Part shown: positions 1-39,684 of the stretch, piece after piece
Layout of the letters: each line of letters begins with the position of its first letter
How positions within the stretch are numbered: the first letter of the stretch is position 1
Assembly (NCBI GenBank): GCA_021158245.1
Contig: JAGGVB010000220.1
Coordinates: forward strand, 1 to 39,684
Reading direction: 5' to 3'
DNA: 39,684 bases
DNA from: a bacterium
GTDB taxonomy: Bacteria > Zhuqueibacterota > QNDG01
The notes under the pieces: model-generated
Told to the model about the DNA's origin: nothing
Databases searched by the model: none
What the model saw: the letters and a program-made list of their open reading frames with translations, nothing else
Translations under genes and position numbers: made by a program

Positions 1-281
1 ACACGAAGTTTGAAGGTCAGGTATATGTACTTAAGAAAGAAGAAGGCGGACGTCATACACCGTTTTTCCCTGGATACCGTCCACAGTTTTTCTTCCGTAC
101 AACAGATGTAACCGGATCAATTGAACTTCCCGAGGGAGTAGAGATGGTAATGCCCGGAGACAACATCAACATGAAAGTAGAGCTGATTGAGCCCATAGCA
201 ATGGAAGAGGGGCTTCGGTTTGCAATCCGTGAAGGCGGACGTACTGTTGGTGCAGGTGTTGTCGGGAAAATTATAGAATAA
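1..281 (+). CDS. tuf: Elongation factor Tu, C-terminal part (5' truncated by window edge)
   Basis: EF-Tu carries aminoacyl-tRNA to the ribosome as a GTP complex. Only the last 92 codons are present, read from base 3 and ending at TAA 279-281. They cover domain 3, with the family-typical stretches [24 protein letters not shown], recognisable at bases 45-115, and the ending [12 protein letters not shown]. The GTPase domain lies outside the window. It sits 35 bases upstream of rpsJ, the usual place for tuf at the head of the S10 cluster, so it is probably co-transcribed with it. The identification is certain; nothing can be said about its start or promoter. Confidence 0.97.
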
Positions 282-316
282 GATTTAAGTTAAAGTGATA
301 GAGGAGTAAATAAATC

Positions 317-625
317 GTGGCTGGTCAAACAATTCGCATCAAATTAAAAGCGTATGATCATAATCTCATAGATAAGTCAACTGAGAGAATTGTGAAAACC
401 GCAAAAACCACAGGAGCGGCAATCTCCGGACCGATTCCTCTGCCAACGCAGAAGACTATTTATACGGTTTTGAGATCACCGCACGTGGATAAGAAATCAA
501 GAGAACAGTTTGAGACGAGAATTCATAAGCGGCTTATAGATATTCTGAATGCATCACCTAAAACTGTTGATGCGTTAATGAAGCTTGAATTGCCGGCCGG
601 AGTCGATGTCGAAATAAAAGTATGA
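317..625 (+). CDS. rpsJ: 30S ribosomal protein S10
   Basis: S10 is a small-subunit protein of the 30S head that also serves in NusB-S10 antitermination in many bacteria. The 102-residue product has the standard length and the motifs [10 protein letters not shown] at the N-terminus and GPIPLPT near residue 39. The start is GTG at 317, ten bases after the Shine-Dalgarno sequence GAGGAG (301-306); no ATG in frame is near. It is the first gene of the S10 block and follows tuf. An unrelated antisense frame across its 3' end (523-720) is a shadow. Confidence 0.97.
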
Positions 626-647
626 GATTGTACAGGGATAACGTGAA

Positions 648-1262
648 ATGAGTGGTATTTTAGGGAAAAAAATTGGCATGACGCGTTTTTTTGATGAGTC
701 TGGCCGTTCAGTGTCAGCAACTCTCATTGAAGCGGGGCCATGCCCTGTAGTACAGGTAAAGACGAAAGAACAAGATGGTTACAGTGCTGTTCAGCTGGGT
801 TTTATCGAGCAGAAGGTTAAGCGGATAAATAAACCCAAATTGGGCCATTTTAAAAAGACTGATATTCCACCTCATAGAGTTCTTCGTGAATTTCGTGATT
901 TTGAGCTTGATGTCAAAGAAGGCGATAAGGTCAATGTAGATATCTTTAATGTAGGGCAGAAAGTGAAGATTACGGGAGTATCAAAGGGAGGCGGATTTGC
1001 CGGTGTTATGAAACGTCATGGTTTCAGCGGCGGCCCAAAATCGCACGGACAGTCGGACAGATTGCGAGCACCCGGTTCTATTGGACAGTCTGCGACCCCG
1101 AAACGGGTTATTAAGGGCATGAAAATGGCCGGACGTCGAGGGGGTAAACAGATTACTCTCAGGAACCTTGAAATCCTCAAAGTCATCCCCGACAGAAATC
1201 TCATCCTTGTCAAGGGTGGAGTCCCGGGTGCAAGAAACAGTATTTTGGAGATTCGGAATTAG
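648..1262 (+). CDS. rplC: 50S ribosomal protein L3
   Basis: L3 binds 23S rRNA early in 50S assembly and reaches the peptidyl-transferase region. The 204-residue protein opens with GILGKKIGMTRFF, has the central loop FAGVMKRHGFSGGPKSHG (near residue 115-135) that contacts the catalytic centre, and the GSIGQSATPKRV segment after it. ATG at 648 lies 22 bases after rpsJ with only a weak purine run (AGGGA) before it. It belongs to the same transcript as rpsJ and rplD. No oddities seen. Confidence 0.97.
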   Translation: MSGILGKKIGMTRFFDESGRSVSATLIEAGPCPVVQVKTKEQDGYSAVQLGFIEQKVKRINKPKLGHFKKTDIPPHRVLREFRDFELDVKEGDKVNVDIFNVGQKVKITGVSKGGGFAGVMKRHGFSGGPKSHGQSDRLRAPGSIGQSATPKRVIKGMKMAGRRGGKQITLRNLEILKVIPDRNLILVKGGVPGARNSILEIRN

Positions 1263-1285
1263 GGAAACAGCGAATAGGTGGTAGT

Positions 1286-1915
1286 GTGAAACTCGACGTA
1301 TATAAAATAGACGGTACCAAATCTGGTGAGCAGATAGAGCTCAACAGTAAAGTGTTCGGTATTGAACCAAATGATCATGCTATTTGGCAGGCAGTAACAA
1401 CCGAAGCATCTAATAAGAGGCTTGGGCTTTCAGCCACCAAAAACAGAGCATTGGTGAATGGCGGCGGTAAAAAACCCTGGAAACAAAAAGGGAGAGGTAC
1501 AGCGAGAGCAGGAACAATCCGTTCACCTTTGTGGGTCGGAGGAGGAAGAATTTTCGGGCCTGTTCCGCACACATATAAAAAAGCTTTGCCTAAAAAAGCA
1601 AAAAGGCTTGCAAAGTGCTCAGCTCTGTCGCATAAGACAAAAGAAAACAATATAATAGCAATTGAGGATTTTTCTTTTGATGCGCCAAAAACGAAAGATA
1701 TGTTCCTGATCCTGGACAAGCTGAACATGGAAGATAAGAAAGTGTTGTTATTGATTAATGAGACTGATAATAATGTGTATTTGTCCGGTCGGAATATAGC
1801 AAAATTTTATGTGAAAAGGGCAGCAGAGTTTTCTACATATGATGTTGTAAAAGCTGAAACTGTCCTGGTTCAAAAGAGTGCTATTCAAAAGTTAAATGAG
1901 GGCCTAAGCAAGTGA
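1286..1915 (+). CDS. rplD: 50S ribosomal protein L4
   Basis: L4 is an assembly protein of the 50S subunit whose loop lines the exit tunnel; in some bacteria it also represses the S10 operon. The 209-residue product contains the tunnel-loop signature [25 protein letters not shown] (residues about 65-90) and the [14 protein letters not shown] segment. It starts with GTG at 1286 and its TGA overlaps the rplW GTG by four bases, indicating translational coupling. Whether autogenous control by L4 exists here cannot be seen, because the leader lies upstream of the window. Confidence 0.97.
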
Positions 1916-2202
1916 AGTTGAACAGGAAAGTAATTATTCATCCCCTTGTAACTGAGAAAATATCAGAGTTGCAGGAAACAGAGAACAAAGTAGCATTTGT
2001 TGTTGACCGTAAGGCAAACAAAATCGAAATTAAGACAGCTGTTGAAAAAGGCTACAATGTTAAGGTTAAGAAAGTTGCAACAATGAATTTTATGGGGAAG
2101 CTGAAAAAGCAGGGAAGATTTGAGGGAAGACGGTCGAATTGGAAAAAGGCTGTTGTTACTTTACACGAAGGATTTACCATAGACTTTTTTGAGGGTACTT
2201 AA
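1912..2202 (+). CDS. rplW: 50S ribosomal protein L23
   Basis: L23 sits at the peptide exit tunnel and docks trigger factor and SRP. The 96-residue protein has the family start [11 protein letters not shown] and the conserved [20 protein letters not shown] region (residues about 28-47). The GTG start at 1912 overlaps the end of rplD (GTGA). Three bases separate it from rplB. The length is ordinary for a bacterial L23. Confidence 0.96.
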
Positions 2203-2205
2203 GAT

Positions 2206-3033
2206 ATGCCAGTAAAGAGTTTTAGACCCAGAACACCGTCGCAACGGTATAAAACCGTATCGACGTTTGAGGAAATTACAAAAGAAAAGCCGGAAAAATC
2301 TCTTGTAAGATCGAAAAAACAAAAATCCGGACGTAACAATTTAGGGCGTGTTACAATGCGCCGCCGCGGCGGCGGGCATAAACGTCTTTATCGAGTAATA
2401 GATTTTAAGAGGAATAAGGACAATATACCTGCAAAAGTAGCTGCAATAGAATATGATCCTAACAGAACAGGAAGAATTGCACTGCTTTTTTATGCGGATG
2501 GTGAGAAGAGATATATCATTGCTCCAAGAGGGTTAAATGTCGGTGATACTGTGCTATCAGGGGATAATGCAACTGTAAGTGTAGGAAATATGCTTCCGCT
2601 TGATAAAATTCCCTTTGGTACTGATATTCACAATATCGAACTCTATCCAAACGGCGGAGGAAAGCTTGTACGCGGAGCAGGAACATCTGCTAAGTTGATG
2701 GCAAGAGAAGGTAAATATGCCCTCATAAAACTGCCATCAGGAGAGGTGAGGATGATTCTTTCCAGGTGCAGGGCTACTGTCGGGCAGGTTGGTAATGAAG
2801 ATCACGTCAATATTTCTATAGGTAAGGCAGGGCGTTCAAGATGGCTTGGAAAACGTCCGAAGGTAAGAGGGGTCGTAATGAATCCCATTGACCATCCCAT
2901 GGGTGGAGGTGAAGGAAAATCATCGGGTGGACGTCATCCGACTACACCGTGGGGTAAGATGACAAAAGGTCTCAAAACCCGTAAAAAGGGTAAGAAATCT
3001 GATAAGTACATCGTTAAAAAACGTAGAGGATAA
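2206..3033 (+). CDS. rplB: 50S ribosomal protein L2
   Basis: L2 is a primary 23S rRNA binder required for subunit joining and peptidyl-transferase activity. The 275-residue protein carries the RNA-binding core [19 protein letters not shown] (near residue 43-61) and the C-terminal signature [16 protein letters not shown] with its conserved histidine (near residue 230), then a basic tail. ATG at 2206 comes three bases after rplW. The length matches the family. Confidence 0.97.
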
Positions 3034-3044
3034 AGGAAGCAGGA

Positions 3045-3320
3045 ATGGCTCGTTCCATCAAAAAAGGTCCGTATGTCGATCAAAAGTTAGTTATGAAGAT
3101 TGATAAGCTTAATCAGTCAAATACCAAGAAGGTAGTGAAAACATGGGCAAGAAGAAGTATGATTCCCCCTGAATTTGTAGGGCATACAATTGCCATACAT
3201 AATGGCAAGAAATTTATACCGGTTTTTATTACTGAAAATATGGTGGGTCATAAATTGGGTGAGTTCTCTCCCACAAGGACTTTCAGAACCCACAGCAATA
3301 AAAAGGCTGATAAGAGATAG
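3045..3320 (+). CDS. rpsS: 30S ribosomal protein S19
   Basis: S19 forms the S13-S19 head complex of the 30S subunit near the A-site tRNA. The 91-residue product begins [11 protein letters not shown] and contains the family segment [21 protein letters not shown], then [13 protein letters not shown]. It starts at ATG 3045, preceded by AAAGGAAG. The spacing to rplV is 41 bases. No anomalies. Confidence 0.97.
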
Positions 3321-3361
3321 TAGAACAATACTATGAGTATCAAAGAGAGTGAGATTCTGTA

Positions 3362-3715
3362 ATGGAAGCAAAAGCTGTTGCAAGGTATATTAGAATGTCT
3401 CCGAGAAAGGTCAGGTTAGTAGCAGATCTTGTCAGGGATAAGTCTGTGGGAGAAGCACTTAACCTTCTGCATTTTACTCAGAAGAGAAGCGCTCTGCCTG
3501 TTGAAAAACTTCTTCGTTCTGCCGTATCTAATATGATGAACAAAGAAGAGGCTTCTAAATTAGAGCCTGAAGATTTGTATATTAAAGAAATATTTGTAGA
3601 CGAGGGCCCTATGATGAAAAGATTCAGACCTAGGGCTATGGGTAGGGCTACCATGATTAGAAAACGTTTTGCGCATATTACAATTGTGGTTTCAGACGCA
3701 CCTGCAAAAGAATAA
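3362..3715 (+). CDS. rplV: 50S ribosomal protein L22
   Basis: L22 spans the 50S subunit and its beta-hairpin lines the exit tunnel, the site of many macrolide-resistance changes. The 117-residue protein has [20 protein letters not shown] at the N-terminus and the hairpin segment ending in [17 protein letters not shown] (near residue 90-107). ATG is at 3362. It lies between rpsS and rpsC as in the canonical S10 order. Confidence 0.97.
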
Positions 3716-3730
3716 TGGAGGATAAGTTTT

Positions 3731-4354
3731 TTGGGACAGAAGGTACATCCAATCGGGTTGAGACTCGGCATTAATAAATCATGGAAATCTCTGTGGTTTG
3801 ATGAAAAAAACTTTGCAAAAAAACTTCATGAAGATCTTATGCTTCGGAAGTATATAAGAAAGCGTATGCCTAATGCCGGGATATCAAATATTGAGATTAA
3901 GAGGACGCCAAAAAGAATTACACTAACAATCCATACATCCCGCCCGGGTATTGTTATCGGGAAAAAGGGTTCGGAAGTTGATAAACTGAAAGAAGAGCTT
4001 CAGAAGATTACTTCCCAGAATGTTCAGGTTAATATTCATGAGATAAAACGCCCTGAACTGGATGCATATCTTGTTGCTGAAAATGTTGTGCGTCAGCTTG
4101 AATCCAAAATATCTTTCCGCAGAGCAATGAAACGTGCAATTACATCAACAATGCGAATGGGTGCTGAAGGTGTGAGAATACGCTGCTCAGGCAGGCTTGG
4201 TGGTGCTGAGATGGCAAGGGTGGAGCAGTACAGAGAAGGAAGAATTCCTCTGCACACCCTACGGGCAGATATTGATTATGCACAGATCGAAGCACATACT
4301 ACGTACGGAATAATCGGCGTTAAGGTTTGGATATGCAAAGGTGAAATAGTTTGA
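3731..4354 (+). CDS. rpsC: 30S ribosomal protein S3
   Basis: S3 lies at the mRNA entry channel and contributes to helicase activity. The 207-residue product starts [12 protein letters not shown], has the KH-domain signature [15 protein letters not shown] (near residue 72-86) and the C-terminal [20 protein letters not shown]. The start is TTG at 3731, supported by GGAGG at 3717-3721 and by the invariant [10 protein letters not shown]-terminus. It lacks the long acidic tail found in some lineages. A 65-base gap follows before rplP. Confidence 0.97.
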
Positions 4355-4419
4355 AATCATTAGCTTGTGTGATTAGTTGTACTTGATGATTCAATGAGAT
4401 TGATGAGGAGTATATAGTT

Positions 4420-4845
4420 ATGTTAATGCCGTCAAAGGTGAAATGGAGAAAACCACAACGCGGCCGAATGAGAGGAAAAGCTTACAGAGGTTCCAAGATT
4501 TCTTTCGGTACTTATGGTTTAAAGGCACAACAGCCGGGCTGGCTTACAAGCAGGCAGATTGAGGCTGCACGTGTTGCAATGACCAGGCATATAAAGCGTG
4601 GCGGTAAATTGTGGATAAGAGTGTTCCCGGATAAACCTGTTACCACTAAACCAGCAGAAACGCGTATGGGAAAAGGAAAAGGTGCACCGGAATTTTGGGT
4701 TGCTGTAATAAAGCCAGGTAGAATTCTATTTGAACTTGAGGGTGTACCGTTCAATACAGCAAAGGAGGCTTTACGACTTGCCTCGTATAAGTTGCCGTTA
4801 AAAACAAAGTTTGTTTCTACAATAAAAGAGGGGGACGAGTCGTGA
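4420..4845 (+). CDS. rplP: 50S ribosomal protein L16
   Basis: L16 organises the A-site tRNA elbow region of the 50S subunit. The 141-residue product has the N-terminus [18 protein letters not shown], the FGTYGLKA segment and [15 protein letters not shown] (near residue 86-100). ATG at 4420 is preceded by GAGGAG. The 65 bases between rpsC and this gene show no clear promoter or hairpin. Its stop overlaps the rpmC GTG. Confidence 0.97.
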
Positions 4846-5063
4846 TAAAGATGGACGAGATCCGGCAGATGCCTCTTGAGGAAATTAAGATTCGTTTGGA
4901 GGACACTGAAGAGGAGCTTTCAAATCTTCAATTTCAGCTTGCGCTTCATCAGTTGGATAATCCTCTTAAGGTTCGTAATTTGAGAAGGGATGTTGCTCGG
5001 CTGAGGACAGTTATCAGAGAGTATGAACTGGGACTTCGAATTGACAAGAAGCCTCAGGGCTGA
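4842..5063 (+). CDS. rpmC: 50S ribosomal protein L29
   Basis: L29 is a small two-helix protein beside L23 at the tunnel exit. The 73-residue product has the hallmark [26 protein letters not shown], at residues about 28-53. The GTG start at 4842 overlaps the rplP stop (GTGA) and has the Shine-Dalgarno run GAGGGGG seven bases upstream; the ATG at 4851 has none, so GTG is preferred. The last codons run into the rpsQ ribosome binding site. Confidence 0.95.
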
Positions 5064-5073
5064 GGAGAAGGGT

Positions 5074-5331
5074 ATGACCGGAAGATCACAGAGAAAGACA
5101 TTTGTAGGTAAAGTTGTAAGTAATAAGATGGATAAAAGTGTTACGGTAGAGGTAGTAAGGCGATTCCGCCATCCTCTATACGGTAAATTAGTTACAAAAA
5201 CAGCTAAGTTTATGGCTCATGATGAAGAGAATCAGTGTACAATCGGAGACACTGTACAAATAGCTGAAACGCGTCCGCTTAGTAAAAAGAAGCGGTGGCG
5301 TCTGGTGAAAATTATTAAAAAGGCACAATAA
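5074..5331 (+). CDS. rpsQ: 30S ribosomal protein S17
   Basis: S17 is an OB-fold primary binder of 16S rRNA in the 30S body. From ATG 5074 the product has 85 residues, with [18 protein letters not shown] near the start and the segment [11 protein letters not shown] near residue 66-76. A longer frame opens at 5023 inside rpmC, but ATG 5074 has the strong site GAGGAGAAGG immediately upstream and gives the family length, so it is taken as the real start. It is the last gene of the classical S10 block. Confidence 0.96.
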
Positions 5332-5352
5332 GGTTTACGGAGATAATATAGT

Positions 5353-5721
5353 ATGATTCAACAATATACACGATTAAATGTTGCCGATAATACCGGAGCC
5401 AAGAAAGTTCAGTGTATTAAAGTGCTGGGGGGATCAAAACGGCGTTACGGATCTGTAGGCGATATAATAGTAGTATCGGTTAAAAGTGCTATCCCCGGCG
5501 GTACTGTGAAAAAAGGTGAAATCAGCAAGGCAGTCATCGTCAGGACCAAAAAAGAAATTAACAGGAATGACGGAACTTATTTACGGTTTGATGATAATGC
5601 AGTGGTTTTGATCAATGATCAGGGTGAGCCGAAGGGAACGAGAATATTTGGGCCGGTGGCAAGAGAATTACGTGAGAAACAGTTTATGAAGATTGTTTCA
5701 TTGTCACCTGAAGTACTTTAA
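5353..5721 (+). CDS. rplN: 50S ribosomal protein L14
   Basis: L14 lies at the subunit interface, bridging to 16S rRNA, and is the docking site of the silencing factor RsfS. The 122-residue product has the standard length and sequence: [20 protein letters not shown] at the start, [19 protein letters not shown] near residue 50, and [14 protein letters not shown] near the end. It opens the spc block but is separated from rpsQ by only 21 bases, so no new promoter is apparent. Confidence 0.97.
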
Positions 5722-5742
5722 TTGGTGAGTGGAGTCAGCAGA

Positions 5743-6063
5743 ATGAAAATTGTTAAAGGTGATACAGTGCTGGTAACAGCCGGTAACCACAAAGGGCAGC
5801 AAGGCAAGGTGCTAAAGGTTTTTCCAAAAGATAACAAGGTTATTGTAGAAGGAATAAATTTTATAAAAAGGCATACAAGGCCTACGCCGAAAAATCAGCA
5901 GGGCGGTATCCTTGAGAAAGAAGCACCGATTCATAGTTCTAACTTAATGGTTGTTTGCCCAAAATGTAATACACCTACACGAATAGGCCGTAAGGTTCTT
6001 GATGATGGACGACGTGTGAGGATTTGTAATAATTGCGGAGAGATGTTAACTAATACTGCATAG
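5743..6063 (+). CDS. rplX: 50S ribosomal protein L24, zinc-ribbon form
   Basis: L24 is one of two initiators of 50S assembly. From ATG 5743 it has 106 residues: a KOW domain (KIVKGDTVLVTAGNHKGQQG), the RHTRPTPKNQQGGI segment, and a C-terminal CxxC pair at residues 72/75 and 95/98 that forms a likely zinc ribbon. A TTG-initiated frame begins at 5722, directly after rplN, but the ATG has GGAG eight bases upstream and the family N-terminus, so 5743 is preferred. The cysteine form is common in bacteria but not universal. Confidence 0.95.
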   Translation: MKIVKGDTVLVTAGNHKGQQGKVLKVFPKDNKVIVEGINFIKRHTRPTPKNQQGGILEKEAPIHSSNLMVVCPKCNTPTRIGRKVLDDGRRVRICNNCGEMLTNTA

Positions 6064-6090
6064 AGGTACTATAAAGGAGAGTTTGAATAG

Positions 6091-6660
6091 ATGGCTAAAC
6101 AAGGTAAGTCAAAAGTTCCGCGGCTTTTTGAGAAATATAAAAATGAGATAGTGCCGCAGCTGCAGAAAAAATTTGGCTATAAAAATATTATGCAGGCACC
6201 AAGGATAAAAAAGATAGCTTTAAATATAGGTGTCGGTGAAGGCCCGCAGGATCAAAAGCTTATTGATGCAGCAGTTGATGATCTGACTACTATTACAGGG
6301 CAGAAGGCTGTAGTTACAAGGGCAAAAAAAGCTATTTCCAATTTTAAGATCAGGCAGGGTTATCCTATCGGATGCCGTGTGACTTTACGAAGAGAGAGAA
6401 TGTACGAATTTTTGGACAGGCTTTTAAATGTCGCGCTTCCTCGAGTTCGTGACTTCAGGGGTGTAAGCGACAGCGGGTTTGACGGCAGAGGGAATTATAC
6501 TCTCGGAATTAAAGAGCAGATTATTTTTCCTGAAATAACCCATGATAAGGTTGTCAAGATCGGCGGAATGAATATTACTATGGTAACAACTGCCAGGACA
6601 GACGAAGAGGCTTATGAATTATTAAAAGAATTTGGGATGCCTTTCAGGAAAAAGGCATAG
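6091..6660 (+). CDS. rplE: 50S ribosomal protein L5
   Basis: L5 binds 5S rRNA and contacts P-site tRNA in the central protuberance. The 189-residue product contains [11 protein letters not shown] (near residue 44-54), [23 protein letters not shown] and [21 protein letters not shown], all typical. ATG 6091 follows AAAGGAGAG. The N-terminal extension [16 protein letters not shown] is slightly longer than in E. coli, a common variation. Confidence 0.97.
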
Positions 6661-6685
6661 CAAACTATAAAGTTAGGAGTCAGAG

Positions 6686-6871
6686 GTGGCAAAAAAAGCA
6701 CTTATCGCAAAGTCAAATAAACCTCAAAAGTTTAAAGTCAGAGAGTACAACAGGTGCAGCCGATGCGGCCGATCCAGAGGATATTTAAGGAAATTTGATC
6801 TTTGCCGTATTTGTTTCCGTGAGCTGGCGTCTTCGGGTGAAATACCGGGAGTACGTAAAGCGAGTTGGTAA
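6686..6871 (+). CDS. rpsZ: 30S ribosomal protein S14, short zinc-binding (type Z) form
   Basis: S14 is a 30S head protein. This 61-residue copy is the short zinc-bearing paralogue, with Cys24-x2-Cys27 and Cys40-x2-Cys43 as ligands. The start is GTG at 6686 with AGGAG seven to eleven bases upstream. Genomes with this C+ form may also encode a zinc-free copy induced under zinc starvation, which is not present in this window. It keeps its usual place between rplE and rpsH. Confidence 0.96.
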
Positions 6872-6906
6872 ATTAATGTTATGATTGTTTTTTTAGGAGT
6901 AAGTGT

Positions 6907-7305
6907 ATGTCAATGACAGATCCGATTGCTGATTATTTAACCCGCATCCGTAATGCTTTGAGGGTGCAGAAAAACAAAGTTGATATCCCTGCTTCACGTG
7001 TATTAAAAGGTATAAGCAGTATTCTTCTTGAAGAGGGTTTTATTAAAAATTTTACGGAGATTGATGACGATAAGCAGGGTATTATTCGTATTTACCTTAA
7101 ATATGACAATAATAAGGTAAGTGCAATTACGGGAATTAAAAGAATAAGCACCCCTGGATACAGACAGTATGCCAATGTAAATAAGATTCCCAGAATAATG
7201 AATGGCCTGGGTATTGCTATTCTGTCCACGTCTAAGGGAATTTTGACTGACCGTCAGGCAAAAAAAGAGAACATAGGCGGTGAAGTCCTTTGTGGTATTT
7301 GGTAA
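6907..7305 (+). CDS. rpsH: 30S ribosomal protein S8
   Basis: S8 is a central 30S assembly protein and, in enterobacteria, the translational repressor of the spc operon. The 132-residue protein has [14 protein letters not shown] at the start and the C-terminal signature [34 protein letters not shown] 6907 lies downstream of TTTTTAGGAG; a second ATG two codons later is possible. An S8-binding hairpin like that of E. coli was not identified near rplE. Confidence 0.97.
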
Positions 7306-7335
7306 AAAGTAATTTAAGTATAAAAGGAGTGAAGA

Positions 7336-7872
7336 TTGTCTAGAGTAGGGAAACAGCCCATAAATATACCGGCCGGACTGGAAATTGAGCAGAAGGGTGA
7401 TGTGCTCATTGTTAAGGGGCAAAAAGGGCAGCTTGAAGAGAAAATCCATCCTGACATGAAAATTGTCATAAAAGATGGAGTATTAACTGTTGAACGCCCG
7501 GATGACGGACGTTTTCACAGGTCTCTGCATGGGTTAACCAGATCATTGATAAATAATATGGTTGTCGGGCTTACCGAAGGCTTTGCGAAATCACTTGAAA
7601 TTGTAGGTGTCGGATACAGGGCAGAGCTAAAGGGGAAGGTGCTTGTACTATTGCTTGGATATTCTCACCCAATCTATTTTATACCGCCTGACGGAATTAC
7701 GATTGAAGTATCTGCTCCTACAAAATTAAGCGTCAAAGGGGTTGATAAACAACTGGTAGGGCAGGTCGCGGCAAAAATCAGATCTTTTCGTCCGCCTGAG
7801 CCTTATAAGGGCAAGGGTATTCGTTATGAAGGTGAATATGTAAGAAGAAAAGCCGGCAAGGTTAATGTCTAA
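7336..7872 (+). CDS. rplF: 50S ribosomal protein L6
   Basis: L6 sits near the factor-binding stalk of the 50S subunit. The 178-residue product has the N-terminus [13 protein letters not shown] and the C-terminal [29 protein letters not shown]. The TTG start at 7336 follows AAAAGGAG and restores the family N-terminus, so the non-ATG start is well supported. A 51-base gap separates it from rplR. Confidence 0.97.
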
Positions 7873-7923
7873 ATTGTTTAATAGTAGTAATTGTTTAATT
7901 AGAAGAGCAAAGGTTCTGTAAAT

Positions 7924-8298
7924 ATGAAAATAAAGGTATCCCCCAGAGAGCTGCGCCGCAGGCGGATAAAGAAACATATAAAAAAGAGAGTGACAGGTAC
8001 TCCTGAACGTCCGCGCCTTGTTGTAAGCAGGAGTTTGAAAAATATATATGCTCAGATTATTGACGATGTGAATCAAAAAACACTTCTTGGTATATCGAGC
8101 AATTCAAAATCTCTTGCCGCTCAAATTAAGAAGGCTAAAAGTAAAATTGATGTGGCGGGAATAGTTGGAGAAGAAGCAGCTAAGTTAGCCGTTGATAAAG
8201 ATATCAAGTCTGTTGTGTTTGATAGAAACGGCTATTTGTATCATGGTAGGGTTAAAGCTCTTGCAGATGGTGCACGTAAGGGCGGGCTTAAGTTTTAA
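7924..8298 (+). CDS. rplR: 50S ribosomal protein L18
   Basis: L18 binds 5S rRNA together with L5. The 124-residue product contains RPRLVVSRSLKNIYAQIIDD (near residue 31-50) and the terminal FDRNGYLYHGRVKALADGARKGGLKF. ATG 7924 has only a loose purine run upstream. The order rplF-rplR-rpsE is canonical. Frames overlapping its 3' end on either strand are shadows. Confidence 0.96.
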   Translation: MKIKVSPRELRRRRIKKHIKKRVTGTPERPRLVVSRSLKNIYAQIIDDVNQKTLLGISSNSKSLAAQIKKAKSKIDVAGIVGEEAAKLAVDKDIKSVVFDRNGYLYHGRVKALADGARKGGLKF

Positions 8299-8343
8299 AA
8301 CAGTTAAGTCGGTTTATAACAGAAAAAATCAACGGAGTAAGTT

Positions 8344-8844
8344 TTGGAACGTATTAATCCGAGTGATCTCGATTTAAAGGAAAGGGTCGTTCACATAAAC
8401 CGTGTTGCCAAGGTTGTGAAGGGCGGAAGGCGGTTTAGTTTTAATGCTATTGTAGTTGTAGGCGACGGTAATGGAATAGTTGGAGTGGGTCTTGGAAAAG
8501 CGAGAGAACTGACTTATGCAATCTCAAAAGGTTCTGAGAACGCAAAGAAAAATTTGTTCAGGATTCCCATGGTTAATGGAACAATACCTCATCCGGTAAT
8601 AGGTAAATTTGGTGCAGGCAGGGTACTTTTAAAACCTGCATCACCAGGTACTGGTGTAATTGCAGGCGGGGCAATAAGGGCTGTTGTAGAATCTGCGGGA
8701 ATTCAGGATATCCTGACTAAGTCGCTTGGTTCTGCAAATCCACATAATGTTGTTAAGGCCACGATGGAAGCTTTGCTCCAGTTGAGAGATGCAAGAATGG
8801 TAGCAAAACAACGCGGGAAAAAAGTATACGAAATTTTTGAGTAA
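8344..8844 (+). CDS. rpsE: 30S ribosomal protein S5
   Basis: S5 acts in translational accuracy and mRNA unwinding at the 30S entry site. The 166-residue protein has [23 protein letters not shown], the [20 protein letters not shown] segment and [18 protein letters not shown]. The TTG start at 8344 has CGGAG six bases upstream; no in-frame ATG precedes the conserved core. Length and motifs are ordinary. Confidence 0.97.
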
Positions 8845-8868
8845 TAATTTGAGGATACATGGAGTATT

Positions 8869-9054
8869 ATGGCTAAGCTCAGAATTACACAGATAAAGAG
8901 CGCAATAAGGCGCAACAAGAAGCAGAAAGCGACTATTACGGCGCTTGGGATACATAGGCTGCATCATACTGTTGAACATGATGATACGCCGGTTATACGT
9001 GGGATGATAAGGCGTGTAATCCACCTTGTAGAGGTTGAAGAGATTAAAAGATAG
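8869..9054 (+). CDS. rpmD: 50S ribosomal protein L30
   Basis: L30 is a small 50S protein that some bacteria lack. The 61-residue product begins AKLRITQIKSAI and contains ATITALGIHRLHHTVEHDDTP, the typical second half of the family. ATG 8869 follows ACATGGAG. Its position between rpsE and rplO is canonical. Confidence 0.95.
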   Translation: MAKLRITQIKSAIRRNKKQKATITALGIHRLHHTVEHDDTPVIRGMIRRVIHLVEVEEIKR

Positions 9055-9083
9055 ACACGGGGAAAGCCGAGTAGAGGAGAATT

Positions 9084-9521
9084 ATGGATTTAAGTAGTTT
9101 ACATTATGCTCCCGGTGCCAGAAAAAAGTCCAAACGAGTAGGAAGAGGACAAGGTTCAGGGCTGGGAAAGACTGCTGGCCGTGGAATGAATGGTCAGCGA
9201 TCAAGGAGTGGCTCTAAAAAGCGTTCATGGTTTGAAGGCGGTCAGATGCCTCTTCAACGCAGGGTTCCCAAAAGAGGATTTACCAATATTTTTAAAAAGA
9301 CTTATGAAGTAGTAAATATTGATGATTTAATGCGTATTAAAAAGACAAAAATAGCTCCTGAAGATTTGTTTAAAGCCAGGCTTGTACGTAAAAACAACAG
9401 CAGGGTTAAGATTTTGGGTGATGGAGAGCTGTCTAAGTCAATTGAAGTAAATGCTCATGCATTTAGTGAAAAAGCAGCAAGAAAAATAGAAGAAGCTGGT
9501 GGAAAGGCGATTAGATTATGA
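9084..9521 (+). CDS. rplO: 50S ribosomal protein L15
   Basis: L15 is a late 50S assembly protein. The 145-residue product has the Gly/Arg-rich N-terminal stretch KKSKRVGRGQGSGLGKTAGRG, then the motif FEGGQMPLQRRVPKRGF near residue 51-67. ATG 9084 lies behind AGAGGAGAA. Its stop overlaps the secY ATG in ATGA, a typical translational coupling. Confidence 0.97.
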   Translation: MDLSSLHYAPGARKKSKRVGRGQGSGLGKTAGRGMNGQRSRSGSKKRSWFEGGQMPLQRRVPKRGFTNIFKKTYEVVNIDDLMRIKKTKIAPEDLFKARLVRKNNSRVKILGDGELSKSIEVNAHAFSEKAARKIEEAGGKAIRL

Positions 9522-10843
9522 TCAAGAGTTTCCAGAGTGTCTTTAAAATTCCGGATCTTAAAAAGAGAATACTCTTTACAATAGGGATTCTGCTTATTTA
9601 TCGAGTAGGGGCTCATATTCCTATGCCGGGTATTAATGCGGTTGCATTAACAGAATGGTTTAATCAAAGCTCTAATACCTTGTTTGGCCTTTATGATATT
9701 TTTGCAGGCGGCGCATTCCGAAGGGCCGCTATTTTCGGCCTTGGAATTATGCCGTACATTTCAGCCTCAATTATTTTGCAGCTTATGGGCTCGGTTATTC
9801 CATATCTGCAGAGATTACAGAAAGAGGGAGAAGAAGGCAGGAAAAAGATTAACCAGCTTACCCGTTACGGTACTATTTTTATTGCAGCTATGCAGGCATT
9901 GGGTGCAGGAATATTTCTTGAGAATCTTCCCGCTACAAAATCCGGAATTATTGCAGTTCCGCATCCGGGTATGGGATTCCGGCTTATGGTAATAATAACT
10001 CTTACAGCAGGAACAATACTGGTAATGTGGCTGGGAGAGCAGATTACAGAGCGTGGTATCGGAAACGGTATATCTCTTATTATTTTTATTGGTATTGTGG
10101 GCAGGTTTCCAACAGCAATTCTTGATGAATTGCAGCAGCTTGTAGGAGGAAACAGGGCACTTTTAATGGAAGTATTGATTTTTGCTGTCTTTTTAGCAAT
10201 AGTTGCTGCGGTTGTTCTTGTTACAGAGGGGACACGAAAAATACCGGTTCAATATGCAAAACGTGTTATAGGGCGTAAAGTATATGGAGGCCAGGCAACC
10301 TATATCCCTATAAGAGTATCAGGATTTGGAGTTATGGCAATTATTTTTGCTCAGGCTCTTATGTTTCTTCCTCAGACCATTAAGCAATTTTTTCCGAATA
10401 ATGAAGTTATCGGAAATCTTCTGAGTTACTTTGATTTGGGATCTCCGGTTTATTGGGCTTTGTTTGGGCTGCTTATTCTGTTCTTTACATATTTTTATGC
10501 TGCAATTGCATTTAACCCTCAGGATGTAGCTGAAAATATGAGAAAACAGGGCGGATTTGTCCCGGGAGTAAGACCGGGTAAAAAGACTGCGGAATATATT
10601 GATCATGTGTTGTCACGTATCATGCTTCCTGCTGCAGCATTTTTTGCAGTAGTTGCAATTTTACCTTATTTTGTACGTAAGTATTTTAATGTTACGACTT
10701 CATTCTCAGGGTTTTTCGGGGGGACAAGCCTTTTGATTATGGTTGGAGTCGCACTTGATACTTTACAGCAGATTGAATCCCATCTTTTAATGCGTCATTA
10801 CGACGGATTCATGAAAACAGGAAGGCTTCGAGGGCGGCGTTAA
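9518..10843 (+). CDS. secY: Preprotein translocase subunit SecY
   Basis: SecY is the channel of the Sec translocon in the inner membrane. The 441-residue protein has about ten predicted hydrophobic segments; the N-terminal region contains FTIGILLIYRVGAHIPMPGI, the plug/TM2 region GGAFRRAAIFGLGIMPYISASIILQL, and the cytosolic loop before QGGFVPGVRPGKKTAEYI (near residue 350-370). ATG 9518 overlaps the rplO stop and adk begins right after its TAA. Its place in the spc block is universal in bacteria. Confidence 0.97.
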   Translation: MIKSFQSVFKIPDLKKRILFTIGILLIYRVGAHIPMPGINAVALTEWFNQSSNTLFGLYDIFAGGAFRRAAIFGLGIMPYISASIILQLMGSVIPYLQRLQKEGEEGRKKINQLTRYGTIFIAAMQALGAGIFLENLPATKSGIIAVPHPGMGFRLMVIITLTAGTILVMWLGEQITERGIGNGISLIIFIGIVGRFPTAILDELQQLVGGNRALLMEVLIFAVFLAIVAAVVLVTEGTRKIPVQYAKRVIGRKVYGGQATYIPIRVSGFGVMAIIFAQALMFLPQTIKQFFPNNEVIGNLLSYFDLGSPVYWALFGLLILFFTYFYAAIAFNPQDVAENMRKQGGFVPGVRPGKKTAEYIDHVLSRIMLPAAAFFAVVAILPYFVRKYFNVTTSFSGFFGGTSLLIMVGVALDTLQQIESHLLMRHYDGFMKTGRLRGRR

Positions 10844-11494
10844 ATGGGAAAACGTTTGGTAATTATGGGTGCCCCTGGTGCAGGTAAGGGAACCCAGGCT
10901 GAATTACTCGAAAAACGATTCGGTTGGGTCCATATCTCAACAGGGGATATGCTGAGGGATTCAATGAAAAACGGAGAAGGCCTTGGTAGTAAGGTTAAGG
11001 AGTATGTTGAGTCGGGAGATCTTGTTCCTGATGATTTAATGATAAATATTATGGGTGAGCGTCTTGTAAAAGACGATTGTAAAGAGGGGTTCATTCTTGA
11101 TGGATTTCCAAGAACTGTTGTACAGGCGGAGAAACTTGACAATTTACTGGAAAAGCTTGATGCACAGCTTGATGCTGTAGTTTTGGTTTATGTAGAGGAA
11201 GAGGTTATAGTTAACAGGTTAACTCAAAGATTTGTCTGTGAAAAATGCGGAAAGATTATGACAGGCAAGATCGGTGAAAATCTTGAAGGTGAAAAATGCC
11301 CTGTATGCGGCGGTATATTAATCAGACGTAAAGATGATCAGCCTGAAACGATTAAGCATAGATTAAAGGTTTATAACGAAAGTACGAGGGCGTTAATTAA
11401 TTACTATGAAGGCAGGAAACTTCTAATTAAGATTGACGGGATAGGAAATGTAGATGATATTCACCGTAGAATAGTTGAGGCAATTAATGTATAA
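10844..11494 (+). CDS. adk: Adenylate kinase, zinc-LID type
   Basis: Adk interconverts ATP + AMP and 2 ADP in the cytosol. The 216-residue protein has the P-loop GAPGAGKGT (9-17), the AMP-site motif DGFPRT (86-91) and a long LID with Cys132-x2-Cys135 and Cys152-x2-Cys155, a tetracysteine zinc site typical of Gram-positive and many other non-enteric enzymes. Its ATG directly abuts the secY stop. The usual next gene, map, is missing; infA follows after 28 bases. Confidence 0.97.
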   Translation: MGKRLVIMGAPGAGKGTQAELLEKRFGWVHISTGDMLRDSMKNGEGLGSKVKEYVESGDLVPDDLMINIMGERLVKDDCKEGFILDGFPRTVVQAEKLDNLLEKLDAQLDAVVLVYVEEEVIVNRLTQRFVCEKCGKIMTGKIGENLEGEKCPVCGGILIRRKDDQPETIKHRLKVYNESTRALINYYEGRKLLIKIDGIGNVDDIHRRIVEAINV

Positions 11495-11522
11495 TATATA
11501 TAACAGAATTGAGGTAATTTAG

Positions 11523-11741
11523 ATGGCAAAAGAGCCTCCTATTAAAGTTGACGGAACTATTCTTGATACGCTTCCAAATGCTACGTTTAAGGTTGAGCTT
11601 GAGAGCGGACATAAGGTTCTTGCTCATGTTTCAGGTAAGATGAGGATGCATTTTATTAAGATTCTTCCAGGAGATAAAGTTACGGTTGAGCTTTCTCCAT
11701 ATGATTTGACACGAGGTAGAATTATTTATCGCTATAAATGA
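11523..11741 (+). CDS. infA: Translation initiation factor IF-1
   Basis: IF-1 is an OB-fold factor that occupies the 30S A site during initiation. The 72-residue product has [38 protein letters not shown] and ends in [11 protein letters not shown], the standard core. ATG 11523 is preceded by TGAGG. It lies between adk and rpmJ as in many bacteria, but without map in between. Confidence 0.97.
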
Positions 11742-11753
11742 TTGAGGTTGAAA

Positions 11754-11867
11754 ATGAAAGTACGTTCTTCAGTAAAAAAGATATGTGACAAGTGTAAAAT
11801 AATACGGCGGCACGGTACTGTACGTGTTATTTGCCAGAATCCTCGCCATAAGCAGAGACAGGGTTAA
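11754..11867 (+). CDS. rpmJ: 50S ribosomal protein L36, zinc-binding (C+) form
   Basis: L36 is the smallest 50S protein. This 37-codon gene starts at ATG 11754, with GAGG seven bases upstream, and ends at TAA 11865-11867. The product begins [14 protein letters not shown] and ends PRHKQRQG. Zinc ligands are visible as Cys11, Cys14, Cys27 and His32. It is one residue shorter than the common 38-residue form, just after Cys27. The order infA-rpmJ-rpsM is canonical. Confidence 0.97.
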
Positions 11868-11893
11868 AGTTTATTATAAGATGAGGAGTTAAA

Positions 11894-12265
11894 GTGGCTC
11901 GTATTGCAGGTGTAGATTTACCGAGAGAAAAGCGCATTGAAGCAGCGCTGACTTATATTTACGGAATAGGCTTTACATCGTCGAGAAAAATTCTTGAAAT
12001 TGCCGGAGTTAATCCTGATACGAGGGTTAAAGATATTTCCGAACAGGATGTTGCTAAAATCCGGTCAGTTATCGATGCGAATTACAAAGTTGAAGGCGCA
12101 TTGCGCTCAGAAGTAAATATGAACATTAAACGGCTGATGGATATTGGCTGTTATCGTGGTCTTCGTCACAGGCGTGGTTTGCCAGTTAGGGGACAAAGGT
12201 CTAAGACAAATGCCCGTACAAGAAAGGGCAGGAAGAAGACTGTTGCAGGAAAGAGACGTAAATAG
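11894..12265 (+). CDS. rpsM: 30S ribosomal protein S13
   Basis: S13 makes intersubunit bridges and contacts P-site tRNA from the 30S head. The 123-residue product begins [21 protein letters not shown] and contains [26 protein letters not shown] near residue 90-115. The GTG start at 11894 follows ATGAGGAG and restores the family N-terminus. It opens the alpha block. Confidence 0.97.
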
Positions 12266-12287
12266 CAACAAGTAAAGGAGGAGTGAG

Positions 12288-12677
12288 TTGGCTGCTCAGA
12301 GAAGAGGCCGTAAGAAGAAAAAAGAAAGAGTTGATGCAACTGGACAAGCTCATATCAAGGCAACATTTAATAATACAATTGTTTCCCTGACCGATAGCTA
12401 TGGGAATGTGATATCGTGGGCATCAGCGGGTAAAATTGGCTTTAAGGGTGCAAGAAAGAATACTCCTTTTGCAGCTCAGATTGCTGCTACTACTGCAGCA
12501 CAGGAGGCAATGGAATTGGGCCTTGGAAAAATAAGTATTTTTGTAAAGGGCCCTGGTGCAGGGAGAGAAGCGGCAATAAGAGCCCTGCAGGCTGCTGGCC
12601 TTGAAGTTATAGCCATTAAAGATGTTACGGCAATCCCGCATAACGGGTGTAGGCCGCCAAAAAGAAGACGTGTTTAA
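12288..12677 (+). CDS. rpsK: 30S ribosomal protein S11
   Basis: S11 forms part of the 30S platform and the mRNA exit region. The 129-residue protein has [39 protein letters not shown] and the C-terminal signature [20 protein letters not shown]. The TTG start at 12288 lies behind AAAGGAGGAG, a very strong ribosome binding site that outweighs the poor start codon. Confidence 0.97.
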
Positions 12678-12707
12678 TGATTGATTTAAAATCGGGGAAA
12701 AGGAAAC

Positions 12708-13340
12708 ATGGCAAGATATAGAGAAGCAGTTTGTAAATTATGCCGACGGGAAGGTGAGAAGCTTTTTCTAAAAGGAGAAAGGTGCTATTCCAGCAAATGT
12801 GCTATGGAAAAAAAGGCCTATCCTCCTGGACAAGCAGGTAAAGGGCGACGTACAAGAAAAATATCAGATTACGGTATTCAGCTCAGAGAGAAGCAAAAGA
12901 TTAAAAGATATTACGGTTTGCTTGAAGCCCAGTTCAGGGGATATTTTGAAAAGGCTAACCGTAAAAAGGGAATTACGAGTGAGAATCTTTTGAAAATGCT
13001 TGAAAGCAGGCTTGATAACATAGTTTACAGATTGGGTTTGGCACCTTCGAGGAATAGTGCAAGGCAGCTGGTTAGGCATCGGCATTTTATGGTTAACGGA
13101 AAAATTGTTGATATACCATCTTATCAGGTCAGGCCTAATGATGTTATTGAAGTACGTGAAAAAAGCAAAAAGATGATTATAATTCATGATTCAATGAAAA
13201 GAGTGAAAGAGAATAAACAGCTTCCATGGCTTGCGCTTGATAAAGCAAAGCTTCAGGGTACAGTTTTAGAGATACCTAACAGAGCTGATATTCCTGTAAC
13301 ATTTAATGAAAATTTAGTTGTAGAGCTGTATTCCAAATAA
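12708..13340 (+). CDS. rpsD: 30S ribosomal protein S4, zinc-binding (C+) form
   Basis: S4 initiates 30S assembly and in some bacteria represses the alpha operon. The 210-residue protein has four N-terminal cysteines (Cys9, Cys12, Cys26, Cys31) that bind zinc, the segment [12 protein letters not shown], and an S4 RNA-binding domain containing [20 protein letters not shown] and [15 protein letters not shown] (near residue 95-130). ATG 12708 follows GGGGAAAAGGAAAC. It is followed by rpoA after 30 bases. Confidence 0.97.
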
Positions 13341-13370
13341 TGGATCAGCCGAATAGTGGGGAATGATCGA

Positions 13371-14360
13371 ATGAACCGTTTGATATTACAAATGCCAGAA
13401 GGTGTTGAACGAGATGATTCAACATATTCTAATACTTTTGGAAGGTTTGTAATCCAGCCTCTTGAGAGAGGATATGGAGCAACTATTGGTAATGCCTTCC
13501 GCAGAGTACTCTTGTCCTCTTTACACGGAGCGGCAATAACACAGGTACGTTTTGAGAATGTGTTGCATGAGTTATCAACAATACCTGGTGTTAAGGAAGA
13601 TGTATCAGAGATTATCCTGAATTTAAAGCAGGTCAGAATAAAACTAATTAATAAAAAACCAGACAGGGTTCAGCTTGAACTAAAAGGCCCTATGGATCTT
13701 AAAGCGTCTGATTTGCAGAAGAATACTCAGGATTTTGAAATCCTCAATCCGGATCACTACATTGCAACACTTGGTGAGGGTTCTGAGATTAAGGCTGAAT
13801 TACGCATAGGACGCGGCAGGGGTTATGTGCCTGCTGAGGAGAATAAACTTCCGGATCAACCGATAGGAACCATTCCGATTGATGCTGTTTTCAATCCGAT
13901 TCGCAAGGTTAATTATTTTGTTGAGAATACAAGAGTCGGACATAAGACTGACTATGAAAAGTTGGTTCTTGAAGTTGAAACAGACGGCAGTCTTACACCT
14001 GATGATGCTCTTACTTATGCAGGGCAGATTCTTCGTGATCATGTTGATCTTTTTATCCGTTTTGATGTTGAGCCTGTTATTGATGATGAAGCTCCTCAAA
14101 TTGACGAGGAGGCCATGCGTATAAAGAAACTGCTTAAGATGAGCGTTGAGGAACTTGAGCTTTCAGTAAGATCTCATAATTGTTTGAAAGCAGCTGAAAT
14201 TAAAACAATTGGCGACCTTGTTAAGCGGGATGAAAATGAAATGCTGAAATTTCGTAATTTCGGGAGGAAATCCCTTACAGAATTGAAAAATATTTTGGGA
14301 GAAAAGGGCCTTCATTTCGGAATGGATGTTATGAAGTATTTAGAACAAACATCTCAGTAA
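13371..14360 (+). CDS. rpoA: DNA-directed RNA polymerase subunit alpha
   Basis: The alpha dimer nucleates RNA polymerase assembly, and its C-terminal domain contacts UP elements and activators. From ATG 13371 the product has 329 residues: an alpha-NTD with TFGRFVIQPLERGYGATIGNAFRRVLLSSL (residues about 25-54), an acidic linker near residue 235, and an alpha-CTD with LELSVRSHNCLKAAEIKTIGDLV and NFGRKSLTELKNIL. A GTG at 13356 would add five residues; the ATG is preferred because GGGG lies ten bases before it. The sequence is intact and typical. Confidence 0.96.
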   Translation: MNRLILQMPEGVERDDSTYSNTFGRFVIQPLERGYGATIGNAFRRVLLSSLHGAAITQVRFENVLHELSTIPGVKEDVSEIILNLKQVRIKLINKKPDRVQLELKGPMDLKASDLQKNTQDFEILNPDHYIATLGEGSEIKAELRIGRGRGYVPAEENKLPDQPIGTIPIDAVFNPIRKVNYFVENTRVGHKTDYEKLVLEVETDGSLTPDDALTYAGQILRDHVDLFIRFDVEPVIDDEAPQIDEEAMRIKKLLKMSVEELELSVRSHNCLKAAEIKTIGDLVKRDENEMLKFRNFGRKSLTELKNILGEKGLHFGMDVMKYLEQTSQ

Positions 14361-14396
14361 AGGATTTTAAAACGTTTTTGAGGGAGATTTAATTTA

Positions 14397-14936
14397 ATGC
14401 GACACAGAAAGTCTGTAAAAAAACTGGGACGTACTGCATCTCACAGGAAAGCTTTGCTTGCAAATTTGGCAGCGGCTCTTTTTGAGAGAAAGCATATTAA
14501 AACAACGGAAGCAAAAGCAAAAGCTGCAAGAAGCTACTCTGAAAAGCTTATAACTATTGCAAAAAAGGATACTGTCCATGCTCACCGGCTGGTGTTTAAA
14601 AGATTGCAGAATAAACGTATTGTGAAAATGCTGTTTGATGAAGTTGCCCCTAAATATTCGGAAAGAAATGGCGGATATACAAGAGTTATTAAACTTGGAC
14701 AGAGGCCAGGGGACGGAGCTCATATGGCAGTTCTTGAACTTGTTGGATTTGAGAAAGTAGAGAAGAAGAAATCAAAAGCGGATTCTGAAAAGCATGATAC
14801 AAAAAAGAAAGATAAAAAGAAGTTCGATGAAAAACAGGAATCTGAAGAGAATAAAGATGCTAAAAAAACGGTGAAAGATAAAAATATTGAACCGGAACAA
14901 GAGGGAAAAAAGAACAAAGATACAGAAAAAAAATAG
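14397..14936 (+). CDS. rplQ: 50S ribosomal protein L17 with a long charged C-terminal tail
   Basis: L17 lies near the tunnel exit of the 50S subunit. Residues 1-118 are the normal L17 fold, with [25 protein letters not shown] at the start and [23 protein letters not shown] at the end of the core. Residues 119-179 form an unusually long tail made almost only of Lys, Glu, Asp, Asn and Gln. E. coli L17 is 127 residues, so the tail adds about 50. Extended L17 tails occur in some FCB bacteria. It is the last gene before the cluster terminator. Confidence 0.96.
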
Positions 14937-14963
14937 TTAGCAGCTTTATTTATAAAAGATATT

Positions 14964-14999
14964 AAAAAGGGATTAGCGCTTTTCGTGTAATCCCTTTTT
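14964..14999. terminator. Bidirectional intrinsic terminator after rplQ
   Basis: A perfect 12-bp inverted repeat (AAAAAGGGATTA at 14964-14975 and TAATCCCTTTTT at 14988-14999) encloses a 12-base loop, with T-rich sequence following on the + strand and an A run on the other side. It lies 27 bases beyond the rplQ stop and 60 bases before the end of the convergent ATPase gene, so it can end transcription from both directions. Confidence 0.9.
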
Positions 15000-15059
15000 G
15001 TTGTTTATACTTCTAATTTTCAGGAAAAATTTTAAGCTGTCAAATTAAAATAAACAAGG

Positions 15060-16193
15060 TTATTTGTTTTTATGAAAAAGATTTGAACCCCTTTTCTGTT
15101 TATTGGGGAATTCGACAAAAAGGCCTTTTGTATTAAAGAAGAAAAGGTCTCCTACAGTAAGGCCGATAGATTGCCTTAGCGGCCTCCAGTTTTCTCTGTA
15201 TGCTTCATTATCAATTGTAGTTCCTTCGTTGCTCTTATTAACAAGCCGTACTCTATCCGGAAAATTTCTGTTAATCATAAATGGCGAATGTGTTGTATAG
15301 ATAATTTGATTTTTTTGCGATAGATTTTCCATTAGTTGTGTAAGATCCTTTTGGCCGGCCGGATGAAGATGAAGGCCCGGTTCGTCAAAAAGAAAAAGAT
15401 ATGAATTTGATTTCGCTGAAAGGCTTGTTGCGATAAAGTTGATATAGAATGAAAGATACCATAAAAAGCCAAGTGATCTGGATTTGGGGGTGTCGTAAAC
15501 AGTTGTGTCGTCACTAAAATCAATAAACATTAAATTCCCATTAACTCGCAGTTTGATTTCAAGCGACGGTTCCTGAGTCCAGACTTCTCTTAAACGTTTT
15601 GTTATTGCCCATCCGGTTTCTTCTGCAGCCCTTCTTCCGCGTGTAGAATTTTCAAATATAATGGTAGGATCATCAATATCTCCAATTTTAAGCAGATTCC
15701 TTTCTGTCTGAAAATCCGGATGGGACCCAACCAGTTCGTCGTAGCTTACTCTGTCATTAATAATGGAGATTGAATCAAAGTATAGTATTTTCGGCATGAG
15801 TTTTAACAAAGGTTTAATATTCCCAATAGATAAAATCTTGTCATCCACAACAATTTTATAATCACTTAATTCCTGGCCCTCGCGGCGGATCCAAAATGAA
15901 TCAATAGATCTGAAACCATCATAAATTTTTGCTAATTTGGAACGCTCTTCCCTTGTGAATTCCGAAAGTTCAATTGAGATAACAGGCGGTTTGGAATTAC
16001 GATAAAGGTCCGAGTATTGACAGGTTTTATCTGCTGTAAGTTCTTCAGTAGGCAGAATGTTCATCATTGAGCGCAAAATATTTGTTTTTCCGGATTCATT
16101 GGGACCTATAAAAACAGTTACATGTTTATCCAGAGGGAAAGAAAGTTTTTTAATTGATTTAAAAGCAGTTACGTTAACTTTAGAAATTATCAT
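15060..16193 (-). CDS. OLD-like AAA ATPase lacking its TOPRIM nuclease domain
   Basis: The 377-residue product is an ABC-type/SMC-like ATPase of the OLD (overcoming lysogenization defect) group. Walker A is GPNESGKTN (residues about 30-38), and the signature and Walker B region LFLFDEPGLHLHPAGQ and the H-loop TTHSPFM follow near residue 275-310. In full-length relatives the text continues with LxVEG, the first strand of a C-terminal TOPRIM nuclease; here it reads GLFVEFPNKQ and stops 15 residues later. The start at 16193 is chosen over 16211 because AGGAGG lies four bases before it. It could be a remnant or a stand-alone regulatory ATPase. No defence partner gene is adjacent. Confidence 0.85.
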   Translation of the reverse strand: MIISKVNVTAFKSIKKLSFPLDKHVTVFIGPNESGKTNILRSMMNILPTEELTADKTCQYSDLYRNSKPPVISIELSEFTREERSKLAKIYDGFRSIDSFWIRREGQELSDYKIVVDDKILSIGNIKPLLKLMPKILYFDSISIINDRVSYDELVGSHPDFQTERNLLKIGDIDDPTIIFENSTRGRRAAEETGWAITKRLREVWTQEPSLEIKLRVNGNLMFIDFSDDTTVYDTPKSRSLGFLWYLSFYINFIATSLSAKSNSYLFLFDEPGLHLHPAGQKDLTQLMENLSQKNQIIYTTHSPFMINRNFPDRVRLVNKSNEGTTIDNEAYRENWRPLRQSIGLTVGDLFFFNTKGLFVEFPNKQKRGSNLFHKNK

Positions 16194-16350
16194 GAATCCT
16201 CCTGATATCATTCCATCTATTATTCATATAAATTGTTAAAAATTGAAGTAAAAATCAAGTGGAATTATTAATTTAATTTAGGTAAAAATAAATGCCGATA
16301 ATTTTCAATGTGGAAATATTTAAATAGAAAACAATTTAAAACAAATAAAA

Positions 16351-17067
16351 TCAATTTCTTAATATCGCTTTACGTACAAATATATTTCCGTGCTTTACAA
16401 GCGTCTCTAATTCACTATTATCAAAAGTATCAAATCCGGGTAATGGTTTTAAAGTATTTTTGAAAATACAATTCTGAATAAACCACAAATCTGCTCCTCT
16501 AATCTTCCTGCCTATATCTTCTATTATAGCTTTATCGTGAAAGTTTTTAACAACAGTAGTTCTGAACTCATATTGTATATTCGACTGTAACAGAATTTCT
16601 ATTGAATGCAGTATGTTATTTATATCAGATTGAGAAACATCTCCGACAATTTTTTTATATGCAGCCAAAGATACGGATGTTTTTATATCCATGGCTATGT
16701 AGTCAATCAGATGATTTTGTATTAAATATTTTAGAGTTCGGGAGTCGGTTCCGTTAGTATCAAGCTTAACTTTAAAACCAAGTTCTTTGATGTTTTCTAT
16801 AAAGGGTATAATGCCTTGCTGCAAAGTAGGCTCCCCTCCGGTTATTGCAAGTGCGTCCAAAAGGCCTATGTTTTTTTTAAGGTAATTAATTACAGTTTCA
16901 GTACTGATAAGCTTTCTGCTGAATAGTTCGGGTAAGACAAGTTCTTTATTATGGCAGTAGAAACATCTGAAATTACATCCCTGTGTAAAAATTAAAGTAG
17001 CAATCTTCCCAGGATAATCAATAAATGATTGTTTATCCATTCCGGCAATTTTTAGACCGCTAATCAT
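16351..17067 (-). CDS. nrdG: Anaerobic ribonucleotide reductase activating protein (radical SAM)
   Basis: NrdG uses a [4Fe-4S] cluster and S-adenosylmethionine to install the glycyl radical on NrdD. The 238-residue protein has the cluster motif Cys31-x3-Cys35-x2-Cys38 within GCNFRCFYCHN, and the SAM-binding motif TGGEPTLQ near residue 95. It lies 15 bases after nrdD with AAAAAAGG before the ATG. The N-terminus SFIDYPGKIATLIFTQGC is typical of the longer NrdG type that accompanies ATP-cone NrdD enzymes. Confidence 0.94.
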   Translation of the reverse strand: MISGLKIAGMDKQSFIDYPGKIATLIFTQGCNFRCFYCHNKELVLPELFSRKLISTETVINYLKKNIGLLDALAITGGEPTLQQGIIPFIENIKELGFKVKLDTNGTDSRTLKYLIQNHLIDYIAMDIKTSVSLAAYKKIVGDVSQSDINNILHSIEILLQSNIQYEFRTTVVKNFHDKAIIEDIGRKIRGADLWFIQNCIFKNTLKPLPGFDTFDNSELETLVKHGNIFVRKAILRN

Positions 17068-17082
17068 AATATATAGCCTTTT

Positions 17083-19203
17083 TTAAAAAGGATTAGAAAA
17101 TGTTTCAAGGGACTTATCAAAAAGTTTTCTGTCGTTAAATTCAGATTGTTTTCCGTCATTCCATTGTTTTACAGGCCTTAAGTATCCAACTACACGTGAA
17201 TATACTTCACAGGAAGAAGAGCATTCAGGGCATTTATAGTGTTCTCCGTAAATATATCCGTGTTCGGGACATATGCTAAAAGTAGGAGTAATAGTAAAAT
17301 ACGGAAGTCTGAAATTATCTGTGACCTTTTTAATAAGATTTTTAATAGATTCAACCGGAATTTGTTTCTCTCCAATAAATCCGTGAAAGACAGTACCACC
17401 TGTGTATTTGGTTTGAAAATCATCCTGAATTCGCAATGCCTCAAATATATCATCTGTGTAATTAACAGGTAATTGGGAAGAATTAGTGTAGTATGGCTTT
17501 ATGCCGCTTTCAATTTCACTTTCATTTGCAACTATAATTTCTTTGAATTTGTTTTTATCTGTCATTGCAAGTTTAAAGGCTGTACCTTCGGCAGGTGTAG
17601 CTTCAAGATTATAAATATTTCCTGTATCCTGTTGATACTCAAATAATTTTTCTCGCATAAAGTCAAGAACTTTAAGTGCAAAGTCATGACCTTTCTGCTG
17701 AGTTATATCCTGTCCAAGAAAGTTAATACATGCTTCGTTCATCCCTATAAGCCCTATAGTAGAAAAGTGATTTGTCCAATATGAATTGTTACGTTTATAA
17801 ATATCTCTCAGGTAAAATTTAGCATATGGGAATAGGCCTTTGTCTGTAAGCTGTTCAAGAAGAGTACGCTTTGTTTCTAGGCTCTGTTTACCAATTTCCA
17901 TAATCTTATCAAGCCGCTGAAAGAAATCATCTTCATTTTTCGAAAGAAATCCGATGCGTGGAAGATTAATTGTAACAACCCCTATTGATCCTGTCAGAGG
18001 ATTTGCACCAAAAAGACCGCCTCCGCGTTTTTTAAGCTCCCTGTTATCTAATCTGAGGCGGCAGCACATACTTCTTACGTCATCGGGATTAAGGTCCGAA
18101 TTGACAAAATTAGAGAAGTATGGAATTCCATATCTTGCTGTCATATCCCAAACAGGATTTAAATTTTTATTATCCCAGTTAAAGTTTTTTGTGATATTAT
18201 AAGTGGGAATTGGAAAAGTGAATACTCTTCCCATTGCATCACCCTCTACCATGACTTCGGCAAAACAGCGGTTTAAAAGATCCATTTCCTTCTGAAAATC
18301 ACTATATGTCTTATTACCGGGAATCCCTCCGATTATGACAGGCTGATTTCTTAAGAAATCAGGGACATAAAGATCCATCGTGATATTTGTAAATGGTGTT
18401 TGAAATCCAACTCTTGTAGGAATGTTAATATTAAAAATAAACTCCTGAAGAGTCTGCTTTACTTCAGTATAGGATAGATTATCATAAAAAATAAATGGTG
18501 CGAGAAGAGTATCGAAATTTGAAAAGGCCTGTGCACCGGCAGCTTCTCCCTGAAGTGTATAGAAAAAGTTTACAATTTGTCCTAGAATTGATCTGAAGTG
18601 TTTTGCAGGTTTACTTTCAATCTTACCTTGCACACCCTTAAATCCGCTAAGCAGAAGATCCTGAAGATCCCACCCAACGCAGTAAACACTGAGTGTACCA
18701 AGATCATGAATGTGCATGTCTCCTGATTCGTGGGCTTCTCTTACTTCTTCAGAGTATATTTGATTGAGCCAGTATTGAGAGCTGATTATGGAAGAGATGT
18801 GAAAATTCAATCCTTGTAATGAGTATGCCATATTTGCATTCTCTTTTACTTTCCAGTCTTTTTGATCAAGATAATCATCAATTATTTTAATATTACTGAA
18901 AAGGTCCTTTATATTTCGTATGTTTTTGTGCTGTTCTCTGTAAAGAATATATGATTTTGCGAGCTTGGAATTACGGGTTTCTATCAAAACCTGTTCAACA
19001 ATGTCCTGAATTTTTTCAATATCAATCATTGATTTATTTTTAAAATTTTCATTAATCCGGGCAACCACTCTATCAGCAACGCGCTCAGACAATTCTCTTT
19101 CAGGCTGCTTTATTGCTCTTGTAGCCCTGAAAATAGCAAAAGCAATTTTCTCAGAGTCAAATTTTACTATTTTCCCGTCTCTTTTTCTTACTTTTGTAAT
19201 CAT
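17083..19203 (-). CDS. nrdD: Anaerobic (class III) ribonucleoside-triphosphate reductase
   Basis: NrdD reduces ribonucleotides to deoxyribonucleotides with an oxygen-sensitive glycyl radical. The 706-residue protein starts with an ATP-cone regulatory domain (VRKRDGKIVKFDSEKIAFAI, residues 1-90). The C-terminal zinc site uses Cys645, Cys658, Cys661 and Cys665, followed by the glycyl-radical motif RVVGYLRPV with Gly673 as the likely radical residue. Its presence indicates at least facultative anaerobic growth. It lies 79 bases downstream of the second receptor gene on the same strand; no NrdR box was recognised in that gap. Confidence 0.96.
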   Translation of the reverse strand: MITKVRKRDGKIVKFDSEKIAFAIFRATRAIKQPERELSERVADRVVARINENFKNKSMIDIEKIQDIVEQVLIETRNSKLAKSYILYREQHKNIRNIKDLFSNIKIIDDYLDQKDWKVKENANMAYSLQGLNFHISSIISSQYWLNQIYSEEVREAHESGDMHIHDLGTLSVYCVGWDLQDLLLSGFKGVQGKIESKPAKHFRSILGQIVNFFYTLQGEAAGAQAFSNFDTLLAPFIFYDNLSYTEVKQTLQEFIFNINIPTRVGFQTPFTNITMDLYVPDFLRNQPVIIGGIPGNKTYSDFQKEMDLLNRCFAEVMVEGDAMGRVFTFPIPTYNITKNFNWDNKNLNPVWDMTARYGIPYFSNFVNSDLNPDDVRSMCCRLRLDNRELKKRGGGLFGANPLTGSIGVVTINLPRIGFLSKNEDDFFQRLDKIMEIGKQSLETKRTLLEQLTDKGLFPYAKFYLRDIYKRNNSYWTNHFSTIGLIGMNEACINFLGQDITQQKGHDFALKVLDFMREKLFEYQQDTGNIYNLEATPAEGTAFKLAMTDKNKFKEIIVANESEIESGIKPYYTNSSQLPVNYTDDIFEALRIQDDFQTKYTGGTVFHGFIGEKQIPVESIKNLIKKVTDNFRLPYFTITPTFSICPEHGYIYGEHYKCPECSSSCEVYSRVVGYLRPVKQWNDGKQSEFNDRKLFDKSLETFSNPF

Positions 19204-19282
19204 TTTACATACCTGTAGTTATAATAAATAATTTTATAAATTATCACTGTTTTTAAAATTATGGATGTTTGAAGAATTGAAA

Positions 19283-21133
19283 TCAATCAAAGAGTTCCCA
19301 CAGTAATCCAAAACGGAAGGAACGCTCAGGCAAGTATTGAATGCTTGAAATGAAGGGATCAATACTTGATATATTGGTTAATTCAAGAGTTACATGAGCA
19401 TAGTCCATCACAGTAAAAAGAGCTTTAATATTAAAAATCATTCCGTTCGGAACAGTTATAAGATTCAGATAATCTCCGTAATTCCAGTCATAAATATAAT
19501 ATGAAGACCAGTATCTAACAGATGCTGCAAGAATACCGTTAATGTCGCCCTGGAAAAATCTATATTTAATAAAAACACCTAAATTGCCTGTAATATTTGC
19601 TGGTTTGAGCCTAAATGAAACTGCCTTTAAAAAGATGGTATTTATTGATATCAGACCGAAATATTTTAGTATATCTGTTCTGGCAAATGATTCGATTCCG
19701 GTAAATTGATTTTTTCCTTTATTTGTATACTGAATTCCCGTCTGAGTCAATTCAGGTAAAATTATGTTAGAAGTCGTCTTATTGAAAAAAGAGAGGGAGG
19801 ATTTGAATCCGGGCCCTTTATTATAATTCAAGGACAGGTCTGTTGTAAAAATTGATTCCGGCTTAATGTTATTATTGATGTTGTAGTGATTATTTAACAT
19901 TGAAAGATTGAAAAAAAGCGAGGAGACCGGTGCGGAATCATAAATAGTAATACCGGAAATTTCCGAAAGAGTAGGATCCCGGAATAATTTCGAAAAAGTA
20001 GCCGCAACATTAAGCCGATTATTACTTAAATTAAACTTGTACCGGCTCCATAATCCGAAGTAGAGTTTTTTATTTCCGGAAATTTGGGGAAGAATTTTAA
20101 CAAATAATTTTGTTTTTGGAAAAATGGTAAAATTTGTAAGCAGGTATCCACTAATGTTAGAATTAGTGATTTTTACTGTATCTCCGACAGATGCATTTTG
20201 ATAAAGATATTTCAGGCCAAAGTAGAAAGGAACATGCATTAAAGATTTTTGCGCCTGGAATGAAAGGCCGTATGCAGCATCCTTAATTACATGCTTATTA
20301 TCAGAATCGGTATCTTTAAATTCAAAATTTCCCGATAGTTTATGCAGGGATATTTCTGGCTTTAATCCCGATGAATCATTTTTTATAACGACAATATGAT
20401 TTGTGGAAATATTTTTCTGATGGGGTTTGTTCAGAATTACAGTATCTGCAGGTACAACCATTGATTTGGAAAGATAGATATCACCTTTGGATGATAAAAT
20501 GGTATAATCAGCATTCCAGTTTTTAGAAATATTTATATGGGAAGAAAAGGAAATGTTCTGATATTTATTTTGGGTACCGTCATTTATATTATTGTATGTT
20601 CTTGAGGAAAAACCTGAAAGGTATCGGAAAGATGTGAATAAAGGCTGCCCGAAGGTAGCGCCGAATGAGCTCTCAACTCCAGTGTTGAAGTGGTACAGCG
20701 CCCTGGTGTAAGGCTGATCTCCAGGAACGGATAAAGGCTGAAGGCTTAATGTGTTGGGATTTCCAAAAATATCTATGTGATCATAATTTTCCGCTTTGCT
20801 AATTAAATCAGGAGTAATCATGTGCAGGTTAAATCTGCCTGTAAAAGGGTCATTTAAATTAATTCCATCAAAATTTATTTTCGAAGCCGAAGGCAACGCT
20901 CCCCTTACTCCGGCATAAAGTGGGCTGCCCGGAGAAAAATTTGTTCTCCACGAAGTAACCGGAATATTTAAAATAAAATCACAAAAATCAGTAAAGCTTA
21001 CAGGAGCAATATCGATTTTTTTAATAGCTGCTTTATTATTTACTGAGTCAGATTTTGAAACAGTTTGAGAGAATATCAAAGATTGATGAAAAAGTACAAC
21101 AAAAACAAGAAATTTCAGAACATATTTGCTCAT
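19283..21133 (-). CDS. Outer-membrane TonB-dependent-receptor-like barrel with a reduced plug
   Basis: The 616-residue product has a signal peptide (residues 1-22), then a short plug-like region with RGALPSASKINFDGINLNDP and NLHMITPDLISKAE (residues about 85-130), and a long series of alternating amphipathic strands to the C-terminus (FRFGLLWELFD). Ordinary plugs continue with an RGxxSxLYGxxAxGGVINI segment, which is missing. Its ATG overlaps the stop of the preceding S-component gene in ATGA, so the two are translationally coupled. Placement in a vitamin B12 locus suggests uptake of B12 or another cofactor, but the substrate is unknown. A non-transporting barrel is also possible. Confidence 0.7.
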   Translation of the reverse strand: MSKYVLKFLVFVVLFHQSLIFSQTVSKSDSVNNKAAIKKIDIAPVSFTDFCDFILNIPVTSWRTNFSPGSPLYAGVRGALPSASKINFDGINLNDPFTGRFNLHMITPDLISKAENYDHIDIFGNPNTLSLQPLSVPGDQPYTRALYHFNTGVESSFGATFGQPLFTSFRYLSGFSSRTYNNINDGTQNKYQNISFSSHINISKNWNADYTILSSKGDIYLSKSMVVPADTVILNKPHQKNISTNHIVVIKNDSSGLKPEISLHKLSGNFEFKDTDSDNKHVIKDAAYGLSFQAQKSLMHVPFYFGLKYLYQNASVGDTVKITNSNISGYLLTNFTIFPKTKLFVKILPQISGNKKLYFGLWSRYKFNLSNNRLNVAATFSKLFRDPTLSEISGITIYDSAPVSSLFFNLSMLNNHYNINNNIKPESIFTTDLSLNYNKGPGFKSSLSFFNKTTSNIILPELTQTGIQYTNKGKNQFTGIESFARTDILKYFGLISINTIFLKAVSFRLKPANITGNLGVFIKYRFFQGDINGILAASVRYWSSYYIYDWNYGDYLNLITVPNGMIFNIKALFTVMDYAHVTLELTNISSIDPFISSIQYLPERSFRFGLLWELFD

Positions 21134-21711
21134 ATTGGTAATGCTCCCTTTTTACTTTTAAAAACAGAAGTTTTTGAAGAGGCAGTTATTATGGCAGGTA
21201 CAATAGTCGAAAAAATAAGCGTGTTGCTGATTATATGTAAAAGATTAAAACCAATTCCGCTAATAATTGCTGCAATTCTTCCGGAACGGTCAAGGCCTAT
21301 GAGGAATACAAAGGAGAGGGTTGTTAAAAGAGCAAATACCGATGTTAAAATACCTCCTGCTGCAGCAAGAACAATTGGGAATTTCCATGACTTTAAATTA
21401 ATGTCGCTGATGAGTCCGCCTGTAAATCCAATTAAAGCCATTGAAATTATTTGGGCAATAAAAAGAGGAGGAGCAGCAATTCCAAATGGGTTAAACAGGG
21501 AGTAAATGCTTTCTGTTAATAATCCGATAATTATACCTTTTTGCTTTCCAAGAAGAAAGCCTCCGGTAAAAATTGTTGCACTTACCAGTTCGATATTAGG
21601 AATGTTGAACAGAGCAAAGCCAAGAGCAACCCCAAGCGCTGTAAAACCTCCAATGTGAATGATGTCACTGACAGAGCCTGCCGTATTATTTTTGGACTTG
21701 TATTTCTGCAT
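21130..21711 (-). CDS. ECF-type transporter S component (substrate-binding membrane protein)
   Basis: S components are small inner-membrane proteins that bind a vitamin and dock on an energy-coupling EcfAA'T module. This 193-residue protein has five to six hydrophobic helices; helix 1 contains ALGVA, matching the AxxxA docking motif, and helix 3 onward has IGLLTESIYSLFNPFGIAAPPLFIAQ. The start is placed at ATG 21711 (GGAG five bases upstream) rather than the earlier frame opening. No EcfA or EcfT gene lies nearby, so it would use a shared module. Cobalamin or a precursor is the inferred substrate from context only. Confidence 0.75.
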   Translation of the reverse strand: MQKYKSKNNTAGSVSDIIHIGGFTALGVALGFALFNIPNIELVSATIFTGGFLLGKQKGIIIGLLTESIYSLFNPFGIAAPPLFIAQIISMALIGFTGGLISDINLKSWKFPIVLAAAGGILTSVFALLTTLSFVFLIGLDRSGRIAAIISGIGFNLLHIISNTLIFSTIVPAIITASSKTSVFKSKKGALPI

Positions 21712-21719
21712 TTTTGCTC

Positions 21720-21756
21720 CCGAATAAATGTAGTGTGTAAAAGGGCAATAAGTCAA
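21720..21756 (-). promoter_or_regulatory. Candidate sigma-70-like promoter for the S-component/receptor pair
   Basis: On the - strand TTGACT (complement of 21751-21756) is followed after 18 bases by TACATT (complement of 21727-21732). It lies between the terminator that closes the beta-propeller gene and the ATG at 21711. The leader would be very short (about ten bases) and contain just the GGAG ribosome binding site. Two other promoters in this window use the same TACATT element. Confidence 0.4.
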
Positions 21757-21767
21757 GTTGCAATTAT

Positions 21768-21816
21768 AAAAAAACAAGGGCGGTAAATTTTTATTTCTTT
21801 ATAAAATGTACCGCCC
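21768..21816 (-). terminator. Intrinsic terminator closing the riboswitch-controlled receptor/beta-propeller unit
   Basis: The transcript of the - strand folds GGGCGGTA (complement of 21809-21816) with TACCGCCC (complement of 21778-21785), extended inside by ATTTT/AAAAT pairs, and runs into TTGTTTTTTT. It begins ten bases after the end of the beta-propeller gene and separates that unit from the S-component pair. Confidence 0.88.
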
Positions 21817-21825
21817 TGCAGCAGT

Positions 21826-23754
21826 TTAAAACATAAGTATCATTTTTTTAGTGATTATGCTGTTGTTTGTTTCAAGACGGTAAAAATAAATTCCACTTGA
21901 AACAAGCGTTCCTGTCATGTCTGTTGCATTCCATTTTAGGGAATGATTCCCTGCTGGCATTCTACTGTCAATCAAAGTTTTAATGTGCTGCCCCAAAGAG
22001 TTGAAAACAGAAAGTTTAACATGCGACTCTGAAGGAATTCTATATGAGATTATTGTTTCTGAGTTAAAAGGATTCGGATAGTTCTGGCTGAGTGTGAAAT
22101 TTTCCGGTGAAGCAGCAGCATAATCTTTGATTCCTGTAAAGGCTTCGGAATTAACAGCTGCGACAGCATCAATAGCAAAAGTTCCATCATCCTGTGCAAT
22201 TTGTCCGCAGTCCTTTATTTTGACAAAGGATGCCCATGATAAACCAACATCTGAAAGATCAAAGCTGTCTCCCCCTGAAATATCCGGATTCAACGGAGAT
22301 GTCCAGTCAGCAGTAGGAGTAAGCCCGCAGAATCCTGTAAGGGATGCTGCATTGTATGCAAAATCATACCATGTTGTGCCGTCCTGGCTGACTGAAACAA
22401 TGCCTGCTTTTGCTTCAATGGAAGAATCTGTCTTTGAATAGTTTGCATTGCCGAATATTGTAAAGTCAGGCCCTGAATTATTTATTATATGATTATTTGT
22501 AAATTTTACGATGATTTCTCCTTCATTGCCGAGGCTGAGAAATTCTTCAGGATTAAAAATAGGACTTACCGATTGAGGGCAGAATGCCTGGCCGGGTTTA
22601 CCAAGAATGTTTTCAGGGAAAAAATTCTGCCCCAGTCCGCTGCAAGTTGTGCCTTGTGTAAATTCTGTTACCTCGTCAGCCCACGGGTCAGAATCAGAAA
22701 CGGGATATGTCTTTACAAGATCAAGAGTACCGTTCCCAACAACACCTGAAACCCATACAATACTGTCAGCGCTGACCTCAAATTTTTGTACTGATCCGTC
22801 TCCGGCCCATACTTTCATTGTAGGTATCCAAATTACATCTTTTTCAGCGTCATAATATAATCTTGAAACATTCGGCCCCACAAGAATAGGATTAGAATCA
22901 GAGTGAATTACTGTGCCTGAAATAGCATCGTATTCATATAAAAACCCGTTTGTTTCGTCACCCCATGCAACGCAGTATCCCTTTCCCCCTTTTGTGATAA
23001 TAATATCTCCTGCGGATCCTCCTATTGAAATTGTATCAATAACAGCCGGCGGGGTCTGCATTGGGTCAATAACAGCAACAGAAGTAAATACAGAAGCATA
23101 GTCTCCGGTACATAGAACGTGAATTTTTCCCAATGGGTCAATTGCAAAATCCTGCGGATTCAGAGGAACGCTTATTGTATATTCCACTGAATCTGTAATA
23201 GTGTTAATCACAGATACAGTGCCGGGGTCGTAACTTCCCCATCCTATCAGCCCCGTGTTTGCAACATAAGCATAATTCCCATTTAATTCAGACCCGAAAA
23301 ACAGCACTCCCTGGGGCGCTTTTCCAACTTCAATGGTTTTTGCAATAGTGTTTGTTTCTGTGTTTATTACTGATACAGTACCGGCAATATTATTTGAGAC
23401 GTAAATTTTATTGTGCCCTACAACTGCAAGGTCATAAGGATTGGAACCTGTAGGAAGAGTGATAATATCAGAATATGCGTTATCAGAAGCAGGATTAAGT
23501 ATCCTGATATCATCGGTGCCTGAATTTACAAGAAAAATATTGTTTCTGTAATAAACCATTTCATTAGGTGTCTGGCCTGTTGCAAGAAAATTTAGTGTAA
23601 TCGTATTTGTATTCAGATTAAGTTTTGAAAGTGTCTCTGCAGATCCGTTAGTGATATAGAGATACTCGTCAGCTGCAGCAAAAGAGGTGGCTGATAACAA
23701 TGTTATGAATAATATCAGAATTTTTTTGACGTTCGTGTGTAGCGATTTTTCCAT
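21826..23754 (-). CDS. Secreted YVTN beta-propeller protein with extra domain and C-terminal sorting tail (BtuG-like candidate)
   Basis: The 642-residue product has a signal peptide (1-28), a YncE/YVTN beta-propeller (about 33-350, repeats such as KIYVSNNIAGTVSVINTETN), a second domain (about 361-549) with SLGNEGEIIVKF, DFTIFGNA and GIVSVSQDGTTWYDF, and a FlgD-like/T9SS type A tail (550-642) with NYPNPFN, GIYFYRL and TKKM. Bacteroides B12 loci encode the surface propeller BtuG, a lipoprotein that hands cobalamin to BtuB. Here the gene follows a BtuB-like receptor under a cobalamin riboswitch, so a similar capture role is inferred. ATG 23754 is chosen for its AAGGAG site; the longer frame overlaps the receptor gene. 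Confidence 0.82.
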   Translation of the reverse strand: MEKSLHTNVKKILILFITLLSATSFAAADEYLYITNGSAETLSKLNLNTNTITLNFLATGQTPNEMVYYRNNIFLVNSGTDDIRILNPASDNAYSDIITLPTGSNPYDLAVVGHNKIYVSNNIAGTVSVINTETNTIAKTIEVGKAPQGVLFFGSELNGNYAYVANTGLIGWGSYDPGTVSVINTITDSVEYTISVPLNPQDFAIDPLGKIHVLCTGDYASVFTSVAVIDPMQTPPAVIDTISIGGSAGDIIITKGGKGYCVAWGDETNGFLYEYDAISGTVIHSDSNPILVGPNVSRLYYDAEKDVIWIPTMKVWAGDGSVQKFEVSADSIVWVSGVVGNGTLDLVKTYPVSDSDPWADEVTEFTQGTTCSGLGQNFFPENILGKPGQAFCPQSVSPIFNPEEFLSLGNEGEIIVKFTNNHIINNSGPDFTIFGNANYSKTDSSIEAKAGIVSVSQDGTTWYDFAYNAASLTGFCGLTPTADWTSPLNPDISGGDSFDLSDVGLSWASFVKIKDCGQIAQDDGTFAIDAVAAVNSEAFTGIKDYAAASPENFTLSQNYPNPFNSETIISYRIPSESHVKLSVFNSLGQHIKTLIDSRMPAGNHSLKWNATDMTGTLVSSGIYFYRLETNNSIITKKMILMF

Positions 23755-23776
23755 TTCTTTACTCCTTCTTTTTTGA

Positions 23777-25969
23777 CTATAGATTAAGATTAAAAACAAT
23801 TTGCCATGTTCTGCCTTTTGCAGGCATATCCCTTACTGTCTGATATTTTTTATCTAACAAATTGTAAACAGATAAATTCAACCTTATGTTGTGATTTGAC
23901 AACTTTATAAGTTTCTCAAATGAAAGGTCAATAATTGAGTATGGATCGAGAGGAATTGTATTGGCTTCATTTACATATCTTATTCCTGAATATTGATAGT
24001 AAACAGAGGCTTTTACCCACGGCTCAGTAATGTGAAATCCTGATTTTAGAAGTTTTTGTGCTCTGTATGGAAGTATCATGCCTTGTGTTGTTATATTATT
24101 ATCTTTTTGAACCGGGCTAACATTGGTTTGTGATAAAGTAAATTTTATATTACGGATATTAAGTTCAAAATTATACTCGGTACCTTCTATTTCAGCATTG
24201 GTATTATAGGGCCTGAAAACTTCAAAGCTTCCAAGACGCCATACAATGAGGTTTTGAATTTTATTATAAAAATGGGACGCTTCGGCTTTAATATTAATAT
24301 GGTTTAAGGCGATAAAAAATCCCGCACCTGCAAGAATGCTTTTGCCTCTTTCAGGGAGCAGATCAGGCTTGCCCTGTATTCTGAAATCCTGATAAAAGAG
24401 GTCTGCAAAAGTCGGAACTCGGAAGGATTTTGAAAATATGGTATTGGTAAACAATTTTGATTTTTTGCCAATGGTAAATGATATGCCTGCAGACGGGCTC
24501 AGTTGTTTTTCTCTGCGCTCCTGGTTATGACTTTTTAATGAAAATATATCGTAATGCAATGAGGATTGAAGTGTTGCTTTCATAAAAGAAAATAGGTGGC
24601 GGTTTAGTTCTGCGGTGCAGAAAATTGTGGCAGACCTGTCAGTTGCGTCATCAATACTGTTTGCGGAGGGGGAGAGGAGGTTTTCATCTGAAAACGAGAG
24701 GTCTTTAAGATTTATCCCTGCCTGGAGTGAAGCCTTATTAAAGGGTGAATAAACAATTTTTGAATCAGCACCTAATATCAACACTCTGTTTATATAATTA
24801 TAGGCAGGGTAACGTCTGTATTTTAAAGGTGCATTTTCAGGAAGAATATTTTTGTTTTCTGACTTCCTGTCTGATATATAAATATTAAAATTCGTGTAAA
24901 AAGAGCTGCAAATAAATTTATAAGTCAAATCAGCTTTTTTATGTGTACGTGTGGTTCTTGCATACGGAGTAAGAGAGTAAACTTTTCCGGGAAGGCCGCG
25001 GCCTGAGTGGTTTAAGAATACAGATAGTTTGATCTTGTTCTTTTCTGTTGAGTATCCTGTCTTTAACAATATGTTACTGTTTGTAATGTCATTGTTTCTG
25101 CGTATATCTGAAATTTTTGTAGAATCTGCAAGATTATACGAATAAGGAAAATTATTGCCTGAGTACCTGTACATGGCGCTAATCAGGTAATTGAATCTGC
25201 CTTTTAATCCTCCGGAATTAAAAGCAAGGCTGCAATCGGAAAAGGATCCCCCTGATAAAGTTAAATTCCTGTTTGAATCAGCGGCTTTTTTGGTGATAAT
25301 GTTCACTGCACCGCTGATTGCACCTGATCCGAATTTCCAGGATGCACCGCTTTTGTATATCTCAATATGGTCAATGATATTCAGAGGAATATCTGTGATA
25401 TCAGTTATACCGGATAAATTATTGCTGAGAGGAACTCCGTCAATTAATATTAAAATATGCTGGGGAAGGCTGCCCCGAATAGATATTGTTGATGAGTTTC
25501 CCGATTGAACTGTTACGCCCTGTATGTGGCGGAACAGATTGGGCAGGTTAGTTGCTCCGCTTGCCTGAATCTGTTTTAATGTAATTATTTTTTTATCTTC
25601 AGTTAATATTAAGCTGTTTCTGTCTTCAATAATTGAAATTTCATTTAACGGGAGAACAACCTGAGTCATCCCGATATTTAAATTGGCAGGAAGACCGTTT
25701 CTTACAATAATTCCGGTAATTTCAGCAGTTTTGTATCCAATGTGCTGAGCGGTAATTGAGTATGTGCCATTGATTAAATTCTCAAAAGAGAAGTTGCCGA
25801 ACATGTCGGCGACAGTTCCTTTGTTGCTGCCGTTTATAATAATATTAGTCCCGGGCAGAGGATTCCCAGTTGCAGAATCAAAGACTCGCCCTTTAATTTT
25901 CATAGCAGACTGCGCCAGGATTACGGCAGGAATAAAAAACAGAATAATGTATATTTTAAAGATTTTCAT
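23777..25969 (-). CDS. btuB: TonB-dependent outer-membrane receptor, probable cobalamin receptor (BtuB-like)
   Basis: The 730-residue protein has a signal peptide (1-20), a CarboxypepD_reg-like beta-sandwich (about 25-105, KGRVFDSATGNPLPGTNIIING), a plug (about 110-235) with SIRGSLPQHILILIDGVPLSNN and the closing GAISGAVNIITKK, and a 22-strand-type barrel to the end. The start at 25969 has GGGAG just upstream; an earlier in-frame ATG at 26065 lies inside the riboswitch expression platform and is rejected. Direct placement behind a cobalamin riboswitch supports B12 or corrinoid transport, energised by TonB. The symbol reflects context, not a substrate-specific motif. Confidence 0.85.
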   Translation of the reverse strand: MKIFKIYIILFFIPAVILAQSAMKIKGRVFDSATGNPLPGTNIIINGSNKGTVADMFGNFSFENLINGTYSITAQHIGYKTAEITGIIVRNGLPANLNIGMTQVVLPLNEISIIEDRNSLILTEDKKIITLKQIQASGATNLPNLFRHIQGVTVQSGNSSTISIRGSLPQHILILIDGVPLSNNLSGITDITDIPLNIIDHIEIYKSGASWKFGSGAISGAVNIITKKAADSNRNLTLSGGSFSDCSLAFNSGGLKGRFNYLISAMYRYSGNNFPYSYNLADSTKISDIRRNNDITNSNILLKTGYSTEKNKIKLSVFLNHSGRGLPGKVYSLTPYARTTRTHKKADLTYKFICSSFYTNFNIYISDRKSENKNILPENAPLKYRRYPAYNYINRVLILGADSKIVYSPFNKASLQAGINLKDLSFSDENLLSPSANSIDDATDRSATIFCTAELNRHLFSFMKATLQSSLHYDIFSLKSHNQERREKQLSPSAGISFTIGKKSKLFTNTIFSKSFRVPTFADLFYQDFRIQGKPDLLPERGKSILAGAGFFIALNHINIKAEASHFYNKIQNLIVWRLGSFEVFRPYNTNAEIEGTEYNFELNIRNIKFTLSQTNVSPVQKDNNITTQGMILPYRAQKLLKSGFHITEPWVKASVYYQYSGIRYVNEANTIPLDPYSIIDLSFEKLIKLSNHNIRLNLSVYNLLDKKYQTVRDMPAKGRTWQIVFNLNL

Positions 25970-26088
25970 TTTCTCCCAAAAGGGAGGGTGAAGCTGAGCT
26001 GCGGCATAAAAAAACCCAGCCTTGAGGAGACCGGGTTTAAATTTTAACCTGGAAACTTGCCTCACCCTCGAAGGCAGTTAATTCTCTG
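25970..26088 (-). promoter_or_regulatory. Riboswitch expression platform: antisequester, terminator and SD hairpin
   Basis: In the - strand transcript GAGGGTGA (complement of 26062-26069) can pair with TCACCCTC (complement of 25984-25991), 70 bases downstream. Between them is an intrinsic terminator. After them CTCCC-TTTT-GGGAG (complement of 25973-25986) is a hairpin that holds the GGGAG ribosome binding site of the receptor gene, three bases from its ATG. Pairing of the first two segments would break up that hairpin, so this looks like combined transcriptional and translational control. Confidence 0.6.
26008..26038 (-). terminator. Riboswitch-associated intrinsic terminator
   Basis: The - strand transcript has AAACCCGG (complement of 26031-26038) pairing with CTGGGTTT (complement of 26012-26019), with one G-U pair and an 11-base loop, ending in seven T (complement of 26008-26014). 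It lies between the cobalamin aptamer and the receptor gene, the normal place for a ligand-dependent terminator. Confidence 0.75.
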
Positions 26089-26253
26089 ACGATATGGCAG
26101 GTTTCCTGACTCTGGGCATCAGACCTACTAATTTTGCCTTCCCATTCATTTCTGAAAAGTGGCTGTTAAAATTTTCGTATCCCATTACAGTAGCGGGGCT
26201 GCAGCGGATTTTAACCGCTTTCCCTTTTAACCCGTTTCCGGGCACCATCTCGT
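26089..26253 (-). promoter_or_regulatory. Cobalamin (B12) riboswitch aptamer
   Basis: The - strand shows the ordered conserved blocks of the cobalamin aptamer: GGTGCC (complement of 26241-26246), AAAGGGAA, a GGTTAAAATCC block, GCAGCCCCGCTACTGTAATGG (complement of 26182-26202), GCCACT (complement of 26158-26163), GGGAAGGC, and the closing B12-box region ending in GTCAGGAAACCTGCC near 26097-26111. A closing stem can form between ACGAGAT and ATATCGT at the two ends. It precedes the BtuB-like gene, and is expected to repress it when adenosyl- or other cobalamins are plentiful. Confidence 0.95.
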
Positions 26254-26406
26254 GTGTGTTAAAGAACAATTGTTAAAAAGAACTTAATAAATGAATTTTA
26301 CAGATGCAAGTCTTTTTTATCCGTTTTTGATTGTAATCCCATATTAAAAGTGTTTGATTTTATTCCTATTTTCTTTATTTTTACTATAATTACGGAGAAT
26401 TGTATA

Positions 26407-29262
26407 ATGCTGAAAAATATTCTGGGAAAGACAGTTTTTGTTGTAATGCTTTTTATTCTTTCCGGCAGCAGTACTGCTCAGTATTACTTCGGCAGGAATA
26501 AGATTCAATACAACAGCTTCAAATGGCAGATACTTAAAACAGAGCATTTTGATATTTATTACTATCCTGAGATGGAATCACTTGCAGAGATAGGTGCGTA
26601 TTTTGCCGAGGAAAGTTATACTTTTTTGCAGGATAAAATGAATATAACTATTTTACGAAGAATACCTCTGATTTTTTACAGCTCTCATTTCCATTTTGAA
26701 GAAACTAATACCGTGCCCAATCTTATCCCGGAAGGCGTAGGAGGATTCTTTGAATTTATGAAGGGACGCGTTGTTGTACCTAATAACGGTTCTTTAAGTA
26801 AATTTAAAAATACAATCCGACATGAGTTGGTTCACGTATTCCAAAAGAGTTATACAAATCAGGTATTGAAGAGCCATAAATGTTCTCTTGAAGGAGGGCC
26901 ACCTCTCTGGTTTGTTGAAGGCCTTGCCGAATACTGGTCAGAAAGGTGGAGCCCCGAAGCTGAAATGGTAATACGTGATTGTGTGCTGAATAACAGCATG
27001 GTTCCTCTTAACAGAATGGGAGCAATATGGGGTACATATCTTATGTACAAGGAGGGGCAGTCAGTACTTACATATATATCAAAAAAATATGGAGAAGAGC
27101 AGATTCTTGCGTTGATGGACAATGTCTGGAAGTACAAAGATTTTTCCCGTGTAATGAAAGCAACAATAGGGAAAGATTATAAATCGCTAAGTGAAGAGTG
27201 GTTATATTCGCTTAAAAAGCATTTTTATCCGTTAATAGAAGACCACGATTTCCCACGTATGGCAGCAAGCAGAATCACAAACAGGGGATACAATTCTTTG
27301 CCTGCATTTTATCGGTATAATGGAGTACCAAAAGTTATTTTTGTTGCAAATCGTAACGGATACTCAAGCATCTATCAAAAAAAATTAAACAGTTCGGAAC
27401 AGAATAACCCTGAGGTTTTAGTACAGGGTGAAAAGAGTGCGAACCTTGAATCTTTTCATATATTAAGCAGTAAAGTGGATATAAGCAGGAACAACAATTT
27501 GGCCTTTATTGCAAAGAGCGGCCCGCGAGACAGGCTGTATATAATGGATTTGGCAACGAGGGAAATAATAAGAAAGCTTGATTTTAAAAATCTGGTTTCT
27601 ATTTTTTCTCCGTCATGGTCTCCTGACGGTGAAGCAGTAGTCTTCTCAGCCCTTAACCAGGCAGGTATGAGTGATATATACAAAGCTGATATTGAGACAG
27701 GGTCATTAAAACGCCTTACAAGCGATTTTTATACAGACAGTGATCCTGACTGGTCTCCTGATGGCAATTATATTGTATTTAGTTCTGACAGAACATATCT
27801 TGGGTACAACGGATATAAAAATATCTTTTTATATGAGATAAAGACAGGGATAGTCAGATACCTTACTTACGGAAGGGTTCATGATGCAAGCCCGGTATGG
27901 TCTCCTGACGGTAATTACATCGCTTTTGCTTCAGATAGAAAGGGAGCATCAAATATCTGGATCATTGAGAAAGCCGATCTTAAAAAATCCATTTTGGGAA
28001 ACAATTACTCTCCATTTGTGAAAAATGACGGGGGAATAGCAAAGGTGAAACAGGTTACTAATTTCTCCGCAGGATGTTTTTATCCCTCATGGACTGACAG
28101 CCTTGATATTATTTTTACAACTTATGAGAGAGGAAGTTTCCAGTTAAGAGAAATTGCGTTCGGAAAGAAAAAACTGAACAGGATAAAATCTGTTAAAATA
28201 GAGAGCCCGGAGTATAATAGCAAACCATGGAAAATAAACAGAATAAGCGGCAAGAAGAGGATAAACAGATTTGCATACAGAAAAAAGTTTAATCTTGATT
28301 TTGCCCAGAGTATGATTATTCAGGATCCCATTTTTGGTACAAGCGGAGGTGCACAGCTTGCGGTTTCCGATATGCTGGGTGATGAGAAGTACTATTTCCT
28401 TCTTTACAATAATGCCAGAACCCAGTCGGATTTGTGGAAGGGATTTAATTTTGCAGTAACAAGACTTGACATGAGCCGCAGAATCAATTATTCCCTTGGG
28501 TTTTACCGTCTTGCAGGGTATTATTATAACCCATATGATGATTTTTATTATGAGAACAGATACGGAGTGAACGGGGCTGTCATCTATCCCTTGAATAAGT
28601 TTGAACGAATAGAACTGAGCATGAACATCCGTCATTCTGATAAGGATTGGTACACAGGAGAAGGCACAAGAAAAGCACTGCTTGTGTCAAATTTTATATC
28701 CTACACAAAAGACAATTCATTGTGGGGGAGCACCGGGCCGATTGACGGAGCTCGTTATAAGATTACACTTGGAAATACAGTTGATGTCCGGTACTCCAAT
28801 GTAAACTTTACAACTCTTATTTTTGATTTAAGAAAATATTTCAGAATCGCTTACCGTATGTGCCATGCGGTCAGAGTCCTTGGTGAATTCAACAGAGGCA
28901 AAGAGCCGCTGCCGTTTTTCCTTGGCGGTTCATGGAGTATGCGAGGATACAGATTGTGGTCTCTTGCTGCACCGAATGTCGCGTTTATCTCCAATGAATT
29001 CAGATTTCCTTTTATTGATACATTTTATCTGAGATTTCCATTCGGAGGTATAGGATTCAGTTCGATTCAGGGAGCGCTTTTTGTTGATGCGGGAAACAGC
29101 TGGGAAGGAAAATTACAGGGAATAAAAGGAAGCTTCGGTGCAGGGATAAGGCTTAGGCTTGGGGGATACGTTGTTTTACGGTATGATATAGGAAGGAGAA
29201 CGGATTTTCACAGTATAGAGAAAAAGACTTTTACACAGTTCTTTTTTGGCTGGGATTTTTAA
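26407..29262 (+). CDS. Surface protein: MA-type metallopeptidase, TolB-like propeller and outer-membrane barrel
   Basis: The 951-residue product has a signal peptide (about 1-24), a gluzincin-type peptidase domain with HELVH at 139-143 and a likely third zinc ligand in EGLAEYWSE (171-178), PD40/TolB-like blades with SPSWSPDGEAVVFSA, DPDWSPDGNYIVFSSDR and SPVWSPDGNYIAFASDR (about 330-560), and a C-terminal part (about 620-951) with amphipathic strands, LGGSWSMRGYR and a terminal FFGWDF like Omp85/surface-antigen barrels. ATG 26407 has GGAG nine bases upstream. It is divergent from the B12 riboswitch. The role is unknown; proteolysis at the cell surface is the simplest reading. Confidence 0.8.
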   Translation: MLKNILGKTVFVVMLFILSGSSTAQYYFGRNKIQYNSFKWQILKTEHFDIYYYPEMESLAEIGAYFAEESYTFLQDKMNITILRRIPLIFYSSHFHFEETNTVPNLIPEGVGGFFEFMKGRVVVPNNGSLSKFKNTIRHELVHVFQKSYTNQVLKSHKCSLEGGPPLWFVEGLAEYWSERWSPEAEMVIRDCVLNNSMVPLNRMGAIWGTYLMYKEGQSVLTYISKKYGEEQILALMDNVWKYKDFSRVMKATIGKDYKSLSEEWLYSLKKHFYPLIEDHDFPRMAASRITNRGYNSLPAFYRYNGVPKVIFVANRNGYSSIYQKKLNSSEQNNPEVLVQGEKSANLESFHILSSKVDISRNNNLAFIAKSGPRDRLYIMDLATREIIRKLDFKNLVSIFSPSWSPDGEAVVFSALNQAGMSDIYKADIETGSLKRLTSDFYTDSDPDWSPDGNYIVFSSDRTYLGYNGYKNIFLYEIKTGIVRYLTYGRVHDASPVWSPDGNYIAFASDRKGASNIWIIEKADLKKSILGNNYSPFVKNDGGIAKVKQVTNFSAGCFYPSWTDSLDIIFTTYERGSFQLREIAFGKKKLNRIKSVKIESPEYNSKPWKINRISGKKRINRFAYRKKFNLDFAQSMIIQDPIFGTSGGAQLAVSDMLGDEKYYFLLYNNARTQSDLWKGFNFAVTRLDMSRRINYSLGFYRLAGYYYNPYDDFYYENRYGVNGAVIYPLNKFERIELSMNIRHSDKDWYTGEGTRKALLVSNFISYTKDNSLWGSTGPIDGARYKITLGNTVDVRYSNVNFTTLIFDLRKYFRIAYRMCHAVRVLGEFNRGKEPLPFFLGGSWSMRGYRLWSLAAPNVAFISNEFRFPFIDTFYLRFPFGGIGFSSIQGALFVDAGNSWEGKLQGIKGSFGAGIRLRLGGYVVLRYDIGRRTDFHSIEKKTFTQFFFGWDF

Positions 29263-29312
29263 ATCAGAGCAGACATTCGGCTGGTATTTTTAAATTATAG
29301 ATTGTGTATGAA

Positions 29313-29326
29313 TTTAAGTACTTAAA
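29313..29326. promoter_or_regulatory. Candidate operator palindrome before the isochorismatase-family gene
   Basis: TTTAAGTACTTAAA is a perfect 14-bp palindrome 20 bases before the ATG at 29347. Being short and AT-rich it could be chance, but its position between a TATAG-like element and the ribosome binding site fits an operator. Confidence 0.3.
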
Positions 29327-29346
29327 AGAAAGATCAGGAGGTATCT

Positions 29347-29904
29347 ATGTCACGAAGTCAAGTATTATTAAATAGAAAAAACACAGGATTGATTGTTATT
29401 GATGTACAGGAAAAGCTGGTTCCTTCTATCCATAATAATAAAGAAGTCATTGGAAATTGTGTGAAATTAATTGAAGGGTTTAAAGCTTTAGACCTGCCTG
29501 TTTTTGTAACTGAGCAGTATCCTGAAGGAATAGGGAAGACAGTTAAATCAATTCATAATGCACTTGGAGACATTGCTGTAAAAGAAAAAATGACTTTCAG
29601 CTGTATGGGTATTGAAGGTTTTGCTCTTGAGCTAAGGAAGGCCAGACTTGATTATCTGGTTCTATGCGGAATTGAGACTCATGTTTGCCTGTGGCAGAGC
29701 AGTATGGATTTGTTAAGTGACGGGTTTAATGTGACTGTTGCTTCGGACTGTGTGTCTTCAAGAAAAGAATCTGACAGGATTACAGCTTTAACAAGAATGG
29801 CACAGAACGGAGTCCAGGTTGCATCCTGTGAGATGATTTTATTTGAACTTCTTGAAAAATCAGAAGATGAGGGATTTAAAAAGATTTTGTCAATAATCAA
29901 ATAA
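29347..29904 (+). CDS. Isochorismatase-family cysteine hydrolase
   Basis: The 185-residue cytosolic protein has the family triad: Asp19 in LIVIDVQEKL, Lys81 in KEKMTFSC, and nucleophile Cys114 in LCGIETHVCLW, which also shows the cis-peptide before the cysteine. The family hydrolyses isochorismate, nicotinamide, carbamoyl groups and other amides. This sequence is closest in style to the YcaC/ISOC1 group, whose physiological substrates are poorly known. ATG 29347 lies behind TCAGGAGG. It is 84 bases from the previous gene and 152 from the next, so it may be monocistronic. Confidence 0.9.
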   Translation: MSRSQVLLNRKNTGLIVIDVQEKLVPSIHNNKEVIGNCVKLIEGFKALDLPVFVTEQYPEGIGKTVKSIHNALGDIAVKEKMTFSCMGIEGFALELRKARLDYLVLCGIETHVCLWQSSMDLLSDGFNVTVASDCVSSRKESDRITALTRMAQNGVQVASCEMILFELLEKSEDEGFKKILSIIK

Positions 29905-29936
29905 AAAAAGGCTTGTGATTTTTAGTAAAATTGATT

Positions 29937-30014
29937 ATTTTCACAATGAAATAGAATTATTTTGTCTTCTGTTCTGTAATATGCGGTTTTCACATTGAAA
30001 CAATTCTGTGAAAA
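29937..30014. promoter_or_regulatory. Three TTTTCACA half-sites upstream of the ppiC-Yip1-kinase operon
   Basis: TTTTCACA occurs at 29938-29945 and 29987-29994, and inverted as TGTGAAAA at 30007-30014. The last two form an 8-bp inverted repeat with a 12-base centre. The gap 29905-30056 holds no gene. The arrangement could be a regulator binding site or a hairpin; no partner regulator is known. Confidence 0.3.
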
Positions 30015-30056
30015 TAAGGTCGGGAACCTTAATTGTAATCTGATGGAGGAAAAAGT

Positions 30057-30584
30057 ATGCAGCGGGTTTTCTCAATCGTTATTATTTTAACTTTTGGTTT
30101 GTCATATCAGATATTTGCACAGACCGGAATTAAATATGTAAAGCCGTTAAAGGAAAATATCAGGGTTTCGCCAAATGGCGGCAAAATAGGTGATATTGTA
30201 TCAGGTACTGAAGTTAAAGTCCTTAATACAGAGGGGAACTGGGCAAAGGTCAGTATTACAGCCTGGATTTGGAAGAGTTCTCTGACTGATGACAAAACAG
30301 ATGTGACAGGTTACACAATAACAGTAAGCCATATACTTTTAAATACAAAAGAAGATGCTACGGCTGTGTTGAAAAAACTTCTCTCAGGTTCAAAATTTGA
30401 TGATTTAGCGAGAGAATATTCTATTGACGACGGGACAAAAAATAGCGGTGGGCTGCTGGGAGCTTTTAAGAGGGGCGATTTAATGCCTGAATTTGAAGCA
30501 GCAGCTTTCAAACTTAAAAAAGGGCAAATAAGCGGTATTGTACATACAAAATTGGGATATCATATTATCAAACGGATTAAATAA
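30057..30584 (+). CDS. Exported parvulin-type peptidyl-prolyl isomerase with SH3-like domain
   Basis: The 175-residue protein has a signal peptide (1-21), a bacterial SH3-like region (about 27-75, ENIRVSPNGGKIGDIVSGTEVKVLNTEGNWAKV) and a PpiC/parvulin domain (about 88-175) with VSHILLNTKEDA, GGLLGAFKRGDLMPEFEAAAF and the ending LGYHIIKRI. It probably assists folding of exported proteins in the periplasm. The combination of a small SH3-like domain ahead of parvulin is uncommon. It heads a tight same-strand series with the Yip1 protein, kinase and regulator (gaps 28, 28 and 21 bases). Confidence 0.87.
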   Translation: MQRVFSIVIILTFGLSYQIFAQTGIKYVKPLKENIRVSPNGGKIGDIVSGTEVKVLNTEGNWAKVSITAWIWKSSLTDDKTDVTGYTITVSHILLNTKEDATAVLKKLLSGSKFDDLAREYSIDDGTKNSGGLLGAFKRGDLMPEFEAAAFKLKKGQISGIVHTKLGYHIIKRIK

Positions 30585-30612
30585 TACTATTTAATTTCCA
30601 TGGAGGTAGAAA

Positions 30613-31212
30613 ATGAATGCTATTATCGAACGTATCAAAGCAATAGTTTTAAAGCCCAAACAGACCTGGGAAGAGATTGCGGCAGAGCAGACAACCCCAC
30701 AGGATTTAATGAAAAATTATGTTTTTATTTTTGCCGCTCTTCCTGCGGTTGCGACTTTTTTAGGAAGATGGATTATTGGTATTCAAATTCCTTTTGCCGG
30801 TGTTTATCATTTTTCTTTTGGTGCTTCACTCGTAGCATCAATTACGAATTACGTAATTACAGTTGCAAGCATATGGATTTTAGCAAAGATATTGTTTGTT
30901 CTGGGAACGAAATTCGGTTCCAACGGTGATGAGGCTGCCTGTTTTAAAATGGCTGTATACTCATATTTCCCGTATCTTGCGGCAGGTGTTCTGCTTATAA
31001 TTCCATCATTATCAGTTCTTGTTTACCTTGCCGGCCTTTACGGACTTTACCTTATGTATGTGGGGCTTCCCATAATTATGGAAACACCTGAAGAAAAAAC
31101 AATACCATTTATGGTTGTTATCGTTGTTGCTGTTATTTTAGTGTCTGTAATTGCGAGTTCCATAATAGGAGTAATCTTAGGTGCTTTCGGCCCAAAACTT
31201 CCGCCCCTTTGA
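30613..31212 (+). CDS. Yip1-domain integral membrane protein
   Basis: The 199-residue product starts with a short amphipathic segment (IKAIVLKPKQTWEEIAAEQTT) typical of bacterial Yip1-family proteins, followed by about five hydrophobic helices (near 35-55, 68-95, 115-150 and 160-190). Function in bacteria is not established. ATG 30613 has GGAGG eight bases upstream. It is the second gene of the ppiC-kinase operon. A second + frame at 30600-30929 overlaps it and is a shadow. Confidence 0.85.
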   Translation: MNAIIERIKAIVLKPKQTWEEIAAEQTTPQDLMKNYVFIFAALPAVATFLGRWIIGIQIPFAGVYHFSFGASLVASITNYVITVASIWILAKILFVLGTKFGSNGDEAACFKMAVYSYFPYLAAGVLLIIPSLSVLVYLAGLYGLYLMYVGLPIIMETPEEKTIPFMVVIVVAVILVSVIASSIIGVILGAFGPKLPPL

Positions 31213-31240
31213 TTTATGCAGATGATTTAGAGGTTTTTTT

Positions 31241-33337
31241 ATGACCGACAACGGAAAAGGTAACGAGCAAGAATATATAGATAGAATTAAACTGTATGAT
31301 TGGTTGTTTGATTTAGATCGTAATGTTGGCTCAACACTGAAACCTGAAGTAGTAACTGAAAAGGCAGTAGTGTGGGCTGATAAATTTTGTGAGGAAATAA
31401 CAGGAGTTGTAGTTCATACTCTTAACAGCTCTGACGGCCTTTTGTACCCTCAGTCGCAGGCCGGGCTTGGCCCTGATGTTGCAAGCTCAGGATTAATTAG
31501 GAAGGGTGAGGGCCTTGCAGGAGCTGTTGCTGAAACCGGTGCTCCTCTTTTTATTCCTATTATGTCAAATGATATTCATGCAGAGTCCGAATTAGTAAAA
31601 AAAAATGAATTTACCTCCTATGCGGGAATCCCCCTTGTTCATAATAATAAAATAATGGGTGTTCTGAGCTTGTACTCTCAAATACCAAAAGCTTTTTCAG
31701 ACTTTGAGCAAGAGATCCTTTTAAAAGCAGGTACTATTATTGGAAATGCAATTGAAAGTTCTTATGCGTACTATAAGGCGTCTGACAGGGCAAGGAGACT
31801 TGTTGCGGTAAGCAGGGCGATTACAGTAACAAGGCAGCTGGGCCCACTTGAGAATGTGCTAAAAGATATATCCAAAGTATTGGTGCAGACTCTCGGATTT
31901 GATAAATCATGGATTGGTATTATTGATAACGACATGCAGGAATTGCGGGGCATGGGCGGTTTTGGCCGGGACATGCAGAAGGTTAACTGCTTTTATTCAA
32001 AAATAGATAAAAAATCCGAAAATCCTGCAATACAGACAATAGTTTTGGAAAAGCCTGTGATCTGTCAGTTTATTGATGATATTACGGAAAAGTCGTGCCG
32101 TAAATGGCTGACTGAGCAGAATATACAAAGCCTTGCTTTTGTGCCGATATTAAATGATGAAAAAGCAGTTGGTGTTGTCGGTGTATTTAATACCTCAAGC
32201 ATAATGCTAAATGATGAAGATATTAAAACTCTTGTAAGTGTTGCGGAACAGGCGGCAATAGCTCTTGAGAATTCAAATCTCTATGAAAAAATAAAACAAT
32301 CCGAAGAGAATTACAGAACGCTATTCCAGGCAGCAGGTTCAGGGCTTGCAATAATTGACGAAGACCAGATGTTTAAACTTGTAAATCATGCATTTGAAGA
32401 GGTAAGCGGATATTCACAAAAGGAGCTTGTAAAAGAGCATGCTCTAACAACGTTTCTTTCAGGCAAGAATTTTACAAGGAAAAAGATAAAATCTCTTCTT
32501 GTTGAGCCTCCTCAGGATTTTGAAGCTGATTTTATCGATAAAGATGGTAGTGTAAAGCAGGTGCATATAACAACTACCCGTCTGCCGAATGAAGATAATA
32601 TTCTGATTTCAGTAATTAATGTTTCAAGACAGAGAGAACTTGAGCGCAGGCTTTTTAAAAGTGAAGAACTTGCAGCAATAGGTGAGCTTTCTGCTGGAAT
32701 CGCCCATGAAATAAGAAATCCCTTAATTGCGATTAAAACATCTGTAAAACTTCTAAAAGATGAGCCTCAGCTTTCGGAAGAAGGCCATCAGCTTCTTGAT
32801 ATTCTGAAAGAGGAATCTGATCATCTTGCAGCTATTGTAGATGACTTTCTTAAATTTGCCAGGCCTAAAAAACCTGCAATTGAAAATAATGATATAAATC
32901 AGCTGTTAAAAGACACGGTAAGGCGATGTCGTGAAATAACCAAAATTCAAGTGGAATGGCAGGAGGATTATAACGATAAGATTCCTCCTGTTCCGTGTGA
33001 CAGGCATCAGGTTCAGCAGGTTATTACTAATCTTATTAACAATGGCCTTGACGCAATGAAGAGCGGCGGAACATTACAGATAAAAACAAATTTCCGGAAG
33101 CGTAAGAGTAACAGCGTAGCTATTGTATCAATACACGACACAGGTAAAGGAATTCCTGAGGATGAAATAGAGAAGATATTCCAGCCGTTTTTTTCAACAA
33201 AAGAATCCGGAACCGGGATGGGACTTGCTATTTGCCAAAGGATTGTCGATGCACATAACGGCGAAATAATTGTTGAAAGCAAAGAGAGAGGCGGGACCGA
33301 ATTCTCAATCATCCTTCCTCTGGATTTAAAGGGTTAA
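31241..33337 (+). CDS. Cytosolic hybrid-sensor histidine kinase (GAF-GAF-PAS-HisKA-HATPase)
   Basis: The 698-residue protein has no membrane segment. Two GAF domains span about 30-180 and 195-350, a PAS domain about 355-465 (ENYRTLFQAAGSGLAIIDED), a HisKA dimerisation domain with phosphoacceptor His489 in AHEIRNPL, and an HATPase domain (about 585-698) with N box NLINNGLDAM, G1 DTGKGIP and G2 GTGMGLAI. The kinase lies 21 bases before an NtrC-type regulator, its obvious partner. The signal is unknown; the soluble GAF pair points to an internal small molecule or redox cue. Confidence 0.95.
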   Translation: MTDNGKGNEQEYIDRIKLYDWLFDLDRNVGSTLKPEVVTEKAVVWADKFCEEITGVVVHTLNSSDGLLYPQSQAGLGPDVASSGLIRKGEGLAGAVAETGAPLFIPIMSNDIHAESELVKKNEFTSYAGIPLVHNNKIMGVLSLYSQIPKAFSDFEQEILLKAGTIIGNAIESSYAYYKASDRARRLVAVSRAITVTRQLGPLENVLKDISKVLVQTLGFDKSWIGIIDNDMQELRGMGGFGRDMQKVNCFYSKIDKKSENPAIQTIVLEKPVICQFIDDITEKSCRKWLTEQNIQSLAFVPILNDEKAVGVVGVFNTSSIMLNDEDIKTLVSVAEQAAIALENSNLYEKIKQSEENYRTLFQAAGSGLAIIDEDQMFKLVNHAFEEVSGYSQKELVKEHALTTFLSGKNFTRKKIKSLLVEPPQDFEADFIDKDGSVKQVHITTTRLPNEDNILISVINVSRQRELERRLFKSEELAAIGELSAGIAHEIRNPLIAIKTSVKLLKDEPQLSEEGHQLLDILKEESDHLAAIVDDFLKFARPKKPAIENNDINQLLKDTVRRCREITKIQVEWQEDYNDKIPPVPCDRHQVQQVITNLINNGLDAMKSGGTLQIKTNFRKRKSNSVAIVSIHDTGKGIPEDEIEKIFQPFFSTKESGTGMGLAICQRIVDAHNGEIIVESKERGGTEFSIILPLDLKG

Positions 33338-33358
33338 AACCTATTTTAAAGGGGTTGA

Positions 33359-34726
33359 ATGATGACAGATATTCTTTTGGTTGATGATGAAAAATCAATT
33401 CGGACTACACTCTCACTTTTTTTAGAGAGGCAGGGATATAATGTTGATACCATGCCTGACGGAGTTAGTGCCATTGAAAAACTGAAAGTTGATTTTTATG
33501 ATCTTGTCATTACCGATCTCAAGATGAGAGATGTAGACGGGCTGCAGGTACTGCGTGAAGCAAAGGCTCTTAATCCCCTTACAGAAGTAATTGTACTTAC
33601 CGGATTTGGTACTGTTGAAAGCGGAGTGGAAGCTATAAAATTGGGAGCATATGATTACATACAGAAACCGGTTGACATGGATGAATTTTTGCTTTTAATA
33701 GAGAAGGCTCTGGAAAGAAAAGATCTTAAATTAAAAGTAGAGCAGCTTCAGACAGAATTAAAGGAGAAATACCGGTTTGAAAATATAGTAGGGAAATCCA
33801 AAGAAATGATGGATGTGTTCTCTCTCGTTTTTAAAGTTGCACCTACTGACAGCACAGTTTTAATTACAGGCGAGAGCGGGACAGGCAAGGAGCTGATAGC
33901 CCGTGCCATGCATGAGAACAGCCGAAGGAAAAATCGTACATTTGTTACTATAAATTGTGGAGCCCTTCCTGAAAACATTCAGGAGAGCGAACTTTTCGGG
34001 CATGTAAGAGGTGCTTTTACAGGTGCAATTAAAGATAAAAGAGGGCTTTTCCAGGAGGCAAACGGAGGAACACTCTTTCTCGACGAAGTCGGAGAGATGA
34101 GCCTTGCAACTCAGGTAAAAGTCTTACGGTTTTTGCAGAATGGAGAAATCCGTAAAGTAGGGGATAACGAACCGGTTTATGTTGACGTTCGGCTGATTGC
34201 TGCAACGAATCAGAATCTTGAAGAGGCAATAGAAAAAGGTACTTTCCGTGAAGATTTGTATTACAGGCTGAATGTAATCCCTATTAAAATGCCTTCTTTA
34301 AAACAGAGGAGAGATGATATTCCTCTGCTTATCAGTTATTTTGTTGATAAGTACAGGGACAGAACAGGCAAAAAAGTACATTCCATATCGCCTGAAGCGG
34401 AGAAGATCCTGACAGGGTATAACTGGCCGGGAAATGTAAGAGAGCTGGAAAATATTATAGAAAGAGCTGTAATTCTTACAAATAAAAATACAATAATGGC
34501 TGAGGACCTTCCTGTTTCAATTAGAAATACTGCAGCTGAGAATTCTGATTTAATGGGTAATATCGCGGAAATTCCTCTTGAAGAACTTGAGAAACAGCAG
34601 ATTCTGAATATATTGAATAAGTATTCGTGGAATCAGAAAAAAGCATCTGAGATACTGGGAATCTCTACAACAACTCTGTGGCGTAAATTAAAATCTTACG
34701 GGATAGAGCCTAAAAAAAATAGCTAA
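33359..34726 (+). CDS. Sigma-54-dependent response regulator (NtrC family)
   Basis: The 455-residue protein has a receiver domain (1-125; acidic DDE at 9-11, phosphoacceptor Asp53, Thr81, Lys103), an AAA+ domain (about 140-380) with Walker A GESGTGKE, the sigma-54 contact loop GAFTGA and the Walker B region [11 protein letters not shown], and a Fis-type helix-turn-helix (about 405-455) ending [25 protein letters not shown]. It should activate sigma-54 promoters when phosphorylated by the adjacent kinase. Two ATG codons are tandem at 33359 and 33362. Confidence 0.96.
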
Positions 34727-34884
34727 CCCTCACAAAAGGAAATTAAATTAATACAATTTAATTGAACCTATCTATTTCATTTTGAGATAGAGATGTTGCA
34801 ATTTGAATAATTATCTTTAAAATACCAAATTTACCTTTATACTGCAAGTTTAATAATAATAGGTTGTTACGTAAATAAATTTAA

Positions 34885-34900
34885 TGGCATGATATTTGTC
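34885..34900 (+). promoter_or_regulatory. Candidate sigma-54 promoter before the tandem receiver gene
   Basis: TGGCAT-GATAT-TTGTC at 34885-34900 matches the -24/-12 pattern (TGGCAC-N5-TTGCA): GG and the GT in place of GC are spaced exactly ten bases apart. It lies 43-58 bases before the ATG at 34943 and just behind a sigma-54 activator gene. Upstream, 34741-34763 is a 9-bp AT-only inverted repeat and 34768-34790 a 6-bp one (CTATCT/AGATAG), possible enhancer sites. The remaining 34727-34884 holds no gene. Confidence 0.45.
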
Positions 34901-34942
34901 CTAATATCCAGTGTATTGCTGTGCGTTACAAAGGAGAAATGT

Positions 34943-35695
34943 ATGTCAAGGGTCTTAATTGTTGATGATGAAAAGAATGTACTAAAAACACTCTCTATAG
35001 GTTTGAAACGCCACAAATACAATGTGACGTCTGCAAAGAGCGGCCCTGAAGCCTTGAAGATTATGGAAACTAATGCATTTGATTTTGTTGTTTCAGATAT
35101 AAGAATGTCTCCGATGGATGGATATACACTTGCATCAAGGATTCGTGAAATTTATCCTGATGTAATCATAATACTTATGTCAGCTTACGGATTTAACGAA
35201 GAGCATCCTGTACATAGCAGCAGATTATCATATCCCAGAATAAGTAAACCTTTTGATGTGGAAGATCTTATCAATGTTTTGGAAACTGAAAAGAAGAGGG
35301 GAGGAAAGGCTGTTAAAAACAATTCAGCAAACAAAATGATTCTTCTGCTTGGAGAGTCCAAAGCAGAACAAAAGGTACGTCATTTATTGGAAGCAGAAGG
35401 ATTTTCCGTAAGAGTTGCAGAAACCGGTACAAAATCAATGGATGTTCTTAAAAGCGGCAAATATGATGTCTGTTTAATAGATGGTAATTTTTTAGATACC
35501 GAAGGATGGAAGATTGTAAATATGGTTGACAGGTATTCACCTGATAAGCCTGTTGTACTTTTAACAAGGCACAAATATGACAGGAAGAAGATTAATTCTT
35601 CAGATGCAGGTATTACAGTACTTGACAGAAGGACGTTTCTATCTGAGAAAACATGGGCTGTTGAACAGCTTGACAAGATAATCAGACAAAATTAA
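34943..35695 (+). CDS. Tandem receiver-domain protein, second receiver degenerate
   Basis: The 250-residue product has a normal receiver (residues 1-120; Asp8-Asp9, phosphoacceptor Asp52 in VVSDIRM, Ser83-type switch in MSAYG, Lys105-type in SKPF) and a second receiver-like domain (about 133-250) that keeps an aspartate in CLIDGNF but has GES where the acidic pair should be and no lysine at the last position. There is no output domain. ATG 34943 has AAGGAG six bases upstream; the longer frame from 34889 begins inside the candidate promoter. It may act as a phosphate sink or protein-binding adaptor. Confidence 0.88.
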   Translation: MSRVLIVDDEKNVLKTLSIGLKRHKYNVTSAKSGPEALKIMETNAFDFVVSDIRMSPMDGYTLASRIREIYPDVIIILMSAYGFNEEHPVHSSRLSYPRISKPFDVEDLINVLETEKKRGGKAVKNNSANKMILLLGESKAEQKVRHLLEAEGFSVRVAETGTKSMDVLKSGKYDVCLIDGNFLDTEGWKIVNMVDRYSPDKPVVLLTRHKYDRKKINSSDAGITVLDRRTFLSEKTWAVEQLDKIIRQN

Positions 35696-35721
35696 TTTAT
35701 TTAAATATTAATATCGGCACG

Positions 35722-35751
35722 AAAAAAGCCGGCAGATTTGCCGGCTTTTTT
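35722..35751. terminator. Bidirectional intrinsic terminator
   Basis: A perfect 13-bp inverted repeat (AAAAAAGCCGGCA at 35722-35734 and TGCCGGCTTTTTT at 35739-35751) with loop GATT. It lies between the convergent tandem receiver and TPR genes and, with A and T runs on both sides, can serve both. Confidence 0.95.
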
Positions 35752-35780
35752 GTCACTTTTCGGAAAATATTTATATATTG

Positions 35781-36803
35781 CTATTTTAATGATTCGGCTT
35801 TGTCAAATGCAGCTTTGCCTTCTGCTGTTTTACCTGCACGTACATAAGCAACGCCGAGATTATTCAATGCATTTACATTGTCGGGCTTTAGTTCTGTGGC
35901 TTTTTTAAGATATGTAATAGCATCTTCATAATTTTCTTTCTGGAGATATGCAGTGCCAACGCTCAGGTTTGCTGCAAAGTCATCGGGATTATTTGCAAGA
36001 AGTTTTTTAAAGTATGTAATTGCATCATCATATTTTTCCTGAAGATAATAAATGCGTGCCATATTAAAGATAAGATCAAGATCCTCAGGTGCAATTTTAA
36101 GAGCATTCTGATACATTTTAATTGCATTTTCAGGTTCGCCCTTAAGATCATAAGAGTATGCAATATCAAAAAGAGCATCTTTATAAGTCTGGGAATTGGG
36201 ATCTGCTTTATCAACAACTTCCGTTAAGACTTTAATTGCTTTGTCATACTCCTTTTTACTGTAGTAGATATGTCCTATGAATTTTTTCAGTTCAAGATCT
36301 TCAGGCGCAACTTTAAGTCCGCCGTTGTAGATTTCAAGAGATTTATCATACTCTTTAAGTAAAGAATAACAGTAAGCAAGATTCTTGTAAGAATCAACTC
36401 TGTCAGGTAAAAGCTCTCTTGCAAGTTCAAAACTGGCAATGGCATCTTTGATTTTATCCTGTTTAATCTGGTTTACGCCGGTATTGAAAACTTTTATCCA
36501 GTAAACTTTTCTGTCGTGGTCAATATCAGCCTTGTGCATTGGAGATATCTCGAGGCATTTTGTAAATGCTTCGTTCATCTCTTTGAACTGTTCTTTTTTC
36601 CCATAGGCCAGGCCAAGAACATAGTACGCTTCCTGGTCATTAGGCATTGTTTTGATAGCCTGCTGAGCCTGTTCAATCGCTTTGTCGTAGTTTTCCTGCT
36701 GCATATAAACTTTAGCTGAGGTTACAGCTGTCTGCTGGCAGCCGGTTGCAAAAAATAGTGCTATCAGGGATGATACAATAACAAGCAATAATGTTCGTTT
36801 CAT
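35781..36803 (-). CDS. TPR-repeat lipoprotein
   Basis: The 340-residue protein has a lipoprotein signal peptide with lipobox ATGC (lipidated Cys22) and then about eight tetratricopeptide repeats to the C-terminus, such as QENYDKAIEQAQQAIKTMPND, KEYDKSLEIYNGGLKVAPED, EKYDDAITYFKKLLANNPDD and ENYEDAITYLKKATELKPDN. TPR arrays bind partner proteins; an envelope assembly or scaffolding role is likely but the partner is unknown. ATG 36803 follows AAGGAGGATT. It appears monocistronic, with its own promoter and terminator. Confidence 0.9.
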   Translation of the reverse strand: MKRTLLLVIVSSLIALFFATGCQQTAVTSAKVYMQQENYDKAIEQAQQAIKTMPNDQEAYYVLGLAYGKKEQFKEMNEAFTKCLEISPMHKADIDHDRKVYWIKVFNTGVNQIKQDKIKDAIASFELARELLPDRVDSYKNLAYCYSLLKEYDKSLEIYNGGLKVAPEDLELKKFIGHIYYSKKEYDKAIKVLTEVVDKADPNSQTYKDALFDIAYSYDLKGEPENAIKMYQNALKIAPEDLDLIFNMARIYYLQEKYDDAITYFKKLLANNPDDFAANLSVGTAYLQKENYEDAITYLKKATELKPDNVNALNNLGVAYVRAGKTAEGKAAFDKAESLK

Positions 36804-36863
36804 AGAAGAAATCCTCCTTAATACAAAAAATACGCTTAATTAAGAGTTGTTTAATTATCCCTA

Positions 36864-36892
36864 AATGTACAATAAATTGTATCTTGAATCAA
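36864..36892 (-). promoter_or_regulatory. Promoter of the TPR lipoprotein gene with overlapping palindrome
   Basis: On the - strand TTGATT (complement of 36887-36892) and TACATT (complement of 36864-36869) are 17 bases apart. The palindrome TACAAT-AA-ATTGTA at 36868-36881 overlaps the -10 element, a good place for a repressor. The transcript start would be about 55 bases before the ATG. The rest of 36804-36982 is AT-rich and shows no gene. Confidence 0.55.
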
Positions 36893-36982
36893 GTATTTTT
36901 TGAAAATTAGAATAATTGTAAATTATCTCCAAAACACAATATCATGAAGGAAATAGAACAGGTAAAAATAAGCTTTTATTGA

Positions 36983-37639
36983 TTATCGCGATTTTTTAAC
37001 ATCTTTTTTTTCACAAAAACTATTTACAGAGCATTTTGAACACCATGGGCTTATTGGCCTGCATAAAGCCTGGCCAAATGCAACAAAGATGTCATTAATA
37101 GGTATCCACCACTCAGGAGGGAGTTTTTCACGCAGAGCAAATTCAGTCTCTTTAGGTGATTTTGTTGTTACATATCCAGTTCTGTTGGATATTCTGTGAA
37201 CATGGGTATCAACACAAATTCCGGGACTGTTAAATGCAAGAGTAATGACAAGGTTTGCTGTTTTTCTTCCGACACCGGGAAGGAGCAGTAGAGTATCAAG
37301 GGAATTCGGTACTTTACCGCTGTATTGATCAATCAATATTTTTGATATTTCCACAATATTTTTTGCTTTTCGTTTGTAGAAACCAACCGGATAAATGAGG
37401 TCCCTTATTTTTTTTTCACTAAGGGTTGATGTCTTTTGAGGAGTATCTGCCTCTTTAAAGAGCCTTCTTGAAGCTGAAGCTGTGACTTCATCTTTTGTCC
37501 TGAGGCTGAGGATAGTTGAAATCAGTACCTGAAAAGGATCTTTTGACCGCTGTGCAACAAGCGTAACTATTGGTACATCCCATTCTTTTGATTCTTTTTG
37601 TAAAATAGAAAGGACTTTAACAAAGGTTTTTGTATCCAT
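36983..37639 (-). CDS. nth: Endonuclease III (DNA glycosylase/AP lyase)
   Basis: Nth removes oxidised pyrimidines in base-excision repair. The 218-residue protein has the helix-hairpin-helix [12 protein letters not shown] with catalytic Lys126, the catalytic Asp144 in CVDTHVHR, and the C-terminal [4Fe-4S] loop Cys193-x6-Cys200-x2-Cys203-x5-Cys209. Length is standard. It lies seven bases after the dehydrogenase gene and probably shares its transcript. Confidence 0.96.
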
Positions 37640-37646
37640 TGTGCTC

Positions 37647-38654
37647 TCAGATATTAAATGCTTCGCTGTTTACAAGAAATTCCGGCCGTTTGCCTGACAG
37701 CCCGTCAAGAAGATTGGTTGCTGCCATGGTACCCATCTTTTCACGAGTTTCTACTGTTGCACTTCCTATATGGGGGAGAAGCAAAGCATTGGGCAATTCA
37801 AGAAGTTCCTTTTCCACCAGGGGCTCTTTTTCATATACATCAAGTCCGGCTCCTGCAATTTTGCCTGATTTTAATGCTTTAACAAGAGCTTTCTCATCAA
37901 CAACCGGCCCTCTGCTTGTATTGATCAAAATTGCCGAATTCTTCATTTTCTCAAATTCTTTATCACTTATAAGATGTATTGTTTTTTCTGTCAATGGGAC
38001 ATGTATGGAAATAATGTCTGATTTTTTCAGCAGTGTCGTAAAATTAACTTTTTCTGCATTTGTTATAGTGTCAAGGGTTGAATTCTTGTGATTGCTTGTA
38101 TAAAGGATTTTCATTGAGAAACCGCTTGCCCTTAGCCCTACTGCAGTGCCGATTCTTCCCGCACCTATTATGCCAAGTGTTTTTTTCGCAACAGGCATTC
38201 CGAGAAACAGGCTTGGGCTCCATCCATTAAATTTATTTTCCCGAGTAAATTTATCAGCTGCAATGATTTGCCTTGCACTTCCCAGTATAAGTGCCCATGT
38301 AAGATCTGCTGTTGCATTTGTTAAAACTCCAGGTGTATTAGTTACAAGGATATTAAGCAGGGTTGCTGTTTCAATATCAATGTTATTATATCCCACAGCA
38401 TAGTTTGATACAATTTTGAGGTTTTTACCTTTTTGTAAAATATCCTTGTCCACAGGATCTGTAAGCAGGCAGAGGAGGCCGTTGTAATCCCCAATTATTT
38501 CTAGCAGTTCTTTTTTTGTAATCGGCCGTTCATGGGGGAATACATCAACTTGCAGGCCATTTTTTTTAAGAAGGGCAATCCCATCGCCCGGAATATCCCT
38601 TGTGACAAATACTTTTTGCCCCATCAATTTTTTCTTTTTAAATACCAAATTCAT
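37647..38654 (-). CDS. D-2-hydroxyacid dehydrogenase, glyoxylate/hydroxypyruvate reductase-like
   Basis: The 335-residue NAD(P)H-dependent enzyme has the N-terminal [16 protein letters not shown], the Rossmann motif [13 protein letters not shown] (near residue 160-172), the substrate arginine in [11 protein letters not shown], the glutamate in DVYEKEP and the catalytic His in [19 protein letters not shown] and [19 protein letters not shown] place it with D-glycerate dehydrogenases/glyoxylate reductases. ATG 38654 has AGGG six bases upstream and overlaps hslR by 17 bases; ATG 38624 is a possible alternative giving 325 residues. The exact substrate is not determined by motif. Confidence 0.9.
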
Positions 38655-39045
38655 CTTTTACCCTGTCTATTTTTCTGCGCTCTTTTTTTGTCGGTCTTCC
38701 CTTGAATTTTCTTCGGAATTTTTTTTCAGTGTCCCTGTATAAACTCATCAATTCCTGAATATGCGGATCTTTAACTTCTTTAGTGTGTTCAACGTATAAT
38801 TTTTGAGCTTCTTTTGCAGGCAGGCCTTTTTGTGCCAGGCCCAGTATCTCAATCTCTCTATATCTTCTGTGCTGGGAAATAGTTAACCTGTCGCCTGCTT
38901 TTATCATTTTATGAGCTTTTGCTCTTGAACCGTTTACTTTTACTTTACCGCCCTCTATGGCTTTTGCAGCCTGGGATCTGGTTTTGTAAAATCGTGCGGC
39001 AGATAACCACCTGTCCAGCCTTACTGATTCCTGAGGAGTTTCCAT
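38638..39045 (-). CDS. hslR: Heat-shock protein Hsp15-like S4-domain RNA-binding protein
   Basis: Hsp15 binds 50S subunits carrying stalled peptidyl-tRNA. The 135-residue protein has an S4 domain (about 8-60) with VRLDRWLSAARFYKTRSQAAKAIEGGKVKVNG and a basic, Lys/Arg-rich C-terminus (RRKFKGRPTKKERRKIDR), matching the E. coli HslR layout and length of 133. ATG 39045 is preferred because AGGG lies eight bases before it; the longer frame to 39147 has no such site. It heads the hslR-dehydrogenase-nth series. Confidence 0.9.
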   Translation of the reverse strand: METPQESVRLDRWLSAARFYKTRSQAAKAIEGGKVKVNGSRAKAHKMIKAGDRLTISQHRRYREIEILGLAQKGLPAKEAQKLYVEHTKEVKDPHIQELMSLYRDTEKKFRRKFKGRPTKKERRKIDRVKDEFGI

Positions 39046-39178
39046 CTTCATTTCCCTATTGTTCTTATGTAGGAACAGATAAAAATAGGGAAAAACATGG
39101 AAGAATTCAAGGGTTATTCTGTCCTTTTGGTAAAACAAAAGGCTCATTACTATTGATTGTTATGGGATTTTTTCCGGA

Positions 39179-39568
39179 TTATATTTTCTGCAGATTTTCT
39201 GAAGGTGTTAAAATTTTGTCCCGTTTCAGCGTAAGTTTGAATAATCGATCATTTTTGTCAATTTGTTTTACCTGAATGTAGTTTGCAGCTCTCAATAGTT
39301 CCTCAATGCTTTGGTAGTTACTTGCCTCTGCAGTGCATATGCTAGGGTAATACATTAAACTGAAATTTGATGCAGTAATTGTAATAAAACCAAACACTAA
39401 AACAGTAAAAAGATAATAAGCAGATAAAAAATTATAAAAAACCACTTGACAAATCGTTTTTATTTTCTTACATTCTAATAGTTGATGATAAATTTTAAGT
39501 AGTACAGCATTCGCATCTTTAGAACAAACATCATACCTAAATTTCATCATGTAGTAGTGTATCTTCAT
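39179..39568 (-). CDS. Doubtful small ORF, possible membrane-anchored protein
   Basis: The 129-codon frame encodes one hydrophobic segment (about 47-68, FLSAYYLFTVLVFGFITITA) and a more protein-like C-terminal half (QSIEELLRAANYIQVKQIDKNDRLFKLTLKRDKI). No family is recognised and no Shine-Dalgarno sequence precedes any of its ATG codons. A strong-looking promoter on the other strand lies inside it, so one of the two is probably wrong. If it is not real, 39046-39684 is about 640 bases without a gene apart from the leader described below. Confidence 0.3.
   Translation of the reverse strand: MKIHYYMMKFRYDVCSKDANAVLLKIYHQLLECKKIKTICQVVFYNFLSAYYLFTVLVFGFITITASNFSLMYYPSICTAEASNYQSIEELLRAANYIQVKQIDKNDRLFKLTLKRDKILTPSENLQKI
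39446..39474 (+). promoter_or_regulatory. Sigma-70-like promoter for the gene running off the right end
   Basis: TTGACA (39446-39451) and TACATT (39469-39474) are 17 bases apart. The predicted transcript would begin near 39481 and run through a leader of about 185 bases to the end of the window. Confidence 0.55.
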
Positions 39569-39640
39569 GTAAGGGGATAATTGTATCCTGAATCAATAAG
39601 GATTCTCCCTAAGCAAGACAGATACGCCGAAAAAAAAGCC

Positions 39641-39665
39641 AAATTCCGAATTTAAGGGGGAATTT
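39641..39665 (+). promoter_or_regulatory. Leader hairpin enclosing a Shine-Dalgarno sequence
   Basis: AAATTCC at about 39641-39647 can pair with GGAATTT at 39658-39664, enclosing the AAGGGGG ribosome binding site in its loop and 3' arm. Another small hairpin (ATCCT/AGGAT) lies upstream near 39585-39604. The leader does not match a riboswitch class recognised here. Confidence 0.3.
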
Positions 39666-39684
39666 GTGAAGCATGTTAGAGTGA
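39666..39684 (+). CDS. Possible start of a gene cut by the window edge
   Basis: GTG at 39666 follows AAGGGGG by seven bases and opens a frame (M K H V R V) to the end of the window. Only six codons are visible, so nothing can be said about the product; it rests on the promoter and ribosome binding site alone. Confidence 0.3.

Follow-up and report, generated by a model that had tools for sequence, protein, structure and literature searches.

A cobalamin riboswitch-linked putative operon encoding a BtuGH-like fusion protein with a type IX secretion tail in a bacterium of the Zhuqueibacterota

Organization of the locus

The window, meaning the whole 39,684-nucleotide stretch analysed in this study (contig JAGGVB010000220.1), carries on its minus strand a cobalamin riboswitch, a gene for a TonB-dependent receptor, and a gene for a protein with a signal peptide, a YVTN propeller, a second domain, and a C-terminal tail. 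The initial annotation had named all of these elements, and all were confirmed. The unit that it delimited, 21826-26253, contains the genes as listed, but the end at 26253 omits 11 bases of the riboswitch, and the operon runs on past the other end, with same-strand genes continuing down to 16351 and gaps of -4 to 79 bases between them. The features are the following:

26264-26079 (-), cobalamin riboswitch aptamer RF00174 (Rfam, 115.5 bits against a gathering score of 31.5)
26038-26012 (-), intrinsic-terminator-like hairpin with U-run, an 11-pair stem followed by TTTTATG (consensus match only)
23777-25969 (-), BtuB-like TonB-dependent receptor that has a CarboxypepD_reg domain at its N-terminus, together with Plug and TonB barrel domains (Pfam)
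21826-23754 (-), predicted secreted BtuG-BtuH-like fusion protein with type IX tail, 642 aa from its ATG
22720-23670 (-), within the fusion gene, BtuG-like beta-propeller (ORF residues 44-360; profile matches to BtuG1-3 structures)
22156-22689 (-), within the fusion gene, BtuH-like second domain (ORF residues 371-548; no Pfam family)
21829-22107 (-), within the fusion gene, type IX secretion C-terminal sorting domain (ORF residues 565-657)
21130-21777 (-), ECF transporter S-component (PF12822, 32.3 against a cut-off of 30.7)
19283-21133 (-), second TonB-receptor-like beta-barrel (weak Plug match)
17083-19203 (-), NrdD, class III B12-independent ribonucleotide reductase (NF006126, 1101 bits)
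16351-17067 (-), NrdG2, NrdD activating enzyme (TIGR02495, 198 bits against a cut-off of 131)

The aptamer matches RF00174 over its full length (model positions 1-189) and is the sole RNA that Rfam detects in the window; no second cobalamin riboswitch was detected in the draft genome (3.2 Mb, 95% complete), leaving the window copy as the only one. By sequence and fold, the terminator-like hairpin sits between the aptamer and the preferred receptor start, and it is the likely expression platform; this position of an 11-pair stem with a U-run makes transcription termination the likely mode of control. The receptor ORF opens at GTG 26065, inside the expression platform, and the ATG at 25969, which follows GGGAG, is the preferred start. 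The best NCBIfam model on the receptor is TonB-B12, at 139.9 bits, which misses the curated cut-off of 599.7 by far, and NCBIfam heme receptor models match as well; because the score lies under the TonB-B12 equivalog cut-off, the name is restricted to "BtuB-like." Matches to the receptor in the PDB include B. theta BtuB1 (8blw_A), over residues 166-758, most of the chain.

Homologues of the S-component in related genomes sit immediately downstream of cobalamin riboswitches, and homologues of the second barrel travel with them; a corrinoid is the likely substrate of the S-component. The genome also encodes the class II B12-dependent reductase NrdJ outside the window, six B12-binding domains, and a CbiQ-type ECF transmembrane component. 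CbiC was not found in this genome, a 95% draft that could miss a gene. A genome with NrdJ and without detected CbiC fits a B12 scavenger. Divergently transcribed from the operon, at 26350-29262 (+), is a gene for a 970-aa protein with a peptidase-like domain, TolB-like PD40 repeats, and an Omp85-like C-terminal barrel.

Propeller, second domain, and tail of the fusion protein

The fusion gene begins at ATG 23754, behind AAGGAG and 22 bases past the receptor gene. Its product is arranged as a signal peptide (judged by eye), YVTN propeller, second domain, and T9SS tail. No cysteine occurs in the first 214 of the 642 residues counted from this ATG, so the protein has no lipobox; the lipobox cysteine of BtuG and BtuGH surface lipoproteins is thus missing, and a T9SS tail is present instead. 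Pfam DUF5074 falls narrowly under its cut-off on this protein (26.4 versus 27.2). An AlphaFold2 model built with 30 homologue sequences has a mean pLDDT of 87, mostly above 90 in the propeller region. In a Foldseek search of the PDB with the whole model, the top match is 8blw_B, BtuGH (BtuG1) of B. theta (E 1.5e-22, 646 columns), which bears out the BtuG-like fold that had been proposed; the places after it are mostly taken by other BtuG entries, and the propeller has a TMt of 0.78 to BtuG 8ptd. Pairwise identity to BtuGH is low, at 16-25%. Profile comparison of the family with a Bacteroides finegoldii BtuGH-type protein by hhalign gave 98.1% probability (E 8.3e-14, 378 columns), with an alignment that is collinear through both domains.

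Pfam found no convincing family for the second domain in any of 30 members. Modelled alone, the domain has BtuG1 as its best fold match (E 8e-6), followed by F5/8-C discoidin and CBM32-like folds, and a viral structure library returned discoidin-like matches only, an uninformative result. A sequence search of the PDB gave a marginal match to BtuG1 (E 0.0046), which reached E 0.00012 with a more diverse profile, and the region of BtuG1 matched by the family profile is the position of its fused BtuH domain. Comparison with BtuH domains had been suggested in the initial annotation. The set used here was drawn from plasmid records of Bacteroides finegoldii and Persicobacter and comprised one protein of the BtuGH type, one homologue of BtuH2, and one BtuH-type protein that stands alone; hhalign gave 94.9% probability and E 4.5e-8, against E 0.019 for the best of 100 column shuffles and E 0.064 for the reversed alignment. 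The homology is strong only in the N-terminal half of the domain, which the alignment mainly covers. These comparisons relate the second domain to the B12-binding BtuH domain.

BtuH2 contacts B12 through Gln333, Asn399, Phe401, His476, Tyr510, Trp511, Trp577, and Leu578, with Asn399 contacting the phosphate (PMC8941943). The B. finegoldii BtuH2 homologue has all eight contact letters at these residue numbers. Asn399, in the motif GNAF, aligns with an Asn that is invariant in both family alignments. The position equivalent to Phe401 is Phe in about 90% of the family, Asn in the window (GNANY), and Ser in B. theta BtuG1 (GNASY). Contacts near His476, Tyr510, Trp511, and Trp577 are outside the alignable part of the domain. 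DUF4465 (BtuJ) was rejected as the identity of the second domain: the B12-binding jelly-roll proteins of that family are likewise beta-rich surface domains of B12 loci (PMC13398666), but 0 of 30 second-domain members match Pfam DUF4465.

A divergent BtuH-like domain was also seen fused to an OmpA-like C-terminus, with dgt-like and glmU-like genes adjoining (locus L195 at 4776-5738 (-) and locus L196 at 438-1397 (+)). Of these copies, one is in the window's own genome and one in a genome of the same genus; neither has a riboswitch and both have lost the ligand-contact Asn. The fold family extends beyond B12 loci, and since these copies lack both features, the fold alone is no proof of B12 binding.

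The tail scores above the cut-offs of both Por_Secre_tail (33.1 versus 27) and TIGR04183 (43 versus 23 bits). The genome encodes SprA (SprA_N, E 6.7e-43) and PorU (820.8 bits against a cut-off of 420), together with about 40 other tail-like stretches. Por_Secre_tail, the signal peptide seen by eye, and type IX machinery in the genome are the marks of a T9SS type A cargo protein. With these and with no lipobox, the earlier suggestion of a type IX-like tail in place of a lipid anchor held. Its other reading of the tail, as FlgD-like, was rejected, as FlgD_ig scores 30.9, slightly under Por_Secre_tail, and T9SS machinery is present.

Recurrence in other genomes

Homologues of the fusion protein occur in 35 of 82 genomes of the same phylum, and 28 of them (the window included) match approximately the whole query of propeller plus second domain; all 28 two-domain proteins bear the type IX tail. 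A cobalamin riboswitch lies 0.2-3.4 kb upstream on the same strand for 30 of the 35, and the other five are at contig ends, so that the linkage to cobalamin riboswitches and btuB-like genes anticipated in the initial annotation recurs in every phylum member in which it could be tested. In three phylum genomes the protein is split, with the order riboswitch, second domain plus tail, and receptor, and a separate propeller gene downstream. One relative (G002) has a propeller and tail without the second domain.

Among GTDB genomes, the best 80 of 333 stretches encoding relatives of the second domain were kept. Of 32 loci tested outside the phylum, a status assigned by our own judgement, 29 are preceded on the same strand by a cobalamin riboswitch that Rfam detects. 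The remaining loci, which have the second domain and no detected riboswitch, are L154, L155, and L156. The gene order relative to receptor and riboswitch is conserved both within the phylum and outside it. In these outside genomes the second domain is mostly a gene of its own: by our grouping of the best 80 of 333, it is unfused in 52 of 54 loci, of which 43 have a gene for a receptor or a propeller no more than 1.5 kb away, and fused in two, from genomes titled Zixiibacteriota and Gemmatimonadota. Standalone second-domain genes directly downstream of cobalamin riboswitches occur in several lineages. That the parts are separate neighbours in some lineages and a single chain in others argues that they work together. 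In Fermentibacteria/Sabulitectum, eight loci (L114, L126, L128, L130, L136, and L139-L141) combine a riboswitch, a propeller gene, and a BtuH-like gene; no receptor gene was detected near them with the receptor profile used.

Relation to known cobalamin capture proteins

In B. theta, BtuGH (formerly BtuG1) is a lipoprotein that joins a BtuG and a BtuH domain; both domains bind cobalamin on their own, and BtuH is proposed to hand it to BtuBG (PMC12751083). BtuG of the same species covers BtuB as a lid. The ligands of BtuG2 include both cobalamin and cobinamide (PMC10404256). The window protein resembles BtuGH (BT_1490, PDB 8blw chain B) in placing a BtuH-type domain behind a BtuG-type propeller within a single secreted chain, and in having its gene beside that of a BtuB-type receptor at a locus for B12 transport (PMC10404256, PMC12751083); the B. 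finegoldii BtuGH homologue also follows its receptor gene in the same order. The two differ in that BtuGH is an N-terminally lipidated surface lipoprotein, while the window protein, from a different phylum, ends in a type IX tail and has no lipobox, and its sequence similarity to BtuGH is distant. The surface lipoproteins BtuG2 and BtuG3 share the propeller fold, the BtuB-type receptor as partner, and the setting in a B12 locus, but have a lipid anchor and no second domain. BtuH1 and BtuH2 have a homologous domain with the Asn399 position kept; BtuH2 differs in having Ig-like PKD domains and no propeller. Because the lipid-anchor feature was tested and is missing, the window protein is not classed as a BtuG lipoprotein, and it is a homologous BtuGH variant with a different predicted route of export and anchoring; the unit most likely functions as the B. 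theta system does. The whole-model and profile matches to BtuGH mean that the fusion itself is known, so the different architecture envisaged in the initial annotation is only partly different: B. theta already provides a described example of the BtuG-BtuH fusion (PMC10404256, PMC12751083), while the T9SS tail without a lipobox and the host lineages are new. A literature search for cobalamin riboswitch and DUF5074 together found nothing, and among the matches listed for BtuG and T9SS together, both words occur only in one Bacteroidota BAM paper.

The unit is very probably a scavenging operon under repression by B12, with a T9SS-secreted form of BtuGH at its centre; corrinoid binding, hand-off, and surface anchoring are predicted properties. 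It is unlikely that the propeller alone binds the corrinoid and that the second domain is an accessory beta-sandwich with a structural, glycan-docking, or receptor-docking role, as in discoidin and CBM32 domains. The F5/8-C and CBM32 folds that follow BtuGH among the matches would suit such a role, as would the relative that lacks the domain and the OmpA-fused copy outside B12 loci. However, the domain is homologous to one that binds B12, standalone genes for it lie directly behind cobalamin riboswitches in several lineages, and the ligand-contact Asn that is lost in the OmpA-fused copies is invariant in the copies from B12 loci.

The receptor also matches heme receptor models, and BtuG2 takes cobinamide besides cobalamin (PMC10404256). 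That another corrinoid-like compound or tetrapyrrole, such as cobinamide or heme, is bound rather than complete cobalamin is nevertheless very unlikely, given that the regulator is a full cobalamin riboswitch and that TonB-B12 scores best on the receptor; binding of several corrinoids would still be compatible with the scavenging operon. For the propeller, the top scorer by sequence profile is the archaeal YVTN surface-layer protein 1l0q (135 versus 85 bits), which could point to a generic surface-layer-like protein, adhesive or structural, that merely shares the operon. The score of 1l0q is summed over repeats, however, and by structure BtuGH outranks it; with the conserved order of riboswitch, receptor, and propeller within the phylum and beyond, such a bystander is very unlikely.

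The wider reading, that BtuG-BtuH capture is a broad system of many phyla and not an invention of gut Bacteroides, with parts that are neighbouring or fused and a type IX-anchored form in the KSB1/Calditrichota-like lineage, is moderately probable. It would extend BtuG/BtuH-type capture to little-known phyla without earlier reports of such catchers; riboswitch-linked loci were found in genomes titled KSB1, Caldithrix, Zixiibacteriota, Gemmatimonadota, Fermentibacteria, Melioribacteraceae, Chlorobiota, Binatia, and Deltaproteobacteria. It would also give a likely function to a domain without a Pfam family. If the anchoring is C-terminal and type IX-dependent, the receptor lid would hinge from the opposite end of the protein compared with Bacteroides, and the occurrence of both domains under an N-terminal lipid anchor in one case and under a C-terminal type IX anchor in the other would constitute a natural experiment on anchoring.

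As a scavenging operon, the unit would respond to corrinoid scarcity when the riboswitch lets a presumably single transcript pass its terminator. The receptor would be inserted into the outer membrane. Sec would take the fusion protein across the inner membrane, and the type IX system would take it across the outer membrane and probably hold it at the surface by its C-terminus. Corrinoid caught by the BtuH-like domain may then be passed to the BtuG-like propeller, acting as a lid on the BtuB-like receptor, with TonB-driven uptake next, and the S-component from the same operon would carry its presumed corrinoid substrate over the inner membrane. NrdD and NrdG2 would provide a B12-independent supply of deoxynucleotides during starvation of the class II enzyme, which requires B12. 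In Propionibacterium acnes, the class III genes nrdDG are under a cobalamin riboswitch and NrdJ is also present (PMC3848588); the window differs in that nrdDG comes last in an uptake operon. In one relative (L087), NrdD-NrdG2 has its own cobalamin riboswitch directly upstream.
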